From positions 1 to 64,000 of the IMG/VR virus record IMGVR_UViG_3300047557_002158: 64,000 nt of DNA; one strand, 5' to 3'. Of this stretch, positions 1-64,000 are shown piece after piece (within the stretch, counting starts at the first letter, position 1; the number at the start of each line of letters is the position of its first letter). The notes under the pieces were generated by a model. That model was not told the DNA's origin. It saw nothing but the letters and a program-made list of their open reading frames with translations, and ran no database searches. A program made the position numbers and the translations under genes. This DNA is from a virus.

Positions 1-1
1 G

Positions 2-100
2 ACATATGGTATTATAGAAGGATTATTTAATGTAAATGAATATGTTGAAATAAAAAATAAAACTGTTCAGGAGTTAAAAGATGTTTCACTTATTCAATAA
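2..100 (+). CDS. 3' end of an unrecognised upstream gene (partial)
   Basis: An open frame enters from the left edge and stops with TAA at 98-100, giving the last 32 residues of a protein. It overlaps the next gene's start (81) by 20 nt, a usual phage arrangement. The tail is hydrophilic and rich in Asn, Glu, Val and Lys. Too little is present to assign a family. Confidence 0.5.
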   Translation, partial: TYGIIEGLFNVNEYVEIKNKTVQELKDVSLIQ

Positions 101-1118
101 AGTTTATGTAGTTTCTGATTCTTTATTAAACATAGATTTTGATAGAGTAGTTTTATCAAAAAATTATGGCGTTCAAATGTATGGAGAATTAAACAAAATT
201 TCTAAAGGTGAATTATTAATGTATGCAAATGATTTTTCGAATGTGGAAAAATCATTTAGTGATTTCATAAAATTTTTAAATGACCGTGTTGTAAAAACCA
301 ACAAAAAAATTATAATATATGTTGATGATGAATCATTTATGAAATTAACAAGTAATTGGTTAATTAATTTATTTAAAAATATCAATGATGATACTGCTTG
401 GTTTATAGTTGATTCATATTTAACAAAAATGAAGAAAAATCAAGCTTGGAGAAGTTATAACCTTTTCACCGGTCCAAATTTATATAAAGAGGTTAATGAA
501 GTAGATTTCAAAAAGATTTTTAATGGCATTAATGTAAATCAAAGTGATTCACTTTTACTCACACTTAAAGAACAAATCAGTTTAGAATTTTTGATTGCGT
601 CTTATAAACATGACGGATCAAATTTATCACCTCTAATCGTTTGTTTGGAAAAAATATTAACAAGAACATTACAGGAAATATTATTAGAAGTAAAACATAC
701 TGTATATAAAAATCAACATAAATCAAATTTCAATATTACTTTTGATGAAGAATTTTTTTCCAATTCGACATTGTATAAATCAGAATCACTTGGTAATGTT
801 GGAAGTTTATCAAACATTGATTTGATAAATTCTTCTGCGGAAGATATTAAAAAGTTCAAAGATATTGCCAAACAAATTTATATCAACTGGGATAAATTTT
901 CAGAAAATTCTCCTGTTATTAAAAAATTAGAGTTGTTGGATTTGATTCGCAACGGATTAACAAAAGAAGAAGTTGACAAAATTTTGCAAATGGAAAAAGA
1001 AGATACTTCCAACAACAGAATTTATCCATGTAGTGATGAGGAATCGATCAACATCTATCTATTGGATCATGTCTTAAATCAAAATTCGGAACAATTGAAA
1101 TCATATCAACTTAGATGA
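81..1118 (+). CDS. hypothetical protein, first gene of the radical-SAM/oxygenase cluster
   Basis: 345 residues with a good ribosome site (AGGAG at 69-73, 7 nt before ATG). I do not recognise the family. The N-terminal ~140 residues alternate hydrophobic and charged segments like an alpha/beta fold. The C-terminal ~120 residues are charged and probably helical. No signal peptide, membrane segment or cysteine cluster is visible. Its stop overlaps the ATG of the following 2-oxoglutarate oxygenase (ATGA), so the two are translationally coupled. A role with the cluster, for example substrate handling, is inference from position only. Confidence 0.75.
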   Translation: MFHLFNKVYVVSDSLLNIDFDRVVLSKNYGVQMYGELNKISKGELLMYANDFSNVEKSFSDFIKFLNDRVVKTNKKIIIYVDDESFMKLTSNWLINLFKNINDDTAWFIVDSYLTKMKKNQAWRSYNLFTGPNLYKEVNEVDFKKIFNGINVNQSDSLLLTLKEQISLEFLIASYKHDGSNLSPLIVCLEKILTRTLQEILLEVKHTVYKNQHKSNFNITFDEEFFSNSTLYKSESLGNVGSLSNIDLINSSAEDIKKFKDIAKQIYINWDKFSENSPVIKKLELLDLIRNGLTKEEVDKILQMEKEDTSNNRIYPCSDEESINIYLLDHVLNQNSEQLKSYQLR

Positions 1119-1744
1119 AACAAAATGATTATTATGAGTTGGGTTTTTTTCAAACGAATGCACCTGACAATATTTTGAAATTACTTTGGGCAGAAATTTA
1201 TTTGACTGAGTGGATTAATGATTCTGAAGAAGGTATCTACAAACAAATACCTTCTTGGTACAAAAAGAAAAACAAATATGCATTGAAGAAAGATGGTTCA
1301 AATAGATCCGAATATGAACGTCTTATCGGAAAAGAAATATTCGAAAATACTCCGAGTACACTGATAGAAATTGGCAACAAACTCATACAGAATGGCCAAT
1401 TTGATTTTTTCAGAACTTACTACAAATCACACGAATTAAAATACATTGATCTCTGGAATGGTTCAGAGAACATTGATTACCATTTCGATACGATAAATGG
1501 ATGTGACACACTCATTCTGATTTATCTTACAGACTCCGAAAAATGGTCAACTGAATGGGGCGGTTCTATAACCATGAAGAAACAAGTTGGCAATTTTTGT
1601 CACTACGAACAAAAAATTCTACCGGATAGTGGAACTATGTTGGTCATAAACAATGCAAATCCACTTGTCATGCACAAGGTAGAAAAACTCCATAACACAT
1701 CAATAAATAGATACACCTTCTCTTTTATTTACAAGTGGTTTTAA
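1115..1744 (+). CDS. Fe(II)/2-oxoglutarate-dependent oxygenase (prolyl-hydroxylase-like)
   Basis: 209 residues. The iron-binding facial triad is visible: HFD at about residues 123-125 and a distal His near 186 (motif VMHK). An Arg near 198 (INRYTF) would bind the 2-oxoglutarate carboxylate. A WNGSEN stretch before the triad and an EWGG after it are shared with the oxygenase at 2752, so the two are paralogues. The family couples 2-oxoglutarate decarboxylation to hydroxylation of a substrate, often a protein side chain. The substrate is unknown. It sits directly upstream of a radical-SAM gene (1-nt gap). Confidence 0.85.
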   Translation: MKQNDYYELGFFQTNAPDNILKLLWAEIYLTEWINDSEEGIYKQIPSWYKKKNKYALKKDGSNRSEYERLIGKEIFENTPSTLIEIGNKLIQNGQFDFFRTYYKSHELKYIDLWNGSENIDYHFDTINGCDTLILIYLTDSEKWSTEWGGSITMKKQVGNFCHYEQKILPDSGTMLVINNANPLVMHKVEKLHNTSINRYTFSFIYKWF

Positions 1745-1745
1745 A

Positions 1746-2750
1746 TTGATAGCTGAACATATATTGAATATACACAATAAGAGACCAGATACTGGTGAAA
1801 TTATTGTAACACTGTTTGAATATTGTGATTTGAGTTGTTTATTTTGCAACCAAGACCACGATAGCTATGAGGGTATCGATACAATAGTTGGTAAGTTTGA
1901 CTCAATCAAATTGTCAATCAACCAACAAATAAAAAAAGGTAAAAAGCAAATCTCCATACATATGATGGGTGGAGAATTATTCTCGGATACAGTAGAAGAT
2001 AAAGTATTCGATGACTACGCCGAACTAACCAAGAAATTATTGGCATACGGCAAAGAAATAAACATACCTCTAGAAGTCTCTTTCATAACCAACTTCATAT
2101 GGAAAAAGAAAGAAAGAATAAAGAAATTTCTGGACGATAACAACGTATTGGTCATGACGAGTTATGATCCATCAGGTAGATTCAACAAAAAAACTTTTGA
2201 AGTGTACAAAAAAAACATACAAGATTTTAAAGAATATATAATCAGTGTCAACGTCATTATGACGAAGCCAAATATAGATAAATTTATGTCGGATAATGTA
2301 CCGTTTTTCGATTACTTATACGAAAATTTTTCAATCTATTTTGATTATTATGGACCAGGAAAAAACCATGAATTTCTAATGGCAAAAGACGTTGAGATTC
2401 GTGACTTTATGAAGTACATGTTTCAGAATTGGAAAAATTGTCATCCATTCAAAACATTTACCAATAAAACCGCGAACAAAATGTCATGCATGGATACGCA
2501 TACTGTTATGCCATCTGGAAAATGGGGTGGTTGTGGTTACTTTGAGAATTTGGAGAAAGTTATACCAATTAAACTTGTAACTGAACAAAAGTGGTTTGAT
2601 GATTACAATTGTTATGAATGTGAACATCTGCAAAGGTGTACTATGGGATGTTTTATGAGTAATCACGTAAAGGATATGAGAACTCAAGACACATGTTGGT
2701 TAAAAGAAGTTTATGATTTTGTTGATTTAAAAGTTGAAAGGGAAAAATAG
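1746..2750 (+). CDS. radical SAM protein with SPASM-like C-terminus
   Basis: 334 residues, TTG start one base after the previous stop. The CxxxCxxC cluster that binds the catalytic 4Fe-4S (CDLSCLFC, residues 27-34) is perfect, and MMGGE follows as the usual glycine-rich SAM-binding motif. The last ~85 residues hold at least seven more cysteines in a SPASM-like pattern (MPSGKWGGC, then CYEC, C, GC and C), expected to bind auxiliary clusters. SPASM enzymes typically modify peptides or proteins. The target is unknown. The TTG start is the only one that keeps the spacing and the full N-terminus. Confidence 0.9.
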   Translation: MIAEHILNIHNKRPDTGEIIVTLFEYCDLSCLFCNQDHDSYEGIDTIVGKFDSIKLSINQQIKKGKKQISIHMMGGELFSDTVEDKVFDDYAELTKKLLAYGKEINIPLEVSFITNFIWKKKERIKKFLDDNNVLVMTSYDPSGRFNKKTFEVYKKNIQDFKEYIISVNVIMTKPNIDKFMSDNVPFFDYLYENFSIYFDYYGPGKNHEFLMAKDVEIRDFMKYMFQNWKNCHPFKTFTNKTANKMSCMDTHTVMPSGKWGGCGYFENLEKVIPIKLVTEQKWFDDYNCYECEHLQRCTMGCFMSNHVKDMRTQDTCWLKEVYDFVDLKVEREK

Positions 2751-2751
2751 A

Positions 2752-3852
2752 ATGATTGTATCTTTAATTGAAGAAAACAAAGATTTTATTGCAGCTGAAG
2801 CAATCGCTTTTGTTCAAAGAACTTATCCGAATTTCAAGTTAGATAAAGAACTTATTCGTAGAGATGTACATATGATCATCGATATTTTTATGGGTGAGTT
2901 GTACGTGGAGGGCGGTGTTTATTCTTTAGACATTGAAGATAATCGTGATATGTTTTCTTTTCAATTGAATAGATATAAAAAATCATTCGTGGCATTTAGA
3001 AATCATTCCGAACAAACAATTGATTGTATTCAATATGTTAACGATTTAATAAAAAAAGTTATAACAAATCAAAAAGTGGAACCAGTTCTTAACACACAAT
3101 TTCATCAAATATACGATAATAAACAAAAATTCAATGAAGAAAAATTGAGTGAATTTGATATTATTTCCAGTTTAATTATTGCAAATTCGGATGCTGGATC
3201 AAATAGAAACTATCATATCGATTTCATTGAAGAATACTTCGATAAAGGTTTTGTGGTTACTAAAATTCCACCACATATACATGAAAAATTGTGGCGAGAA
3301 ATTGAAAATACCAAATGGGTTGATGCTAAAAATACAACATATAAAAAAATACCAGATTGGTATCATGAAAACAAAAAATACTATGTTGATCCAACGGGAT
3401 ATGATAGGCCTTCTTATGAAAAGAAAATTGCATCTGATATTTTTACGAATGCGCCAAAAAGTTTAATTGATATTTCGGATGAGTTAATACAAGATCCTTT
3501 ATTTGATCCATTAAGATTATATCGGCCACCAAATCCTATTACAAAATTTTTACATTTTTGGAATGGAAGTGAAAATTCTCCACATCATGTTGATGCTATT
3601 GATGGTTCTGATCTTATGGTTTTTTGTTATCTTACAGAAACAGAAGATTGGAAAGAAGAATGGGGTGGATACATTAATATTTTTAAAGAAGTCAATTCTG
3701 AAATAACTAATCATAAAATTGTGTTACCAAATAATGGAGTAATGGTACTAGTTAATAACTCTGCACCAATTTTTAAACACGGTATTAGAAATTTGATTAA
3801 AAAAGATATTAATAGATACACGTTTATCTTTCATTATACTTGGACATACTAA
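2752..3852 (+). CDS. Fe(II)/2-oxoglutarate oxygenase with N-terminal extension
   Basis: 366 residues from the ATG at 2752, which has AAAGGG upstream; a TTG 18 nt earlier is less likely. The C-terminal ~210 residues are paralogous to the oxygenase at 1115. They share KKIPDWY, WNGSEN, HVD of the iron triad (about residues 278-280), EWGG, a distal His (FKHG, about 341) and INRYTF with the cosubstrate Arg. The first ~150 residues are an additional, mostly helical domain that I do not recognise and that the shorter paralogue lacks. It may select the substrate. The gene lies between radical-SAM genes, so hydroxylation and radical chemistry may act on the same target (inference). Confidence 0.85.
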   Translation: MIVSLIEENKDFIAAEAIAFVQRTYPNFKLDKELIRRDVHMIIDIFMGELYVEGGVYSLDIEDNRDMFSFQLNRYKKSFVAFRNHSEQTIDCIQYVNDLIKKVITNQKVEPVLNTQFHQIYDNKQKFNEEKLSEFDIISSLIIANSDAGSNRNYHIDFIEEYFDKGFVVTKIPPHIHEKLWREIENTKWVDAKNTTYKKIPDWYHENKKYYVDPTGYDRPSYEKKIASDIFTNAPKSLIDISDELIQDPLFDPLRLYRPPNPITKFLHFWNGSENSPHHVDAIDGSDLMVFCYLTETEDWKEEWGGYINIFKEVNSEITNHKIVLPNNGVMVLVNNSAPIFKHGIRNLIKKDINRYTFIFHYTWTY

Positions 3853-3867
3853 ACATAAATTTTTGCC

Positions 3868-4938
3868 ATGGAATTAATTATTAAACCAACTGAGAAATGT
3901 AATTTCAAATGTACTTTTTGTTCTAGTACGCACATCACTGATGATAAAACGGCGGAATTAGATCACGAATATATCTTCAAGTTTTTAAAGAGATACCCAG
4001 AAACAAATACTATCATTGTCAATGGCGGCGATCCATTAATGATGAGTCCAGAATATTACTGGAAAATAATTGAACACCTGGATGAAATCGGTAGTGAGGC
4101 TGGCATATCATTTACCAGTAACCTGTGGCCATTCTATAAGAATCCTAAAAAATGGGCCAAACTATTTACACATCCTCGCATGGGTATTACAACCAGTTTT
4201 CAATATGGTGGTGGTAGACTTAAAGGTGACTTGACAGAATTCAGTGAAGAAGATTTTTGGAACGTCAGTGATATGATGCTGGACGTTGTTGGTTATCGTC
4301 CAGATTTCATAAGTGTTATCACTAAGGAGAATGAACATCTAGCCATCAAGAACGTTGAACTGGCCAAGAAAATGGATGTGGAATGTAAATTGAACTATGC
4401 GTTCAGTAGTGGACCTCCGGTAAAATTCAAAAACATTATCATGGGACAACAGGGGCAACCATATTTACTGGCAGATATTTACAAAATATATATTGAAATA
4501 TGGAAAAAAGATTTGACGCAGTGGGAATATAACACAAAACAGATGGTCAAAAGATTGATTGGCCATACAACAACTTGTCCACAAAATAGAAACTGTGATG
4601 AAAGCATTCGAACATTACAACCTAGTGGCGATTATTACAGTTGCGGTGCATTTGGTGATGATAAAATCTATCAAATAGATTTCGAAAAAGAAATGTCAGG
4701 TGAAAAAATATTTCCTTTGAAATTTCAACCAGAAATACAAAGTCTTAAACAATCCTGTTTCACCTGTCCAATGTTTCAAATTTGTAATGGTTGCAAGAAG
4801 ACAATTAAGGATTTAAAAGATCATGACTTGGTGGAAGAACATTGTTCAAAAATGAAACTATTGGCACCAGACATTATTGAATCTAATGGTTTGACGGGTG
4901 CTTTAGAACTCACACCATATGTTAGAGAATATACATGA
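3868..4938 (+). CDS. radical SAM/SPASM protein
   Basis: 356 residues. The N-terminal cluster motif CNFKCTFC is at residues 11-18, followed by VNGGDP, the SAM-binding GGE-like motif. The C-terminal region carries a SPASM-like array: CPQNRNC, then PSGDYYSCGAFG, CFTC, ICNGC and a final C. The overall layout recalls peptide-modifying enzymes such as sactionine and PqqE-type maturases, but no precursor peptide is obvious nearby. Its stop overlaps the next radical-SAM gene by 4 nt. It differs clearly from the protein at 1746, so the two may catalyse different steps. Confidence 0.9.
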   Translation: MELIIKPTEKCNFKCTFCSSTHITDDKTAELDHEYIFKFLKRYPETNTIIVNGGDPLMMSPEYYWKIIEHLDEIGSEAGISFTSNLWPFYKNPKKWAKLFTHPRMGITTSFQYGGGRLKGDLTEFSEEDFWNVSDMMLDVVGYRPDFISVITKENEHLAIKNVELAKKMDVECKLNYAFSSGPPVKFKNIIMGQQGQPYLLADIYKIYIEIWKKDLTQWEYNTKQMVKRLIGHTTTCPQNRNCDESIRTLQPSGDYYSCGAFGDDKIYQIDFEKEMSGEKIFPLKFQPEIQSLKQSCFTCPMFQICNGCKKTIKDLKDHDLVEEHCSKMKLLAPDIIESNGLTGALELTPYVREYT

Positions 4939-5843
4939 ATGTTTCTATTAATCCAAGTTACTTCTGCAATTTCAGATGTGACTTTTGTTATCTGACAGAA
5001 AAGCAATTATCAGACCAGAAGAAAATAGAATTAGAAAAACTGGATGAATTATTATCACAAATACCAAACATAGAACATGTTGATCTATACGGTGGTGAAA
5101 TAGGTGCACTGAAAAAAGATTACTTTTATGGATTGAAAAATACAATACGAAAACATTATAGTGGTAAAATTAATATTAATACCAATTATTCCATGTTGCA
5201 CGATGGATTCTATGAAGATGATTTCTACCTAAGTGTTAGTTATGATTGGGAAGCCAGAGAAAAGTCTGACAGGGTTTACCAGAACATGTTGTTAAGTCCA
5301 GTGCCTTTGGCCGTATTGGTCCTAACCAGTCCTAAAGTGTTACGGATGAATGTTGATGATCTTATATTGTCAATGAACATGTGTAGTGGTGTGAGAAGTG
5401 TGGAAATAAAACCTTACAGCACCAACCAGGCAAATCAACATCTCGTCACACACAAAGACTTTGAGGAGTTTGTTAAAAAGTGGATTGAAAGCCCAATACA
5501 AAAAAACTTTGAATTCATTAATGAATATTATATTGAAGATGTTTTGGATGGTAGTCGAAACGCATTCAGTGATGACCACATCTACATCACACCAAATGGT
5601 AAGTTCGCAGTGTTGGAATTTGATTTAAATGACAATGAATATTTCTTGGAACTGGATAGTTGGAACGATTATGTGAAATGGACACAAAAAGAAAAACGAA
5701 ACAACGTCAGTGATATCTGTAGAAGTTGTGAATTCTATGGCAAATGTCTGACTGAGCACTATCGTTATGTCAAGGATCTAAATAATGGTTGCAATGGTTA
5801 TAAATTTTTAATAGAGTGGTATCGTGACAGAATGGAAAATTAG
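4935..5843 (+). CDS. radical SAM protein with shortened C-terminal cysteine region
   Basis: 302 residues. CNFRCDFC at residues 11-18 ligates the catalytic cluster, and LYGGE gives the SAM-binding motif. The C-terminus has only about four cysteines (CRSC, KC, GC) instead of the seven of a full SPASM domain, so it may bind a single auxiliary cluster (twitch-like). The start overlaps the previous stop (ATGA), which implies coupled translation. It is the third radical-SAM enzyme in the operon. Whether it works in series with the others is unknown. Confidence 0.88.
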   Translation: MNVSINPSYFCNFRCDFCYLTEKQLSDQKKIELEKLDELLSQIPNIEHVDLYGGEIGALKKDYFYGLKNTIRKHYSGKININTNYSMLHDGFYEDDFYLSVSYDWEAREKSDRVYQNMLLSPVPLAVLVLTSPKVLRMNVDDLILSMNMCSGVRSVEIKPYSTNQANQHLVTHKDFEEFVKKWIESPIQKNFEFINEYYIEDVLDGSRNAFSDDHIYITPNGKFAVLEFDLNDNEYFLELDSWNDYVKWTQKEKRNNVSDICRSCEFYGKCLTEHYRYVKDLNNGCNGYKFLIEWYRDRMEN

Positions 5844-6222
5844 ACAAGAAATTTATTATAGACTCAATACTGATTTTGATGATGATCTGAAAACCAAAAA
5901 GGTTGAGATTTCGGATGATATTGTCAACAATGCGGTACGATATTTCAATGATCGTAATATTGGATGGATATATCCAGCAAAAAGTTATATGGTCGGAATA
6001 TGTTATTCACGTTGGTTGTCAGAATATTTTGGTGGCGAACCACTGTCTTATTTAAAAGATCAATCTTTACTTTACAACAATGATCCTTATTTTCAAACAT
6101 ATGATCAGGACAAAAAAGTTTATGATCAAATATTGTTAAAAATTAATCACTGGAAATTTGATGAAACAATCGGCCTAGTTCCAGATGTTAAGAAGTATTT
6201 TATGGAAGAATTTATGTTATGA
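5824..6222 (+). CDS. small hypothetical protein of the modification cluster
   Basis: 132 residues from a GTG start inside the end of the upstream radical-SAM gene (20-nt overlap); its stop overlaps the next ATG. I cannot assign a family. It is rich in Tyr, Trp and Asp and has no signal peptide or membrane segment. It lies between a radical-SAM enzyme and an oxygenase, overlapping both. This suggests it is made with them, perhaps as an adaptor or substrate-binding partner (inference). Confidence 0.7.
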   Translation: MTEWKIRQEIYYRLNTDFDDDLKTKKVEISDDIVNNAVRYFNDRNIGWIYPAKSYMVGICYSRWLSEYFGGEPLSYLKDQSLLYNNDPYFQTYDQDKKVYDQILLKINHWKFDETIGLVPDVKKYFMEEFML

Positions 6223-6800
6223 TTCAAAATTTATGGCCAACACCCTTTTTAAAAACGAATTTTCCAGAAAAAATAAATAACGATTTGTCCAATCATTTAT
6301 TTTTAAAATATGATTTTTTTAACAATGTGGGTCCAGATGCAATTGCAACCGAGTCAAGAAATATTTTCGATGATAAATCAAAAATAATAAAAATTTTCAA
6401 AGATCAAATTGTAATACCACTATTCGATACTTTTTTAAAAGAATCGCTGAATAAAGATTTGTCCTTTTGGAAAGGATATGCACTTAAAGGATGGTTAACT
6501 GGTTCGGGTAAAAATTATTCTTCGGAATTTCATAATCATAGAGGATCATCACTCTCTGCCATATTTTATTTGTTATGTGACGATGTGGATGTAGGTGGAA
6601 ATATTCATTTTACGGACCCAAGACAAAATTCAAATCGAGGATATGACATGAATTTTATTTCTTGGTTTGAAAATTATACCTTTGTTCCGAAAAGTGGTGA
6701 TGCAGTTGTTTTTCCTAGTTTTTTGTATCATTATGTTTCAACCTATAAAGGAAACATAAGATTGGTTTTACCTGTGGATCTTTTTTTGTTCAACAATTAA
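6219..6800 (+). CDS. 2-oxoglutarate/Fe(II) oxygenase, phage PF13759-like family
   Basis: 193 residues. The opening NLWPTPF and the core match the 2OG-FeII_Oxy_5 type common in T4-like phages of aquatic bacteria. The core has FHNHRGSS with the first iron ligands (about 104-106), GGNIHFTDPR, KSGDAVVFPS, a distal His in LYHYVS (about 169) and a following Arg (about 181). This family differs from the pair at 1115 and 2752. The substrate is unknown; suggested roles include modification of virion proteins. It is the last gene before the tail-fibre block. Confidence 0.85.
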   Translation: MIQNLWPTPFLKTNFPEKINNDLSNHLFLKYDFFNNVGPDAIATESRNIFDDKSKIIKIFKDQIVIPLFDTFLKESLNKDLSFWKGYALKGWLTGSGKNYSSEFHNHRGSSLSAIFYLLCDDVDVGGNIHFTDPRQNSNRGYDMNFISWFENYTFVPKSGDAVVFPSFLYHYVSTYKGNIRLVLPVDLFLFNN

Positions 6801-6849
6801 ACTTCGAAAAGCAAAAAATATCCTAAATATCTTAGTGTTTTTTGAACAT

Positions 6850-6857
6850 GATAAATA
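6850..6857 (+). promoter_or_regulatory. putative T4-type late promoter (GATAAATA)
   Basis: GATAAATA differs by one base from the T4 late -10 element TATAAATA recognised by gp55. It lies 34 bp before the ATG of the first fibre-block gene and follows an AT-rich gap. It probably starts late transcription of the structural genes. Confidence 0.5.
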
Positions 6858-6890
6858 CCATTATTATAATAAAAAAGGTAAAGATTAATC

Positions 6891-7229
6891 ATGGCAGCAG
6901 GATATCAAGAACTATTTATAGAACAGGGGGTCGATTTTTCAACCTCCATTACCTTGGATAATCCAGATAATGAGCCCTTTGATCTAACTGGCTTTGAAGC
7001 GAAAAGTCAGATAAGAAAATCCTATTATTCCAACAATGCATCAGCTCAATTCACCATCAGTATTGGAACTCCAGCTAATGGTACGATAAGTATGGCTTTA
7101 AGTTCAGCAAACACAGCAAATTTAGCTTCAGGTAGATATGTTTATGATGTAGTTATTAGAAAAAACAATCAGATTACAAGAGTTTTGGAAGGAATTGTTA
7201 ATATCGTACCGCAAGTTACTAAATTTTAA
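6891..7229 (+). CDS. small virion structural protein, beta-sandwich-like
   Basis: 112 residues, dominated by alternating hydrophobic and polar residues typical of a beta-sandwich: GVDFSTSITLDN, then FDLTGFEAKSQIR, then GRYVYDVVI. It resembles the small baseplate or fibre-attachment proteins that precede fibre genes in many phages, but I cannot name a characterised homologue. It follows the late element at 6850 and leads a run of fibre-like genes separated by 0-35 nt. Confidence 0.7.
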   Translation: MAAGYQELFIEQGVDFSTSITLDNPDNEPFDLTGFEAKSQIRKSYYSNNASAQFTISIGTPANGTISMALSSANTANLASGRYVYDVVIRKNNQITRVLEGIVNIVPQVTKF

Positions 7230-7238
7230 AGGACAAAA

Positions 7239-7775
7239 ATGCCTACGGTAACAGTTTCACAACCTTCGATAATCAAAGTTAAGATTGATAGTCAACAAAG
7301 TAAAGTCAGCACTATCAATTATGCACCAAAATCACTAAAAAGCGATTCTGATGTTGACATGACTGGTGCTTTGACCGGTGATGTTCTGGTCTATAACGCA
7401 AGTACACAAATTTTTAGTACAAAACGTATAGGATCAGCAACGCCGGTGACGGGTGCTTTAGTACCAACCAGTACAAGAGCATTCGATATTGGTACAACAA
7501 CACGAAGATTTAGAAGTATTTATTTGTCCGGTAATACCATTGATATGGACGGAACACAGTTAAAAGCTGATGCCGCAAATGGTACACTATCATTCAGTGC
7601 AGCTCCGACACCGGAATTTCCAAATCCAATTGCAATTTTAATAACTCCGCAAGGAGGTTTTGCACCAGTTCAAACAGTGGCAGGTGAAATACCCCCATCA
7701 ACAAATATACAAAGCATTATTGCAAATACTGCAACATATCTTCAATTCACTGGCGGTGATGCGGGTTTCTTTTAA
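7239..7775 (+). CDS. tail fibre-like structural protein
   Basis: 178 residues, Ser/Thr/Ala-rich, with DIGTTTRRFRSIYLSGNTI in the middle. That motif is frequent in phage fibres and tail-associated proteins, where it forms a short beta-helical element. The C-terminus GGDAGFF resembles the DGGxF tails of the next fibre genes. No enzymatic motif is visible. ATG follows AAAGGAC at 7228. Confidence 0.7.
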   Translation: MPTVTVSQPSIIKVKIDSQQSKVSTINYAPKSLKSDSDVDMTGALTGDVLVYNASTQIFSTKRIGSATPVTGALVPTSTRAFDIGTTTRRFRSIYLSGNTIDMDGTQLKADAANGTLSFSAAPTPEFPNPIAILITPQGGFAPVQTVAGEIPPSTNIQSIIANTATYLQFTGGDAGFF

Positions 7776-8000
7776 ATGTCAAATACAGTCATACAGATAT
7801 TAAGATCATATGCAAACACCATACCACCATCTTTGGCGGACGGTGAATTAGCATATTCTTTTGCGGCCAATGCGTTATACATTGGAGACCAATATGGTAA
7901 TATTATAACAATTGGTGGATCAGCTTTTGCGGCAAATGTTACTGTTGCTGTTGCAAATGTATCTATTGAAACTTTGAATGCGGACGGTGGCGAATTTTAA
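7776..8000 (+). CDS. short fibre-type protein with tropism-determinant-like N-terminus
   Basis: 74 residues, starting immediately after the previous stop. The first ~45 residues (IQILRS, then LADGELAYSF, ALYIGD) follow the pattern of the N-terminal domain of phage tropism determinants and fibres (Mtd-N-like: IQ-x-R, GE, LYIGD). The protein then simply ends with ADGGEF. It may be a minimal fibre-tip or attachment subunit, or a remnant of a longer fibre. The shared C-terminal tag argues for an intact gene. Confidence 0.65.
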   Translation: MSNTVIQILRSYANTIPPSLADGELAYSFAANALYIGDQYGNIITIGGSAFAANVTVAVANVSIETLNADGGEF

Positions 8001-8006
8001 TAAATA
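7999..8006 (+). promoter_or_regulatory. putative late promoter (AATAAATA)
   Basis: AATAAATA overlaps the stop of the short fibre gene and lies 29 bp before the ATG at 8036. It differs from the T4 late element at the first base only. Confidence 0.4.
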
Positions 8007-8035
8007 ACGTTATAGCTTAATAATAAGGACAAGAA

Positions 8036-10417
8036 ATGGCTAATACTTCAATCAGAATTAAACGTTCTACCGGAACAAGTTCACCAGCAAATTTGTTATC
8101 CGGTGAATTTGCTTATTCCTACCTATCAAATACACTGTTTATTGGTACTTCGGATGGTACTTCCACATTAAATGTTGGTGGTCAGTATTATACCAGTCAA
8201 GTAGATCAAGCAACAGATGCTGCTACCGCACTTAAATTGGTTCGTAGAGATGCAGGTGGTAATGCTTCTTTCAACTATGTTTTTGCAAATATTGTTGGTA
8301 CTATTATTGGAAATGCAAATAGTGCCACACAATTATTGAACGCAAGAGATTTCAGTATTAGTGGTGGCGACATTTCTGCATCAGCCGTTTCTTTTGATGG
8401 TACACAAAATGTAACACTAAATGCTTCATTAAATGCAGTTCCTGGTTTAGTTTCTGGTGTTTATGGTGGTACAACAGCAATTCCTGTTGTAACTGTTGCT
8501 GCAAATGGTCGTGTGATGGCTATTTCCAATACGACCATTTCCACCTCATTTGATATAAAAGGTGACACAGGAACAGATACAGTTAATGGTGGTGATACAA
8601 TAACATTTGTTGGTGGTGATGGTATTACCACCGCAGTTACAGACAATACAGTTTCATTTGCAGTAGATACTACAGTTTTCCGTTCAAATACTGCAATGAC
8701 CAAACAACTGGTTGACGGAGATGTTCAAATTTCCGGTAACTTGACAGTTCTTGGTACAGAAACAATCATTAATGTTCAGACACTAAACATTTCTGATCCA
8801 TTATTAATTTTAGCTGGTAACAATCAAACATCCGACATTGTTGATATTGGTTTTGTTGGACACTACAATGATGGTGCAAATAGACATGCTGGTGTTTTCC
8901 GTCATGCAGGTACCAAAGAGTTCTATGTTTTTGATAATTATGGCACAGAACTTTCTTCAAATAACACAATTGATGTTGCAAACAATACTTTCCGTGTTGC
9001 AACTCTTAATGCAAATATCAAGTCTCAATTTGCAAATGTAACTACAGCAAATGTTGGTACAATTAACTCTAGTAGTGCAAATCTAACAAACTTAACTCTT
9101 GGTACTGCATTAGGAGTACCTAGTGGTGGCACAGGTGCAGCATCATTCACTAGTGGTGCAATTATAATTGGTAATGGAACAAGTGCATTAACAACACTTG
9201 CTAACAGCACATACACCGCAACAGGTACTGGCGCACAAAATAATACAGTTACATCTGTGACCGTTGATGCCTACGGCCGTGTAACTGCTGCAACATTCCA
9301 AGCAATCTCTGGATTGACTGTTGGTCAAGGTGGTACGGGTGTTTCTTCATTCACAGCTGGTCAAATCTTGATTGGTGATGGTGCAGATGGCATCAAACAA
9401 CTTGCAAATACTGGCACCGCTGGAACATACGGAAATGCAAACACAATTCCAGTAGTTACAACTGATGTTTATGGTAGAGTTTCTGGTGTTACAAATACTG
9501 CAATCGCAATAGATGCATCACAAGTATCTTCTGGTCTATTACCAATAAGCAGAGGCGGTACCAATAACGACACCTTCACCTCTGGTGCAGCAATATTCTT
9601 TGATGGTACCAAATTTGCGACACTTGCAAATACTGGTACTGCTGGAACATATGGTAGTTCAACACAAATTCCAGTCATTACAACTGATGCATACGGCAGA
9701 GTTTCTAATGTCACAACTGCCACAGTAAGCACTCCAGAACTTGCTAATGGATCTTACTATCTAGCAATTTCTTCTACTGACGGTACCGTTTCTTCAAATG
9801 GCGCAGGATTCTTGTTGAAGAATGGTGCAAGAATTAAAGATACAGCAGGTGATGCTGTTGCATTCGGTCAAAATGCCGGTGCATTATCTCAAGGCGGCCA
9901 AGCAGTTGCGATTGGTGATTCTGCTGGTTACAACACACAAGGTGACTTTGCAGTTGCAATAGGTTACGGCGCAGGTAATCAAAATCAAAGTCAAGTAGCT
10001 GTCGCTATCGGTTTGAATGCCGGTATGGTTAGCCAAGGATACAATGGTATCGCAATCGGTAATTCAGCAGGTTCTTCAAATCAAGGAACAGGCGCAATCG
10101 CCTTGGGTTATTCCTCAGGTGGTGCTGGAGGAAACTACTCAGTCGCAATTGGTTATCAAGCGGCTTCAGGAAATACAAGTTCAATTGGTGCAAATGCTAT
10201 CGCATTAGGTTATAAAGCTGGTTACGAATCTGCATTTGCAGGAAGTATTATATTGAATGCTTCTGGAAACAATTTGAGTTCAGCTGCAGCAGGCCTGTAT
10301 ATTGATCCAGTTCGTTACACTAACGCCCAAGATTCTACATATGATGGTCTGATGTTCTATAATTCAAGTACAAAAGAAGTTCGTTATTCATATGCATTAG
10401 ACGGAGGTTCATTCTAA
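8036..10417 (+). CDS. tail fibre/adhesin with YadA-like head repeats
   Basis: 793 residues. The N-terminal ~50 residues repeat the Mtd-N-like pattern of the neighbouring genes. A long central shaft has recurring GGTGxxSFTxGxxxIGxG and TTDxYGRVSxVT units. From about residue 600 to 715 there are some seven copies of an AIGxxAGxxxQ motif. This is the head repeat of trimeric autotransporter adhesins such as YadA, and suggests a trimeric left-handed beta-roll. The end holds SIILNASG, LYIDPVR and a final LDGGSF. It is most likely a trimeric receptor-binding fibre; the receptor is unknown. Confidence 0.82.
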   Translation: MANTSIRIKRSTGTSSPANLLSGEFAYSYLSNTLFIGTSDGTSTLNVGGQYYTSQVDQATDAATALKLVRRDAGGNASFNYVFANIVGTIIGNANSATQLLNARDFSISGGDISASAVSFDGTQNVTLNASLNAVPGLVSGVYGGTTAIPVVTVAANGRVMAISNTTISTSFDIKGDTGTDTVNGGDTITFVGGDGITTAVTDNTVSFAVDTTVFRSNTAMTKQLVDGDVQISGNLTVLGTETIINVQTLNISDPLLILAGNNQTSDIVDIGFVGHYNDGANRHAGVFRHAGTKEFYVFDNYGTELSSNNTIDVANNTFRVATLNANIKSQFANVTTANVGTINSSSANLTNLTLGTALGVPSGGTGAASFTSGAIIIGNGTSALTTLANSTYTATGTGAQNNTVTSVTVDAYGRVTAATFQAISGLTVGQGGTGVSSFTAGQILIGDGADGIKQLANTGTAGTYGNANTIPVVTTDVYGRVSGVTNTAIAIDASQVSSGLLPISRGGTNNDTFTSGAAIFFDGTKFATLANTGTAGTYGSSTQIPVITTDAYGRVSNVTTATVSTPELANGSYYLAISSTDGTVSSNGAGFLLKNGARIKDTAGDAVAFGQNAGALSQGGQAVAIGDSAGYNTQGDFAVAIGYGAGNQNQSQVAVAIGLNAGMVSQGYNGIAIGNSAGSSNQGTGAIALGYSSGGAGGNYSVAIGYQAASGNTSSIGANAIALGYKAGYESAFAGSIILNASGNNLSSAAAGLYIDPVRYTNAQDSTYDGLMFYNSSTKEVRYSYALDGGSF

Positions 10418-10460
10418 CTTGAATATATAATGTAACATTTCTTTATAATAGGAGTTTGAA

Positions 10461-11120
10461 ATGGCAAATGAAAAATATATTAATCACTATGTTGATATTT
10501 TAACAGGCACTCTGACAGATACAATTCTCAAGAGTGTTTCCATGCAGGCTAATGCTAGAATCACTGATGAGGTTATCAAAGAACAAACGGAAAAAATTGA
10601 AAAATTAACTACGTCTTTGAATCAAAAACAAGAACAAGTTAATCAATTAAATTCCCAAAAAGCTTCTAATGAAAATACCGTCATCAATGATTTGAATACA
10701 AGGATTTTACAAAAAGATTCTGAATTGAATAGATTGTTGAACGAATTAAATGAATTGAAAAGCAAATATCGAGATTATGATTCGATAAAAAATCAGGCAA
10801 CACATGTCGATACATTTAAAAATGAATTGATTAAAACACGCGAAGAAGTAAATAAAGTTCGTGATGAATATGAGAAAAAAATTGTTTCTTTACAAAAAGA
10901 AAATGATGATAAAGTTAATGTGATAAAGAAAAATCATGAGTCTGAAAAACAAGATTTGACACAAAAAATTAATGAGTTGACCACTAAAATTGATTATTTG
11001 CAATTACCTCCTGCCAAAAGAAAAAAAATTGATGAGCTAAATAAAGAGGTAACCACACCAGTTATTTCGAATGTACTGGTTGGAACAAATAGCTTAGTCG
11101 AAGATGGTGGAACTTTTTAA
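10461..11120 (+). CDS. coiled-coil virion protein with DGGTF C-terminus
   Basis: 219 residues. After a ~45-residue N-terminal segment, residues ~45-185 form a near-continuous heptad-rich coiled coil (Glu/Lys/Gln/Asn/Leu-rich, no Pro). A short tail then ends in VEDGGTF, the same terminal motif as the two fibre proteins before it. This suggests a trimeric or dimeric rod joining or scaffolding the fibres. No catalytic motif is seen. An AGGAG ribosome site precedes the ATG. Confidence 0.75.
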   Translation: MANEKYINHYVDILTGTLTDTILKSVSMQANARITDEVIKEQTEKIEKLTTSLNQKQEQVNQLNSQKASNENTVINDLNTRILQKDSELNRLLNELNELKSKYRDYDSIKNQATHVDTFKNELIKTREEVNKVRDEYEKKIVSLQKENDDKVNVIKKNHESEKQDLTQKINELTTKIDYLQLPPAKRKKIDELNKEVTTPVISNVLVGTNSLVEDGGTF

Positions 11121-11124
11121 ATAA

Positions 11125-14100
11125 ATGTCAAATACATCAATACAGTTAAAGAAATCAGGACAAACTGGCAATACACCATCAAACTTAGCATTTGGTGAGA
11201 TTGCCATCAACTACGCCGATGGTAAACTGTATTACAAAGATGATACTGGTTCAATAGATTTCATTTCTAACCAGTCTTCATTCGACACCATCAACGCAAA
11301 TAACTCACTGATACTTGCTACTGGTGTTTCAGATACTCTCTCTTTTGTTGCCGGTAATAATATATCGATCAATACAAATACCACAACAAAAACAATCACA
11401 ATCAATTCTACCGCAGGAAATGACGCCTACGCTAGAGACACAGCCAATGCAGCTTTTCAAAAGGCTAATAATGCACTCGCAAATACTAATGGTGCAACTT
11501 TTGGTGGCGATTTAAATGTTACTGGAAAACTTAGTGTAATTGCTTCTTCTGGTGATGAAGGTGGTGAAATATTTTTAGCACAAGCACAAAGTAATACCAC
11601 ATTGTCTGGTGGTATTACAATTGATTCGTATCAAAATAAAATAAGATTTTTTGAACAAGGTGGATCGGCTCGAGGTGCTTACATAGATTTAACTGAATGT
11701 GTTGGTGGCGCAGGCACAAACCTTTTAAATCCTGGAGCTACACCAGATAGTACGGCTAGAGCTACTGCAAATGCTGCATTTTTACAAGCCAATGCAGCTT
11801 ATAGTTCACAAAACACAACAGGCACATATGCTAACTCAGCTTACAATCAAGCTAATACCGCAACAACAAATGCAGCTACAGCTGATTCAAAAGCAGTAAC
11901 AGCTGGCTCATACGCAAATTCGGCATTCTTAGTAGCGAATACAGCTGACGACAAGGCAATAACAGCTGGCTCATATGCAAACTCGGCATTTAATCAAGCC
12001 AATACCGCTACCAATAATGCAGCTGGATCTTCCTTGTATGCTAATGCAGCTTTTGTTCATGCTAATGCTGCATTTAATGCAGCGAATACTGCCGGCGGTG
12101 GATCCGGTAACGCTGCTTTCATTTTTAGTGGCACCAGTAATGTATATTTTGCAACAGCTAATGGAAACATTGTAGCAAATGTTGGCGGTAATACTATTGC
12201 AACAGTTACAAATACAGGCATTCAAATTGCTGGCGGTGATTTGGCTGGTGCAAATAATATTTACGCCAATAATTTTATTTCAAACAACACCATTACAATT
12301 TCTGGTTCTGGTGGCGATATATCTGGCGCAAATAATATTACTGGCAATAACATAATTGCAGCCAATGGAATTGTTGCGGCTGGATTAAATGTAGTACCAC
12401 ATTTACAAAGTGCATTTACGGCAGCCAATACTCCAAGTCATGTAGCCAATTCTGCGGCAATATATGCTAATGGAGCATTCACCAAAGCAAATACTGATGT
12501 TACTGATATCAATATTACATCTGGAACTTTTGGTAACTCAACTCATATTCCGGTTGTTACTGTTTCGGCTAATGGTAGAATTAACACTATAAGCACAGTA
12601 GCAGCAACTGGAGGGGGCGGTGGTTCAGGTAATGCATCCTTTATTTCTAGTGGTACAAGTAATGTATATTTCACATCAGCGAACGGAAGCATTTTAGCAA
12701 ATGTTGATGGCAATACAATTGCAACAGTTACAAATACTGGAATTTTAATGTCCGGTGCTGAAGGTGATTTATCTGGTGCAAATAATGTATACGCAAATAC
12801 ATTCATAGCTAATACTAGAATTAGAGTTGCTGGTACCGGCGGCGATATTTCTGGTGCAAATAATATTACTGCAAATACATTCACAGTTAACAATACTATT
12901 GTAATATCAGGATCTGGTGGTGATATATCTGGTGCATCCAATATTACTGGCAACAACATAATCGCAGCGAACGGTGTAACTGTTGCTGGATTAAATGTAG
13001 TACCACATTTACAAAGTGCATTTTTGGTTGCAAACACACCGAGTCATGTGGCCAACTCAGCAGCATTATATGCTAATGGTGCATTCATACAAGCCAATAC
13101 TGCAACCAATAATGCAGCTGGAGCTTCTTTGTATGCTAATGGTGCATTCATACAAGCCAATACTGCTACCAATAATGCAGCTGGAGCTTCTCTATATGCT
13201 AATGCAGCTTTTGCTCACGCGAATGCAGCATTTAATGCGGCCAATACCGGTGGAGGCGGCGGATCCGGTAACGCTTCATTCATTTTTAGTGGCACAAGTA
13301 ACGTTTTCTTTGCAACAGCCAATGGAAACATTGTAGCAAATGTTGGTGGAAATACAATTGCGACTGTTACCAACACTGGCATTCAAATGGCTGGTTCTGA
13401 AGGTGATTTATCTGGTGCAAATAATGTATACGCAAATACATTTATAGCTAATACAAAAATCACAATTGGCACCGGTATCGGTGGTAATATATTTGGTGCA
13501 AACAATATTTACGCTAATACGTTTATTGCTAATACCAGAATTAGGGTTGATGGTACCGGTGGTGATATATCTGGTGCAAATAATATTACTGGCAATAACA
13601 TAATTGCAGCCAATGGAATTGTTGCGGCTGGATTAAATGTTGTAACACATTTACAGAGTGCATTTACCGCAGCCAATACACCAAGTCATGTGGCCAATTC
13701 AGCAGCACTCTATGCTAATGCAGCATTCTTGGCTGCAAACACACCAAGTCATGTGGCCAATTCAGCAGCAATCTATGCTAATGGTGCTTTTATACAAGCC
13801 AATACCGCTACCAATAATTCTGCTGGAGCTTCTCTGTATGCTAATGGTGCTTTTATACAAGCCAATACTGCTACCAATAATGCAGCTGGTGCTTCCTTGT
13901 ATGCTAATGGTGCATTCATACAAGCCAATACTGCTACCAATAATGCAGCTGGTGCTTCCTTGTATGCAAATGGTGCGTTCATACAAGCCAATGCTGCATA
14001 TACCAGAGCTAACAACTCTTTAAATGCTAATACCGGTGGTACTGTAACAGGAAATGTAACAGTTACTGGATTTACAAATTTGGGAAATGTAGGTAATGTC

Positions 14101-14769
14101 ATTATTACTGGCGGTGTTGCAAATCATGTGTTGAGAACTGATGGCGCAGGCAATCTTTCTTGGGTCGCGCAAACTGGAGGAGGCGGTGGCACCACAGATC
14201 AATTTGCTAGAGACACAGCTAACGCAGCATTCACTCAAGCAAATTCTGCATTCACTCAAGCAAATACAGGAGGCAGTTTTACATCTCTTACAGTTGATAA
14301 ATTTACAGGTGATGGAAGTACCACATCATTCACGTTAAGTACAATACCATCAAATGAAAACGATACAATTGTAAACATCGAAGGTGTATTACAATTACAT
14401 TCTTCTTATAATGTTTCAAATTCTATTATAACTTTTGATGGCGCACCAGCAAATGGTGTTACAGTGGAAGTTATAACTTTAGGCATTAGAAGTGCAAGTG
14501 GTATTACAACAGATAATTTTGTTGGAAACGGAAATACCAACGTATTTACATTAAGTACAACACCACCAAATAAAAATTCAACAACAGTAAATTATAATGG
14601 TGTTATCTTACTAAGATCAGACTATTCCATTTCTGGTGCAAACTTGATACTGGATAGCGCACCAGCAAATGGCGCATCTATTGAAGTAACAACTCTTGGT
14701 GATGTATCGGTTTCATCATCAATTTCATCAGCTAGATCATTAGGTTATTCATTAATTTTTGGAGGATAA
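11125..14769 (+). CDS. very long repeat-rich tail fibre
   Basis: 1214 residues, beginning 4 nt after the coiled-coil gene. The N-terminus is again Mtd-N-like (SIQLKKSG, FGEIAINY, GKLYYKDD). The body is built from Ala/Asn-rich units of the type YANxAFxxANT, spaced like alpha-helical or beta-fibre pseudo-heptads. It also has three copies of a longer cassette (FSGTSNVYFATANGN, GNTIATVTNTGI, SGANNIYANTF). The most regular part is 21-residue repeats encoded by 63-bp tandem DNA repeats. The last ~170 residues contain two related ~70-residue beta units (DxFxGDGSTTSFTLS). It is probably the longest side-fibre shaft. Confidence 0.8.
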   Translation: MSNTSIQLKKSGQTGNTPSNLAFGEIAINYADGKLYYKDDTGSIDFISNQSSFDTINANNSLILATGVSDTLSFVAGNNISINTNTTTKTITINSTAGNDAYARDTANAAFQKANNALANTNGATFGGDLNVTGKLSVIASSGDEGGEIFLAQAQSNTTLSGGITIDSYQNKIRFFEQGGSARGAYIDLTECVGGAGTNLLNPGATPDSTARATANAAFLQANAAYSSQNTTGTYANSAYNQANTATTNAATADSKAVTAGSYANSAFLVANTADDKAITAGSYANSAFNQANTATNNAAGSSLYANAAFVHANAAFNAANTAGGGSGNAAFIFSGTSNVYFATANGNIVANVGGNTIATVTNTGIQIAGGDLAGANNIYANNFISNNTITISGSGGDISGANNITGNNIIAANGIVAAGLNVVPHLQSAFTAANTPSHVANSAAIYANGAFTKANTDVTDINITSGTFGNSTHIPVVTVSANGRINTISTVAATGGGGGSGNASFISSGTSNVYFTSANGSILANVDGNTIATVTNTGILMSGAEGDLSGANNVYANTFIANTRIRVAGTGGDISGANNITANTFTVNNTIVISGSGGDISGASNITGNNIIAANGVTVAGLNVVPHLQSAFLVANTPSHVANSAALYANGAFIQANTATNNAAGASLYANGAFIQANTATNNAAGASLYANAAFAHANAAFNAANTGGGGGSGNASFIFSGTSNVFFATANGNIVANVGGNTIATVTNTGIQMAGSEGDLSGANNVYANTFIANTKITIGTGIGGNIFGANNIYANTFIANTRIRVDGTGGDISGANNITGNNIIAANGIVAAGLNVVTHLQSAFTAANTPSHVANSAALYANAAFLAANTPSHVANSAAIYANGAFIQANTATNNSAGASLYANGAFIQANTATNNAAGASLYANGAFIQANTATNNAAGASLYANGAFIQANAAYTRANNSLNANTGGTVTGNVTVTGFTNLGNVGNVIITGGVANHVLRTDGAGNLSWVAQTGGGGGTTDQFARDTANAAFTQANSAFTQANTGGSFTSLTVDKFTGDGSTTSFTLSTIPSNENDTIVNIEGVLQLHSSYNVSNSIITFDGAPANGVTVEVITLGIRSASGITTDNFVGNGNTNVFTLSTTPPNKNSTTVNYNGVILLRSDYSISGANLILDSAPANGASIEVTTLGDVSVSSSISSARSLGYSLIFGG
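13069..13194 (+). repeat. 63-bp tandem repeat, 2 copies, inside the long fibre gene
   Basis: Two near-identical 63-bp units begin at 13069 and 13132. Each encodes 21 residues (YANGAFIQANTATNNAAGAS plus one). A third, diverged copy starts at 13195. Confidence 0.85.
13774..14000 (+). repeat. 63-bp tandem repeat, about 3.6 copies, inside the long fibre gene
   Basis: Units start at 13774, 13837, 13900 and 13963, exactly 63 bp apart, and are nearly identical to each other and to the array at 13069. The unit is a multiple of three, so copy-number change would lengthen or shorten the fibre without a frameshift. Confidence 0.88.
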
Positions 14770-14770
14770 A

Positions 14771-15142
14771 ATGGCAGCACCAAATTTAATTGGAGCAACA
14801 AATATATATGGAAAAATAACTGCTGCAAATTTAACATCTAATACAGCAACCACTGTTTTAAACAATGCATCAAATTCGGGAAAATGTTTAAAAATAAATA
14901 CACTAAACGTTTCGAATTACACGAACACCGCAGCATTTATAACAATAGGTTGGTATAATGCAGCAAACATTGGAGGAACACAACATGCAATCGTAAGTGC
15001 TGTTTCTGTTCCAGCAAACAGCACACTAAACGTTATTGATAAAACCAGTCAATATTATCTGGAAGAAAATCAAAGTTTAGGTGCAATTGCTAGTCCTGCA
15101 AATTCATTGTCGGTCACATGTAGTTATGAGGATATAAGTTAA
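14771..15142 (+). CDS. small virion-associated protein
   Basis: 123 residues from the ATG at 14771, which has GGAGG at 14761-14765; the upstream in-frame ATG at 14759 lies inside the fibre gene and lacks a ribosome site. The sequence is a single beta-rich domain (FITIGWYNAAN, then VPANSTLNVIDKTS). Such small beta-sandwich proteins accompany fibre and baseplate genes in T4-like phages of aquatic hosts, but I cannot name a characterised relative. Confidence 0.68.
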   Translation: MAAPNLIGATNIYGKITAANLTSNTATTVLNNASNSGKCLKINTLNVSNYTNTAAFITIGWYNAANIGGTQHAIVSAVSVPANSTLNVIDKTSQYYLEENQSLGAIASPANSLSVTCSYEDIS

Positions 15143-15143
15143 C

Positions 15144-16103
15144 ATGCCCAAAAGATATTTTGGTGGTGTCGTAAGTGCATCAAGACCAGTAGCAAATACT
15201 TCTTCAGCTTCCGCATTTTTCAACATAACTGAACAATTACAGCTGTATCAACTTGGTAGCTGGCCACAAGCAGGAAGACCACCCATTTTAGAATATCTTT
15301 TGGTCGCAGGAGGAGGTGCCGGTGGTTATACCACAGCTACTATTGGTAATGCTGGTGCCGGCGGTGGCGCCGGCGGTTTTGTTACATCAAATAATTTAAT
15401 CACACCAATTTCAACAATTACGATTACTATTGGTGCAGGTGGAACAAGTACATTATCAAGTTCCGCAAATGGATCAAATAGTACAATATCAGCTACGGGC
15501 ATAACCACATTAACAGCTTTAGGTGGTGGCGCCGGTGGATATGGTGCAGGATCAAACTTAAATTCTCAACCAGGTAGGGCCGGCGGATCTGGCGGCGGCG
15601 GTGTCGGTCAATATCCCGGTGGTTCAGGTTTACAACCAACATCAAATTCAGGTGGTTTTGGAAACAATGGTGGTACAGGCAATAACAATGCTGCTGGCGG
15701 CGGCGGTGCTGGTGCTGCCGGCGGCAACACAGGACAAGCTGGATCAGGCGGCATAGGTAGAATTTGGCCTTCTGATTCTAACACCTATTATGCAGGCGGC
15801 GGTGGTGCCGGCGCATATGGTACTAATACACCAGGAGTGGGAGGTGCCGGCGGTGGCGGCGCCGGCCGAGCAGCAAGTGTTAATGGAGATGCAGGAACAG
15901 TCAACACCGGCGGTGGCGGTGGTGGAGGCGGCAGCGCTGGAGCTCAGCTTACAACTGGAGGTTCTGGCGGATCAGGCATTGCAATCATAAGATATCCAGT
16001 CAATTATTCAAATGCGGCAAATACAACTGGTTCTCCAACACTTTCCACTGATGCCAATTATAGATATTATACTTTCACTGGTTCGGGCTCAATTACTTTT
16101 TAA
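15144..16103 (+). CDS. glycine-rich fibre-tip adhesin (first of five paralogues)
   Basis: 319 residues. From about residue 50 to 275 the protein is extremely glycine-rich, with GGGGAGG-type runs separated by short variable loops. This is the composition of polyglycine type II helix bundles in T-even gp38-type adhesins. The C-terminus (YRYYTFTGSGSITF) is shared with the paralogues at 20776, 21625 and 22521. In characterised adhesins of this kind the loops between glycine stretches contact the host receptor. That function here is inference. Confidence 0.75.
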   Translation: MPKRYFGGVVSASRPVANTSSASAFFNITEQLQLYQLGSWPQAGRPPILEYLLVAGGGAGGYTTATIGNAGAGGGAGGFVTSNNLITPISTITITIGAGGTSTLSSSANGSNSTISATGITTLTALGGGAGGYGAGSNLNSQPGRAGGSGGGGVGQYPGGSGLQPTSNSGGFGNNGGTGNNNAAGGGGAGAAGGNTGQAGSGGIGRIWPSDSNTYYAGGGGAGAYGTNTPGVGGAGGGGAGRAASVNGDAGTVNTGGGGGGGGSAGAQLTTGGSGGSGIAIIRYPVNYSNAANTTGSPTLSTDANYRYYTFTGSGSITF

Positions 16104-16115
16104 TCAAAATGCATT

Positions 16116-16123
16116 CATAAATA
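16116..16123 (+). promoter_or_regulatory. putative late promoter (CATAAATA)
   Basis: CATAAATA in the 56-bp gap between the glycine-rich gene and the 1536-residue LamG gene, 36 bp upstream of its ATG. One mismatch to the T4 late element. Confidence 0.5.
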
Positions 16124-16159
16124 TTTTTAGAAAAATCATGTGACACAAACAGGACAAAA

Positions 16160-19100
16160 ATGTCAATTACTTTAATAAAACCGTATAATTTAGATACAAC
16201 AGCAAATTACACATTCAATCAAATAGTAGCAAGTTCTGCTATTATTAATGGTAATGATATTTCTTCTGGTGGTGGCCCAAAAATAACAAACATACAAGTT
16301 ACAGATAGTTCTTACAATGTTTTGGACGATACTGCTGTAAGCATATCTGGTGGTTATATAAAAATAACTGGAACAGGTTTTGCTTCTGCTTGCCAAGTTT
16401 TAATTAATAACACTCCAGCCACATCAACAACTTTTGTAAGCGCAACAGAAGTTAGAGCACAAGTTCCTGCAACTGCTGCTGGAACATATGTTGTGTATTT
16501 GGTAAATACAGATGGCGGCGTTGCTATCAGAGTTAATGGTATTACATTTAGTGGAACACCTACTTGGTCAACATCAAGTACACTTCCATCAGGTGGTGTA
16601 GATATATCAATTCAATTAGTTGCAACAGGTGATGGCACAGTTACATACTCTTTGGCTGCAGGAAGCAGTTTACCAACTGGCGTAACACTTTCAAGTAGTG
16701 GTTTGTTGAGTGGAACTGTAACTGGAATAACAGGAGAAACAACATACAGTTTTACTATAATTGCAATAGACTCAGAATTACAGGATAGTCCTAGAACATT
16801 TAGTATTACAGTCACATTTTCGGATACAAATTTTCCTTATGTGACTACTTTGTTCAGTGCGAACACCGCAACTTTACCATACGACAGTGATGCCAGCAAC
16901 AATAGCTTTGTGATAACACCAAATGGTGATGCTAGACCCAATAATTTTAATCCTTATACACCTGGTTATTATAGTAATTATTTTGATGGTACTGGGGATT
17001 ATTTAACACTTCCCACCAGTCAAGCAGCTTTGCAACCTGGATCTGGAGATTTCACAATAGAATTTTGGTACTATACTTCAACTACACCATCGAATTATAT
17101 AAATTTATTTTCTTATAACTCAACCGGTGATGCTTTACGACTATTCCTTTATACTACAAATGCCTTACAATTATGGACTGGTGCAACACAAACTATAGTA
17201 TCAGCAAATGATGTACATGTTGCTAATAGATGGAATCATGTAGCTATAGCAAGAGTTGGTACCACAATTACAATGTACATGAATGGAACAAGTATTGGCA
17301 CAGCAACCAATAGTACAAATTATGTAGGCAATTTAAATATTGCGTTTGAAAGTGGGCAACTAGCATTTACAGGTTACATTAGCAATTTTAGAGTTGTCAA
17401 AGGCACAGCACTTTATACCTCAGCGTTTACTCCACCTACAACACCATTAACCGCAGTATCCAACACCAGTTTATTAACCTGCCAATCCAATCGTTTTATA
17501 GACACATCAAATAATTCTTTTACCATCACAAGAAATGGTGATGTTAAAGTCGAAGGATTTGATCCATTTGTGCCGGCCGCGGAATTTGCAGCCCGTGGTA
17601 GCACATACTTTGATGGTACTGGGGATTATTTGACTATTGCTGACACTGCAAATATTCAACCTGGAACAGGTGATTGCACATGGGAAGCATGGATATACCC
17701 ATTGAGTTTACCCAGTGCAGGTAACTATAAAACTTTGTGGGCACAAAGAAATAACAGCGATGAAGAAGGTGGAGCAGCAATAGTCTTTAATAGTTCAGGT
17801 AATTACCAGTATTTTATTGCAAACGCAGCAGCCAATGCCTGGCAGGTAAGTGGTGGTAGTACAGGATTCAGTGTACTCTTAAATCAATGGCAACATGTGG
17901 CATTAGTAAGATCAGGTAACACTATGACAATGTACCTCAATGGTGTCGCAGGGACCACGGCTAGTGTATCAACAGGTGCTATTGGAACTAGCGGTAATCT
18001 TACGTTGATGGCAGGTGCAACCAACGGTATACAAACCGTAGACGGATACATGAGCAACTTTAGATTTGTAAAAGGTACCGCAGTATATACCTCAACATTT
18101 ACCCCATCAACTTCACCCTTAACCGCAGTAGCCAACACCAATTTATTGACATGTCAAACCAATCAACCTGACAATAACAACATTTTCATAGACAACAGTA
18201 CGAACAACTTCTTAGTAACAAGAAACGGTAATACCACGCAGGGAACATTCAGTCCATATGGTGCATTATGGAGTAATTACTTTGATGGTACTGGAGATTG
18301 TTTAAGTCTTTCTAATAGTGCTATGACATTAGGAAGTGGTGATTTCACAATAGAAATGTGGGTTTATTTAAATGCTCTACCAACCAGCAATGATTGGCCA
18401 GGTGCATTTAATAATTGTGCATCACTAGTTAGTGTTGGTACATTAAACGCGGCCGATGGATTCAACTGTATAATCGGTAGCACCCAAATGTTCTGCCAAA
18501 ATAATGACACTAAGTATGGTACGGCATTGCATGGCATGGTTGTCGGTACGTGGTATCATTTAGCTTATGTGAGAAGTGGAAACACCATATATTTTTATGT
18601 GAACGGTGTACAAAAAGGCAGTGTAGCCTTTACTGGTTCTATTGGCACTGGAGCATTTACTTGGATTGGGTGTGAGTCCGGTCAAGGTGCATACATAAAT
18701 GGTTATATGAGTAACGTTAGAGTTGTAAAAGGCACAGCACTCTATACCACAACATTTACTCCATCCACTTCACCATTAACAGCAGTAGCCAATACCAGTT
18801 TACTGACTTGCACAGACAACAGATTCATCGATGATAGTCCAAATAACTTTACCATCACAAGAAGCGGTGATGTAAGCGTACAAAGATTTAGTCCTTTTAG
18901 TCCACAAACCGCAAATACTTTTTACAGTGGTTATTTTGATGGTGATGGTGATTCTTTAACTGTTCCGGCAAGCACTGCATTCAGTTTTGGAACAGCTGAC
19001 TTTACTGTAGAATGCTGGGTGTATTATCCCTCTATATCCAATACTAATGGAAAAATGGTAATTGATGCACGGCCAACAAGCACAAACGGAAGTTATTGGA

Positions 19101-20770
19101 ATATGGGTGCTGGTAGCACAGGTATAATGGCGTTTACTACTATGACCGTAAGTGGTACCACAGTTTCCGACACGGTGGCTAGACCAAATCAATGGGTTCA
19201 TTATGCTGCAACCAGATCAGGTACAAACCTTAGATTATTTGCCAACGGCACACTAGTGGCTTCGGCCATAGACTCATCAAATATATCATCCAGCGGTTTA
19301 CGCATAGGCACAAATGCTTTTTCTGGTGCAGCCACTGACACTTTTTGGTTAGGATATATTTCTAATGTACGAATAATCAAAGGCACAGCACTTTACACCT
19401 CAACATTTACTCCATCCACTTCACCATTAACCGCAGTATCTAATACCAGTTTATTAACCTGTCAAAGTGCAACTTTTATAGATAATTCAACTAATAACTT
19501 TACTATCACGGTTAATGGTAATTCTAGACCAACCACAGTTGCACCATTCACATCAAATACAACAACAGGAGTTGATTACTCACCAAGTGTATATGGTGGC
19601 AGTATGTATTTTGATGGCACTGGAGATTATTTGTCATGTAGTAATTCGGCTTTAGCAATGGGAACCGGATCATTTACATGGGAAGCATGGATATACTGGA
19701 CAACAGGTTCTGGATACAGACAAATATTTTCAACTAGAACCACAAACGGATCATCAACTGCACAGGGCAGTTTAGCTTTAGTTGCAACCACTAACTATCT
19801 AGTATGGTATACTAATGCTGCTATAATAACTACAAGTGTTGCAGTACCATCTAATACATGGGCACACATTGCTGTAGTGCGAAATGGAACATCACTCGTC
19901 TTATATCTAAATGGCATAAACGTGGGTAGCGCAACAAACAGTGACAATTTGACTGCTAGTGTGTTTAGTATTGGTGCAAACAACGATGGTAGTGAACCGT
20001 TTGCGGGATATATTTCAAATGTCAGAGTAATTAGAGGTCAAGCAATATATACCTCAAACTTTGCACCCCCTACTGCACCATTAACCGCAGTCAGAAACAC
20101 CAGTTTATTATTAAACGGCACCAGTGCTGGCATCTATGACAGTTCAATGATGAATAACTATGAAACTGTAGGTAATACTAGCTTAGTAACAAATATAGAA
20201 AAGTATGGTAATAGTAGTTTATATTTTGATGGCACTGGTGATTATATGTTAGTTGCGCCTAATGTTAATTTAGAGTTTGGATCTGGTGACTTTACTATTG
20301 AGTTTTGGTTATACCGAGTTGGCAGTGGAAGAATGGCTTTATACCACGGTAGTTTCGGAACCGACTGGAGTGTTGGTATAGATATATCAAGCGTAAGCCC
20401 GAATACAAGTAACACCATTGGTATCTGGGCTAGCAGTAACGGTACATCATGGAATTTGATCAATGCCGATAGTGGTGGTAATGGTATAGGTACTATTGCA
20501 GTGGCACAAAATACATGGACTCATATTGCTTATGTTCGCAATGGTACAACTTGGATGTCCTTTATCAATGGTGTAAGAGATAGAAATATAACTGGAGTTA
20601 GCGGTTCTATTGTTAATCGTGCAACTTCGCAAAAAGCCATTGGTGCATGGTTCTCAGACCCTTCTATGGCTAAGATAAATGGTTACATTAATGACTTCCG
20701 TATAACAAAAGGAATAGCTCGTTATACTGCCAACTTCACGCCATCTTCATTACCATTTAATCCAAGGTAA
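16160..20770 (+). CDS. giant multidomain adhesin with six LamG-like domains
   Basis: 1536 residues. Residues ~35-125 look like an IPT/TIG immunoglobulin-like domain, and ~134-220 like a cadherin-type putative Ig domain (SLPTGVTLSSSGLLSGT). Six concanavalin/LamG-like domains follow, each opening with YFDGTGDYL or a close variant at about residues 273, 483, 707, 924, 1149 and 1354. Each also carries FTIEFW, NxWxHxAxxR and GYISNxRxxKGTALYT motifs. LamG folds usually bind carbohydrate, so this is a likely polyvalent receptor-binding or capsule-binding fibre. The linkers (SNTSLLTCQSNRFIDxSxNNF) repeat too. No hydrolase motif is obvious. Confidence 0.82.
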   Translation: MSITLIKPYNLDTTANYTFNQIVASSAIINGNDISSGGGPKITNIQVTDSSYNVLDDTAVSISGGYIKITGTGFASACQVLINNTPATSTTFVSATEVRAQVPATAAGTYVVYLVNTDGGVAIRVNGITFSGTPTWSTSSTLPSGGVDISIQLVATGDGTVTYSLAAGSSLPTGVTLSSSGLLSGTVTGITGETTYSFTIIAIDSELQDSPRTFSITVTFSDTNFPYVTTLFSANTATLPYDSDASNNSFVITPNGDARPNNFNPYTPGYYSNYFDGTGDYLTLPTSQAALQPGSGDFTIEFWYYTSTTPSNYINLFSYNSTGDALRLFLYTTNALQLWTGATQTIVSANDVHVANRWNHVAIARVGTTITMYMNGTSIGTATNSTNYVGNLNIAFESGQLAFTGYISNFRVVKGTALYTSAFTPPTTPLTAVSNTSLLTCQSNRFIDTSNNSFTITRNGDVKVEGFDPFVPAAEFAARGSTYFDGTGDYLTIADTANIQPGTGDCTWEAWIYPLSLPSAGNYKTLWAQRNNSDEEGGAAIVFNSSGNYQYFIANAAANAWQVSGGSTGFSVLLNQWQHVALVRSGNTMTMYLNGVAGTTASVSTGAIGTSGNLTLMAGATNGIQTVDGYMSNFRFVKGTAVYTSTFTPSTSPLTAVANTNLLTCQTNQPDNNNIFIDNSTNNFLVTRNGNTTQGTFSPYGALWSNYFDGTGDCLSLSNSAMTLGSGDFTIEMWVYLNALPTSNDWPGAFNNCASLVSVGTLNAADGFNCIIGSTQMFCQNNDTKYGTALHGMVVGTWYHLAYVRSGNTIYFYVNGVQKGSVAFTGSIGTGAFTWIGCESGQGAYINGYMSNVRVVKGTALYTTTFTPSTSPLTAVANTSLLTCTDNRFIDDSPNNFTITRSGDVSVQRFSPFSPQTANTFYSGYFDGDGDSLTVPASTAFSFGTADFTVECWVYYPSISNTNGKMVIDARPTSTNGSYWNMGAGSTGIMAFTTMTVSGTTVSDTVARPNQWVHYAATRSGTNLRLFANGTLVASAIDSSNISSSGLRIGTNAFSGAATDTFWLGYISNVRIIKGTALYTSTFTPSTSPLTAVSNTSLLTCQSATFIDNSTNNFTITVNGNSRPTTVAPFTSNTTTGVDYSPSVYGGSMYFDGTGDYLSCSNSALAMGTGSFTWEAWIYWTTGSGYRQIFSTRTTNGSSTAQGSLALVATTNYLVWYTNAAIITTSVAVPSNTWAHIAVVRNGTSLVLYLNGINVGSATNSDNLTASVFSIGANNDGSEPFAGYISNVRVIRGQAIYTSNFAPPTAPLTAVRNTSLLLNGTSAGIYDSSMMNNYETVGNTSLVTNIEKYGNSSLYFDGTGDYMLVAPNVNLEFGSGDFTIEFWLYRVGSGRMALYHGSFGTDWSVGIDISSVSPNTSNTIGIWASSNGTSWNLINADSGGNGIGTIAVAQNTWTHIAYVRNGTTWMSFINGVRDRNITGVSGSIVNRATSQKAIGAWFSDPSMAKINGYINDFRITKGIARYTANFTPSSLPFNPR
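16970..20770 (+). repeat. six diverged LamG-encoding repeats of about 650 bp
   Basis: Conserved stretches around TTTGATGGTACTGG occur at roughly 16980, 17610, 18283, 18933, 19608 and 20225. The associated linker sequences repeat at the same period. The similarity shows tandem duplication within the gene followed by divergence. Confidence 0.75.
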
Positions 20771-20775
20771 AAAAA

Positions 20776-21612
20776 ATGCCCATATCATTAGGATCCGGAG
20801 TAAGATTAGGAGCTGGTGTTAGAATTTCTAGCCCTGTTATTCCATTAGAAATTGAATACTTAATTGTTGCTGGTGGCGGCGGTGGTGCATCAGAAGGAAG
20901 CTACGTTGGAGCCGGTGGTGGCGGCGCCGGTGGTTTGTTATTAGGATCTGGTACTAGTTTCAGTAAAGGAGTTGCCTACACGATTACCATCGGTGCCGGT
21001 GGTGCAGGTCGAACAGGTGTACAAGGAGTTGGCTTTCAGGGAGGAAATACTAGCATAATAGGGTCTGACGTTTCAATTACTTCGGTCGGCGGCGGCGCTG
21101 GAGGCCGAGGTCCTAATACAGCTGGTAACGGAGGTTCGGGCGGTGGAACTGCTGGCAATTCGGGAACAGTGGGTAAAGGTGTTTACCCCGGATCAACTTT
21201 CATCAGTGCTGCTAGACAAGGTTATGATGGCGGCCTAGGAACTGGAACATACGGCGGAACATCATGTACAGGTGGAGGAGGCGGCGGTTCAGCAGGAGTT
21301 GGTGTTAATATCACTGGTGGTGCAGGAACTGCAAGTTCGATCAGTGGAGCTTCTGTAACTTATGCAGCCGGCGGTAACGGAGGCGAGCCTTACGCTGGTG
21401 GTAGCAGTTCGGCAGCAAATAATACTGGTAATGGCGGAGCAGGTGCCGGTGGCCTCTCTAACACCAGCGGAAGTGGAGGATCTGGCGTAGTAATTATAAG
21501 ATATGCCGATACTTTTGCTGCAGCGGCTAACACCACAGGTAGTCCAACAGTTAATGTTTCTGGTGGTTATAGAATATATACTTTCACTGGTTCAGGTTCA
21601 ATTACATTTTAA
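20776..21612 (+). CDS. glycine-rich fibre-tip adhesin (paralogue 2)
   Basis: 278 residues. A ~25-residue N-terminus (SLGSGVRLGAGVRI) is followed by EYLIVAGGGGGAS, long glycine-rich segments and the shared C-terminus TFTGSGSITF. About one third of the residues are glycine. It is closest to the next two genes and lies only 5 nt after the LamG gene. Likely part of the host-recognition array; whether all paralogues are incorporated in one virion is unknown. Confidence 0.75.
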   Translation: MPISLGSGVRLGAGVRISSPVIPLEIEYLIVAGGGGGASEGSYVGAGGGGAGGLLLGSGTSFSKGVAYTITIGAGGAGRTGVQGVGFQGGNTSIIGSDVSITSVGGGAGGRGPNTAGNGGSGGGTAGNSGTVGKGVYPGSTFISAARQGYDGGLGTGTYGGTSCTGGGGGGSAGVGVNITGGAGTASSISGASVTYAAGGNGGEPYAGGSSSAANNTGNGGAGAGGLSNTSGSGGSGVVIIRYADTFAAAANTTGSPTVNVSGGYRIYTFTGSGSITF

Positions 21613-21624
21613 AAAGAGAAAGCT

Positions 21625-22509
21625 ATGCCATTAGAAATAGGAGCTGGGGTAACATTTGGTTCGGGAATTGAAATTTTAATGCCGACCCCGGTGGTTTTTT
21701 CAGTTGAATATCTAGTAGTAGCCGGTGGCGCTAGTGGAGCTTGGAGTACAGATACTGTTGGAACTGGCGGCGGCGGTGCCGGCGGACTCTTATCTAATAC
21801 ACAAACAGTAAGTTCTGGCACTACTTATACTGTAGTTGTTGGTGCCGGTGGTGCGACTCAAACATCAACTAATTCACCAGGCAATAATGGAAGTAATTCA
21901 AGTTTTGATATTATAACTTCTTATGGTGGTGGTGGCGGAGGATTTTGGACTGATACTGCTGCAAATGGTGGTGCTCGAAATGGTGGATCAGGCGGCGGCC
22001 GAGCTTCATCTACAACCAACGCAACACATATTGGCCGAGGAGTTTATCCTGGATCTTCATACATAGATGCTCCTAGACAAGGTTATGATGGTGGTAATGG
22101 CGCAGGAACCGGTCCAGTAGGTCAAGCTTCAACCTCTGGCGGCGGCGGTGGTGGTGCCGGCGGAGCTGGCGGTAACTCACAATTTAGAGACATTGGTGGT
22201 TCGGGAGGTGTTGGTGTAAATAGTTCAATAACAGGAACAACAGTTACTTATGCAACAGGTGGCACAGGCGGCACAAGATATATTAGTCCTGGTGGAGGTA
22301 CTCCTGTTGCCGGAGCAGTAAATACAGGTAACGGTGGCGGCGGCGGCAATGGTAATAATATTGGAGCCGCTGGCGGTTCAGGTATAGTTGTACTAAGATA
22401 TGCCGATACTTTTGCTGCAGCTGCCAACACTACAGGAAGCCCAACAGTTACAGTTTCTGGTGGTTACAGAATATATAAATTTACAGGTTCTGGTTCAATT
22501 ACATTTTAA
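21625..22509 (+). CDS. glycine-rich fibre-tip adhesin (paralogue 3)
   Basis: 294 residues with the same plan as its neighbours: short variable N-terminus, VEYLVVAGG, polyglycine blocks with different intervening loops, and an almost identical last ~43 residues. The loops differ from paralogues 2 and 4, while YPGSSYIDAPRQGYDGG is close to the matching segment of paralogue 2. Adjacent duplication with loop diversification fits a receptor-switching cassette. Confidence 0.75.
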   Translation: MPLEIGAGVTFGSGIEILMPTPVVFSVEYLVVAGGASGAWSTDTVGTGGGGAGGLLSNTQTVSSGTTYTVVVGAGGATQTSTNSPGNNGSNSSFDIITSYGGGGGGFWTDTAANGGARNGGSGGGRASSTTNATHIGRGVYPGSSYIDAPRQGYDGGNGAGTGPVGQASTSGGGGGGAGGAGGNSQFRDIGGSGGVGVNSSITGTTVTYATGGTGGTRYISPGGGTPVAGAVNTGNGGGGGNGNNIGAAGGSGIVVLRYADTFAAAANTTGSPTVTVSGGYRIYKFTGSGSITF

Positions 22510-22520
22510 AGAAAAAATAA

Positions 22521-23351
22521 ATGGGAATTAATATAGGCACAGGAATTCGTATTGGTGGTGGATTAAGATTTAATAACCTTTTAACGTTTCCAACAGTTTC
22601 TTCAGTTGAATATTTAATCGCAGCCGGTGGCGGTGGTGGTGGTGGACATTTTGGTGGCGGTGGCGGTGCTGGTGGTTTGTTAACAGGAAATGTTTCCGTT
22701 AGTAGCGCCACACAATATACAGTGACAGTTGGCGCTGGAGGAACAGCTGGCCCAACTTATCCAAGCTCTTCGACCGGCGGCAATGGAGGCAACTCATCAT
22801 TTTCCGTTTTTGGTACCACAGCTATTGGCGGTGGTGGTGGCGGTACCCGCATAAATGTAAATAATGGTTGGGTCGGCCAAAACGGAGGTTCTGGTGGCGG
22901 CGGAGGAAACGAAAATGGTACCACTGCTGGTACAGGTACATCTGGCCAAGGAAATAATGGCGGCGCCGGATATAATGGCGGTGCAGATTCTGCTGGTGGA
23001 GGTGGTGGAGGTGCAAGTTCCGCTGGCGGTGCAGCAAGTTTTCAAACGGGAGGAGCCGCAGGTAATGGTACTTCTTCATCCATATCAAGTTCTTCAGTGG
23101 TTTATTCCAAAGGCGGTAGCGGTGCATCAGGATCAGTTCGTGGCACCAGTGGCGGTGGAGTAAATACTGGTGGTGGCGGTGCAGGTTCTCAAGCAAATGC
23201 CGGTGGTGATGCAGGAAGTTCAGGTGTTGTCATCATAAGATATCCAGATTCTTTTGCTGCAGCTGCCAACACTACAGGCAGTCCAACCATCACAGTTTCT
23301 GGTGGTTATAGAATATATAGATTTACTGGTTCAGGTTCAATTACATTTTAA
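22521..23351 (+). CDS. glycine-rich fibre-tip adhesin (paralogue 4)
   Basis: 276 residues. VEYLIAAGGGGGGGHFGGG opens the glycine-rich body, and the C-terminus RFTGSGSITF matches paralogues 2 and 3. The ribosome site is weak (AAAGAAAAAATAA), so expression may depend on coupling to the upstream gene. Confidence 0.74.
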   Translation: MGINIGTGIRIGGGLRFNNLLTFPTVSSVEYLIAAGGGGGGGHFGGGGGAGGLLTGNVSVSSATQYTVTVGAGGTAGPTYPSSSTGGNGGNSSFSVFGTTAIGGGGGGTRINVNNGWVGQNGGSGGGGGNENGTTAGTGTSGQGNNGGAGYNGGADSAGGGGGGASSAGGAASFQTGGAAGNGTSSSISSSSVVYSKGGSGASGSVRGTSGGGVNTGGGGAGSQANAGGDAGSSGVVIIRYPDSFAAAANTTGSPTITVSGGYRIYRFTGSGSITF

Positions 23352-23371
23352 ATATTTTTCTATTAATCAAT

Positions 23372-24208
23372 ATGAGCATTACTTTTAACACAGGCATCAA
23401 TATACAAGGCGGAATAATCTTTGATTATGCGTCTGATATTGCGCCGCCAGCTGTGGGTCAAGTAGAATTTACAACAGCTAATACTTACACATGGACAGCT
23501 CCTTCTGGCGTTACTAGCGTTTGTGTTGTATGTGTTGGTGGCGGTGCTGGTGGCCGCTATGGAGCCGGCGGCGGTGGATTAGGTTGGAAGAATAATATTA
23601 CAGTAGTTCCTGGACAAAATTATACAGTGGTTGTTGGAACAGGCGGTTCAGAAAATGTTGATGGTGGTAACAGTTATTTTATAAATGTTTCAACAGTAGC
23701 TGGATTAGGAGGGCAAAGACCTGCTGGCGGTGGTTATGTTGGTGACGGCGGCGGTAACGGAGGACAAGGATATAATCCAGCACCAAGTTATGGTGGTGGC
23801 GGAGGTGGCGCCGGTGGTTATTCAGGCAATGGCGGTGATGGCGGCGCAACTTCAGGCGGTGGTTTTGGTGTCGGCGGCACTGGCGGCAACGGAGCCGGTG
23901 GCGGTGGCGGTGGTGGCGGAGGACCAGGAGGCGCAGGTAATACCTATGGTGCCGCCGGCGGCGGAGTCGGCATATATGGCCAAGGATCCAATGGCGCTGG
24001 TGGAACTGGTGTGAATTTAGGTTCTGGAACTCCTGGTCAAGGAGGTTCTGGTGGCACAGCAGGTTCAGGAACAACTGGCGGTTCTTATGGCGGTGGCGGC
24101 GGAACAGGTCGTTATAATGAATATGGTGGTCCTGGTGGCAGTGGAGCTGTTCGTATAATTTGGGGTCCCGGTAGAGCTTTTCCTTCTACTATGACAAGTA
24201 ACATGTAA
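23372..24208 (+). CDS. glycine-rich adhesin (paralogue 5, divergent)
   Basis: 278 residues. The N-terminal ~75 residues (VEFTTANTYTWTAPSGVTSV) and the C-terminus (GAVRIIWGPGRAFPST) match a common phage and bacterial glycine-rich fibre type whose end reads VRIIWG. They do not match the SGSITF end of the other four, so this is a separate lineage of the same fold class. No clear ribosome site precedes the ATG at 23372. Confidence 0.74.
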   Translation: MSITFNTGINIQGGIIFDYASDIAPPAVGQVEFTTANTYTWTAPSGVTSVCVVCVGGGAGGRYGAGGGGLGWKNNITVVPGQNYTVVVGTGGSENVDGGNSYFINVSTVAGLGGQRPAGGGYVGDGGGNGGQGYNPAPSYGGGGGGAGGYSGNGGDGGATSGGGFGVGGTGGNGAGGGGGGGGGPGGAGNTYGAAGGGVGIYGQGSNGAGGTGVNLGSGTPGQGGSGGTAGSGTTGGSYGGGGGTGRYNEYGGPGGSGAVRIIWGPGRAFPSTMTSNM

Positions 24209-24227
24209 AAAATAAATGGAGTTTTAA

Positions 24228-24593
24228 ATGGCACATTTTGCACAATTAGATGAGAACAATATTGTTCAACAAGTGATTGTAGTTAACAATGAAGAATTGT
24301 TAGATGAAAACGGCGTTGAGCAGGAAGAAAGAGGTATTACTTTTTGTCAATCACTTTTAGGTGGCAATTGGAAGCAAACTAGTTACAATGGAAATATCAG
24401 AAAGAATTATGCAGGTGCAGGTTATACTTACGATGCACAAAGAGATGCTTTCATTCCACCAAAACCTTTTAATTCTTGGTTGTTAAACGAAACAACTTGT
24501 TTGTGGGAAGCACCGGTGCCTCATCCAAATGATGGCAAAATGTATATGTGGAATGAAGAAAATGTTGCATGGGAAGAAATTGTAGAGGAATAA
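24228..24593 (+). CDS. conserved phage protein, possible tail-associated factor
   Basis: 121 residues. The opening MAHFAQLDENNIVQQVIVVN and the motifs QTSYNGNIRKNYAGAGYTYD and DAFIPPKPFNSW belong to a small protein I recognise from many aquatic T4-like phages, usually next to fibre genes. The function is not known; a fibre assembly or capping role is only inferred from position. TGGAGT precedes the ATG. Confidence 0.72.
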   Translation: MAHFAQLDENNIVQQVIVVNNEELLDENGVEQEERGITFCQSLLGGNWKQTSYNGNIRKNYAGAGYTYDAQRDAFIPPKPFNSWLLNETTCLWEAPVPHPNDGKMYMWNEENVAWEEIVEE

Positions 24594-24594
24594 A

Positions 24595-25083
24595 ATGCCA
24601 TTAACAGTAATTAGACCATCAAGCATATCTAATACGGAAACATTTACATTTAATTCGGTAAATATTTCTGGTAATTTGATTGTTTCTTCTACAGCGATTG
24701 ATGCAAATTCCGTAACTTTAGCTCTTAGTCAATCAAACGCAGCATACACACAAGCAAATACTGGTGTGTTTAATATGTTGCAATCAGGTGAATTAACAAT
24801 AACAACAGGAACATCCAGATGGTGGGCACCCTTTAATTTACAAATTACAAATATTAAATCCAGGTTAAGAACAGCTGCTGACGATATAGTTACAATAAAC
24901 ATCAATAAAAACAATTCTTTGGCCAAATCTTTTACTTTTTCCGCAAGTTCAAATACTACCACAATAACATCACCTTACTTTTCAATGAATGAAAATGACT
25001 ATCTAACTGTTGATGTTACAACTATTGGAACTTCGGTGAAGGGAACTGATTTGTACATACAGTTCTTTTATTCTAAAACATAA
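24595..25083 (+). CDS. tail fibre-like structural protein
   Basis: 162 residues. The opening (MPLTVIRPSSISNTETFTFN) parallels the start of the LamG gene (MSITLIKPYN, then TANYTFN), suggesting a shared virion-attachment N-terminus. A short Asn/Ala segment (AAYTQANTG) echoes the long fibre, followed by a ~100-residue beta-rich domain with no recognised family. Confidence 0.68.
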   Translation: MPLTVIRPSSISNTETFTFNSVNISGNLIVSSTAIDANSVTLALSQSNAAYTQANTGVFNMLQSGELTITTGTSRWWAPFNLQITNIKSRLRTAADDIVTININKNNSLAKSFTFSASSNTTTITSPYFSMNENDYLTVDVTTIGTSVKGTDLYIQFFYSKT

Positions 25084-25086
25084 ATA
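25079..25086 (+). promoter_or_regulatory. putative late promoter (CATAAATA)
   Basis: CATAAATA overlaps the stop codon of the preceding gene and lies 18 bp before the next ATG, with AGGAGA in between. The distance is short for a -10 element plus leader, so it is less sure than the others. Confidence 0.35.
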
Positions 25087-25104
25087 TTATTCTAGGAGAT
25101 TAAA

Positions 25105-25314
25105 ATGGAAATGGAATTTACAATTAATGCAAATGAAAAAACCACCAACTATAAAGTTGTTTTGGAAGGTAAAACCGCAAATTTTTTTGAAATTGATGAA
25201 GAACAAAACCAAATCTCAATTTGCAGTCAACCATGGAAACCAAATCCTGATGGAACAACAAGCGACTGGTTAAGTGCAGAAGAAGCCGCCGAATGGTTTC
25301 AAAATAGATCCTAA
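25105..25314 (+). CDS. small hypothetical protein
   Basis: 69 residues, acidic, with a strong ribosome site (AGGAGA). The C-terminal half (QPWKPNPDGTTSDWLSAEEAAEWFQ) is Trp-rich. No family is recognised. It sits between fibre-like genes, so a minor tail component or chaperone is possible. Confidence 0.6.
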   Translation: MEMEFTINANEKTTNYKVVLEGKTANFFEIDEEQNQISICSQPWKPNPDGTTSDWLSAEEAAEWFQNRS

Positions 25315-25325
25315 TAGGAGAAAAA

Positions 25326-27182
25326 ATGGCTAAAATTAAAAATGCTGGAAGACAAGATGTTATTTGCGTTCTGGAAAATCCAACACCCGGAGCAAATCTA
25401 ATTTACATTGAAGGTGAAGGTTATAATTTAACTACTTTAGCACCAATTTTCAATGCTGATGCATATATGAGATTTGGTTATCCAGCATCTAATTATGAAG
25501 GATTTAATTGGTCTTTTCAAAAAGGGCTCAATGGCAGCGGCGAGCAGGCTAGATTAGGTTCAGATTCATGGTCATTGGCTTTAACAAAAGAATGTGCTGG
25601 ATGTATACAAGATACTTATGGAGATACTAATAATCCCGTAACAAATGTTAGTTTGTTACACATGCTTTCTTTAGATTCAAATGTAATTGCTGCACCTGTT
25701 CAGAGATTGACGAGCAATAACAACTTCTTAAATATTTGGACCGCATCGACTAGCCAGCACAATTTCAGTTCACAAAAAGTTTGGTACAATGTTCCCGGAC
25801 CCTCACATCTTTGGCCTGTGACAAATCAAGTCGAAAATTACCAGTTTTCGAATGGTTTTTCTCATCCCAAACTTGTTACAGTTAGAGAGGGTAATACAGA
25901 TTGGGTTTCTTGTCTTCATATGAATCATACTCAATCCGGTGAAGGCCAAGGCCGCGGTGCGCTAGGTAGGAATAGCTTTTCGAATTGGTCTACATCAAAT
26001 CAAACAAGAGGAACAAACGAAAGGCAATATTATACCATACAATATATCGGACAATCAGGACAAAACGGAAGACCGATATATTTATACAATTACATGCTAA
26101 ATGATTTTACACAAACTATCACAAGACATAATGTAAATGATAACAATTTTACGGATTTGTATAATTTTACAACAACTCCTTCGGCCGGAGGAACATCAGC
26201 TGGTGGTTCTAGATTAGGAACATCCATAGCTTTAAATGCATCAAGAATGGCATCACACACCTTTACTGATCCGACAGTAGCTAACGGTGTATGCTTTTTT
26301 GTTCCTTACTTAGACACAAATTTAAATTATCATCCAATGGTAATTCATTGGAATAGATCAAATGATGTCTTTACAAGAAGTACTAACACTTCAATAACTG
26401 GTGCAAATAGTAGTACAATGTGGACTTCTGCTAGAGCAGGCCAAGATGGTGCATCTCTTTCTGCTACTGTTTATTGGAATGAAACTTTTACTAATGGTGG
26501 AAACAGATACTTAACATTAATGCATTTATGTGGATATTATCTAGTTCACGATACGGCACCTTCAGCAAGAGTATTTTTAACATATCTTGTTGACCCAACA
26601 AATCCAAGAAATTTAACATATCACAGTTCTGTAACGATACCATCAACACCAAGGCAAGCAGTTTTCTTAAATGATGCTCGAACTCTACTTGGTGTAATTA
26701 CAGCTAATATTTTATATATTTACTCTTGGAATAACACCAATGGATGGGTATTGACTTCAACAATAAACGAACAAATTTTCAACTTGGGCAGAGATTCTAC
26801 CGATAGAATATGGGCTACATCAGCTATAGGTGGATCAATAGGCGAAGGACGTTTTCAAGGATCACAGACAGGATTACAATATCATGGTGATATTCATGTC
26901 ATAACACCATCTATTCCAGTTAGAATAACGATAACAACAGCGAATTCAACATATGATTATGTTGGCACAACAATTAGCACAACAGCAAACGTAAGTGCTT
27001 ATAATGTCACCAATCAAAGAATTGCAACACAGGTTAACTTGAATATTGAGGGCTCAACAATAACATTTACTGGAGGTGCAAATACCACAACAATAAATAC
27101 TTCAACTACAGGTGAGACATCTGTGCCCATCAATATAGTTGGATCTGGATTAAGCGATATTGTAGCTAACATTGTGATATAA
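25326..27182 (+). CDS. large virion protein, probable fibre or baseplate appendage
   Basis: 618 residues. The first ~500 residues are beta-rich with recurring aromatic, Asn and Gly turns and could form a propeller or beta-helix. The final ~90 residues (PVRITITTANSTYDYVGTTIS through NIVGSGLSDIVANIVI) look like an immunoglobulin-like domain. No signal peptide or catalytic motif is visible. AGGAGA precedes the ATG. A receptor-binding role is inferred from the setting. Confidence 0.68.
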   Translation: MAKIKNAGRQDVICVLENPTPGANLIYIEGEGYNLTTLAPIFNADAYMRFGYPASNYEGFNWSFQKGLNGSGEQARLGSDSWSLALTKECAGCIQDTYGDTNNPVTNVSLLHMLSLDSNVIAAPVQRLTSNNNFLNIWTASTSQHNFSSQKVWYNVPGPSHLWPVTNQVENYQFSNGFSHPKLVTVREGNTDWVSCLHMNHTQSGEGQGRGALGRNSFSNWSTSNQTRGTNERQYYTIQYIGQSGQNGRPIYLYNYMLNDFTQTITRHNVNDNNFTDLYNFTTTPSAGGTSAGGSRLGTSIALNASRMASHTFTDPTVANGVCFFVPYLDTNLNYHPMVIHWNRSNDVFTRSTNTSITGANSSTMWTSARAGQDGASLSATVYWNETFTNGGNRYLTLMHLCGYYLVHDTAPSARVFLTYLVDPTNPRNLTYHSSVTIPSTPRQAVFLNDARTLLGVITANILYIYSWNNTNGWVLTSTINEQIFNLGRDSTDRIWATSAIGGSIGEGRFQGSQTGLQYHGDIHVITPSIPVRITITTANSTYDYVGTTISTTANVSAYNVTNQRIATQVNLNIEGSTITFTGGANTTTINTSTTGETSVPINIVGSGLSDIVANIVI

Positions 27183-27183
27183 A

Positions 27184-28317
27184 ATGGGAACACGAATTAC
27201 TGTTGCTTCCTCTCAACAAAATAAGTTCAATTACTCTGAAAGACTTGGGATTATCACAACCAATTCTTTCAGAGAGTTTAAAATACCCAACAATATACAA
27301 TTAGATTTTGGAAGATACACATTAAGTAGCAATAATTTGTCTATCGGTACAACAATAGTATTAGGTGGAAACTCAGTTGTTGCTAATGGAGGTTTTCTAG
27401 AAACATCATCCAATACTTCACTGACTTTACCTGGAGCATTTACAATTGAAGTTTGGTCTAGAGTTTCATCTTCACAATTTCAGCAAACCATTTTTGAATT
27501 GGGAACATTCAATAATGGAATTTTATATCGAGTGGGAACAGGTGGTAATGGTGTTTATATAAACGGTAGTTCTCCCACTGTAACAGTTCCGCAAAATTTT
27601 GGATTATGGAATCATTTGGCCATTTGTAGAGATGCCAGCAATAATCTTGCTATATTTTTCAATGGCAGCAGAGTTTCGATTGGTTCTTTTTCCGGATCAA
27701 TTAATTCAGCTGGTGATCCAATAAGAATTGGTGGTTCTCGGCACACATCTGGACAATTTTTTTATGGAAACATTTCTCAATGCAGAATTGTAAAAGGATC
27801 AACAGTATACGATCCATTACAAAATATAATTACTGTACCAACATCACCATTGACGGCTATTTCCAATACATCTGTTTTGTTGTGTCAAGCAGCTTCAACA
27901 TTAACTGATTTAGGTCCAAACAACTTGACAATTACAACCGGTGGAACAGCACCAATAGTTTCAAGTGACGATCCATTTCAAAATTCATTAAGCTCGGTTG
28001 GTAGAATTGTTGGTTTTGCAAACGGATATTTTGAATCAACTTCACACAATGCAAATACAATTTACACCAAATCAATAACAGAAAATGCTAGACTTTCAGT
28101 AAAAACAACAAGAACTGTATACACAAATGATTTGATACTAGATAAAAATATAGAGAGATTAACTGTTCAAACAAACATTGGAAGTGTGCCTTATAATTAT
28201 AGACAATTAGTTATTAATTCTGGTAATTACAATACAATACAAACCAGAAAAGCTGTGCCATCAAACATTACAATTGGTGGAGGTGGACCCTCAGGACCAA
28301 ATCAGATTTGGTTCTAA
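27184..28317 (+). CDS. tail protein with a LamG-like domain
   Basis: 377 residues. Residues ~65-225 contain a single LamG/concanavalin-like domain: FLETSSNTSLTLPGAFTIEVW, LWNHLAICRDASNNLAIFFNG, GNISQCRIVKGSTVY, then the SPLTAISNTSVLLCQ linker. It is clearly related to the six domains of the giant protein at 16160. The C-terminal ~100 residues are distinct. It begins 1 nt after the preceding stop. Confidence 0.76.
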   Translation: MGTRITVASSQQNKFNYSERLGIITTNSFREFKIPNNIQLDFGRYTLSSNNLSIGTTIVLGGNSVVANGGFLETSSNTSLTLPGAFTIEVWSRVSSSQFQQTIFELGTFNNGILYRVGTGGNGVYINGSSPTVTVPQNFGLWNHLAICRDASNNLAIFFNGSRVSIGSFSGSINSAGDPIRIGGSRHTSGQFFYGNISQCRIVKGSTVYDPLQNIITVPTSPLTAISNTSVLLCQAASTLTDLGPNNLTITTGGTAPIVSSDDPFQNSLSSVGRIVGFANGYFESTSHNANTIYTKSITENARLSVKTTRTVYTNDLILDKNIERLTVQTNIGSVPYNYRQLVINSGNYNTIQTRKAVPSNITIGGGGPSGPNQIWF

Positions 28318-28318
28318 A

Positions 28319-28326
28319 ACTAAATA
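28319..28326 (+). promoter_or_regulatory. putative late promoter (ACTAAATA)
   Basis: ACTAAATA two bases after the stop of the LamG protein and 25 bp before gene 13. Two mismatches to TATAAATA, but placed at the junction between the fibre and neck/head modules. Confidence 0.35.
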
Positions 28327-28351
28327 ATCCAACATACTAAAAGAATTTAAA

Positions 28352-29125
28352 ATGTCCACAATAACAACAAGAACAGCTTTCAAAGAATATTGCCTAAGAA
28401 GACTAGGTTTTCCAGTCATTGAAATCAATGTTGATGATGATCAAGTGGAAGATCGTATCGATGATGCTTTGCAATATTGGCAAGATTATCACTTTGATGG
28501 ATTACAAAAAGTTTTTTACATCAAACAACTTGATCAAAACGACATTAATAATCGATATCTTGATATATCTCAGGCAAGAGATTCTTCAAACAACGCACTA
28601 GAAATTACTGGTATAACCAGAATATTTCCTTTGTATGATTCTTCTGCTCAGGTCAATATGTTTGATTTGAGATATCAATTGCGTCTTAATGAATTGTATG
28701 ATTTTACCTCGGCATCATACATAAATTATACATTGACTATGCAGCATTTGCGTTCTTTGGAATTATTGTTTACTGGTGAAGTACCAATTCGTTTTCAAAG
28801 ACACATGCAAAGATTATACATTGATTGGGCATGGGGTAGTTCACAGGCTCCAGTAGGCACAACTGTAATTGCCGAGTGTTATGCGGTTATTGATCCTACG
28901 GCCTATGGTAAAGTATGGGAAGATCGTTGGTTGAAACAATACGCAACAGCTTTAATCAAAAGATCATGGGGAAATAACTTGAAAAAGTTTTCAGACATAC
29001 AATTACCTGGTGGCGTAAAGTTGAACGGCGACAAGATTTATATGGAAGCCGAAACAGAAATAAAGGCACTTGAAGAAGATATGGAAAAAAATTACGGCGG
29101 CGTTCTAGAATTTTTCATGAACTAA
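28352..29125 (+). CDS. 13: T4 gp13-like neck (head completion) protein
   Basis: 257 residues. The N-terminus (TRTAFKEYCLRRLGFPVIEINVDDDQVEDRIDDALQYW, given in part) and the WEDRWLKQYATALIKRSWG segment are characteristic of gp13 in T4-like phages. gp13 and gp14 form the neck that closes the filled head and receives the tail. Gene order 13, 14, 15, 16, 17 downstream supports the call. The stop is followed one base later by the ATG of an inserted homing endonuclease. Confidence 0.88.
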   Translation: MSTITTRTAFKEYCLRRLGFPVIEINVDDDQVEDRIDDALQYWQDYHFDGLQKVFYIKQLDQNDINNRYLDISQARDSSNNALEITGITRIFPLYDSSAQVNMFDLRYQLRLNELYDFTSASYINYTLTMQHLRSLELLFTGEVPIRFQRHMQRLYIDWAWGSSQAPVGTTVIAECYAVIDPTAYGKVWEDRWLKQYATALIKRSWGNNLKKFSDIQLPGGVKLNGDKIYMEAETEIKALEEDMEKNYGGVLEFFMN

Positions 29126-29126
29126 T

Positions 29127-29684
29127 ATGAAACACAAACATCATATAATTCCAAAACACATGGGGGGAACAGATGATCCTTCGAATTTAATTGAGCTCAC
29201 TGTTGAAGAACATGCCGAAGCTCACCGTCTTCTATGGGAAAAATATGGTAATTGGCAAGATAATGTTGCTTGGAAAGCTTTAAGTGGACATATTGGTAAA
29301 GAAGATATTATTCACATGATTCATAAGAATATGAATAAAGGCAGAATACCTTCATTGGAAACCAGAGAAAAAATGGCGATTGCTAAAAGAGGAAAAAAAA
29401 TATCCAAAGAACACGCAGAAGCCTTACATAATGGTAGAAAAAATTCAAAAAATAGTGAAGAACATTTAAAAATATTATCAAATGTGAACAAAGGCAAAAA
29501 AATATCCGAAGAACAAATAAAAAAATCAATTGAAACAAGAAGAAAAAATAATGATACTTCTAAAATCTCAAGTATAGCCGGAAAAGCAAGCGCTGAAAAA
29601 TATAAAAATGATCCTATCCGTCAACAAGCACACTCACAAAGAATGAAAAAATGGTGGGATGAAAGAAGAAAGGTAGGAACCTAA
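29127..29684 (+). CDS. free-standing HNH homing endonuclease with NUMOD3-like repeats
   Basis: 185 residues. The start (HHIIPKHMGGTDDPSNLIEL, then VEEHAEAH) is an HNH nuclease core with the His-His, Asn and terminal His ligands. The C-terminal half has NUMOD3-like DNA-binding repeats (TREKMAIAKRGKKIS, EEQIKKSIETRRKN), each suited to minor-groove contact. The protein is very basic. It interrupts the conserved neighbourhood of genes 13 and 14, as mobile endonucleases do in T4-like genomes. Confidence 0.88.
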   Translation: MKHKHHIIPKHMGGTDDPSNLIELTVEEHAEAHRLLWEKYGNWQDNVAWKALSGHIGKEDIIHMIHKNMNKGRIPSLETREKMAIAKRGKKISKEHAEALHNGRKNSKNSEEHLKILSNVNKGKKISEEQIKKSIETRRKNNDTSKISSIAGKASAEKYKNDPIRQQAHSQRMKKWWDERRKVGT

Positions 29685-29697
29685 AATTGCGACCTCG

Positions 29698-30570
29698 GTG
29701 TATTTTAATAACTACAACTCCACCGCAGAACAAAGAGTTGTTGAGGATCTGATTGTTGAATCAATCAAGATCATGGGTACTGATGCATACTATCTGCCTA
29801 ATGATAATGATCTGGCAAGAGACATTCTTTTTGGTGAAGATCCGGTTAAGAAATTCAAATCAGCATTTCCTGTTGAATTTTATTTGTCTACCGCACTTGA
29901 ATATACTGGTGAAAGAGAATTCTTTTCAAAGTTTGGTCTGGAAATAAAGAACAATGTAAATGTAATTATTTCCAAAAGATCGTTTTCACAAAGAGTTCCA
30001 CAAAATATATTTACAAGACCACGCGAAGGGGATTTGATATATGTTCCTTTTCTAAACGGAACTGGAGAATTATATGAGATTAAGTTCGTTGATCAAACAA
30101 AAGACTTCTTTACTTTAGGAAGAAAAATACCATTTTTCTACGAATTGCAATTGGAGAAATTCAAATACTCTCAAGAAATTATCGATACTGGTGTTGAAGA
30201 TATTGATGATGCTGTAACACAATCAGCATACACAATCGATTTAAATGTTGCGAACAATGGCACAGGACAATATGTTTCTAAAGAAATTGTGTTTCAATCT
30301 ACAGATCAAACACAAAATAATGCAACAGCTATTGGTATTGTTCAAGAATGGAATAAAACAAACAATGTACTTTCAATTACCAATATCACAGGTGAGTTTG
30401 ATGACAACGTTATAATTATTGGTGCTTCAAGTAATGCAAGATACACATTGACTACATATGATCCATTGAAGGATTCTTCCAGAAATTCAACATATGATAA
30501 TCAATATATCGATAATCAAGCAAATAGTATTATTGATATTTCAGAAATTAATCCTTTTGGATCACTATAA
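29698..30570 (+). CDS. 14: T4 gp14-like neck protein
   Basis: 290 residues from a GTG at 29698, but that codon has no ribosome site. Reading four codons upstream gives ATT GCG ACC TCG GTG, and the ATT at 29686 has AGGTAGGA at a good distance. The natural product may therefore begin M-A-T-S-V-Y-F-N with an ATT start. The sequence fits the gp14 family, with EDLIVESIKIMGTDAYYLP near the start and FTRPREGDLIYVPFLNGTGELYE in part mid-protein. gp14 works with gp13 in head completion. The stop overlaps gene 15. Confidence 0.85.
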   Translation: MYFNNYNSTAEQRVVEDLIVESIKIMGTDAYYLPNDNDLARDILFGEDPVKKFKSAFPVEFYLSTALEYTGEREFFSKFGLEIKNNVNVIISKRSFSQRVPQNIFTRPREGDLIYVPFLNGTGELYEIKFVDQTKDFFTLGRKIPFFYELQLEKFKYSQEIIDTGVEDIDDAVTQSAYTIDLNVANNGTGQYVSKEIVFQSTDQTQNNATAIGIVQEWNKTNNVLSITNITGEFDDNVIIIGASSNARYTLTTYDPLKDSSRNSTYDNQYIDNQANSIIDISEINPFGSL

Positions 30571-31595
30571 TGTCAGTACCAGTATACAATCGGATCATCA
30601 GAAAACTAATTATCGGATTTGGTAATCTGTTCGATAATATAACTTTGGTTAGATACAATCCAGATAACACAGAGTCTGAGCGTGTCTTGGTGCCCATTGC
30701 ATACGCACCAAAAGAAAGATATGTATTAAGATTAGAAGATGATTCTAATTTAGATAAAAAAGTTCAAATAGCATTGCCTAGAATGTCATTTGAAATGACT
30801 GCAATGGATTATGATACATCCAGAAAATTAAATACAAATACAAAGAACTTTGCACAAACGGCATCTGGATTATTATCGCAATATAATCCGGTACCATACA
30901 ATTTTGATTTCAATCTATATCTTTACACCAGAAATATTGAAGATGCACATCAAATAATTGAACATATTATACCATTCTTCACACCAGATTATACAATTAA
31001 ATTGAATCTGATACCTGAGATGAATGCTATTCGTGAAATACCAATCATACTAAACAAAGCCAGTCACGAAATAATTTATGAAGGTCCTAGAGAACAAGAA
31101 ACCAGAATGATTATCTGGACTTTGAGTTTTACAGTCAAAGGTTTTATTTTTGGTAAACAATCTTCAGCTAATATAATTAAGCATTCAATAACTTCATTAT
31201 ACAATTTAAATTCTACAAATGATGTTATTTCATTTACATTGAATCCAGCAACAGGTTCTGGTGTCTATGGTGTGGGAGATACAGTATATCAAGGATATTC
31301 GTTTGGAACGGCAACAGCAACCGCAACTGTTGTGGAGTGGATAAAATCATTAAATATTTTAAAACTCACCGATATTAAAGGTGACTTCACTTCTTCGACA
31401 CCAATTATTTCATTGCAAACAAATGCAAGTTATAGCTATACCGCATATAGTCCAGAACCATTCAAGTATGCACAAATTGATGTTGCTGCTGTAACGTTCG
31501 ATAGTACTATATATACTATGGATAACACAACTGGTGATATTAGAATGAGTTTAAACGCGAACAGTTATTCAACATTAGTAAGAGAGAACATCTAA
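30570..31595 (+). CDS. 15: T4 gp15-like tail sheath stabiliser/completion protein
   Basis: 341 residues. The first ~230 residues match the gp15 plan: PVYNRIIRKLIIGFGNLFDN, then VPIAYAPKERYVLR, then RMSFEMTAMDYD and YNFDFNLYLYTRN. The C-terminal ~100 residues (GVYGVGDTVYQG through TDIKGDFTSST) form an extra beta domain. It resembles the C-terminal part of the gp14 product here (NVLSITNITGEFD), so the two neck/tail proteins seem to share an added module. gp15 caps the tail and connects it to the head. Confidence 0.85.
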   Translation: MSVPVYNRIIRKLIIGFGNLFDNITLVRYNPDNTESERVLVPIAYAPKERYVLRLEDDSNLDKKVQIALPRMSFEMTAMDYDTSRKLNTNTKNFAQTASGLLSQYNPVPYNFDFNLYLYTRNIEDAHQIIEHIIPFFTPDYTIKLNLIPEMNAIREIPIILNKASHEIIYEGPREQETRMIIWTLSFTVKGFIFGKQSSANIIKHSITSLYNLNSTNDVISFTLNPATGSGVYGVGDTVYQGYSFGTATATATVVEWIKSLNILKLTDIKGDFTSSTPIISLQTNASYSYTAYSPEPFKYAQIDVAAVTFDSTIYTMDNTTGDIRMSLNANSYSTLVRENI

Positions 31596-31596
31596 A

Positions 31597-32439
31597 ATGG
31601 CACAAGAAACAATCAATATTGGATCAACTCCTAATGATGGCACAGGTGACTCATTAAGAGTCGCTGGTCAAAAAATAAACAATAATTTTACACAATTATT
31701 TAATGTATCACCAACAAATGATACTTTAGCTAGAATGAGAGCTAATGCTGCTTTTGATGCAGCCAATACAAAAGTTTCAAAAGCTGGTGACACAATAACA
31801 GGTGAAATATTTTTTATTAATAATGCCAACAATACAACACAAAACACAAAAATAGGAAATATTTTTGATTCCACTGGCATAGATGTTTATGCTGAAGGAC
31901 AAAATGAATTTGCTCAATTAAATTGGTCCAATTCAAATTTTATGATTGTCGATAGTCAGGGTGTTACTGCTGTGACAGCAAATTCATCTACAGAATTAAA
32001 AGATCAACCTGATTTACTTGCGTATATAGTTAGAATAAACAACAATAACTGGTCATTTAATAGTAATGGTGTAATTACCCTTTTTAATGCGTCTACGGGA
32101 AATTCAGCAATTTTTGCGCCTGGATATAGAAATACAATATTGATAGATTCCACTCGTTATGATGCATCAAATACAGATGATATTATTTTTTGCGATCCTA
32201 ATGCCGCCGGTGCAAACATTGTTGTTAATCTTTCTGCGAATGTTGGTATTGGTAAATCTTTTACTATAAAAAATATAAATCCTGGAGGACATAGTGTTAA
32301 TGTAACTGGAACACAACGTCCGTTTCCTTACATAGAAGATCCTGCAACTGGTCAGTTTGAAACTAGAATTATTATATCAAACACAGGAGAAACACGCACT
32401 TGGGTATTTAATTCTGGAGTTTATAGATACATCGGTTAA
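31597..32439 (+). CDS. fibre-like virion protein
   Basis: 280 residues. INIGSTPNDGTGDSLRVAGQKINNNFTQLF (cited in part) is a widespread N-terminal motif of phage fibre and whisker-like proteins. It is followed by RANAAFDAANT, as in the long fibre at 11125. The C-terminal half is beta-rich (DDIIFCDPNAAGANIVVNLS). Its place between gp15 and the small terminase suggests a neck fibre or whisker, but no clear link to T4 fibritin is visible. Confidence 0.7.
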   Translation: MAQETINIGSTPNDGTGDSLRVAGQKINNNFTQLFNVSPTNDTLARMRANAAFDAANTKVSKAGDTITGEIFFINNANNTTQNTKIGNIFDSTGIDVYAEGQNEFAQLNWSNSNFMIVDSQGVTAVTANSSTELKDQPDLLAYIVRINNNNWSFNSNGVITLFNASTGNSAIFAPGYRNTILIDSTRYDASNTDDIIFCDPNAAGANIVVNLSANVGIGKSFTIKNINPGGHSVNVTGTQRPFPYIEDPATGQFETRIIISNTGETRTWVFNSGVYRYIG

Positions 32440-32441
32440 AA

Positions 32442-32858
32442 ATGAATACATTTGATAAAAACATGGAAAAAATATTCGATGTTACACCCGTCGAGCAAAA
32501 AAAATTTGAATTGACAAAATCAAAAGAATCAAATGAAAATCTTGATTTAAAACAAGATTTGAATGATGCTTATCAACAGTCAAAAGAAAATCTTCAAGAC
32601 CTTATAGATCAAGGCAAAGAAGCAATGGATGAAATTCTTGAGATTGCAAAAGCAGGTCAACATCCTAGAGCATTTGAGGTTTACGGAACTCTACTAAAAA
32701 ATGTTGTAGAAGCAAACCGAGAACTACTGTCAATTCAAAAACAAATGAGAGATATTGAGGGTAAGAAAAAAGAAGGCGATACAAAAATTGACAAAGCCAT
32801 TTTTGTAGGATCCACGGCTGAATTGAACAAGTTACTCAAAGGTAATGATGGAAGCTAA
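32442..32858 (+). CDS. 16: terminase small subunit (gp16-like)
   Basis: 138 residues, highly charged and helical. The central ALARK-like part (DEILEIAKAGQHPRAFEVYG, then KNVVEANRELLSIQKQMRDI) is typical of gp16 of T4-like phages. gp16 forms the ring that recognises DNA and stimulates the gp17 motor. The 3' end overlaps gene 17 by 14 nt, which supports the pairing. Confidence 0.88.
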   Translation: MNTFDKNMEKIFDVTPVEQKKFELTKSKESNENLDLKQDLNDAYQQSKENLQDLIDQGKEAMDEILEIAKAGQHPRAFEVYGTLLKNVVEANRELLSIQKQMRDIEGKKKEGDTKIDKAIFVGSTAELNKLLKGNDGS

Positions 32859-34524
32859 AGACAGTTACAGAGATAATCCGCTTCTGAAAAAAGCCGGCGT
32901 TAAAATCGAATACACTCAAGAACAAGTTGATGAGTATATAAAATGTGCAAAAGATCCAGTTTATTTTGCAGAAAATTATATTAAGATTGTTAACGTTGAT
33001 CAAGGCTTAATGAAGTTTAAAATGTGGCCATTTCAAAAAGAAATGATCCGCGTTTATCACAAGAATCGATTCTCCATCACCAAATGCCCTCGTCAGGTTG
33101 GTAAAACCACAACTTCTGTTGCATATCTTTTGTGGTTAACATTATTTTCAGACACACAAAATGTCGCAGTTTTGGCTAACAAAGGTTCTTTAGCCAGAGA
33201 CATTCTTGCAAAATACCAGTTAGCTTATGAAAATTTACCCATGTTTTTACAACAAGGTGTGATGGTTTGGAACAAGGGTAATGTTGAACTAGAAAACGGA
33301 TCTAAAATTATTGCTGCTTCAACATCTAGTTCTGCAATTCGTGGTGGTGCTTTTAACTGTGTATTCTTGGACGAATTCGCATTCGTGCCAAACAACATTG
33401 CTGAGGAATTCTTCAACTCTGTTTACCCCGTAATTTCTTCAGGTAAAACAACCAAAATTATTATTGTTTCCACTCCAAATGGCATGAATCTATTTTACAA
33501 ATTATGGATGGATGCAATCAATAAGAAAAACAATTACAAAACATTTGAAATACATTGGTCTATGGTGCCAGGACGCGATGAAGCCTGGAAAGAAGAAACA
33601 ATTAGAAATACATCCGAACGACAATTCAGACAAGAATTTGAAACAGAATTCTTGGGTTCATCAAATACTCTGATTTCTGGTTATAAATTACAGTCATTGG
33701 TCTATCGTGATCCAATGGCAACACATGAATTACTCAAAATATATGAAATGCCAGTTAAGGAATCTGATGGTGCAAAGTCGGATCATCTGTATTGTATATG
33801 TGTCGATGTATCTGAAGGTAAAAACCTAGACAGTTCTGCATTTCAAGTCATAGATATTTCTCAAACTCCATATAAACAAGTTGCGGCATACGCAAGTTCA
33901 TCGATAACTCCTATATTATTTCCGACCGTTATCTATAATGCGGCAAGAATGTACAATGATGCGTATGTTTTGGTAGAAATTAATAACAATCCACAGGTTG
34001 CAGACTCTTTACATGCAGATTTCGAATACGAAAACTTGTGGAAAATTTATACAGGCAATAAAAAACCACAACAATTAAGTGCTGGTTTTGCTCGTGGTGT
34101 ACAGATGGGTTTGAAAATGTCACCTCAAGTTAAAGCTATTGGCTGTTCAAACCTGAAAACATTAATTGAAGGTGACAAACTGGAAATATGCGATTTTGAT
34201 ACTTATTCAGAACTGACAACATTTGAACAACAAAAAAATTCATTCAAAGCCGCGGAAGGCGCGAATGATGATCTTGTAATGTGTTTGGTTATGTTTGCGT
34301 GGGTTTCTACACAACAATACTTTAAAGAAATCGTCAACCACGACATACGCAAGCAAATACAATTGGAAAAAATGAATCAAATTGAAGAAGATGTTCTTCC
34401 TGCTCCAATTATGGATGACGGTTTGCAACATGATTTTGAAATAACTGGCGGAGATATATGGGAAGTTGCAAACGGAGGAGATGTTTACTCAGGTTTTATC
34501 AAGAAGATGACAGAAAGATTATAA
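32845..34524 (+). CDS. 17: terminase large subunit (gp17-like packaging motor)
   Basis: 559 residues. The ATPase part has Walker A RQVGKTTTS (about 82-90) and Walker B CVFLDEF (about 172-178), with the STPNG coupling motif after it. The nuclease part shows the first Asp in CVDVSEGKNLDSS (about 319) and the acidic NDDLV near 473. The length is close to T4 gp17. It drives ATP-dependent DNA packaging through the portal and cuts the concatemer. Domain order and neighbours are as in T4. Confidence 0.95.
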   Translation: MMEAKDSYRDNPLLKKAGVKIEYTQEQVDEYIKCAKDPVYFAENYIKIVNVDQGLMKFKMWPFQKEMIRVYHKNRFSITKCPRQVGKTTTSVAYLLWLTLFSDTQNVAVLANKGSLARDILAKYQLAYENLPMFLQQGVMVWNKGNVELENGSKIIAASTSSSAIRGGAFNCVFLDEFAFVPNNIAEEFFNSVYPVISSGKTTKIIIVSTPNGMNLFYKLWMDAINKKNNYKTFEIHWSMVPGRDEAWKEETIRNTSERQFRQEFETEFLGSSNTLISGYKLQSLVYRDPMATHELLKIYEMPVKESDGAKSDHLYCICVDVSEGKNLDSSAFQVIDISQTPYKQVAAYASSSITPILFPTVIYNAARMYNDAYVLVEINNNPQVADSLHADFEYENLWKIYTGNKKPQQLSAGFARGVQMGLKMSPQVKAIGCSNLKTLIEGDKLEICDFDTYSELTTFEQQKNSFKAAEGANDDLVMCLVMFAWVSTQQYFKEIVNHDIRKQIQLEKMNQIEEDVLPAPIMDDGLQHDFEITGGDIWEVANGGDVYSGFIKKMTERL

Positions 34525-34535
34525 AACCTACCTTA

Positions 34536-34543
34536 CATAAATA
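34536..34543 (+). promoter_or_regulatory. putative late promoter for the sheath gene (CATAAATA)
   Basis: CATAAATA in the 74-bp gap upstream of gene 18, 56 bp before its ATG, leaving room for a leader with AAGGAG. One mismatch to the T4 late element. Confidence 0.6.
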
Positions 34544-34598
34544 TTCTTTATGGTACACTAACTGCCAAAAGAACACATAATAATTCAAGGAGAAAAAA

Positions 34599-36284
34599 AT
34601 GGCATTTCAAATCTCTCCAGGCGTACAAGTTTCTGAAGTTGATCTAACAACCGTAATTCCTTCAGTTCTTACCACGGCCGGTGCATTTGTTGGAACATTT
34701 AAATGGGGTCCAGCAGATAAGATAAAATTAATCGACAACGAAATTAATTTGGTAAAAACTTTCGGCAAACCAGATACAACTTCAGCAGTGTCTTTCTTTA
34801 CTGCTGCAAACTTTTTGGCTTACGGAAACAATTTAAGCCTAGTTCGTGCTGTTGGATCTTCTGCTATGAATGCATCTGCAAACACAGCAGTTCTAATTAA
34901 AAACGAAGATATATTTCAAGCGTCATATCTAAACACAAATAACGCAAACACATATGGTGGATTCGTTGCAAGATATCCAGGTACATTAGGAAACGCAATT
35001 AAAGTTTCAGTGTGTGCAAATTCCGCAACATATTCAACTTGGACATACAAATCGTACTTTCCTTCTGCACCAGGAACATCCGACTACGCAAGTTCCGTTG
35101 GTGGTTCAAATGACGAAATGCATATTATTGTTATTGATGATACAGGTGAAATTTCAGGTTCGGCTGGATCAGTTTTAGAAACTTTTGCATTCGTTTCTAA
35201 AGCGTCCGATGCGGCAGTAAATGGACAATCTAATTATTACAAACAAGTGATTTTTGATCAATCAAGTTTTGTTTTTGCAACAAGTCCTGTTGATTACACG
35301 AATACAAATTCAACTTGGGATCAAACCGCAGCAGGCACATCATTTGCAAGACCCGCAACAATCGTTACATTGTCATTATCTGGAGGAGTTGATAGTTCTC
35401 CTTCTGCGTCCAATGTGCAAAGTGGATTCGACTTATTTGCAAACAAAGATTCAACAGACATTTCTCTTGTTTTGACTGGTGATTCTTCTGTTGCAACACA
35501 ACAATATGTCATAGATAACATTGTAAATTCTCGTAAGGATTGCGTGGCTTTTGTTTCACCTAGATATTCTGATGTTGTTAATCAAGCAGGAAGTGAAACC
35601 ACAAACATTCAATCTTGGTTGACAAGTTTGGGTAGATCATCTTCATATGTCGTTGCAGACTCTGGATGGAAATACCAGTTTGACAAATACAACAATGTCT
35701 ATCGTTGGATACCACTAAATGCAGACATTGCTGGATTGTGTGTCTTTACAGATTCTATTCGTGACCCTTGGTTCTCTCCTGCTGGATTGAGCCGTGGTGC
35801 AATTAAAAATTCAATTAAATTGGCATGGAATCCTAGCAAAACTTTCCGTGATACATTGTATGCAGCTGGCGTAAATCCAGTTGTATCTTTCCCTGGTCAA
35901 GGAACAGTTCTGTTTGGAGATAAAACACTACAATCTAAACCATCTGCATTTGATCGTATTAATGTGCGTAGATTGTTTATCACATTGGAGAAAGCAATTT
36001 CTCAAGCTGCTCAATTCTCATTGTTTGAATTGAATGATGAGTTTACTCGCGCTCAGTTTGTATCATTAATTACTCCATTCTTGCGTGATGTACAAGGACG
36101 CCGTGGTATTGTAGATTTCAAAGTTGTTTGTGACACCACAAATAACACACCACAAGTTATTGATGGTAATCAATTTGTTGGTGATATCTACATTAAGCCT
36201 GCTCGTTCAATCAACTATATTCAATTGAATTTTGTTGCTGTTGCAACTGGTGTTGACTTCAACACAATCGTTGGTGCAGCGTAA
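34599..36284 (+). CDS. 18: tail sheath protein (gp18-like)
   Basis: 561 residues. The N-terminus QISPGVQVSEVDLTTVIP and the C-terminal RRLFITLEKAISQAAQFSLFELND region are hallmarks of contractile sheath subunits. RINVRRL and NYIQLNFVAVATGVDF mark the conserved end that interlinks subunits. It polymerises around the tube and contracts on infection. A strong AAGGAG ribosome site and a late element precede it, consistent with very high expression. Confidence 0.95.
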   Translation: MAFQISPGVQVSEVDLTTVIPSVLTTAGAFVGTFKWGPADKIKLIDNEINLVKTFGKPDTTSAVSFFTAANFLAYGNNLSLVRAVGSSAMNASANTAVLIKNEDIFQASYLNTNNANTYGGFVARYPGTLGNAIKVSVCANSATYSTWTYKSYFPSAPGTSDYASSVGGSNDEMHIIVIDDTGEISGSAGSVLETFAFVSKASDAAVNGQSNYYKQVIFDQSSFVFATSPVDYTNTNSTWDQTAAGTSFARPATIVTLSLSGGVDSSPSASNVQSGFDLFANKDSTDISLVLTGDSSVATQQYVIDNIVNSRKDCVAFVSPRYSDVVNQAGSETTNIQSWLTSLGRSSSYVVADSGWKYQFDKYNNVYRWIPLNADIAGLCVFTDSIRDPWFSPAGLSRGAIKNSIKLAWNPSKTFRDTLYAAGVNPVVSFPGQGTVLFGDKTLQSKPSAFDRINVRRLFITLEKAISQAAQFSLFELNDEFTRAQFVSLITPFLRDVQGRRGIVDFKVVCDTTNNTPQVIDGNQFVGDIYIKPARSINYIQLNFVAVATGVDFNTIVGAA

Positions 36285-36290
36285 TAAATA
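36283..36290 (+). promoter_or_regulatory. putative late promoter for the tube gene (AATAAATA)
   Basis: AATAAATA overlaps the end of gene 18 and is 21 bp before the gene 19 ATG. It would give extra tube transcripts. Confidence 0.45.
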
Positions 36291-36311
36291 AAACGATAAC
36301 AGGAGAAAACA

Positions 36312-36854
36312 ATGGCATTCAATGTAGCAGAATTTAGAGCAAACATGATTGGGGACGGAGCCCGTCCTAATCTGTTCTCTGTATCATTAACATTTCCTTC
36401 GATAGCTCAGAATGGAATTGCAGCTTCTCAGAAGACAACCTTTATGGCTAAAGCTGCACAACTACCTGGTTCTACTGTTGGTAATGTACCAGTTTTTTAT
36501 TTTGGTCGTGAACTAAAGGTTGCAGGTAACAGAAGTTTTCCTGATTGGACAATTACCGTTATCAACGATGAAGACTTCTTGATTCGTAATTCCATGGAAA
36601 CATGGTTGAACGCAATCAACGGACACTCAAGCAATCTTCGTAGTCCTGCGGCTAGAAATGTAAATGGTTATTCAGTTGACGCTCGGGTAACTCAATTCGG
36701 TAAAACTGGAGAAGAATTGAAAACGTACAGATTTGTTGGTATGTTTCCATTAGATGTTTCTCCAATCGATTTGGACTGGGGTTCAAATGATACGATTGAA
36801 GAATATGCAATCACTTTTGCTTACCAATGGTGGGAAGCAGAGACAACTACTTGA
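36312..36854 (+). CDS. 19: tail tube protein (gp19-like)
   Basis: 180 residues. FNVAEFRANMIGDGARPNLF (cited in part), KAAQLPGSTVGNVPVFYFGRELKVAGNR and DWTITVINDEDF follow the gp19 tube fold pattern, shared with Hcp and other tube proteins. The length agrees with T4 gp19 (163). It forms the hexameric rings inside the sheath. AGGAGA precedes the ATG, and a GC-rich hairpin follows the stop. Confidence 0.93.
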   Translation: MAFNVAEFRANMIGDGARPNLFSVSLTFPSIAQNGIAASQKTTFMAKAAQLPGSTVGNVPVFYFGRELKVAGNRSFPDWTITVINDEDFLIRNSMETWLNAINGHSSNLRSPAARNVNGYSVDARVTQFGKTGEELKTYRFVGMFPLDVSPIDLDWGSNDTIEEYAITFAYQWWEAETTT

Positions 36855-36859
36855 TGAAT

Positions 36860-36879
36860 ATGGGGGAATTTTCCCCCAT
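36860..36879 (+). terminator. hairpin after the tail tube gene
   Basis: ATGGGGGAA pairs perfectly with TTCCCCCAT around a 2-base loop, 5 nt after the gene 19 stop. Only a weak T-rich stretch follows, so it may be a terminator or an RNA-stabilising or processing hairpin. Confidence 0.6.
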
Positions 36880-36908
36880 TATGATTTTGTAATTAACTTT
36901 AAAAAAAT

Positions 36909-38618
36909 ATGGCTAACTTAAATAAATTTTCACTTTTTGGTTTCACGATATCCCGTGATAAACAAGAATTGGAGCAAGCTGTTCAACAGTCTTTTGCGCC
37001 GCCGGCAGCGGACGATGGCGCATTAACTATTACATCTGCTGCTTATTATGGAACTTATGTTGATCTAGATGGTACTGCAAAAAATGAAGTAGAACTAATT
37101 TCTAGATATCGTGAAATGGCTATGCAGCCAGAAATTGAATCTGCAATAGATGACATAGTTAATGAAGCTATTTGCCAAGATGATGATGGTAAAACTATTG
37201 ATATTGTTCTGGATAATTTAAATCAACCAGACAAAATCAAAAAAGCAATTAAGGCAGAATTTAATACTATACTTAAATTGTTGAATTATAACAATATGTC
37301 ACAAGATATTTTCCGTAGATATTATATTGACGGAAGAATGTTTTATCACATTATTATTGACAAAGGTAATCCTCAAGAAGGTATTAAAGAATTACGTTAT
37401 ATAGATCCAAGAAAACTGAGAAAGGTTCGTGAGATTAAAAAACGTAAAGATGAAACAACTGGTGTAGAAACTATGGATGTAATTAATGAATATTACATCT
37501 ATAACGATAAGATAGTTACTGGCAGTTCTTCCAATTATGGTCCTGTCGGCATAAGAATTACAACTGACTCTATTATTTCTGTTGTATCCGGTTTAATGGA
37601 TTCTCGCCGTGCGGTCGTTCTGAGTTATCTACATAAAGCAATTAAGCCTCTAAATCAATTACGTATGATAGAGGATGCAACGGTTATATACCGTATTTCA
37701 AGAGCACCTGAACGCCGTATCTTTTACATTGATGTTGGTAATTTACCTAAGCTCAAAGCAGAACAGTATCTTCGTGATATCATGATCAAGTATAAGAACA
37801 AACTTGTCTATGATGCACAGACAGGTGAAGTTCGTGATGATCGTAAATTCCTTTCAATGATGGAAGACTTCTGGTTACCTCGCCGTGAAGGTGGTAAGGG
37901 CACAGAAATTACCACACTGCCCGGTGGTCAGAACTTAGGTGAACTGGAAGATGTTAAGTATTTCGAAAAGAAATTGTACAAGTCTTTGAATGTACCAATT
38001 TCTAGATTAGAACCAAATGAAGGATTTTCTATTGGTAGAGTTGCAGAAGTCACAAGAGATGAATTGAAGTTTTCTAAATTTGTCGACCGTATGCGTAATC
38101 GTTTCTCTGATGTTTTCGACCAGGCTTTAAGAGTGCAATGTGTATTAAAAGGAATTTGCACAGCAGAGGAATGGGAAATATTCAAAGAAAATATTTATTA
38201 TGATTTCATTAAAGATAATAATTTTTCTGAATTAAAAGAAGCAGAGTTAATGAAAGAAAGACTTGGATTGCTGGCATCAATTGATGCTTATACAGGTCGT
38301 TATTTCTCGCAAGCATGGATTCAGCGCAATGTACTTCGTATGAATGACGATGACATTGCAGAAATGACAGAAGAAATCAATAAAGAAAAACAAGAAGGTT
38401 TAGGTTTACCAACTGAAATTACAAATGCCGTTGCACAACAACAAATGATGGGTGATGTACAGACACAACAAATGGCACAACAGGCAGAGATACAACAAGA
38501 TGCACAACCGGCACCAAACAAAAATGGTGGTTCAAAACCTAAGCCAAAATCAAAAACGACAACAGCTGATCTTAGTTTAGAAAACACAATGTTCACTAAA
38601 CTAAAACGAATTCTATAA
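36909..38618 (+). CDS. 20: portal vertex protein (gp20-like)
   Basis: 569 residues. SRYREMAMQPEIESAIDDIVNEAI (cited in part), RYIDPRKLRKVREIK, YRISRAPERRIFYIDVGNLPK and SRLEPNEGFSIGRVAEVTRDE are signature stretches of T4-type portals. The dodecamer forms the DNA channel and nucleates head assembly. The C-terminal ~70 residues are a low-complexity Gln/Ala/Lys tail. Start by ATG at 36909 with only a weak ribosome site (AAAAAAAT). Confidence 0.95.
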   Translation: MANLNKFSLFGFTISRDKQELEQAVQQSFAPPAADDGALTITSAAYYGTYVDLDGTAKNEVELISRYREMAMQPEIESAIDDIVNEAICQDDDGKTIDIVLDNLNQPDKIKKAIKAEFNTILKLLNYNNMSQDIFRRYYIDGRMFYHIIIDKGNPQEGIKELRYIDPRKLRKVREIKKRKDETTGVETMDVINEYYIYNDKIVTGSSSNYGPVGIRITTDSIISVVSGLMDSRRAVVLSYLHKAIKPLNQLRMIEDATVIYRISRAPERRIFYIDVGNLPKLKAEQYLRDIMIKYKNKLVYDAQTGEVRDDRKFLSMMEDFWLPRREGGKGTEITTLPGGQNLGELEDVKYFEKKLYKSLNVPISRLEPNEGFSIGRVAEVTRDELKFSKFVDRMRNRFSDVFDQALRVQCVLKGICTAEEWEIFKENIYYDFIKDNNFSELKEAELMKERLGLLASIDAYTGRYFSQAWIQRNVLRMNDDDIAEMTEEINKEKQEGLGLPTEITNAVAQQQMMGDVQTQQMAQQAEIQQDAQPAPNKNGGSKPKPKSKTTTADLSLENTMFTKLKRIL

Positions 38619-38621
38619 ATA
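38614..38621 (+). promoter_or_regulatory. late promoter (perfect TATAAATA)
   Basis: Exact T4 late element overlapping the portal stop codon and 20 bp before the ATG of the small core gene. It is one of three exact matches noted in non-coding parts of the window that have no sigma70 promoter overlap or an inserted gene behind them. Confidence 0.6.
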
Positions 38622-38640
38622 AATTTATTTGGAGAAAATT

Positions 38641-38865
38641 ATGAGTGATGTTACTAGAGCTATTATAAATCATATTGAAAACGATGACGCTGTAGGTATG
38701 CGTGATGCATTCTATAATGAATTACAAAATAGAGTTATGCAGCATATTGAAAATCACAAAGCAGTTGTTGCACAAAATTTAATTGTAAATCCAGAAACTG
38801 TTGAAGCTGAAGAAGATACAGAAAATGATGTGGAAAATAATGAGCCTGAAACATCACCTCAATAA
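38641..38865 (+). CDS. small prohead core protein, gp67-like
   Basis: 74 residues from the ATG at 38641 (GGAGAA 9 nt upstream); a TTG 12 nt earlier is less likely. The N-terminal ~50 residues are helical (AIINHIENDDAVGMRDAFYN), and the C-terminal ~25 are almost only Glu, Asp, Asn and Thr. This size and acidic tail, and the place between portal and protease, match the gp67-type core proteins of T4-like phages. The sequence alone does not prove it. Confidence 0.65.
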   Translation: MSDVTRAIINHIENDDAVGMRDAFYNELQNRVMQHIENHKAVVAQNLIVNPETVEAEEDTENDVENNEPETSPQ

Positions 38866-38876
38866 TAGGATAAAAA

Positions 38877-39416
38877 ATGGCAAATAAATTCACTTATCAG
38901 GTATTAAAAGACGACACACAAACTGCTGTTATTAAATTAACAGGAGATTTTGATGGAACCGGCCAAGAAAGCAATAACGCTAGAATAGCTGCAAATAGTC
39001 TTTACGGAGCATTAGATGCAAACAATGTTCCTTTGAGATCGGCTCTGAGCGTAAGCAACACAGCAAAACCATATTATGGTTTGACCATCAATAGAATTTG
39101 GTATATTACAGACACAGGTGAAGGTGATGTTCAATTGTATTGGGCAAACACTTCTGGAAATCCTGTTAATGGTGTTCCTATTGTATTCTTACATGGCAAT
39201 GGTGAATATGATGCTGGCGGAAGTTGGATCACAATTCAAAATCCTACAGTAACAGCAAACAATAACGGAGACATTGCATTAATAACTCGCGGCCAAGCTG
39301 CAAATGATTCTTATACTATTATCTTGGAATTGCGTAAAGACAATGCACACTATCAGCGTGGTCAGTTCAATGATCCTGCTGCATTCAATTATCCACCATA
39401 TGGAGTTACTCCATGA
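38877..39416 (+). CDS. hypothetical beta-rich protein between portal and protease
   Basis: 179 residues, predicted mainly beta (NRIWYITDTGEGDVQLYWAN, then VPIVFLHGNGEYDAGGSW). I recall similar proteins at this position in other aquatic T4-like phages, but not in T4 itself. The end overlaps the protease gene by 4 nt. A capsid-decorating or core role is plausible but unproved. Confidence 0.65.
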   Translation: MANKFTYQVLKDDTQTAVIKLTGDFDGTGQESNNARIAANSLYGALDANNVPLRSALSVSNTAKPYYGLTINRIWYITDTGEGDVQLYWANTSGNPVNGVPIVFLHGNGEYDAGGSWITIQNPTVTANNNGDIALITRGQAANDSYTIILELRKDNAHYQRGQFNDPAAFNYPPYGVTP

Positions 39417-40057
39417 AATTAATTACAGAAGTCACAGAAACCATCAGTTGTATTTCAGAAGAAAAGGATGGAAAGAAAAGTCTTTTCATCGAAGGTCCAT
39501 TTCTTCAATCAGAACTGGTGAACAAGAATGGAAGAAAATATCTGAGAGAAACAATGCAAAAAGAAGTATCCAGATATACTGAGAATTACATTAATAAAAA
39601 TCGTGCCTTTGGTGAGCTGGGTCATCCAGATACACCAACAATCAATCTAGACAGAGTTTCACATTTGACTGTTTCTCTGCGTCAAGAAGGTAATGATTGG
39701 ATAGGCAAAGCAAAAATTCTTGACACACCAATGGGTACCATTGTTAAGAATCTACTTGAAGGAGGCGCACAAATAGGTGTTTCTTCTAGAGGCATGGGTT
39801 CACTTAAAAATGTTAATGGTATCAATATTGTTCAAGATGATTTTCATCTAGCCACAGCGGCAGATATTGTAGCAGATCCGTCTGCACCCGGAGCTTTCGT
39901 TCAGGGTATTATGGAAAACAAAGAATGGATGATTGTAAATGGAGTATGGACTGAAGTTCACAATGAGCAAGCAAAGCGAGAAATTCGTAAAGCTACTCGT
40001 AAAGAAATTGAAGAAGTAAGTCTTAAAATATTTGAAACATTCATCAAAAAACTTTAA
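39413..40057 (+). CDS. 21: prohead core protease (gp21-like)
   Basis: 214 residues. The catalytic His lies in GELGHPDTP (about residue 70) and the nucleophile Ser in IGVSSRGMGS (about 122-124). TAADIVADPSAPGAFVQGI is the conserved substrate-pocket stretch of this herpesvirus-like protease fold. It cleaves scaffold and capsid proteins during head maturation. Overlap with the previous gene (ATGA) and gene order 20-21-22-23 support it. Confidence 0.93.
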   Translation: MKLITEVTETISCISEEKDGKKSLFIEGPFLQSELVNKNGRKYLRETMQKEVSRYTENYINKNRAFGELGHPDTPTINLDRVSHLTVSLRQEGNDWIGKAKILDTPMGTIVKNLLEGGAQIGVSSRGMGSLKNVNGINIVQDDFHLATAADIVADPSAPGAFVQGIMENKEWMIVNGVWTEVHNEQAKREIRKATRKEIEEVSLKIFETFIKKL

Positions 40058-40058
40058 T

Positions 40059-40066
40059 TATAAATA
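40059..40066 (+). promoter_or_regulatory. late promoter (perfect TATAAATA) for scaffold gene
   Basis: Exact TATAAATA 2 bp after the protease stop and 30 bp before the scaffold ATG, followed by AAGGAG. Confidence 0.65.
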
Positions 40067-40095
40067 TCCAATATAAAACCAAGGAGATTCTCAAA

Positions 40096-41403
40096 ATGGG
40101 AAAATTAAATCTGACAGATGCCGCTAAAGCAATTTTAAGTGAAGATGCAAAATCAATGTTTGCTTCCAACGTTGCTAACAAGATGGGCATGAGAGGACAA
40201 GATCAACATAAGCACGGTCAAGTTGGCCAAGACAAGCTAACTACTGATGTTGCTTATGGAACAAAAGATGCTGGAAAAGTTGGTGACTCTCCAGAAAAAG
40301 ATGGTGACCAAAATCCAGATTACACAAAAGGTACACCTACAGCAACTCCTCCAGGTGCAAAACCACCTGTTGGCGCTGAAGGAGCACATCACCTAGATGC
40401 TGATAAAGATCAGCAATCTAAAGGTCGTGGCGATTTGGCACCAACTCAGGCGCCAGCTACAGACTATTCTGCTATTCGTGACCGTATCAAAGCTAGATTG
40501 GCAACACAAATGTTCCAAACTAATCCAGGTGCAATTGCTCCATATGTTCCAGAAGAAGTTGAGTCTGACGAAGAAGTAGTGGCCGAAGAAAAAGAAAAAG
40601 AAGAAGGTCACGAAGATGAAAAGCAAGACAAAGCTTTGTTCAAGAAAATGTTCAAGAAAGAAACTGCTAAGAAAAAAATGAAAGAAGACATTGAAGCACT
40701 AGTTGCTGGTGAAAATCTTTCAGAAGAATTTGTTCAAAAAGCATCTACAATTTTTGAAGCCGCAGTTATTACACGCGCTGAAGAAATGATGGCAGAAGCC
40801 GAAGAAGCTATCTTTGAAGAATTCGAAGTTGCAGTTGAAGAAATCAAAGAAGAACTAGCTTCTAAGTTGGATGATTATATCAACTATATGGCAGAAGAAT
40901 GGTTCAAGGAAAATCAACTTGCTGTTGAACAAGGTCTACGTGCAGAAATCGTTGAAGACTTTATGCAAGGTCTACGCGATCTATTTGCAGAACACTACAT
41001 CGATATTCCAGAAGACAAGGTTGATATCGTTGGTGAATTGACCAACAAAGTAGAAGAACTTGAAGAAGCTCTAAATGAACAGATCAAGTATTCTATGAAT
41101 GTTCACAAAGAATTAAAAGAATCTAAAAAAATTGAGGCTATACATGCAGTATGTGAAGGCCTAACACAAACTCAAGTAGAGAAACTGAAAACACTTGCAG
41201 AAAGTGTAGAGTTTACCGATGAGGAAGAATTTACTTCCAAATTGGAAACATTGAAAGAATCATATTTCAAGACTCCAGTAAAAGCTACAGACAGTTTAAA
41301 TGAGGAAGTTCAAATTGAAGAAGACAAGAAACCTGCTACAAGTTTCGCAGATCCTTCAATCGAACAATACGCAAAAGTCATTTCAAAAACCCTGGTAAAA
41401 TAA
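40096..41403 (+). CDS. 22: prohead scaffold core protein (gp22-like)
   Basis: 435 residues, larger than T4 gp22 (269). Residues ~1-150 are Gly/Asp/Gln/Pro-rich and low-complexity (MGMRGQDQHKHGQVGQDK). Residues ~150-420 are very acidic and helical with long Glu/Lys runs. The final ~25 residues (TSFADPSIEQYAKVISKTLVK, cited in part) are the conserved scaffold C-terminus that contacts the shell. It is expected to be degraded by gp21. Confidence 0.88.
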   Translation: MGKLNLTDAAKAILSEDAKSMFASNVANKMGMRGQDQHKHGQVGQDKLTTDVAYGTKDAGKVGDSPEKDGDQNPDYTKGTPTATPPGAKPPVGAEGAHHLDADKDQQSKGRGDLAPTQAPATDYSAIRDRIKARLATQMFQTNPGAIAPYVPEEVESDEEVVAEEKEKEEGHEDEKQDKALFKKMFKKETAKKKMKEDIEALVAGENLSEEFVQKASTIFEAAVITRAEEMMAEAEEAIFEEFEVAVEEIKEELASKLDDYINYMAEEWFKENQLAVEQGLRAEIVEDFMQGLRDLFAEHYIDIPEDKVDIVGELTNKVEELEEALNEQIKYSMNVHKELKESKKIEAIHAVCEGLTQTQVEKLKTLAESVEFTDEEEFTSKLETLKESYFKTPVKATDSLNEEVQIEEDKKPATSFADPSIEQYAKVISKTLVK

Positions 41404-41406
41404 ATA
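41399..41406 (+). promoter_or_regulatory. putative late promoter for the capsid gene (AATAAATA)
   Basis: AATAAATA overlaps the scaffold stop and is 38 bp before the capsid ATG, which has AAGGAG. One mismatch to the T4 late element. Confidence 0.55.
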
Positions 41407-41444
41407 AAATTTACCACAGTTAGATACTAACAAGGAGATAATAA

Positions 41445-42785
41445 ATGTTTCTATCTGAAGAACTACAAAAGAAATGGCAACCAGTTTTGGAGCATCCAGA
41501 ACTAGAAGCCATCAAGGACCCTTATAAAAAGGCTGTTACTGCACTCGTATTGGAAAACCAACAACGCGAAATGTCAGCAGCTGCTCAGCAACTTAACGAA
41601 GCTACAGCAGCAGCTCCAACCAACGTTGCAGGTGGCGTACAGAACTATGATCCTATCTTGATCAGTTTGGTTCGCCGTGCATTGCCTAACTTGATTGCTT
41701 ATGACGTTGCAGGCGTTCAGCCAATGACAGGCCCAACCGGCTTGATCTTTGCAATGCGTGCTCGTTATAACACTCAATCTGGTGCACCAAGCAATACTAA
41801 CGAAGCATTCTACAACGAAGCCAATACCATTTTCTCTGGTACTGGTTCTTCTGCGAATCCATATGGCTTCCAAGGTAACAACACAACTGATATCAAGACA
41901 AATCCAATTAGCGATTTGACTGCTAACAGTTATTCTACTGGTATTGGTTTGCCAACTTCTGTTGCTGAACAATTGGGTGCAGATGGTTCACCTGCGTTCC
42001 AGCAAATGGCATTCAGTATTGAGAAGGTTACTGTTACCGCTCAAAGCCGTGCATTGAAAGCTGAATACTCTCTAGAACTTGCACAAGACTTGAAAGCAGT
42101 TCATGGTCTTGATGCAGAAACAGAATTGTCAAACATTCTGTCTACTGAGATTCTTGCTGAAATCAACCGCGAAGTTATTCGTACCATTTACACATGTGCT
42201 GTTCCAGGCGCACAGTTTGGTACAACCACAGCAGGTACATTTGACCTAGACACCGACTCTAACGGTCGTTGGTCTGTTGAACGTTTCAAAGGTTTGATTT
42301 TCCAAATCGAACGCGATGCTAACGTTATTGCTAAGCAGACTCGTCGTGGTAAAGGTAACGTCATGATCGTTTCTTCTGACGTTGCTTCTGCTATGGCAAT
42401 GGCTGGTGTTCTACAGTACACACCTAACCTACAAGCTGACCTACAAGTAGACGACACTGGTAACACCTTTGCTGGTCTATTGCATGGTCGTATCAAGGTT
42501 TACATTGACCCATACTTTGGTGGTTACACCGCTAACCAAGAGTTGGTTACAATTGGTTACAAAGGTACATCACCATATGATGCAGGTATTTTCTACTGCC
42601 CATACGTTCCTCTACAGATGGTTCGTGCAGTTGACCAGTTCACATTCCAACCAAAAATTGGATTCAAGACACGTTACGGCATGGTTGCAAACCCATTCGC
42701 AACTGGCTTAACATCTGGCAACGGTGCATTGAACGCTCGTAGCAACGTTTACTATCGCATCTTTGGTGTTAAGAACCTAATGTGA
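41445..42785 (+). CDS. 23: major capsid protein (gp23-like)
   Basis: 446 residues. Core features of T4-type HK97-fold capsids are clear: NYDPILISLVRRALPNLIAYD, VQPMTGPTGLIFAMRARY, LKAEYSLELAQDLKAVHGLD, and a YRIFGVKNLM-type end. An LNE motif at residues 50-52 fits the gp21 cleavage rule (L/I-x-E), predicting removal of a ~52-residue N-terminus. The codons use more C and G at third positions than neighbouring genes, as expected for the most highly expressed gene. Confidence 0.96.
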   Translation: MFLSEELQKKWQPVLEHPELEAIKDPYKKAVTALVLENQQREMSAAAQQLNEATAAAPTNVAGGVQNYDPILISLVRRALPNLIAYDVAGVQPMTGPTGLIFAMRARYNTQSGAPSNTNEAFYNEANTIFSGTGSSANPYGFQGNNTTDIKTNPISDLTANSYSTGIGLPTSVAEQLGADGSPAFQQMAFSIEKVTVTAQSRALKAEYSLELAQDLKAVHGLDAETELSNILSTEILAEINREVIRTIYTCAVPGAQFGTTTAGTFDLDTDSNGRWSVERFKGLIFQIERDANVIAKQTRRGKGNVMIVSSDVASAMAMAGVLQYTPNLQADLQVDDTGNTFAGLLHGRIKVYIDPYFGGYTANQELVTIGYKGTSPYDAGIFYCPYVPLQMVRAVDQFTFQPKIGFKTRYGMVANPFATGLTSGNGALNARSNVYYRIFGVKNLM

Positions 42786-42812
42786 TATCAAACCACCGTA
42801 GAGTGGTACTTT

Positions 42813-42841
42813 AAAGGGACACTTCGGTGTCCCTTTTTTTA
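42813..42841 (+). terminator. Rho-independent terminator after the capsid gene
   Basis: AAAGGGACAC pairs with GTGTCCCTTT around a TTCG tetraloop and is followed by a T run. A second small hairpin (ACCAC/GTGGT at 42792-42807) precedes it. Confidence 0.93.
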
Positions 42842-42846
42842 TGGCT

Positions 42847-42854
42847 CCTAAATA
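42847..42854 (+). promoter_or_regulatory. putative late promoter (CCTAAATA)
   Basis: CCTAAATA just after the capsid terminator and 19 bp before the next ATG. Two mismatches to the T4 element, but it is needed logically because the terminator isolates the gene. Confidence 0.4.
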
Positions 42855-42872
42855 CCAATACAGGAGATTTTG

Positions 42873-43385
42873 ATGACTGCACTAAACAGAAACCCAGAAA
42901 ATTTAAATTTTTTTCAACCAACCAAGTTTCTACTGACATTTAGTAGAATGTCTACTGTCCAGTACTTCTTGCAAGAAATAAACATTCCTGGCGTCTCCTT
43001 GGGTGAGGTGGACGTTGTTACACCATTTCTAGACATGTACTTGCCTGGCACAAAACTTAAATACGAAGCATTAGATATTTCTTTTGCAATCGATGAAGAA
43101 TTGGAATCTTGGAAGTCTTTGTACAATTGGTTCACTTCTATTGCAGACCCGGAAGGTTTTGAAGGACGTTCCAGAAATAGAGAAATACAGAGAAACAAAA
43201 ATCTCTCCGATGCAACATTAACTGTATTAAGTGCATTAAACAATCCAATTCTCAGAATAGAATTCAAAAATATATTCCCACTGACAATGAGTGATCTGCA
43301 ATTAGATACCAAAGCATCAGCAGAAACCATCATCAGTTGCAAAGCCACATTTAGGTACGAATCATACAAATATTTGACACTTTAA
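42873..43385 (+). CDS. tail tube-like protein (gp19/gp54-type)
   Basis: 170 residues from the ATG at 42873 (AGGAG, 6-nt spacing); a TTG just before is unlikely. The sequence (LNFFQPTKFLLTFSRMSTVQYF, cited in part, then INIPGVSLGEV, VPGTKLKYEALDISFAIDE-like) follows the tube-protein plan. It is not close to the gp19 at 36312. It may be the baseplate/tube junction protein (gp54) or a tube terminator. T4-like cyanophages place a tail-completion gene here between 23 and uvsY. Confidence 0.65.
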   Translation: MTALNRNPENLNFFQPTKFLLTFSRMSTVQYFLQEINIPGVSLGEVDVVTPFLDMYLPGTKLKYEALDISFAIDEELESWKSLYNWFTSIADPEGFEGRSRNREIQRNKNLSDATLTVLSALNNPILRIEFKNIFPLTMSDLQLDTKASAETIISCKATFRYESYKYLTL

Positions 43386-43402
43386 TTTTATTATGTTATA
43401 CT
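43374..43402 (+). promoter_or_regulatory. sigma70-type promoter of uvsY-uvsW
   Basis: TTGACA at 43374-43379, 17-bp spacer, TATACT at 43397-43402. It starts inside the end of the preceding tail gene. A perfect 7-bp palindrome (GTCTTTG/CAAAGAC, 43403-43420) covers the expected start point and could be an operator. Confidence 0.85.
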
Positions 43403-43432
43403 GTCTTTGTTTGCAAAGACGATTATTAATTT

Positions 43433-43867
43433 ATGGAAAAACTTGAAAAAATTTTAGAGATGTGGCAATCAGATTCAATTATAGACCAGACAGAACCTGG
43501 CAGAGAACTGGTACGCATTCCATCATTGCACAGTAAATATTTAAACATACTGACAAATCATAGAATTGCCAGTAAAAGAGCGCATTTCGAATATATGAAA
43601 ATGCGTAAAATCAAACTTGAATATTTTTCTGGTAAACTTTCGAAAGATGAATTGGAAAAATATGGTTGGGAACAATTCCCATTTACATTGAAGGCTGAAA
43701 TAAACACCTACATGGAAGCAGATTTGGATTTGATTAAATTTTTGGAGAAAAAATCATATCACGATGAAGCAATTTCAGTTGTTGAAGCAATTATAAATGA
43801 ACTTAAGCAAAGAACTTGGCAGTTAAGATCATTTATTGATTATGAAAAATTTATAAATGGACAGTGA
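43433..43867 (+). CDS. uvsY: UvsY-like recombination mediator
   Basis: 144 residues, helical, with EMWQSDSIID and IPSLHSKYLNILTNHRIASKR, the conserved N-terminal region of UvsY. T4 UvsY (137 residues) loads UvsX recombinase on gp32-coated single-stranded DNA. The stop overlaps uvsW by 11 nt. There is no clear ribosome site before the ATG, and the leader from the predicted start is only about 24 nt. Confidence 0.88.
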   Translation: MEKLEKILEMWQSDSIIDQTEPGRELVRIPSLHSKYLNILTNHRIASKRAHFEYMKMRKIKLEYFSGKLSKDELEKYGWEQFPFTLKAEINTYMEADLDLIKFLEKKSYHDEAISVVEAIINELKQRTWQLRSFIDYEKFINGQ

Positions 43868-45362
43868 TTTAACAACAAAAGACATAACTTTAAAGAAGAT
43901 AAACGAAGTTTATGTGAGATTCATTGCAGAGAAACATATTCTGAAAGAAGCTTCAGAGTATTTTACTTTCTTTGTTCCTGGCCACAAGTTTATTCCTGCC
44001 TTCAGAAATAAAATATGGGACGGAAAAATAAGATTACTAAACCTGCAAACACAAAACATATATATTGGATTAATTGACTACATCAAAGATTTTGCAGACG
44101 AACGCGGTTATACAATTGATCTAGAAGACAACGATACCGAAGATGAATATTCCGTATATCATGCAAATAAGTTTTTTGAATCTCTAAACTTACATTCTAA
44201 CAATCAAAAAATATCTGTCAGAGATCACCAACAAAGAGCCTTTATACATGCAATGCAAAAACGCAGAGCATTATTACTTTCTCCAACGGCTTCTGGTAAA
44301 TCTTTGATCATTTACTTGTTGATAAGGCAATTATTAGATTATCAAAACCTAAGAGGATTAATAATTGTTCCCACAACATCTTTGGTTGAACAGTTGTATT
44401 CGGATTTTGCAGACTATTCCAGTCACAATGGTTTCGATGTTTCAGAAAATGTGCATAGAATATATCAGGGTAAAGAAAAAGTTTCTGATAAATCAGTAAT
44501 TATATCGACATGGCAATCATTATATCAGATGCCAGCCGAATATTTTCAACAGTTTGATTACATTATAGGTGATGAGGCACACCTTTTCAAAGCACAATCT
44601 TTGACAACAATATTGACCTCTTGTACCAAAACAAAATATAGAATAGGTCTTACTGGCACTTTAGATGGCACCAAAACTCACAAGTTGGTATTGGAGGGTT
44701 TGTTTGGACCTGTTAATAAGGTAATTACAACAAAAGAATTGATAGATAATAAACAGCTTTCATCTTTCAATATTAAATGTTTGGTGCTTAAATATACAAA
44801 AGAAGATTGTCAGTTTATAAAGGGAAAAACATATCAAGAAGAACTGGAGTTTCTGGTAACATCAGAGAGAAGAAACAAATTTATAAGAAATTTGACAATC
44901 AGTTTAAACAAAAATACTTTGGTATTGTTTCAACTTGTTGAAAAACAAGGAAAAATTCTTTATGAAATGATAAAAGAAAAGGCAAACGGTCGACAAGTAT
45001 TTTTTGTTTATGGTGGTGTAGAAACAGAAGACAGAGAAAAAATACGATCCATTATGGAGAAAGAAAATGACGCAATCATTGTGGCCTCTTTTGGTACCTT
45101 TAGTACTGGTATTAATATACGTAATCTTCACAATATTATTTTTGCGAGCCCTTCAAAAAGCCGAATCAGAAACTTACAAAGTATCGGAAGAGGACTGCGA
45201 CAATCAAGCGGAAAAGAACAAGCAACACTCTACGATATTGCAGACGACCTCAGAACAGGAAAAACAATGAACTTCACACTTCAACACTTCATTGAACGGG
45301 TGAACATATATACTGAGGAGAAGTTCCCTTTCAAGTTGTATAACATAGAGTTAAAATCATGA
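43857..45362 (+). CDS. uvsW: UvsW-like DNA/RNA helicase
   Basis: 501 residues, superfamily 2. Walker A SPTASGKSLI (about 142-151), DEAH at about 238-241, LTGTLDG (motif III region) and GRGLRQSSGKEQ (motif VI, about 443-454) are all present. The N-terminal ~100 residues include the FVPGHKFIPAFRNKIWDGKIRLL element seen in UvsW (cited in part). UvsW unwinds branched DNA and R-loops and helps switch from origin- to recombination-dependent replication. Confidence 0.94.
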   Translation: MDSDLTTKDITLKKINEVYVRFIAEKHILKEASEYFTFFVPGHKFIPAFRNKIWDGKIRLLNLQTQNIYIGLIDYIKDFADERGYTIDLEDNDTEDEYSVYHANKFFESLNLHSNNQKISVRDHQQRAFIHAMQKRRALLLSPTASGKSLIIYLLIRQLLDYQNLRGLIIVPTTSLVEQLYSDFADYSSHNGFDVSENVHRIYQGKEKVSDKSVIISTWQSLYQMPAEYFQQFDYIIGDEAHLFKAQSLTTILTSCTKTKYRIGLTGTLDGTKTHKLVLEGLFGPVNKVITTKELIDNKQLSSFNIKCLVLKYTKEDCQFIKGKTYQEELEFLVTSERRNKFIRNLTISLNKNTLVLFQLVEKQGKILYEMIKEKANGRQVFFVYGGVETEDREKIRSIMEKENDAIIVASFGTFSTGINIRNLHNIIFASPSKSRIRNLQSIGRGLRQSSGKEQATLYDIADDLRTGKTMNFTLQHFIERVNIYTEEKFPFKLYNIELKS

Positions 45363-45724
45363 GCGTATCTATCATTAGATTAAAAGATGGTACAGATTTA
45401 ATCTGTAACCTTTTCGGTGATGAATATGATAAGGATATATGTCACATATCCGATCCAATGATGTTTGAAATTAGGGGTATGGGTCTTATATTGCAACACT
45501 GGATGCCAGTGGGAATCATAAAGAGTAATTCAACGAAATTAAATACAAATGATATTCTTTGTGTATTTGAACCAAGCAATGAAATAGTTGATCACTATAA
45601 TGGAATGGTAGAAAAGATGAATAATATGTCAATGAATCAAAAGGAAAATATTAATGAGAATGAAATAGGACAATTAATGGAAGCTATATCTGAGTTACAA
45701 GCTAAAGATACTATAGTACATTAA
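45359..45724 (+). CDS. conserved hypothetical protein, LSm-like start
   Basis: 121 residues, overlapping uvsW (ATGA). The first ~75 residues (SIIRLKDGTDLICNLFGDE, then DPMMFEIRG) look like a small five-strand barrel of LSm/Hfq type. The last ~45 are helical and acidic. Related proteins follow uvsW in other aquatic T4-like phages. The function is unknown. Confidence 0.65.
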   Translation: MSVSIIRLKDGTDLICNLFGDEYDKDICHISDPMMFEIRGMGLILQHWMPVGIIKSNSTKLNTNDILCVFEPSNEIVDHYNGMVEKMNNMSMNQKENINENEIGQLMEAISELQAKDTIVH

Positions 45725-45795
45725 TTTTCTGGGGCTACATTGCGATTGTAGATCCTGTCAAGCATTTTGTCAACACTTTTTATGGTATATTTGAA

Positions 45796-46338
45796 ATGAG
45801 CAAACAAAAACATTATATAAACAATGAAGATTTTCTGAGAGCTTTGGTGGATTACAAAACCAAATGCATAGAAGCCGAAAAAAATAACTTTCCAAAACCA
45901 AACATACCCAATTATATTGGTGAATGTTGGATGAAAATTGCCGAAGGTCTTTCCCACAAGCCAAACTTTATCAATTACACATACCGCGATGAAATGATAT
46001 CCGATGGTATTGAAAATTGCTTGATGTATTTCGACAATTTTAATCCTGAGGTATCCAAAAATCCATTTGCTTATTTCACGCAAATCATATACTACGCATT
46101 TCTCCGTAGAATTCAAAAAGAAAAGAAACAACTGTACATAAAGTACAAAAGTACCGAACAAATTGGTGTTTTGGATGAATTTGAAATGATGGACTTTGAA
46201 GATGGTACCAGTAAACAATTTGAACTATATGATAATATAGCCGAGTTTATTGAGAACTATGAAGAAACAAAGAAAAACAAAAAGGCAGAAAAGGGAACGG
46301 CTAAAAAACCGAAAGGTTTAGAAAAATTTATGGAGTAA
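45796..46338 (+). CDS. 55: late transcription sigma factor (gp55-like)
   Basis: 180 residues. YRDEMISDGIENCLMYFDNFNPE and NPFAYFTQIIYYAFLRRIQKEKKQLY match the conserved sigma-region-2-like core of gp55, which recognises TATAAATA. The very end (GLEKFME) is a hydrophobic/acidic tail in the place where T4 gp55 binds the gp45 clamp. Late elements with the expected sequence occur throughout the structural block. No strong ribosome site is visible. Confidence 0.92.
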   Translation: MSKQKHYINNEDFLRALVDYKTKCIEAEKNNFPKPNIPNYIGECWMKIAEGLSHKPNFINYTYRDEMISDGIENCLMYFDNFNPEVSKNPFAYFTQIIYYAFLRRIQKEKKQLYIKYKSTEQIGVLDEFEMMDFEDGTSKQFELYDNIAEFIENYEETKKNKKAEKGTAKKPKGLEKFME

Positions 46339-46341
46339 ATT

Positions 46342-46824
46342 ATGGCAAATAATTATGCTGGAGCAATATCAGGTCAATATAGAGGACCTCATAAAATTGG
46401 ATTTACTTGTTCTTGTTTTGATTTATTTCATGCAGGACATGTAATGATGTTGAGAGAAGCAAAAGAACAATGTGACTATCTGATTGTTGGGTTACAAACT
46501 GATCCAACTCTCGACAGAGAATGGAAAAACAAACCAATACAATCCGTTTTTGAAAGATATGTTCAGTTGAAGGCTTGCAGTTATGTTGATGAAATTATAC
46601 CATACGCAACGGAAAAAGAATTGATGGACATATTGACTTCTTATCACATTGATGTTAGAATCATTGGAGAAGAATACCGAGATAAACAATTCACTGGACA
46701 TAATTTACCAATGAGTGTTTATTTCAATAGCAGAAAACACAGTTTTTCAACCACAGAATTAAGACAGAGAGTGTTGAACGAACAAACAAAGAAACCAAAA
46801 GTGGTGCCTGATCTAAAGGAATAA
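46342..46824 (+). CDS. cytidylyltransferase-like nucleotidyltransferase
   Basis: 160 residues. FDLFHAGHV carries the HxGH catalytic motif, and FSTTELRQR is close to the second (ISSTxxR) motif of glycerol-3-phosphate and ethanolamine-phosphate cytidylyltransferases. The family transfers CMP or AMP to a phosphorylated alcohol, sugar or cofactor precursor. The phage substrate is unknown; surface-lipid or nucleotide-sugar modification are possibilities. It lies between gp55 and gp47, where such genes also occur in other marine and freshwater T4-like phages. Confidence 0.82.
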   Translation: MANNYAGAISGQYRGPHKIGFTCSCFDLFHAGHVMMLREAKEQCDYLIVGLQTDPTLDREWKNKPIQSVFERYVQLKACSYVDEIIPYATEKELMDILTSYHIDVRIIGEEYRDKQFTGHNLPMSVYFNSRKHSFSTTELRQRVLNEQTKKPKVVPDLKE

Positions 46825-46828
46825 TATA

Positions 46829-47896
46829 GTGAAAGTTGCGTTAATAACCGATCAACATTTCGGTGCAAGGAATGATTCAAATCATTTTTTGGATTTTTAT
46901 GAAAAATTTTATGGTGAAATATTCTTTCCAACTTTAGAGAAAGAAAATATTAGTACGGTATTAATACTTGGTGACACATTCGACAGAAGAAAATATGTGA
47001 ATTTCTTTTCACTCAAACGCACCAAAGAAATGTTTTTTGATGAACTGAAAGAGAGAAACATTACTGTTTGGATGCTTGCTGGTAATCATGATACCTATTA
47101 CAAGAATACCAATGAAGTTAATTCAGTTGATCTTCTATTGCGTGAATATGACAATGTAACTGTATTGGATAAACCCAGTACAATCTATGTTGACAAACAT
47201 CCAATATGCATGATACCATGGATTTGTGTTGATAATTATGATGATTGCATTTCAATGATAAATGATACTGAGGCAAAATATTGTATGGGTCATTTTGAAA
47301 TTGATGGGTTTGCAATGTACAGAGGTATGCCAAGTGAAGGTGGTTTGAATAGGTCACTGTTCAGAAAATTTAATCTGACATTTAGTGGCCATTACCACCA
47401 CAAGTCATATGCAGACAGTATTCATTATCTTGGTAATCCTTACGAATTAACTTGGCAAGATTACAATGATGACAGAGGATTCCACATTTTTGATTTGAGT
47501 ACGGAAGACTTGACATTCATAAAGAATCCGTTTAAGATGTTTCATCGAATTGTTTATGATGATAAAGCAGAATCAATTAAAGAAATTGATGGCAAAGATT
47601 TAACATCATATACAAACACCTATGTCAAAGTGGTTGTAATCAACAAAACAAACCCTTATTTGTTTGACAAATTCATGAATAATCTTTATAATGTAAATCC
47701 AATCGACATTACTATTGCAGAAGATTTTACTGATCTCTCGGAAAGTGGTGGTGAAAACTTAGTTGATGAAGCTGAAGACACACTAACGATACTCAACAAA
47801 TATGTTGATTCAATCAGTGAAGAAAACATTAACAATGATAGATTGAAAATTTTATTGAAAGAACTCTATATTGAGGCATTGAATACTGAAAAATGA
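46829..47896 (+). CDS. 47: recombination endonuclease subunit gp47 (Mre11-like)
   Basis: 355 residues from a GTG start with AAAGGA upstream. Metallophosphoesterase motifs are in order: TDQHFG (about 7-12), LGDTFDRR, AGNHDTYY, GHFEID and SGHYHHKS. gp47 is the Mre11-type nuclease that works with the gp46 ATPase in double-strand break resection and late recombination. The stop overlaps gene 46 (ATGA). Confidence 0.95.
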   Translation: MKVALITDQHFGARNDSNHFLDFYEKFYGEIFFPTLEKENISTVLILGDTFDRRKYVNFFSLKRTKEMFFDELKERNITVWMLAGNHDTYYKNTNEVNSVDLLLREYDNVTVLDKPSTIYVDKHPICMIPWICVDNYDDCISMINDTEAKYCMGHFEIDGFAMYRGMPSEGGLNRSLFRKFNLTFSGHYHHKSYADSIHYLGNPYELTWQDYNDDRGFHIFDLSTEDLTFIKNPFKMFHRIVYDDKAESIKEIDGKDLTSYTNTYVKVVVINKTNPYLFDKFMNNLYNVNPIDITIAEDFTDLSESGGENLVDEAEDTLTILNKYVDSISEENINNDRLKILLKELYIEALNTEK

Positions 47897-49611
47897 TTTT
47901 ATTTCAAAAAGTTCGTTGGAAAAATTTTCTTTCAACGGGTAATGCATTTACTGAAATTGTACTGAATCGGTCAAACAATACGCTTATCATTGGTCAAAAT
48001 GGTGCCGGTAAATCCACCATTCTTGATGCTTTGTGTTTTGGTTTGTTTGGTAAACCTTTTCGTAAAATAAATAAGCCACAATTACTGAATTCTATTAACA
48101 ACAAAGAAGCACAGGTTGAAATAGAATTTAAAATTGGTCAAAAACAATATAAAGTTGTAAGAGGTATAAAACCAAATACCTTTGAAATATATTGTAACAA
48201 TGTTTTATTGAACCAAGATGCGGCTGCAAAAGACTACCAAGAAGTCTTAGAGAATCAAATTCTCAAATTAAATTACAAGTCTTTCACGCAAGTCGTCATT
48301 CTTGGTTCAGCCTCATTCGTTCCTTTCATGCAGCTTTCTGCTGCTGACCGCAGGACAATTATCGAAGACCTACTCGATATACAAATCTTTTCGTCAATGA
48401 ATTCGGTGGTCAAAGATAAACTTTCCTCACTGAAAGAAGAAATTAGTAAGGTCAAATATTCCATTTCTTTAACTAAAGAGAAAATTGACCTGCAACTTCA
48501 AAATATTGAAGATCACAAGAAACTCAATGACGAAGAAATTGCCAAAAAACAAACCGAAATCGAAACATCAAAACAACAAGTCATAAACATTACAAAGTCT
48601 GTAGGGTTAATTTCAAAGCATGTTGATGTTTTGGTATCAAAAGTTGGTGATAAGAAAGAAAAATTAGAAAAAAAATCCAAAAGTTTGTTGCAAATAAAAG
48701 GTAAAATTGAAACAAACATTGATAGAAATCAAAAAGACATAGATTTTTATGAGGATAATCATGACTGTCCAACTTGCAAACAAGCTATTACACCTGACTG
48801 GAAACAATCTCAAGTCACCGAAAAAACTCAAAAAATTGATGCACAAAAAAAGGGTCTTGAGGAAGTTGAGGATGAACTTAAAAAAATAACAGGTGAATTG
48901 AAATCAATATCCGATATTGTTAAACATATCAATGAACACAATAACGAAATCACCAAGCACAATGCAACAATACTTGCAATCAATGGTTATATTACCAAAT
49001 TGAATCAAGAAATAACCGAACTTTCAAATAAAAAGCTTTCATCACAGGATGGTAATTCAAAGTTGAGAGATTTGAAAACTGATCTTCACATGTTAAATGA
49101 ATCATATGAAGAATTGGTTGATTTGAAACACTATAATGAATTTGCTGGAACATTATTGAAAGATACTGGTATCAAAACCAAAATTATCAAACAGTATTTG
49201 CCCATAATGAACAAGTTAATTAACAAGTACCTCACAGCAATGGACTTTTTTGTTAACTTTAACATTGATGAAAACTTCAATGAAACAATTAAGAGTAGAC
49301 ATAGAGATGAATTTTCATATGCAAATTTCTCTGAAGGAGAAAAAATGCGTATCGATTTGGCTCTTTTGTTTACATGGCGTCAAATAGCTAAACTCAAAAA
49401 TTCAACAAATACCAATCTACTCATTTTGGATGAAGTATTTGATTCCAGTTTAGATACAGTTGGTACTGAAGAATTTTTAAAACTTATGCATGAGATGGGA
49501 TCGGAAACAAATATATTTGTTATTTCCCATAAAGGTGATCAGTTATTTGATAAGTTTAAATCAGTAATTAAATTTCAAAAGAAAAACAACTTCTCACAGG
49601 TGGTAAAATGA
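47893..49611 (+). CDS. 46: recombination endonuclease subunit gp46 (Rad50-like)
   Basis: 572 residues. Walker A GQNGAGKST (about 34-42), long coiled coils on both sides of a zinc hook CPTC (about 294), ABC signature FSEGEKMR (about 478) and Walker B LLILDEVFD (about 511-519). ATP binding closes the dimer on DNA with gp47. The length is near T4 gp46 (560). Confidence 0.96.
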   Translation: MILFQKVRWKNFLSTGNAFTEIVLNRSNNTLIIGQNGAGKSTILDALCFGLFGKPFRKINKPQLLNSINNKEAQVEIEFKIGQKQYKVVRGIKPNTFEIYCNNVLLNQDAAAKDYQEVLENQILKLNYKSFTQVVILGSASFVPFMQLSAADRRTIIEDLLDIQIFSSMNSVVKDKLSSLKEEISKVKYSISLTKEKIDLQLQNIEDHKKLNDEEIAKKQTEIETSKQQVINITKSVGLISKHVDVLVSKVGDKKEKLEKKSKSLLQIKGKIETNIDRNQKDIDFYEDNHDCPTCKQAITPDWKQSQVTEKTQKIDAQKKGLEEVEDELKKITGELKSISDIVKHINEHNNEITKHNATILAINGYITKLNQEITELSNKKLSSQDGNSKLRDLKTDLHMLNESYEELVDLKHYNEFAGTLLKDTGIKTKIIKQYLPIMNKLINKYLTAMDFFVNFNIDENFNETIKSRHRDEFSYANFSEGEKMRIDLALLFTWRQIAKLKNSTNTNLLILDEVFDSSLDTVGTEEFLKLMHEMGSETNIFVISHKGDQLFDKFKSVIKFQKKNNFSQVVK

Positions 49612-50219
49612 CAGATGATAGCATTGTTTTATACGACACAAATGAAAAAGCAAAAATTGCAAATCCAAGTTATGTAAAAACTTTTGATTTGGCACCGGTG
49701 ACAAGTATGCTTTTGTATACTAGGTTGCCAGAATTTGATTTTACAAAGCCTCCTGTGAATCCAATGGAGTTTGCATCATCATTGGTCGAAACATGTAAAA
49801 AATATAATGGTATAGGTTTATCGGCAAATCAATGTGGATTTACACATAGAGTATTCGTAATGGGAACCGGTGATGAATTCATTGCGTGTTTTAATCCTAA
49901 GGTTTTATCCACAGAAGGTGAATCACACATGCCAGAAGGATGTTTATCTTTTCCTCTGTTGGAATTAAAAATTACCAGACCTAAGAAAATTACGGTATCT
50001 TACCAAGATTTTAATGGACAAGAACATACCAAAACATTTGAGGGTTTAACCGCAAGATGTTTTCTTCATGAGCTTGACCACATGGACGGAATCGTGTATA
50101 CTACTAAAGCAAAGCCCTTAGCTTTGGAGTTTGGTATGAAAAAAATGAAAAAACTGGGTCAACGAATCAATAAAGCGATTAAATCTGGAAGAATTAAACC
50201 TGAAGACGTTATCAAATAA
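49608..50219 (+). CDS. def: peptide deformylase
   Basis: 203 residues. The three deformylase motifs are intact: GIGLSANQCG (motif 1), EGCLSFP with the metal-binding Cys (motif 2), and HELDHMDG with two His and the catalytic Glu (motif 3). It removes the formyl group from nascent N-termini. Phage deformylases are common in aquatic T4-like viruses. The C-terminal ~35 residues are basic and extend beyond the usual phage minimal form. Confidence 0.93.
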   Translation: MTDDSIVLYDTNEKAKIANPSYVKTFDLAPVTSMLLYTRLPEFDFTKPPVNPMEFASSLVETCKKYNGIGLSANQCGFTHRVFVMGTGDEFIACFNPKVLSTEGESHMPEGCLSFPLLELKITRPKKITVSYQDFNGQEHTKTFEGLTARCFLHELDHMDGIVYTTKAKPLALEFGMKKMKKLGQRINKAIKSGRIKPEDVIK

Positions 50220-51484
50220 TGCCTAAGAAAATACCCGATATTGAAGAACAATGGAAATTATGGCAAACAAAAAATGAGCCAGAAAAATTCCAGCATATCG
50301 ATAGTGAAGAACTAAAGAATGATTTAATTAATGATTTGTCCGTCAAGTCACAAATGGATGTTCGTGAATACACTCTATATCAGAAGTGGTGTGAAGTACA
50401 TGAAAAGTTTCCCACAAGAGAAATTTCAACCCTATTGGGAAATGAAATACAATTGGTAGATGTATCACAATCCAAAACTATCGATCAAATAAAATCCAAT
50501 ATTTGGTCACCAAAAGATTCTGATGATTATTTGAATTTGAAACCAAAGTTGATTCTGTCTAATGGCCCACTGGCAGATAGATGGAATACATTACGCACTT
50601 TTTCTTCTACAATGAAGAACAATTCAAACATTGGCAGAAATCTATATTATACTGTTATTGATGAAGTTACAGAAAAATATCTTGGCGTTATCTGTATTTC
50701 ATCCGACTTTCTTGATTTGACACCTAGAGATCAACATATTGGCTGGCCAAAAGATATCAAAACAACCGGCAATATGATTAATCATACGGCAATTGGATCA
50801 ACGATTGTTCCTCTACAACCACTCGGATTTAATTATATGGGTGGAAAGTTGTTGGCTTTGTTATGTCTTTCTGATACAGTACAAAATGATTGGAGAAAAC
50901 AATATGGAGATGTTCTTGTTGGCGTTACTACTACTAGTCTTTATGGTAACACAAAGTCCAATGGCTTATCACAGTACGATGGTTTGGAATACTGGAACAA
51001 GATGGGTTTTAGTTCCGGCTCAGTTGCTTTCGATCCCAATAGAGATATACTTAATCGCATCTATAATTGGGTAAAAGAAAATCACACTCGACATTACTTT
51101 GAATGGTGGGAAGCTAAAAAACCTAATGGACTTCCGTACAAACGCGACCATAAAAATAGAACATTACACTTTGCATATAGCAAATTAAAAATACCAAAAA
51201 CACTGGTGAAATGTGCTCACCAACGCGGTATCTATTTTTCTCCGTTATACAACAACACTTCTGAATTTTTGCGAAAAGAAATTACAGAAGATAAATTAAT
51301 TAAATCTTTTGATACCAGTACCGAATCTCTGGTGAATATTTGGAAAACCAAATATGCCAAAGGTCGTATATCAATGTTAAAGAAGAAGAACAATGTTTCA
51401 TATGAAACTTTATTCTACGATGATTTGATATACCTTTCTTGGGAAGAAACCAAGAACAAATATCTTCCACAAGTTGGCAGATAA
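50219..51484 (+). CDS. DruA-like (DUF4338) protein
   Basis: 421 residues, starting in the deformylase stop (TAATG). The segment from about residue 120 to 265 follows the DUF4338 pattern: PLADRWNTL, NLYYTVIDEVTEKYLGVICISS, TPRDQHIGW, a hydrophobic stretch at STIVPL, NDWRKQYGD and TTTSLYGNTKSNGLSQYDG. This domain defines DruA of the Druantia anti-phage system. The N-terminal ~110 and C-terminal ~120 residues are specific. Its phage function is not known; it could be a counter-defence or superinfection-exclusion factor or an unrelated DNA-handling role. Confidence 0.65.
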   Translation: MPKKIPDIEEQWKLWQTKNEPEKFQHIDSEELKNDLINDLSVKSQMDVREYTLYQKWCEVHEKFPTREISTLLGNEIQLVDVSQSKTIDQIKSNIWSPKDSDDYLNLKPKLILSNGPLADRWNTLRTFSSTMKNNSNIGRNLYYTVIDEVTEKYLGVICISSDFLDLTPRDQHIGWPKDIKTTGNMINHTAIGSTIVPLQPLGFNYMGGKLLALLCLSDTVQNDWRKQYGDVLVGVTTTSLYGNTKSNGLSQYDGLEYWNKMGFSSGSVAFDPNRDILNRIYNWVKENHTRHYFEWWEAKKPNGLPYKRDHKNRTLHFAYSKLKIPKTLVKCAHQRGIYFSPLYNNTSEFLRKEITEDKLIKSFDTSTESLVNIWKTKYAKGRISMLKKKNNVSYETLFYDDLIYLSWEETKNKYLPQVGR

Positions 51485-51506
51485 GTCAAGTGTACCGCCA
51501 AAATGC

Positions 51507-51535
51507 TTGACATAGTTACTATATAATAGTATACT
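51507..51535 (+). promoter_or_regulatory. sigma70-type promoter before the small HTH gene
   Basis: TTGACA, 17-bp spacer, TATACT at 51530-51535. A palindrome CTTGCA/TGCAAG (51543-51556) lies at the expected transcript start. Confidence 0.88.
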
Positions 51536-51589
51536 ACTGATACTTGCAAATGCAAGATATTGTTTTTAACTTATTATTAGGAGTTTGAT

Positions 51590-51859
51590 ATGACTAAAGT
51601 ATCCGCAAAACAACGTATCCTCAATTTCTTGACTAAGAAAGAAGGATACAACACTCTTTCAACCGCACAAGCTCGTGCTCGTTTTGGCATTCAAAATGTT
51701 GCAGCTCGTATCGATGAGCTTCGGCAAGAAGGCCACTGCATTTACACCAACACAAAGCGCCGTGCTGATGGTAGCAAAGTCTCTGTTTACCGCCTCGGCA
51801 CCCCAACCAAAGCTATGGTTAAGGCTGCTTTGAAGTCTGGTTACAGCTTTTCTGCTTAA
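51590..51859 (+). CDS. small helix-turn-helix (winged-helix) protein
   Basis: 89 residues, basic. STAQARARFGIQNVAARIDELRQEGHCI is a helix-turn-helix with a recognition helix and a following beta wing (YTNTKRRADGSKVSVYRL). It resembles HTH_39-type phage proteins. It is a complete transcription unit: strong promoter, AGGAG ribosome site and its own terminator. Its GC content is higher than its neighbours, which suggests heavy expression or recent acquisition. Likely a DNA-binding regulator. Confidence 0.8.
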   Translation: MTKVSAKQRILNFLTKKEGYNTLSTAQARARFGIQNVAARIDELRQEGHCIYTNTKRRADGSKVSVYRLGTPTKAMVKAALKSGYSFSA

Positions 51860-51873
51860 TTTTAATTAAGCTT

Positions 51874-51909
51874 AGGGGAGATTACCTTTAATGGTTCTCC
51901 CCTTTTTTT
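51874..51909 (+). terminator. Rho-independent terminator
   Basis: AGGGGAGA pairs with TCTCCCCT, with an inner ACC/GGT pairing, then seven T. It closes the HTH unit. Confidence 0.93.
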
Positions 51910-51924
51910 ATACTTGGAGAGCAA

Positions 51925-52743
51925 ATGGAAATTTCAATTAAAAAAGAAGACTTACAGAAAAAAAGTTTGTTTGTGGCCACACCAATGTATGGTGGTATGA
52001 ACCATGGACTTTATGCAAAAGCCTGCCTTGATTTGCAAGCGCTTTGTGTTCAATACGGAGTATCAGTTAAATTTTCATTTCTTTTCAATGAATCTTTAAT
52101 TACAAGAGCCCGTAATTATCTCGTAGATGAATTTCTACACCGTTCAGACTGTACACATCTATTGTTTATCGATTCCGATATTCATTTTGAACCACGCGAT
52201 GTGATTGCACTTTTGGCTTTGGACAAAGATGTAATTGGTGGTCCTTATCCAAAGAAAGCTATCAAGTGGAGGTCTGTTAAGAAAGCTCTAGAAAAAAATC
52301 CAGCTATGGAACCACAATTGCTGGAAAAAGTAACTGGAGATTTTGTTTTTAATCCAGTAAAAGGTACAGAAAAATTTACTGTAACCGAACCACTAGAAGT
52401 TTTGGAAATCGGAACTGGTTTTATGTTAGTGAAACGCGAAGTATTCAGTAGAATGGAAGAAGCGTATCCAATGATTCGGTACAAACCAGATCATGTTGGC
52501 CAAGCACACTTTGATGGTTCAAGATACATTCATGCATTCTTTGATACTGTGATTGATACAAAAGATTCTATCACAGGTGGTGGTTCTGAACGATATCTAT
52601 CTGAAGATTATATGTTCTGTCAAATGTGGCGTAAAATCGGAGGTCAAATTTGGTTGTGTCCTTGGATGAAAACTTCACACATTGGAACATATCATTTCCA
52701 AGGTGATATGCCAGCTGTCGCAAACTTTGTTGGAGAAATGTGA
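51925..52743 (+). CDS. glycosyltransferase-like protein (GT-A fold)
   Basis: 272 residues. FVATPMYGGMNHGLYA opens a Rossmann-like half, RARNYLVDEFL follows, and the DxD sugar-nucleotide metal motif is in FIDSDIHF (about 88-95). SEDYMFCQMWRKIGG near the end is a typical acceptor-side stretch. It probably transfers a sugar to DNA, protein or surface polymer; the acceptor cannot be read from sequence. TTGGAGAGC precedes the ATG; the stop overlaps the next gene. Confidence 0.78.
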   Translation: MEISIKKEDLQKKSLFVATPMYGGMNHGLYAKACLDLQALCVQYGVSVKFSFLFNESLITRARNYLVDEFLHRSDCTHLLFIDSDIHFEPRDVIALLALDKDVIGGPYPKKAIKWRSVKKALEKNPAMEPQLLEKVTGDFVFNPVKGTEKFTVTEPLEVLEIGTGFMLVKREVFSRMEEAYPMIRYKPDHVGQAHFDGSRYIHAFFDTVIDTKDSITGGGSERYLSEDYMFCQMWRKIGGQIWLCPWMKTSHIGTYHFQGDMPAVANFVGEM

Positions 52744-53414
52744 TGATTGTTGGTGTTGTCGGATTCATTGGATCAGGCAAAGGAACTGTTGGTGAAATTT
52801 TAGTTGAACTAGGGTTTCACCAATTAAGTTTTGCATCCGCGGTAAAAGATGTGGCATCATCTATGTTTGGATGGCCAAGATATTTACTTGAAGGCGACAC
52901 GGAAGAATCAAGAAGTTTCAGGGAAAAACCAGATACTTTTTGGTCCGATTCTCTTGAAAGGGAATTCACACCAAGATTAGCTCTACAATTATTGGGCACA
53001 GAAGTTGGTAGAAATGTGTTTCATGAAAATTTTTGGATTATCAAAATGAGGCACAATGTTATTTCAATGCGAAAAAGCGGCATCGAAAATTTTGTAGTTA
53101 CCGATGTTAGATTTCCAAATGAGATTGCATACATTCAACAAGAAGGCGGTATACTTATTGAGGTACAAAGAGGTGTTCAACCGCATTGGTTTGATATCGC
53201 AATAAAAGCCAACAAAGGTGATATGAAAGCCGAAAAGTTTCTAAGAGACAATAACATACACGAATCTGAATGGAAATGGATTGGATCACAAAGAGATCAT
53301 TGCATAGTAAATAATGGCACAATTGATAACTTGAAAGAAAAAGTTATAAAATGCTTGACACCATATTATGGTCATAATATAATGAAAGAAATGAAAGAAG
53401 GAGTATTAACATGA
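52743..53414 (+). CDS. 1: deoxynucleoside monophosphate kinase (gp1-like)
   Basis: 223 residues from the ATG that overlaps the previous stop (TGATG). P-loop GFIGSGKGT (residues 7-15), then LLGTEVGRNVF and VVTDVRFPNE are typical of T4 gp1-type dNMP kinases. It phosphorylates dNMPs for phage DNA synthesis. The start of the next gene (gp45) overlaps its end, and a sigma70-type promoter lies within its last 60 bp. Confidence 0.9.
   Translation: MIVGVVGFIGSGKGTVGEILVELGFHQLSFASAVKDVASSMFGWPRYLLEGDTEESRSFREKPDTFWSDSLEREFTPRLALQLLGTEVGRNVFHENFWIIKMRHNVISMRKSGIENFVVTDVRFPNEIAYIQQEGGILIEVQRGVQPHWFDIAIKANKGDMKAEKFLRDNNIHESEWKWIGSQRDHCIVNNGTIDNLKEKVIKCLTPYYGHNIMKEMKEGVLT
53355..53383 (+). promoter_or_regulatory. 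sigma70-type promoter for the sliding clamp
   Basis: Consensus TTGACA, 17-bp spacer, consensus TATAAT at 53378-53383, inside the kinase gene and 28 bp before the gp45 ATG. Confidence 0.88.
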
Positions 53415-54082
53415 AACTTTCAGAGAACACTCTGGCAGTATTGAAAAATTTTGTTACCATCAATAGTAATATTGAATTCAAGAAAGGAACAAAATTAACC
53501 ACAATCGCACCAACAAAAACTGTTTTGGCAAAAGCCAATATTACAGATGATTTTCCTCAAGATTTTTGTATTCATGATTTAAATCAGTTTCTATCAATCT
53601 TTAATGTAAACAAGGATTGTGAAATTAGTTTTGATGATAGGCATGTTTTCTTTAAATCAAACAAGACCAAAACATCATATCGAACAGCAAATAGAAATAC
53701 CATTGTAACACCACCAGATAAAGAGCTAACACTACCTTCTTCTGATGTTTCGTTTACACTTTCGGCTGATGATTTGCAAACAATTATCAAAAATGCAAAC
53801 CTATTGCAATCAAACCATGTATCAATCAAAAGTGAAGGTGATGTAATTTACATCGATGCGTGTAATGAAGACGATGATTCTGCACACGTTGCTTCAACAG
53901 AAATTGCAACTGGTAATGGCAAAAAATTTAAAGCTGTGTTTCTAACAGAGAACTTGAAGATGATGCCTGGTTCCTACGAAGTTACAATTTCTTTTAAGGG
54001 TATTTCACATTTCAAATCCGTCAACGGTGACATTGAATATTGGATTGCTATTGAAACTAAACACTCAAAATTTGGAGAATAA
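53411..54082 (+). CDS. 45: sliding clamp (gp45-like)
   Basis: 223 residues (T4 gp45 is 228). KLSENTLAVLKNFVTINSNI at the start and FTLSADDLQTIIKNANLLQS in the middle match the repeated clamp domains. The trimeric ring tethers polymerase and also activates gp55-dependent late transcription. AAGGAG precedes the ATG. Confidence 0.92.
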   Translation: MKLSENTLAVLKNFVTINSNIEFKKGTKLTTIAPTKTVLAKANITDDFPQDFCIHDLNQFLSIFNVNKDCEISFDDRHVFFKSNKTKTSYRTANRNTIVTPPDKELTLPSSDVSFTLSADDLQTIIKNANLLQSNHVSIKSEGDVIYIDACNEDDDSAHVASTEIATGNGKKFKAVFLTENLKMMPGSYEVTISFKGISHFKSVNGDIEYWIAIETKHSKFGE

Positions 54083-54083
54083 A

Positions 54084-54272
54084 ATGATTTATGTCACAGA
54101 CGCAAAAAACAAAAGTAAGATTGCAATCAACCCAGACCATGTAGTTTTAGTTGGTACTGTAGGTGATGGGGAATTTGCAAATAAAACGGTGATTGCACTT
54201 CCAAACGGACAAATTATTGTTGACGAAATTGATTATGAAGTTGTTGGATTAATCAATGGATACAAAAAATAA
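54084..54272 (+). CDS. small conserved hypothetical protein
   Basis: 62 residues from the ATG at 54084, which follows TTTGGAGAATAAA; longer frames start inside gene 45. VTDAKNKSKIAINPDHVVLVG through LPNGQIIVDEID suggests a small beta barrel. It overlaps the next gene by 17 nt. Unknown function, probably part of the clamp/replication operon. Confidence 0.65.
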   Translation: MIYVTDAKNKSKIAINPDHVVLVGTVGDGEFANKTVIALPNGQIIVDEIDYEVVGLINGYKK

Positions 54273-54612
54273 TTCTCGTAGAAACTTTGCAAAAAGCCTT
54301 GGTCTAGCCGGGCTTTTTGTCGCTGGTATTGCTGGTTATAAAGAAGTCAAAGAAAGAATTGTTTACAAACAAGATGAACTTCCTACTGTTGATTTGGAAA
54401 AACAACTTGAAGGTAAACCGGTTCTTCAACTGCAAGCAACATATGGTGAAGAATTGCCGGAACAATTGCTTTCTAGTCAAAATGGAAAATATTATTATTT
54501 CTCAGGTCCGAAATATAAACCTGGCACAGAAAAAAATATTAAAGTAAATATTGTACCCGGTCCTGATGGTAAACTTTACGTCAAAGAGAATGACACCTGG
54601 CGTAAAATCTGA
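54256..54612 (+). CDS. hypothetical protein with Tat-like signal
   Basis: 118 residues. The N-terminus NSRRNFAKSLGLAGLFVAGIAG has the twin-arginine motif (SRRNFAK) and a hydrophobic core, so it looks like a Tat signal or membrane anchor without an obvious cleavage site. The remaining ~85 residues are soluble and may hold a repeat of PGPDGKLYVKEN-type turns. It is odd inside a replication operon between gp45 and gp44. Function unknown. Confidence 0.68.
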   Translation: MDTKNNSRRNFAKSLGLAGLFVAGIAGYKEVKERIVYKQDELPTVDLEKQLEGKPVLQLQATYGEELPEQLLSSQNGKYYYFSGPKYKPGTEKNIKVNIVPGPDGKLYVKENDTWRKI

Positions 54613-54618
54613 TACAAT
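54590..54618 (+). promoter_or_regulatory. probable sigma70-type promoter for genes 44-62-regA
   Basis: ATGACA, 17-bp spacer, TACAAT at 54613-54618. One mismatch in each hexamer, 26 bp before the gene 44 ATG. Confidence 0.65.
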
Positions 54619-54644
54619 GAATTTTTATATTATGGAGAATGTGA

Positions 54645-55577
54645 ATGTTAAACCATGTATTGTGGGTAGAAAAGTATCGCCCCCATAAAATTGAAGAATG
54701 TATTCTTAACGACACACTGAAGAAAACATTTCAGGAATTCGTAAACAAAAAAGAAGTACCAAACTTATTGCTTGCTGGCACCGCAGGCGTTGGTAAAACA
54801 ACCGTTGCTCGAGCAATGTGTGAAGAAATTGGTTGTGACTATATCATGATCAATGGTTCTGATGACCGTGGTATTTCAACTATTCAGAATCAAGTTAAAA
54901 ACTATGCCACCTCAATGAGTCTTTCTGGTGGCCGCAAAGTTGTGATTCTAGATGAGGCAGATAATCTAACTGCCGATGCACAAAAAGCCTTGCGGGGAAT
55001 GATGGAAGAAGTTTCCTTGAACTGTTCTTTCATCTTCACATGTAACTTTAAAAACAAAATCCTGGACGCAATCCATTCGCGTTGTACTGTTGTTGACTTT
55101 AGACCAAATGGTTCTAAAGTAAAGATGGCCGCAGCCTTCTTCAAAAGAGTGGAATATATTCTCAAAGAAGAAAGTGTGGAATATGATAAAGAAGTTGTTG
55201 CGGGATTGATCACGAAACATTTTCCAGACAATCGCAGGATTCTAAATGAATTGCAAAGATATAGTGCCGGTGGTGTAATCGACAAAGGCATTCTTTCCGC
55301 TGTATCCGATATTCAACTCGGTGAATTGACAAAGGCACTTCAAAATAAAGACTTTGCATCTGCTCGCAAATGGGTCATTAATAATTTGGATAATGATGCA
55401 GCCAGAATTTTCCGCAGTCTATATGACACATTGTATGAACACCTGAAACCCAATTCTGTTCCACAACTGGTATTGATTCTTGCAAAATACCAATATCAAT
55501 CCGCTTTTGTTGCAGATCACGAAATCAATCTGATGGCTTGTTTGACAGAAATCATGGTGGAGTGTGAGTTCAAATGA
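54645..55577 (+). CDS. 44: clamp loader large subunit (gp44-like)
   Basis: 310 residues. WVEKYRPHKIEECIL, Walker A AGTAGVGKTT (about 44-53), Walker B VVILDEAD (about 99-106) and the arginine-finger SRC (about 145) define the AAA+ clamp loader. Four gp44 and one gp62 open gp45 on DNA. The stop overlaps gene 62 (ATGA). Confidence 0.95.
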   Translation: MLNHVLWVEKYRPHKIEECILNDTLKKTFQEFVNKKEVPNLLLAGTAGVGKTTVARAMCEEIGCDYIMINGSDDRGISTIQNQVKNYATSMSLSGGRKVVILDEADNLTADAQKALRGMMEEVSLNCSFIFTCNFKNKILDAIHSRCTVVDFRPNGSKVKMAAAFFKRVEYILKEESVEYDKEVVAGLITKHFPDNRRILNELQRYSAGGVIDKGILSAVSDIQLGELTKALQNKDFASARKWVINNLDNDAARIFRSLYDTLYEHLKPNSVPQLVLILAKYQYQSAFVADHEINLMACLTEIMVECEFK

Positions 55578-55948
55578 CGCCGTTTGAATATGTGGACTTA
55601 ATCCTTCATAAGAAAAAACAGGAAGAAAACCTAGACTTCAAGGATTACGCACCTTTTATTGTCAATCGATCACTGTCATATCATGTGGATTGCATATTGT
55701 ATGCACAAGAAATGAATCTTTATCCACAGCTGGATAAAGATATGCAATACCACTATCTTCTAAATAGTATCAGGCCTATGAAACGGAAGTTTGCTCCGTG
55801 GCAAAAGGCCGTCAAGGACAAAGATATAGAATGCGTTAAGGAGTTTTTTGGTTATTCAAATCGAAAAGCCTTGGAAGCACTCCGTATCCTTACTGATGAT
55901 CAAATCGCTGAAATAAAAATAAAAACTGATAAAGGCGGAGTGAAATGA
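55574..55948 (+). CDS. 62: clamp loader small subunit (gp62-like)
   Basis: 124 residues, shorter than T4 gp62 (187). PFEYVDLILHKKKQEENLDFKDYAPFIVNRSLSYH (cited in part) and IRPMKRKFAPWQKA are conserved gp62 stretches. Coupled on both sides by ATGA overlaps (44-62-regA), exactly the T4 order. Confidence 0.9.
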   Translation: MTPFEYVDLILHKKKQEENLDFKDYAPFIVNRSLSYHVDCILYAQEMNLYPQLDKDMQYHYLLNSIRPMKRKFAPWQKAVKDKDIECVKEFFGYSNRKALEALRILTDDQIAEIKIKTDKGGVK

Positions 55949-56352
55949 TTGAAATAAAAAATTTAGTGGAAGTAAAATTAAATGAACAGGATGATTTTTT
56001 AAAGGTTCGTGAAACTCTAACACGGATTGGTGTCGCATCAAAAAAAGAAAAAACACTATATCAATCTTGTCATATTCTACATAAGCGCGGTCAATATTAC
56101 GTGGTTCATTTCAAAGAATTGTTTGCATTGGACGGAAAGCCAACAGACATAACAGATAATGATTTATCTAGAAGAAATGCAATCGTAAATTTATTGGAAG
56201 ATTGGGGATTGGTTACTATTGTTGATAAGAAACAAACAGAAACTCCAACTCCTATTTTTCTTTCGCAGATTAAAATAATCTCACATAAAGACAAAAATGA
56301 ATGGAAGCTAATTCCGAAATACCAAATTGGTAAAAAAGGAAATTCTGCTTGA
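55945..56352 (+). CDS. regA: RegA translational repressor
   Basis: 135 residues (T4 RegA is 122). EVKLNEQDDFLKVRETLTRIGV, LYQSCHILHKRGQYYVVHFKELF and RRNAIVNLLEDWGLV match RegA. It binds start regions of many early mRNAs and blocks translation. It follows 44 and 62 as in T4. The next transcription unit starts at once. Confidence 0.93.
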   Translation: MIEIKNLVEVKLNEQDDFLKVRETLTRIGVASKKEKTLYQSCHILHKRGQYYVVHFKELFALDGKPTDITDNDLSRRNAIVNLLEDWGLVTIVDKKQTETPTPIFLSQIKIISHKDKNEWKLIPKYQIGKKGNSA

Positions 56353-56378
56353 CAAATTCATATAAATAAAGATATAAT
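56349..56378 (+). promoter_or_regulatory. strong sigma70 promoter with embedded late element
   Basis: TTGACA at 56349-56354 and TATAAT at 56373-56378 with an 18-bp spacer. The spacer contains an exact TATAAATA (56361-56368). The downstream operon could thus be transcribed both early and late. Confidence 0.82.
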
Positions 56379-56384
56379 CCTAGT

Positions 56385-56470
56385 CCCCTCGGGATGGGAG
56401 CAGCAATCGGTGAGGGCTGTATAATCCAGAAGCCGGCCAATGCCTTCGGGGTTGGTAAAATTCATTAACT
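56385..56470 (+). ncRNA. structured 5' leader of the phasin-like/Hsp20 operon
   Basis: About 105 nt of untranslated leader lie between the promoter and the ATG at 56492. Its 3' part forms a strong hairpin (GCCAAT-G-CC, TTCG loop, GGGTTGGT; about 56437-56457). The 5' part has CCCTC/GAGGG and CAGC/GCTG pairings that compete, so two folds are possible. It is GC-rich in an AT-rich genome. A riboswitch, a thermosensor (heat-shock gene downstream) or an RNA with its own role are all possible. I do not recognise a known class. Confidence 0.6.
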
Positions 56471-56491
56471 CGCTTACTAAAGGAGAATCAA

Positions 56492-56716
56492 ATGATTCAC
56501 ATGGTAGATACTTTCATCGACACCGTTCAAGGTGCGAAAACAAGTTTCGTTAATACATTTGTATACAACGAAGAACTTAAAAAACCCCTTCAATCTTATA
56601 TTAATGCACAAACAACTTTTGCAAAAAAAGTTGCACAAGAAAGCTTTAGTTTTTTCACCGCTGTTGGTCTTGCTGCCAATGCATTCGATGTGAAAAAAGC
56701 TTTTTCTGTTAAATGA
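56492..56716 (+). CDS. small phasin-like helical protein
   Basis: 74 residues with a strong AAAGGAGA site. It is helical and amphipathic, with LQSYINAQTTFAKKVAQESFSFF followed by AANAF (cited in part). The pattern recalls phasin-family granule-associated proteins, but the match is to style rather than to a firm motif. It precedes Hsp20 by 10 nt in the same unit, so both may protect surfaces or proteins during infection. Confidence 0.6.
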   Translation: MIHMVDTFIDTVQGAKTSFVNTFVYNEELKKPLQSYINAQTTFAKKVAQESFSFFTAVGLAANAFDVKKAFSVK

Positions 56717-56726
56717 GGAGGGAACT

Positions 56727-57161
56727 ATGACAAACATTAATTTATTTGACTTTCATAAACTTGATCCTTTTGCTGTAGGTTTTGGTGATATGTTTAAAGA
56801 ATTACAAGACATGTCCAAGAAATACGCAAACACTTATCCTCCTTACAACATCAAACAAGTAAAAGAAAACAAATACCTGATTGAAGTTGCTGTTGCAGGA
56901 TTCGGAAAATCGGATATTGAAGTTACACTTGAAGGTAACAAATTGATCATTAAAGGAAATTCCGGTAAATCAGAATCCGAAGGCGATGTATTCCTACACA
57001 AAGGAATTGCTAATCGAAACTTTACTCACGAATTTAAATTGGCAGATAAGATTGAGATTAAAGAAGCCGAATTGGTAAATGGTATGTTGAAAATTTGGCT
57101 TGAGAATATGGTAAAAGCTCAAGATTTTGTCAAGAAAATTTCGTTGAAGGAACAAGTTTAA
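56727..57161 (+). CDS. Hsp20-type small heat-shock protein
   Basis: 144 residues. The alpha-crystallin domain spans about residues 35-135: YPPYNIKQVKENKYLIEVAVAGFGKSDIEVTLEGNKLIIKG (cited in part), GIANRNFTHEFKLADKIE and the NGMLKIWL beta-strand. It holds unfolding proteins in a refoldable state. Such genes are frequent in aquatic T4-like phages, perhaps to help capsid assembly. GAGGAGG precedes the ATG; a terminator follows. Confidence 0.92.
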   Translation: MTNINLFDFHKLDPFAVGFGDMFKELQDMSKKYANTYPPYNIKQVKENKYLIEVAVAGFGKSDIEVTLEGNKLIIKGNSGKSESEGDVFLHKGIANRNFTHEFKLADKIEIKEAELVNGMLKIWLENMVKAQDFVKKISLKEQV

Positions 57162-57167
57162 ATTCCC

Positions 57168-57198
57168 AGAGGGGTTCTTGACAGAGCCCCTTTCTTTT
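57168..57198 (+). terminator. Rho-independent terminator of the Hsp20 operon
   Basis: AGGGG (57170-57174) pairs with CCCCT (57187-57191), with CT/AG extending the stem, followed by a T-rich tract. The -35 hexamer of the next promoter lies in its loop. Confidence 0.75.
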
Positions 57199-57206
57199 GA
57201 TATAAT
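57178..57206 (+). promoter_or_regulatory. sigma70-type promoter overlapping the terminator
   Basis: TTGACA in the terminator loop, 17-bp spacer, TATAAT at 57201-57206, only 10 bp before the next ATG. Transcripts would be nearly leaderless for that gene. Confidence 0.78.
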
Positions 57207-57215
57207 TCATTTATT

Positions 57216-57413
57216 ATGAAAACTTTAAACAAACCAATTTACAAAAAAGTGCGTACACGAACCAATGGTGAAGTGTACTATACCAATCAAGTTTGGCCAC
57301 CAAAAGAAATTGATGGCGTAATGTTTTTGCCTGTGGTAAAAGATGTGCCATCAACGGAGAAAAAACAAAATTTACATTATGTTCGTAAAGATAGTTTGGA
57401 GTTCGTGAAGTGA
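57216..57413 (+). CDS. small hypothetical protein
   Basis: 65 residues, basic. KVRTRTNGEVYYTNQVWPPKEIDGVMFLPVV suggests a small beta domain (cited in part). It lies right behind a strong promoter with no visible ribosome site. Similar small genes occur in related phages; function unknown. Confidence 0.62.
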   Translation: MKTLNKPIYKKVRTRTNGEVYYTNQVWPPKEIDGVMFLPVVKDVPSTEKKQNLHYVRKDSLEFVK

Positions 57414-57613
57414 TTTTAAATGATATCAGTAAAAATGCTTTGTTGAGCCGTGAATATTTTGATCCAAAAAATAATGATCATTTAGACATAGCCAGAAAAT
57501 TTTTCACTACAAATAAATGGGAAAACACTTGCCCCTTTTTCTTGGAATGGCCATACATTACTGTTCCTGATATGATTAAAGATAAAATTACCAGATATTT
57601 TTTGTTTGAATAA
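57410..57613 (+). CDS. small conserved phage protein
   Basis: 67 residues from a GTG start overlapping the previous stop. KWENTCPFFLEWPYITVPDMIKDKI is a stretch I recognise from hypothetical proteins of many T4-like phages of aquatic bacteria (cited in part). No function is known. Confidence 0.68.
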   Translation: MILNDISKNALLSREYFDPKNNDHLDIARKFFTTNKWENTCPFFLEWPYITVPDMIKDKITRYFLFE

Positions 57614-57630
57614 CTATAAAAAGGAAAAAC

Positions 57631-58080
57631 ATGTCAGTTACTTTAAAGAACCTAGAGAGTGCATTGGCTGGTGAGTCAATGGCACACATCAAATATCGTT
57701 ATTTTGCGAAGATTGCTCGTGAAGAAGGATTCGAAGATGTTGCAAAACACTTTGAACATACCGCTGATCAAGAAATTAAACATGCATGGGGTCATTTGGA
57801 ATTGTTGATTGGTAAACCAACAACAAAAGAATGCCTCGAAAAAGCAATTGCTGGTGAGACTTATGAATACACTGAAATGTATCCACAATTCGAAGCCATT
57901 GCTATTCGTGAAGGTGAATTACAAGCAGCTAAAGAAGCACAAGAACAAACACAGGAGTCAAAACTTCATGCAGAACAGTTTAAAAAAGTCCTTGCATTGG
58001 CTGAGAAGCGTTTCACTGCTCTTAAAAAAGTGGAAGAAAGACACGCCAATGCTTACAAAGATGTATTAAGGAGTCTATAA
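57631..58080 (+). CDS. rubrerythrin-like diiron protein
   Basis: 149 residues. The ferritin-like four-helix core has its iron ligands in LAGESMAH (first Glu), DQEIKHA (ExxH), IAGETYEY (Glu) and ESKLHAEQF (ExxH). It lacks the C-terminal rubredoxin domain of canonical rubrerythrins, but a separate rubredoxin gene overlaps its stop. The pair likely reduces hydrogen peroxide or buffers iron. AAAGGAAA precedes the ATG. Confidence 0.92.
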   Translation: MSVTLKNLESALAGESMAHIKYRYFAKIAREEGFEDVAKHFEHTADQEIKHAWGHLELLIGKPTTKECLEKAIAGETYEYTEMYPQFEAIAIREGELQAAKEAQEQTQESKLHAEQFKKVLALAEKRFTALKKVEERHANAYKDVLRSL

Positions 58081-58217
58081 TGTCCGAAAAAGTTTACGTT
58101 TGTATAGTTTGTGGACATGTTCACGATGAGGAAACTGAAGGTGTTTGGGAAAATCTACCTGAAGATTTCACTTGTCCTGAATGTGGTGTTGGAAAAAATG
58201 AATACGAAACTATTTAA
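58080..58217 (+). CDS. rubredoxin
   Basis: 45 residues, starting in the rubrerythrin stop (TAATG). The two knuckles CIVCG and CPECG bind one Fe(Cys)4 centre; GVWENLPEDFTCPECG is the standard rubredoxin stretch. It is expected to pass electrons to the adjacent rubrerythrin. Splitting a normally fused two-domain protein into coupled genes is unusual but functional sense is clear. Confidence 0.9.
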   Translation: MSEKVYVCIVCGHVHDEETEGVWENLPEDFTCPECGVGKNEYETI

Positions 58218-58708
58218 GATTTCGTTAAAAACTGCCACCCAATTTTGAAACCAATGTAGAGAAAAAATACAACCATGAGAAAAATTGCACCAGCTAAAAA
58301 ATCTTCTGCCATTTTTTCTCTACGTTTTGCTACTTGTTTTATTCTTTCTAGTTCAGCAGCGTTACGCTCTTTGATTAGGCGTGTTCGTTCACGCAGCATG
58401 TCTTCCCAAACATCTGCGTTGCCACTATAAATTAATAGTTCTTTGAGTTCTTTTTCGGCATCCCTCAGTCTTTTCGAATTCATTGCAATTTCTAAAGCAA
58501 CAGCACTTAATTCACTATCACTTTTACCGACATTATCACCTTTTAATTTTACTGAAGCAGTATGTACTTTGTCGGATGAATTGAAAAACTTTACAAACTC
58601 ACCAGTTAAAGAATTGATATCTTTACCTAGAGCTATAGCCTTTTTAATATTGTTAACTGAAGATTGAGCCACACTAAAAGCGATGCCGATTGTTACAGGA
58701 TCAATCAT
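58214..58708 (-). CDS. conserved phage membrane protein, the only minus-strand gene
   Basis: 164 residues. IDPVTIGIAFSVAQSSVNNIKKAIALGKDI at the start (cited in part), a charged helical middle (RERTRLIKERNAAELERIKQ) and a C-terminal transmembrane helix (FLAGAIFLMVVFFLYIGFKIGW) are seen. I recognise the plan from membrane proteins of other aquatic phages. The function is unknown; lysis, exclusion or internal virion roles have no direct support. It is convergent with rubredoxin (4-nt overlap) and divergent from dCMP deaminase. No good ribosome site is visible. Confidence 0.78.
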   Translation of the reverse strand: MIDPVTIGIAFSVAQSSVNNIKKAIALGKDINSLTGEFVKFFNSSDKVHTASVKLKGDNVGKSDSELSAVALEIAMNSKRLRDAEKELKELLIYSGNADVWEDMLRERTRLIKERNAAELERIKQVAKRREKMAEDFLAGAIFLMVVFFLYIGFKIGWQFLTKS

Positions 58709-58728
58709 ATAATTATTTAGGATGTGAA

Positions 58729-59172
58729 ATGAAAGAAAAGTTTATTGGTGCATACATGAAAACGGCTGAGGTATTTGCTGAATTATCCTCGGCTCGTAGG
58801 CTTCATGTTGGTGCTATCGTGGTCAAAGATGATCGTATCATCTCTATTGGTTACAATGGTATGCCTTCTGGATGGGATAATAATTGTGAAGATGTAGTCA
58901 TACCGACCTTACCTTATCTACAAGGTGATGAACCTACTTTGAAAACTAAACCTGAGGTGCTTCATGCTGAAACAAATGCAATTGCAAAGTTGGCTAAAAA
59001 TGGCGATTCTTCTAATGGTGCCGTATTGTTTGTTACTCATGCTCCTTGTCTGGATTGTGCCAAACTTGTTTATCAAAGCGGCATCAATTCTGTGTATTAT
59101 CGCAATGCTTACCGTGATGAAAGTGGTATACGATTCTTGGAAAAGGCAGGAGTCTCGGTGAACAAAGTATAA
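58729..59172 (+). CDS. cd: dCMP deaminase (T4 cd-like)
   Basis: 147 residues from the ATG at 58729 (AGGATG upstream); a longer frame starts inside the divergent gene. Zinc ligands and catalytic Glu are in HAETNAI (about 79-85) and APCLDC (about 104-109). It converts dCMP to dUMP for dTMP synthesis, balancing nucleotides for an AT-rich genome. ARRLHVGAIVVKDDRIISIGYNG is the conserved N-terminal part (cited in part). Confidence 0.92.
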   Translation: MKEKFIGAYMKTAEVFAELSSARRLHVGAIVVKDDRIISIGYNGMPSGWDNNCEDVVIPTLPYLQGDEPTLKTKPEVLHAETNAIAKLAKNGDSSNGAVLFVTHAPCLDCAKLVYQSGINSVYYRNAYRDESGIRFLEKAGVSVNKV

Positions 59173-59246
59173 TTTCATAATGTAAAAAAATAAATTATTG
59201 ATTGATTCTAAATAAGTTTGGAGTAGTTTGCAAACAGGAGACAAAG

Positions 59247-59750
59247 ATGCGAATAAAAATAGCGAATTGTCCAGATAAAGACTTCAAACCTTTTGTTGAA
59301 AGGGCTGCTCTATTTTTTGCAAAAGAATTGATATCAAATACAAAAATAAGAAATAATTGCGTAACCAAAATTCGATTCGATGCCAAACTAAAAGAGTATG
59401 GTTACGCAAGTGTTGAAGATTACAATACGAAAAAAGAACCTAGAAGTTTTTTGATTGAAGTTCATCCTGGAATAGGACCAAGAAAGATACTAGCTACAAT
59501 AGCTCATGAGATGGTACACATCAAACAATTCATCTATAAAGAAACAGATGATAATTTGTTGTCTTGGAAAGGAAAAACAATCAGTTCAGATGTAGATTAT
59601 TGGGATCAACCTTGGGAAATAGATGCACATGGTCGTGAAGTTGGTTTGTTAACCAAATTTGCAATTGGTGAAGTTTTATGGGAAGTGTTTGATGAGTTTA
59701 AAAATCCTAACTTACCTATTGTATCTGTTCCAATTAAATGGAAAAAATAA
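59247..59750 (+). CDS. SprT-like zinc metallopeptidase
   Basis: 167 residues from the ATG at 59247 (CAGGAGACAAAG); an in-frame ATG at 59202 is less likely. The zinc-binding HEMVH motif lies at about residues 91-95, preceded by PRKILATIA and followed by KQFIY and DQPWEIDAHGREV, which carries further His/Glu. This layout is that of SprT-like and related phage metallopeptidases. The substrate is unknown. Confidence 0.78.
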   Translation: MRIKIANCPDKDFKPFVERAALFFAKELISNTKIRNNCVTKIRFDAKLKEYGYASVEDYNTKKEPRSFLIEVHPGIGPRKILATIAHEMVHIKQFIYKETDDNLLSWKGKTISSDVDYWDQPWEIDAHGREVGLLTKFAIGEVLWEVFDEFKNPNLPIVSVPIKWKK

Positions 59751-59779
59751 TTGACAAAACGCCTATATACCTTTATAAT
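59751..59779 (+). promoter_or_regulatory. sigma70-type promoter of the small RNA
   Basis: Consensus TTGACA and consensus TATAAT (59774-59779) with a 17-bp spacer, starting one base after the metallopeptidase stop. No coding gene follows until after the terminator at 59970. Confidence 0.88.
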
Positions 59780-59785
59780 TTAATT

Positions 59786-59970
59786 TTTTGGAGAAATTCT
59801 GTGTTGCACATATCGAAGCCCGTTCTATTAACATGCGAGTATCGCACACCATTTATTGGTAGCGATAATCAGTCATGGGTGAGCGGAAAAGGGGTATGTG
59901 GAACCTGATAGAATCTAAAAGTAAATAAAAAGTTTCACAAACCCCAGACCTAAAAAATCTGGGGTTTTTT
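59786..59970 (+). ncRNA. stand-alone structured small RNA, about 185 nt
   Basis: A consensus promoter and a strong terminator bracket a stretch with no credible gene. Predicted pairings: GAGTATCGC (59837-59845) with GCGATAATC (59862-59870), containing ACCA/TGGT inside; CACATA (59807-59812) with TATGTG (59895-59900); TTCTAT (59823-59828) with ATAGAA (59908-59913). The last two cross, so a pseudoknot is possible. It does not look like 6S, tmRNA, RNase P or SRP RNA. A regulatory or host-RNA-mimicking role is open. Confidence 0.75.
59939..59970 (+). terminator. Rho-independent terminator of the small RNA
   Basis: AAACCCCAGA pairs with TCTGGGGTTT (10 bp) around an A-rich loop and merges into a run of six T. 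Confidence 0.95.
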
Positions 59971-59986
59971 GTTGTAATCTTACAAC
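59971..59986 (+). repeat. inverted repeat upstream of tRNA promoter 1
   Basis: GTTGTAA-TC-TTACAAC, ending 7 bp before the -35 hexamer. A related GTTGT/ACAAC repeat stands at the same distance before tRNA promoter 2 (61872-61884), so it may be an operator or activator site. Confidence 0.6.
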
Positions 59987-59993
59987 GTGTGTA

Positions 59994-60021
59994 TTGACAA
60001 AGAAAAAATTTCTGATATAAT
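59994..60021 (+). promoter_or_regulatory. sigma70-type promoter of tRNA operon 1
   Basis: TTGACA, 16-bp spacer, TATAAT at 60016-60021. Transcription should begin near 60028, directly at the boxA-like leader. Confidence 0.88.
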
Positions 60022-60028
60022 ACGCAAC

Positions 60029-60054
60029 TGTTCTTTAAAAAGTTAAGTGTAATT
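60029..60054 (+). promoter_or_regulatory. boxA-like antitermination leader, copy 1
   Basis: The block beginning TGTTCTTTAAAAAGTTAAG is identical over 26 nt to 61927-61952. TGTTCTTTAAAAA closely resembles the boxA of bacterial rRNA leaders, bound by NusB/S10. It lies at the transcript start and just before tRNA-Gln. Confidence 0.72.
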
Positions 60055-60056
60055 AA

Positions 60057-60130
60057 TCCCGGATTGTGTAGTGGTAGCACAGCAGACTTTGACTCTGTTA
60101 GTATAAGTTCGATTCTTATTCCGGGTGCCA
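60057..60130 (+). tRNA. tRNA-Gln (anticodon TTG)
   Basis: Cloverleaf with acceptor TCCCGGA/TCCGGGT, anticodon loop CTTTGAC, T-arm ATAAG-TTCGATT-CTTAT and encoded CCA. The first acceptor pair is a T-T mismatch; glutaminyl-tRNAs commonly have a weak first pair. Its CCA is part of the following inverted repeat. Confidence 0.93.
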
Positions 60131-60224
60131 TATTAAAGCATGTTATAGTGACGCATGAGCAGGTCATTAACTTCCGCTGGTTACGTCAATCGTAAGTGGG
60201 TGAAGGTAATATGCTTTAATATGG
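60128..60224 (+). ncRNA. hairpin-closed RNA after tRNA-Gln
   Basis: CCATATTAAAGCAT (60128-60141) is the perfect reverse complement of 60211-60224, a 14-bp closing stem that includes the tRNA's CCA. Inside are two arms: GTTA..GTGAC/GTCAT..TAAC and TTACG-TCAAT-CGTAA, giving a three-way junction of about 97 nt. It may be a stable RNA like T4 species 1 and 2, or a processing signal. Confidence 0.68.
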
Positions 60225-60243
60225 TAATATAAGGAGATGTACA

Positions 60244-60702
60244 ATGAAAAAAATTGTATTGTCTATATTATTGTGTATGCCATTGTTTGCAAATGCATGT
60301 AAAGGTTATGTAATAGGTTTTAAAGGTTTGAATGAATCTTTTAATTCTGTTGCGTTTCAAAAATACGCGGATCGTTTAGGTTATTGTGGTAAATCTTTTT
60401 CCTGGTTTCAAGATAAAGAAGCATTACAGTACATTCAAACACTAAAGAAACCATATCGCCTTTATGGTTTTAGTAGAGGCGCACAGACAGTTTCGGATGT
60501 GTTAAAACAAACGAAAACAAAACCTGAATATGTTTTAACAATCGGTGCATACAAAACAACAAATGTAAATTTTGATAAACATCGTGTTCGTTATGATAAC
60601 TTCTTTGATCAATCTGGTGTTGGTCAGAAAAGTCCAGGAGTATTTTTCAATGTATCTCATGCGGATATAGAAAAAGAAGTAAGTGAATTTTTGATAGAAT
60701 AA
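60244..60702 (+). CDS. secreted alpha/beta-hydrolase-like protein
   Basis: 152 residues. The N-terminus (KKIVLSILLCMPLFANA) is a signal peptide, with cleavage probably before Cys19. YGFSRGAQT near residue 78-86 is a GxSxG-type nucleophile elbow, and VSHADIEKE near the end could supply a His. Two Cys near the N-terminus could form a disulfide. It is short for a full lipase, so it may be a minimal esterase-like protein acting in the periplasm, perhaps at the envelope. AAGGAGA precedes the ATG. Confidence 0.72.
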   Translation: MKKIVLSILLCMPLFANACKGYVIGFKGLNESFNSVAFQKYADRLGYCGKSFSWFQDKEALQYIQTLKKPYRLYGFSRGAQTVSDVLKQTKTKPEYVLTIGAYKTTNVNFDKHRVRYDNFFDQSGVGQKSPGVFFNVSHADIEKEVSEFLIE

Positions 60703-60703
60703 T

Positions 60704-60795
60704 GGAAGCGTGCCAGAGCCCGGTTTATTGGAACAGTCTTGAAAACTGTCGTGTCAGAAATGGCACCGTGAGTTCGAATCTCACCGCTTCCACCA
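60704..60795 (+). tRNA. tRNA-Ser (anticodon TGA)
   Basis: Acceptor GGAAGCG/CGCTTCC, anticodon loop CTTGAAA, long variable arm (about 18 nt) as required for serine, T-arm with GTTCGAATC and encoded CCA. It begins 1 nt after the hydrolase-like gene. Confidence 0.95.
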
Positions 60796-60811
60796 ATTTT
60801 AGGAGTTTAAA

Positions 60812-61387
60812 ATGCCAGCAGTGTTTCTTGTAAGTGACACACACTTTGGTCATGCTGGTGTGTGCCGGTTTCTTCGTGAAGATGGAACAAAACTTAGGCC
60901 ATGGGATTCACCAGAAGAAATGGATGAAGCAATGGTTAAAATGTGGAACGAAACAGTTCGTCCAAATGATAAAGTTTACCATCTTGGCGATGTTGTGATC
61001 AATCGTAAAGCTCTAAGTATTTTACATAGGCTTAACGGTGATAAAATTCTGATTCGTGGCAATCATGATATCTTTAAACTTGAGGATTATACTCGACACT
61101 TTAGAGATATTCGTGGTTACCATGTGATGAACGGGATGATTCTTTCACACATCCCTGTCCATGAAGAAAGCCTTGGAAGGTTTGGTACAAACATTCACGG
61201 TCATTTACACGCTAATCGTGTCATGAAAGTGGACGAGTATGGCACTTCATGGATTGATCCACGTTACCATTGTATTTGCGTTGAGCAAACTGATTTCCGC
61301 CCTATATTGTTTGAAGATGTGTTGAAGCGTATCAGAGAAGAAGGTGGTGGTATCGGTTTCCGTAATGGTAACGGTCCAGCAATGTGA
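60812..61387 (+). CDS. calcineurin-like metallophosphoesterase
   Basis: 191 residues. Metal-binding motifs in order: SDTHFGH (8-14), LGDVV, GNHD, HIPVH and GHLH. This set fits small phage phosphoesterases acting on nucleic acid ends, cyclic nucleotides or phosphoproteins; the substrate is unknown. AGGAG precedes the ATG. It lies between two tRNA-Ser genes in the same operon. Confidence 0.9.
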   Translation: MPAVFLVSDTHFGHAGVCRFLREDGTKLRPWDSPEEMDEAMVKMWNETVRPNDKVYHLGDVVINRKALSILHRLNGDKILIRGNHDIFKLEDYTRHFRDIRGYHVMNGMILSHIPVHEESLGRFGTNIHGHLHANRVMKVDEYGTSWIDPRYHCICVEQTDFRPILFEDVLKRIREEGGGIGFRNGNGPAM

Positions 61388-61391
61388 AAGA

Positions 61392-64000: not shown

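What the first reader, a model, noticed from the sequence alone, without database searches (positions are those of the whole stretch)
1115..6800. Phage operon of three radical-SAM enzymes and three 2-oxoglutarate oxygenases next to fibre genes
Three proteins with perfect CxxxCxxC motifs (two with SPASM-like tails) alternate with three Fe(II)/2OG oxygenases, plus two unknown proteins, in overlapping genes just before the fibre block. SPASM enzymes and such oxygenases are known to modify peptides and proteins. Together they suggest a multi-step modification of virion proteins, perhaps fibres. I know of no characterised phage pathway of this kind; that it is one pathway is inference from operon structure.
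Basis: partly seen in the sequence, partly recalled or inferred. Interest (0 to 1): 0.82.

Follow-up and report, generated by a model that had tools for sequence, protein, structure and literature searches.

The report
Phage cassette modifying a fibre-linked tail
Many unrelated bacterial viruses, and some bacteria that prey on other bacteria, carry the same block of radical and oxygen-using enzymes beside their attachment-fibre genes, and the block nearly always includes a small protein ending in an almost unchanging Cys-His-x-Ser repeat tail that these enzymes most likely modify chemically.

Summary
Window 81-6800 encodes three radical-SAM proteins, three 2OG/Fe(II) oxygenases and two unknowns in overlapping genes just before tail-fibre genes. 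The contig starts inside a larger cassette: window 2-100 is the 3' end of an upstream gene (F5). Close relatives (L003, L026) show the full order: fibre, JmjC/cupin, rSAM, 'tail protein' (F7), F5, F6(=g1), 2OG, rSAM, 2OG, rSAM, rSAM, F2(=g7), 2OG, fibre-assembly gene. Order and core genes recur in about 80 viral loci found with g5, including named jumbo phages (Burkholderia SURPRISE13, Agrobacterium Atu_ph07, Sinorhizobium Phosso, Pseudomonas DT01), and on Bdellovibrionota chromosomes.

The new result is the probable substrate. F7 has a variable body and an almost invariant C-terminus, CHxSCHxSCHxSR[GS]RR. Of 54 cassettes with an interior F5, 53 carry it, and it also ends unrelated bodies. In Atu_ph07 the F7 gene is the first of a virion-protein cluster defined by mass spectrometry. 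In predatory bacteria the cassette lies within 14 kb of S74 fibre genes in all six testable genomes.

Best reading: a RiPP-like, multi-enzyme maturation pathway for the Cys/His/Ser/Arg tail of a fibre-associated attack protein. The chemistry, the virion location of the tail and its function remain inferred.

The parts
2..100 (+). 3' end of gene F5 (phrog_20767), the gene that normally follows the tail-protein gene; truncated by the contig start
   Evidence: translation TYGIIEGLFNVNEYVEIKNKTVQELKDVSLIQ matches the end of L003 F5
81..1118 (+). g1 / F6, 345 aa, unknown; AlphaFold model confident (pLDDT 89) but no PDB fold match with E<=0.001; conserved core member in phages
1115..1744 (+). g2 / F11, 2OG-Fe(II) oxygenase (PF13640)
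1746..2750 (+). g3 / F3, radical SAM with SPASM-type CX2CX5CX3C C-terminus
   Evidence: orthologue family in 67 loci
2734..3852 (+). g4 / F11, 2OG-Fe(II) oxygenase with an extra N-terminal domain (about residues 7-125) of a type repeated three times in a tail-fibre protein of another cassette-bearing virus
   Evidence: phrog_4527 short tail fiber, E 8e-5; L111 972-aa ORF, E 5e-6
3868..4938 (+). g5 / F0b, radical SAM with SPASM-like C-terminus; the best conserved gene (57-64% identical in named jumbo phages, 53-62% in Bdellovibrionota)
4935..5843 (+). g6 / F0c, radical SAM with reduced C-terminal Cys motif
5824..6222 (+). g7 / F2, 132-aa conserved protein of unknown function (phrog_20737), in all named phages with the cassette
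6219..6800 (+). g8 / F1, 2OG-Fe(II) oxygenase (PF13759, phrog_81)
6891..7229 (+). downstream neighbour: fibre-assembly-type protein (phrog_1084/phrog_3304, L-shaped tail fibre assembly), marks the right edge of the cassette

Best explanation
The genes are the right two thirds of a RiPP-like post-translational modification cassette. The full cassette makes a small fibre-associated 'tail protein' (F7, usually about 190 aa) whose folded body presents an unstructured C-terminal tail, CHxSCHxSCHxSR[G/S]RR. Four or more radical-SAM enzymes (including g3, g5, g6) and several Fe(II) oxygenases (JmjC/cupin F4; 2OG enzymes g2, g4, g8) modify Cys, His, Ser and/or Arg residues of that tail in several steps, with F5, F6 (g1) and F2 (g7) as partner or scaffold proteins. 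The mature tail is then displayed on the virion fibre apparatus, where it contacts the host surface; in predatory Bdellovibrionota it is linked to S74-type surface fibres in the same way. Shown: gene content, order, co-occurrence of tail and enzymes, tail invariance, fibre context in two kinds of organism. Inferred: that the tail is the substrate, its chemistry, virion display, and the role in attachment.
For: (1) Loci collected only by similarity to g5 or as named phages, without using the tail: 53 of 54 with an interior F5 encode a protein with the Cys-His repeat tail; the exception is L009. (2) In an alignment of 33 F7 proteins with 31% mean column identity the only fully invariant columns are the three Cys-His pairs, with Ser and the three Arg nearly invariant. 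(3) Converse test: a DNA pattern for the tail found over 120 viral stretches; nearly all true hits stop exactly after RxRR, and 137 of 145 distinct tail proteins lie within 6 kb of cassette rSAMs, the other 8 near locus ends. (4) The same tail ends unrelated bodies: blastp clusters of 105 and 39 plus nine small ones; bodies are mostly Cys-free (103 of 145); the tail region of the model is low-confidence. (5) Enzyme classes: SPASM rSAM, JmjC_2/cupin, 2OG, B12-rSAM. (6) Fibre context: fibre gene upstream, fibre-assembly gene downstream; one F7-type body fused to a Gly-rich tail-fibre-like region; g4's N-terminal domain recurs in a tail-fibre protein. (7) Atu_ph07 virion MS clusters include 'CDS 170-215' (PMC6102473); gp170 is the F7 tail protein and gp165-169 cassette genes lie outside. 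(8) Bdellovibrionota: cassette beside rpsT, pyruvate kinase and S74 fibre genes; six of six testable genomes within 2.6-13.7 kb, combined chance about 6e-8.
Against: No modification has been observed. The window's own contig does not contain the tail gene. Gp170 is not named in the Atu_ph07 text; its detection is inferred from a cluster boundary and the supplementary table was not readable here. No RRE-type leader-binding domain or maturation protease was recognised by Pfam/NCBIfam. F5, F6 and F2 have no known fold or function. F6 and the F4 cupin are weak or missing in some bacterial cassettes. The tail could instead be a metal-binding motif with enzymes acting elsewhere.
Confidence: 0.66

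Rival explanations
1. Diffusible RiPP: the modified CHxS tail is cut off and released as a small bioactive peptide (for example a toxin, metallophore or superinfection-exclusion factor), and the body is an oversized leader.
For: RiPP-like layout of precursor beside rSAM and oxygenase genes; bodies vary while the tail is constant.
Against: The body is a confidently folded domain, not a typical leader; no protease or exporter is recurrent in the cassette; the genes sit among late fibre genes; in Atu_ph07 the gene opens a virion-protein cluster.
Confidence: 0.13
2. Cofactor tail: Cys/His bind a metal or cluster, and the enzymes install or protect unusual ligands, giving a metal-capped fibre tip.
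For: Three regularly spaced Cys-His pairs; general knowledge that phage spike and fibre tips can carry His-bound iron (not tested here).
Against: Metal binding alone needs no four to eight rSAM and oxygenase enzymes; Ser and Arg conservation is not explained. It is compatible with, rather than opposed to, the main reading.
Confidence: 0.1
3. Small-molecule or glycan pathway: the enzymes build a metabolite or surface glycan and the tail protein is only a carrier or an unrelated late gene.
For: Cyanophage clusters with 2OG and cupin-like enzymes have been proposed to make metabolites or glycans (PMC7824862).
Against: No glycosyltransferase, ligase or nucleotidyltransferase was recognised among the recurrent cassette families examined; the tail is invariant and co-occurs in 53/54.
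Confidence: 0.08
4. Unrelated auxiliary genes clustered by chance or host-derived hitchhikers.
For: Accessory members (F14, F9, F10, F11) vary between loci.
Against: Core order is conserved across T4-like phages, phiKZ-like Chiangmaivirus jumbo phages and bacterial chromosomes.
Confidence: 0.02

Closest known systems
Radical-SAM/SPASM RiPP gene clusters (e.g. DynA, PapB, GrrM types in NCBIfam)
   Same: SPASM rSAM enzymes and sometimes oxygenases encoded beside a gene whose product ends in a conserved, repeat-bearing stretch
   Different: No cassette protein scanned reaches an NCBIfam rSAM equivalog cut-off (g5: DynA 47.6 vs 450 bits); the precursor is a folded, probably fibre-associated protein; no RRE, protease or exporter recognised; found in lytic phages and predators
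His-Xaa-Ser (Hxs) system (TIGR03977 HxsC and partners; Haft and Basu, mentioned in PMC9062424)
   Same: Repeats built on His and Ser, paired rSAM enzymes
   Different: HxsC scores 27.1 vs cut-off 267.9 bits for g5; no NCBIfam family matches F7; here each repeat has an invariant Cys before the His and the tail ends in RxRR
Cyclophane RiPP clusters with 2OG oxygenase YhhC
   Same: rSAM plus 2OG oxygenase acting on a peptide
   Different: g4 scores 17 vs cut-off 150 bits; no aromatic-rich core
Bdellovibrio MAT / S74 trimeric fibres (PMC10769870)
   Same: Predator surface fibres with S74 chaperone domains lie close to the cassette
   Different: The tail protein is not itself an S74 or MAT protein; that paper does not mention radical SAM
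Genome annotations of Chiangmaivirus jumbo phages (PMC8066314, PMC11898562)
   Same: They list cupin, radical SAM and 2OG proteins from this locus
   Different: Listed only as accessory proteins of unknown role; no substrate, tail or pathway proposed in the passages read

Membership tests
Radical SAM superfamily | CxxxCxxC cluster motif in a radical-SAM domain | tested here: met
   motif in g3, g5, g6; Pfam above cut-off for g5 and g6, below for g3; phrog_1802 for all
SPASM/auxiliary-cluster subgroup | C-terminal CX2CX5CX3C-type auxiliary cluster motif | tested here: inconclusive
   full motif in g3, near-complete in g5 (TIGR04085 26.1 vs cut-off 27 bits), reduced in g6; L003 F0a reaches the Pfam SPASM cut-off
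2OG/Fe(II) oxygenases | HxD/HxH...H...R facial-triad pattern and family score | tested here: met
   g2, g4, g8 above a Pfam cut-off, motif; F4 above JmjC_2 and Cupin_2 cut-offs
RiPP biosynthetic cluster | precursor gene with conserved core beside modifying enzymes | tested here: met
   F7 tail in 53/54 cassettes, alignment A1, in relatives only; the window contig is truncated
RiPP biosynthetic cluster | RRE leader-recognition domain, maturation protease or exporter | tested here: inconclusive
   none recognised by Pfam or NCBIfam in representative members; divergent ones could be missed
RiPP biosynthetic cluster | covalently modified product | not testable with these tools
   needs mass spectrometry
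His-Xaa-Ser (Hxs) system | HxsC-type rSAM and HxsA-type precursor above curated cut-offs | tested here: not met
   27.1 vs 267.9 bits for g5; no NCBIfam hit for F7
YhhC cyclophane 2OG oxygenase | NF041706 score above cut-off | tested here: not met
   17 vs 150 bits for g4
Virion structural protein (for F7) | present in purified particles | tested here: inconclusive
   Atu_ph07 virion-MS cluster 'CDS 170-215' begins at the F7 gene; the protein list itself was not readable here

The most novel reading that the evidence does not exclude
Tailed phages and predatory bacteria share a previously undescribed class of radical-SAM/oxygenase-matured protein tail, built on CHxS repeats, that arms their attachment fibres, for example by forming crosslinks, reactive groups or metal-binding residues at the contact point with the prey or host surface.
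Probability: 0.5. Interest if true: 0.95.

Novelty: new variant of a known kind. Interest (0 to 1): 0.87.

Why it matters
It would be a rare case of a lytic phage devoting about 10 kb and many radical and oxygen-dependent enzymes to chemically editing one small protein tail. The same cassette in jumbo phages, T4-like marine phages and Bdellovibrionota chromosomes, each time next to fibre genes, points to a shared, strongly selected trick for attacking bacterial cells. It gives a concrete, testable substrate (CHxSCHxSCHxSRGRR), names cultured phages in which to test it, and opens a set of unknown enzymes for peptide chemistry.

Tried and rejected
(a) Foldseek of F6/g1 against PDB gave no match with E<=0.001; F7 against PDB likewise. 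Against BFVD F7 matches only uncharacterised phage proteins, among them a 296-aa Atu_ph07 protein (length of gp170) and larger proteins of Myoviridae sp. ctijX18. (b) Profile searches of PDB sequences with F5, F2 and F7 gave nothing useful; F6 gave one weak ubiquitin-E2 hit (3e-4), treated as chance. (c) Idea that the cassette is an Hxs or YhhC system: rejected on scores. (d) Idea that the tail gene sits at the far end of the contig (circular permutation): bases 60001-68044 hold no such gene, and the window has no Cys-His repeat pattern. (e) Many genome contigs pattern hits in GC-rich bacteria are out of frame or not C-terminal and were discarded as chance. (f) Formylglycine formation (last repeat CHxSR resembles the sulfatase CxPSR motif, and g5's second-best NCBIfam hit is anaerobic sulfatase maturase) is a possible chemistry but was not tested. 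(g) Small-molecule and glycan readings: no supporting recurrent genes. (h) Literature searches found no description of the tail or of a pathway; the library is open-access only, so prior work may exist.
Full report
Observation. The window is bases 1-64000 of a 68,044-base virus contig. Its large terminase is closest to those of T4-like Prochlorococcus/Synechococcus myoviruses at about 56% identity. Genes g1-g8 (81-6800) are tightly packed or overlapping on one strand. g3, g5 and g6 carry CxxxCxxC and match phrog_1802; g2, g4 and g8 are 2OG-Fe(II) oxygenases. g3 has a complete SPASM-type motif, g5 a near-complete one, g6 a reduced one.

The contig is truncated. Aligning window 1-900 with the nearest relative L003 (g5 94% identical) shows that the window begins inside the gene called F5 here; window 2-100 is its last codons. 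In L003 and L026 the full cassette is: fibre protein, F4, F0a, F7, F5, F6(g1), F11(g2), F3(g3), F11(g4), F0b(g5), F0c(g6), F2(g7), F1(g8), then a fibre-assembly-type protein. F4 passes the Pfam cut-offs of Cupin_2 and JmjC_2, F0a that of SPASM; accessory F14 in other loci is a B12-binding radical SAM protein and F10 a further 2OG oxygenase.

Conservation. A scan of viral contigs with g5 gave 89 relatives, of which 80 loci were kept. Clustering of their ORFs shows the same order again and again, with a varying insert of accessory rSAM and oxygenase genes. g5, g6 and g7 are found together in exactly the same seven annotated phage records: Burkholderia FLC6, FLC8 and SURPRISE13, Sinorhizobium Phosso, Agrobacterium Atu_ph07 (two records) and Pseudomonas pPa_SNUABM_DT01. 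These include phiKZ-like Chiangmaivirus phages and a Rak2-like jumbo phage of the T4 superfamily according to the papers, so the cassette crosses phage lineages.

The substrate candidate. F7, the gene between F0a and F5, has a divergent body but an almost constant C-terminus. In 33 diverse sequences (31% mean column identity) the only fully invariant columns are the three Cys-His pairs of VCHxSCHxSCHxSRGRR, with one Ser and the Arg residues nearly invariant. These loci were gathered by g5 similarity or as named phages, not by the tail, so this is an independent finding. Of 54 such loci with an interior F5, 53 encode the tail. Nearly all true hits end exactly at RxRR; of 145 distinct viral tail proteins 137 lie within 6 kb of cassette rSAM genes and the remaining eight are close to locus ends. 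(The Cys, His and Arg counts in that set are fixed by the pattern; Ser at positions 4, 8 and 12 and Gly before RR are not, and reach 134, 113, 129 and 130 of 145.) The bodies fall into two large and several small groups that blastp does not connect, so one tail is carried by different bodies. Most bodies have no Cys at all (103 of 145). A few proteins have expanded repeats (L069, L077). AlphaFold gives a folded body with a low-confidence tail, no PDB match with E<=0.001, and BFVD matches only to uncharacterised phage proteins, including one of Atu_ph07.

Fibre and virion context. In phages a fibre gene lies upstream and fibre-assembly/fibre genes downstream. One variant (L096) has the F7 body start fused to a glycine-rich tail-fibre-like region (phrog_12796, E 0.002). 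The N-terminal domain of g4 matches a short-tail-fibre profile (E 8e-5) and recurs three times in a 972-aa tail-fibre protein of a cassette-bearing virus, L111. In the virion MS study of Atu_ph07 most virion proteins lie in clusters 'CDS 31-76, CDS 170-215 and CDS 284-329' (PMC6102473). RefSeq numbering agrees with the paper's for portal gp198 and prohead core gp204, and gp170 is precisely the F7 tail protein, so the cluster starts at it while cassette genes gp165-169 lie outside. This is indirect, since the list of detected proteins could not be read here.

Bacteria. In one genome per species for about 85,000 prokaryotes the tail pattern gave 88 stretches; most are frame or composition accidents. 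The true hits are mainly Bdellovibrionota MAGs plus contigs that look like phage binned into other MAGs. All nine bacterial genomes examined have a g5 match, seven of them near full-length at 53-62% identity. The cassettes are chromosomal: ribosomal protein S20 and pyruvate kinase genes are close by. In a sample of 291 genomes of that phylum 8 carry the tail pattern, with no hits for the reversed control, so it is sporadic. Near the bacterial cassettes are proteins with an S74 endosialidase-chaperone domain and, in one, a prepilin-type N-terminus. S74 genes number only one to four per genome; in all six genomes where the tail contig also holds one, the nearest is 2.6-13.7 kb away, combined chance about 6e-8. 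S74 fibres are the MAT prey-recognition fibres of Bdellovibrio (PMC10769870). In a tree of g5 orthologues the bacterial tips interleave with viral-contig tips, suggesting exchange in one direction or both.

Mechanism. Most likely F0a, F3, F0b and F0c and the oxygenases act in sequence on the tail. The class assignments allow C-S or C-C bond formation, epimerisation or dehydrogenation (SPASM rSAM), His or Arg hydroxylation (JmjC_2-type) and C-methylation where B12-rSAM F14 is present; these possibilities come from general knowledge of the families and none was tested. F5 directly follows F7 in 90 of 145 cases and may bind the substrate. That the mature tail contacts the host surface is inferred from fibre linkage in both phages and predators.

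Relation to known systems. It works like a RiPP pathway, but no member scanned reaches any curated RiPP-enzyme cut-off, Hxs and YhhC membership fail, and no RRE or protease was recognised. Published genome papers list these genes only as accessory or unknown proteins, and a jumbo-phage survey does not mention radical SAM at all. Novelty is judged against an open-access library only.

Noticed in passing
window 60057-63889: 18 tRNA genes in under 4 kb; the array may continue past the window end.
   Followed up: no
window 20776-24208: Four consecutive glycine-rich fibre-like proteins with raised GC and strong positive GC skew.
   Followed up: no
window 29127-29684: A small ORF resembling an HNH/homing-type endonuclease sits between two neck/tail genes.
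   Followed up: no
L028 585-1354, L057, L088, L112, L155 and others: A second, shorter tail-protein family (F38, about 126 aa), usually as tandem pairs next to F9-type rSAMs and F61, without F0a beside it; some contigs (L028, L057, L131) carry it together with part of the classic cassette.
   Followed up: partly
L069 6012-6716; L077 7379-7936; L037 7617-8189: Variant tails: expanded CHxS repeats separated by NVPV spacers (L069), five repeats (L077), and a tail without the RxRR ending (L037).
   Followed up: partly
L009: A full-looking cassette (rSAMs, F5, B12-rSAM, F2) with no Cys-His tail protein found; it may use a different substrate.
   Followed up: no
L119: A virus contig with seven rSAM-like ORFs in a row beside a tail protein of a body type seen nowhere else in the set.
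   Followed up: no
L297 5695-6324 and L300 10929-11528: About 200-aa unknown proteins directly beside S74 fibre genes in Bdellovibrionota cassettes.
   Followed up: no
L083 7852-9029: In SURPRISE13 two cassette genes are annotated dihydrofolate reductase; they may be misannotated cassette members.
   Followed up: no

What the first reader, a model, noticed from the sequence alone, without database searches (positions are those of the whole stretch)
59751..59970. Phage-encoded stand-alone small RNA with possible pseudoknot
Consensus promoter, ~185-nt non-coding body with one strong hairpin and two crossing stems, and a 10-bp terminator. It is a complete transcription unit with no credible protein and no known RNA class recognised.
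Basis: partly seen in the sequence, partly recalled or inferred. Interest (0 to 1): 0.72.

Follow-up and report, generated by a model that had tools for sequence, protein, structure and literature searches.

The report
Phage tRNA-array attenuator with twenty-amino-acid leader
Just upstream of a large cluster of phage tRNA genes sits a short RNA switch whose tiny peptide contains nearly every one of the 20 amino acids, so a shortage of any charged tRNA should stall the ribosome on it and let transcription run on into the tRNA genes.

Summary
The unit is real: perfect sigma-70 promoter, structured transcript, terminator. But it is not a non-coding RNA. It encodes a 35-aa peptide (59801-59908) found in 63 distinct versions across T4-like phage contigs. 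All 17 distinct indels inside the ORF are multiples of three (6 of 32 outside it). The "crossing stems" are alternative pairings, not a pseudoknot: the ORF's 3' end (B) pairs either with the ORF's 5' part (A) or with the terminator's 5' arm (C). The B:C antiterminator covaries strongly (8 of 13 pairs with double changes, 0/500 shuffles). This is the layout of a trp/his-type attenuator. A tRNA array follows on the same strand in 61 of 63 (the other two are contig ends); here it has 29 tRNAs for all 20 amino acids. The leader contains all 20 amino acids in 45 of 63 versions and 19 in 14 more; same-length stretches of phage protein average 14, and swapping flanks between versions loses the property. 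Best explanation: a pan-amino-acid attenuator. A ribosome stalled on any starved codon frees B, B:C forms, and transcription reads through into the tRNA genes. Architecture and composition are shown computationally; function is inferred. I found no published precedent.

The parts
59751..59779 (+). Leader promoter, TTGACA-17-TATAAT; transcription start expected near 59786
   Evidence: 12 of 12 consensus positions
59790..59793 (+). Shine-Dalgarno GGAG, 7 nt before the start codon
   Evidence: Sequence; GGAG, GAAAG or AGGAAG at the same place in most non-leaderless relatives
59801..59908 (+). Leader peptide ORF, 35 aa, MLHISKPVLLTCEYRTPFIGSDNQSWVSGKGVCGT, GTG start, TGA stop; 19 of 20 amino acids (lacks Ala)
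59807..59826 (+). Segment A: 5' part of the ORF that pairs with B (anti-antiterminator)
   Evidence: covariation not above shuffles
59840..59866 (+). Conserved core hairpin (AUCGC..ACCA..UGGU..GCGAU) between A and B, inside the ORF; possibly a polymerase pause hairpin (inference)
59891..59904 (+). Segment B: 3' end of the ORF (GGGGTATGTGGAAC); pairs with A or with C
59932..59945 (+). Segment C: 5' terminator arm plus the bases before it (GTTTCACAAACCCC); pairs with B to form the antiterminator
   Evidence: 91.1% paired, 8 of 13 pairs with changes on both sides, 0/500 shuffles
59942..59970 (+). Intrinsic terminator CCCCAGA-loop-TCTGGGG-TTTTTT (C:D)
   Evidence: a terminator of this kind follows the ORF in the relatives
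59994..60021 (+). Second promoter TTGACA-16-TATAAT, between terminator and tRNA array
   Evidence: present in most relatives, absent in L144, L191, L113
60029..60041 (+). boxA-like TGTTCTTTAAAAA before the first tRNA
   Evidence: Sequence resemblance
60057..64000 (+). tRNA array, starting with tRNA-Gln; 18 tRNAs in the window, 29 in the record (to about record position 65580), all 20 amino acids

Best explanation
A ribosome-mediated transcription attenuator that controls a phage tRNA array and senses shortage of any aminoacyl-tRNA. RNA polymerase starts at the leader promoter and a ribosome follows on the 35-codon leader. If every codon is decoded promptly, the ribosome runs to the stop codon next to segment B and masks it, so the terminator (C:D) forms and transcription ends. 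If no ribosome loads, A:B forms and C:D again terminates. If the ribosome stalls between roughly the first few codons and about codon 24, A is masked and B is free; B captures C, the terminator cannot form, and polymerase reads through into the tRNA genes. Because the peptide contains nearly all 20 amino acids, depletion of almost any tRNA (for example by a host tRNA-cleaving defence) would give this signal, and the response is a full replacement tRNA set. Shown computationally: ORF, alternative pairings, covariation, position, composition. Inferred: that stalling happens, the direction of the response, the trigger during infection.
For: (1) Coding: distinct gap runs in the ORF are multiples of 3 in 17 of 17, vs 6 of 32 in the UTR; frame 0 has no stops in 20 of 20 representatives and positive amino-acid conservation; start codon conserved, with Shine-Dalgarno or leaderless. 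(2) Switch: B:C covaries (91.1% paired, 8 of 13 pairs with two-sided changes, 0/500 shuffles on all five measures, slid controls at most 57% paired; 0 of 5000 permutations). (3) Ribosome-occlusion folding of the window unit: free RNA P(term) 0.95; ribosome 3' edge at ORF nt 11-89 gives P(anti) ~0.5 vs P(term) 0.07-0.19; edge at 95 or beyond gives P(term) 0.91-0.95. Over 63 units: free 0.88/0.06, edge at stop 0.96/0.00. Before D is made, C pairs with B in 57-61 of 63 units with the ribosome edge between codon 4 and just before B, and in 0 of 63 at the stop. (4) Composition: 45 of 63 peptides have all 20 amino acids, 14 have 19; windows of the phage's own proteins reach 20 in 0.006% (35 aa) to 0.05% (38 aa); flank-swapped chimeras reach 20 in 30% vs 71% observed, 0 of 2000. 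His, Ala, Cys and Gln sit at non-homologous places in different lineages yet stay present. (5) Target: tRNA array downstream on the same strand in 61 of 63, the other two being contig ends; 29 tRNAs for all 20 amino acids here. The window's leader codons address 25 of the 27 distinct anticodons; 34-codon gene windows average 16.6, maximum 24.
Against: Most relatives, the window included, have a second strong promoter and a boxA-like site between terminator and array, so the array can be transcribed without read-through and the gain may be modest. A:B covariation is not above shuffles in the register tested, and before D is made C:B already has probability 0.45 without a ribosome, so termination without translation depends on A:B forming first. 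In several members (L047, L117, L093, L115, L186) equilibrium folding with the full terminator favours termination at nearly all ribosome positions, so B:C there would have to win kinetically. The window's own peptide lacks Ala; 4 of 63 peptides lack two or three residues. The 63 peptides are related: 20 clusters at 80% identity, 6 at 65%. No expression data.
Confidence: 0.78

Rival explanations
1. A conserved small phage protein (about 35 aa) with a function of its own, expressed from a structured mRNA; the terminator simply ends the gene.
For: Conserved ORF with W, T, Y and Cys-containing motifs; own promoter and terminator; frame-preserving indels.
Against: No family in PHROGs, Pfam or NCBIfam. 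Both ends of the peptide change beyond recognition while the amino-acid set stays complete. The coding sequence is selected for RNA structure beyond its amino acids, and its last codons covary with the terminator arm, which a plain protein gene does not need. Median dN/dS only 0.53.
Confidence: 0.1
2. A leader-peptide attenuator, but sensing general translation speed or ribosome loading (or one particular amino acid), not each of the 20; the amino-acid diversity is a by-product.
For: Any elongation block between A and B would free B. Some members lack 1-3 amino acids.
Against: Completeness far exceeds chance and depends on matched flanks; rare residues such as His, Cys and Ala are kept at different positions in different lineages.
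Confidence: 0.15
3. A stand-alone regulatory RNA, acting in trans or on a protein; the ORF is incidental or secondary.
For: Strong fold and fold excess over synonymous recodings; own promoter and terminator.
Against: All ORF indels are multiples of three, start and frame conserved, amino-acid completeness, and fixed position before tRNA arrays.
Confidence: 0.04

Closest known systems
Ribosome-mediated transcription attenuators of amino-acid operons (E. coli trp, his, leu, ilvGMEDA leaders; from general knowledge)
   Same: Short leader ORF, ribosome position deciding between mutually exclusive antiterminator and terminator helices, functional genes downstream.
   Different: Known leaders carry runs of one or a few control codons for the product amino acid. 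This one samples nearly all 20 amino acids without runs, and the genes behind it are a phage tRNA array.
T-box riboswitches (from general knowledge)
   Same: Antitermination upon tRNA starvation.
   Different: T-boxes bind uncharged tRNA directly and are amino-acid specific. No T-box match here, and the leader is an ORF.
Phage tRNA-rich regions that counter tRNA-targeting defences (T5 tRNA-Tyr against retron-Eco7, PMC11555353; PMC10264068)
   Same: Phage tRNAs replace depleted host tRNAs.
   Different: The T5 paper names a strong promoter (section heading). I found no description of a starvation-sensing switch for a phage array.
rRNA-operon leaders with boxA (Nus-factor antitermination)
   Same: Second promoter followed by GTTCTTTAAAAA-like boxA before the tRNAs.
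   Different: Resemblance only; it lies downstream of the attenuator and is missing in some relatives.

Membership tests
Ribosome-mediated (leader-peptide) transcription attenuator | Short leader ORF with its own translation start | tested here: met
   Conserved ORF and start, frame-preserving indels; translation itself not shown
Ribosome-mediated (leader-peptide) transcription attenuator | Mutually exclusive antiterminator and terminator helices, the antiterminator overlapping the leader ORF | tested here: met
   B:C covariation, occlusion scan
Ribosome-mediated (leader-peptide) transcription attenuator | Anti-antiterminator (A:B) that enforces termination without a ribosome | tested here: inconclusive
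   Favoured in folds, no covariation above shuffles
Ribosome-mediated (leader-peptide) transcription attenuator | Control codons for one or a few sensed amino acids, usually as a run | tested here: not met
   No run of one codon; instead nearly all 20 amino acids, far above chance. This is the point in which it departs from classical members; it works like one but is a variant
Ribosome-mediated (leader-peptide) transcription attenuator | Downstream genes relieve the sensed shortage | tested here: met
   tRNA array for all 20 amino acids; array downstream in 61 of 63
Ribosome-mediated (leader-peptide) transcription attenuator | Read-through rises upon ribosome stalling | not testable with these tools
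   Needs a reporter or RNA-seq
T-box riboswitch | Match to the T-box covariance model | tested here: not met
   No T-box among Rfam matches at gathering score or E up to 10
Stand-alone non-coding sRNA | Absence of a conserved ORF | tested here: not met

The most novel reading that the evidence does not exclude
The first known 'pangram' leader peptide: an attenuator selected to contain all 20 amino acids, so that loss of any tRNA during infection switches on a complete phage-encoded tRNA set. It would be a general sensor for host tRNA-depleting defence or starvation.
Probability: 0.68. Interest if true: 0.92.

Novelty: new variant of a known kind. Interest (0 to 1): 0.88.

Why it matters
How and when phage tRNA arrays are switched on, and whether they answer host tRNA depletion, is an open question. 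This element would tie array expression to translation stalling on any codon. It gives a directly testable circuit and a possible ready-made sensor of aminoacyl-tRNA shortage that could be moved into reporters. It also shows that conserved 'non-coding' phage RNAs may hide translated leader peptides.

Tried and rejected
Known RNA families: no Rfam hit. Known protein families for the peptide: none in PHROGs, Pfam or NCBIfam (the few PHROGs rows are single-member matches at E 0.06-0.5). GenBank phage isolates carrying the unit: none (the weak hits look like chance). Pseudoknot: the crossing stem is an alternative pairing. CTATATA as a phage late promoter: not enriched. A:B covariation: not significant. 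Codon-level sampling of tRNA species beyond amino-acid choice: only slightly above synonymous shuffles (mean z about 1), so not claimed. Two GenBank homologues of the upstream gene show no tRNA genes annotated in the 12 kb on either side.

Full report
What was claimed and what is there. The promoter is a perfect sigma-70 match. The transcript folds much better than dinucleotide shuffles (z -4.75, none of 200), and no Rfam family matches. The record is a 68-kb virus record from a T4-like myovirus: major head protein, portal, tail sheath, large terminase and an SbcC-like subunit match PHROGs families, and its major head gene is about 72-75% identical to those of T4-like cyanophages.

It is translated, or at least selected as an ORF. 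Relatives were reached through the neighbouring upstream gene and through a DNA pattern. Aligned, they show that 59801-59908 is an ORF: GTG start with GGAG seven bases upstream, 35 codons, TGA stop. There are 63 distinct versions of 31-44 aa. In a nucleotide alignment made without knowledge of the frame, all 17 distinct gap runs inside the ORF are multiples of three, against 6 of 32 in the region between stop codon and terminator. Only this frame is free of stops in all 20 representatives tested, and amino-acid exchanges in it are milder than expected. In the conserved centre of the window-type members, changes such as CCA/CCG/CCC, GGT/GGC/GGA, AGC/AGT and CAG/CAA are synonymous. Purifying selection on the peptide is only moderate (median dN/dS 0.53), and the coding sequence folds better than synonymous re-codings of itself in every representative (z -1.4 to -4.7, mean -3.2 over 22). 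The RNA is therefore constrained as well as the peptide.

The switch. The last codons of the ORF (B, GGGGTATGTGGAAC, 59891-59904) can pair with an early part of the ORF (A, 59807-59826) or with the 5' arm of the terminator (C, 59932-59945). B:C shows strong compensatory evolution. Over 50 sequences, 91.1% of cells pair, 8 of 13 pairs change on both sides, no shuffle of 500 reaches the observed value on any measure, and sliding by one column drops pairing to 52-57%. Duplexes of B with its own C average -19.6 kcal/mol against -15.1 for mismatched partners, 0 of 5000 permutations. Examples are L115 (CAAAAACCTC with GGGGTTTTTG), L186 (CACCAAACCC with GGGTTAGGTG) and L138 (twelve consecutive pairs). 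Because the sequences are related, the permutation counts are not probabilities; the slid controls and the changes in separate lineages carry the weight. The A:B pairing is favoured in folds but does not covary above shuffles. Folding with a ribosome masking the 5' part reproduces textbook attenuation for the window. With no ribosome the terminator has probability 0.95. With the ribosome's front edge at ORF nt 11-89 the antiterminator wins (about 0.5 against 0.1). With the edge at nt 95 or beyond the terminator returns (0.91-0.95). Across all 63 units the free state and the stop-codon state favour termination (0.88 and 0.96). Before the last terminator arm is made, C pairs with B in 57-61 of 63 when the edge lies between codon 4 and just before B, and in none at the stop codon; without a ribosome it already does so in 38 of 63, so termination without translation relies on A:B forming first. 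For some members (L047, L117, L093, L115, L186) equilibrium folding alone does not favour the antiterminator, so kinetics would have to decide.

What it senses. The peptides are nearly complete samplers of the amino-acid alphabet. Of 63, 45 contain all 20 amino acids, 14 contain 19, two 18 and two 17. Windows of equal length from the phage's own proteins contain about 14 and reach 20 in 0.006% (35 aa) to 0.05% (38 aa). Keeping each core but swapping flanks between members drops the fraction with all 20 from 71% to 30% (0 of 2000 reach the observed value), and random flanks reach 7%. Residues move without leaving the set: His is in the N-terminal part only in 31, in the core only in 4, in the C-terminal part only in 19; Cys, Ala, Gln, Pro and Phe also sit in different parts in different members. 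Members with a PFIGSDNQ core often lack Gln and Phe elsewhere, while those with an NCGD core carry them in KPF.LQ. The window's own peptide lacks only Ala; its closest sister L002 has all 20. The window's leader codons address 25 of the 27 distinct tRNA anticodons of its array (34-codon gene windows: mean 16.6, maximum 24). Because the synonymous-shuffle excess is small, I claim sampling at amino-acid level, not at codon level.

What it controls. ARAGORN finds 29 tRNA genes for all 20 amino acids in the record, the first starting 87 bases after the terminator. In 61 of 63 units a tRNA array, usually beginning with tRNA-Gln, follows on the same strand; the other two are contig ends. Most, this window included, have a second promoter and a GTTCTTTAAAAA boxA-like element in between. 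In L144 and L191 the first tRNA starts 9-10 bases after the terminator, and in L113 what reads by eye as a tRNA-Ser gene begins right behind it, so there the leader promoter is the only evident source of array transcripts. That leaves open how much read-through adds where the second promoter exists.

Interpretation. The best-supported mechanism is ribosome-mediated attenuation that reads 'some aminoacyl-tRNA is missing' and answers with a complete tRNA set. tRNA depletion is a documented host response and defence during infection, and phage tRNAs are known to counter it (PMC10264068; PMC11555353). Searches of the held literature gave no account of attenuation or of a complete-alphabet leader for phage tRNA arrays; subscription journals are largely outside that library. 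Stalling, the direction of response and the trigger remain inferred.

Membership. By architecture it works like a leader-peptide attenuator. It departs from the known ones in sampling the whole alphabet rather than carrying a run of one control codon, and in standing before tRNA genes of a virus; I therefore file it as a new variant. It is not a T-box, not a known sRNA and not a pseudoknot RNA.

Noticed in passing
window 60130-60222: Spacer behind the first tRNA has a perfect 12-bp inverted repeat at its ends (ATATTAAAGCAT / ATGCTTTAATAT) around ~70 nt. Similar inverted flanks (..ATAAAAACACA / TGTGTTTTTAT..) follow a tRNA in L012, L058 and L060.
   Followed up: no
window 59994-60041: Second perfect sigma-70 promoter followed by TGTTCTTTAAAAA, like the boxA of rRNA operons; present before the tRNA array in most relatives.
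   Followed up: partly
window 60057-64000 and record to 65580 (L309): 29 phage tRNAs covering all 20 amino acids, interspersed with small ORFs such as a calcineurin-like phosphoesterase at 60812-61387.
   Followed up: partly
L063, L054, L093 and relatives: In several lineages the leader starts with ATG only 6-7 bases after a -10-like box (TATAATAACACTATG), which suggests a leaderless mRNA.
   Followed up: no
window 57631-59172: Rubrerythrin-like protein (57631-58080) and a cytidine/deoxycytidylate-deaminase-family protein (58690-59172) upstream of the unit.
   Followed up: no
L004, L012, L040, L041: L041 carries an extra ORF that looks by eye like an acetyltransferase between the upstream gene and the leader, and L012 a fragment of one. 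L004, L012 and L040 have tRNA genes but no leader of this family in the 900 bases read.
   Followed up: no
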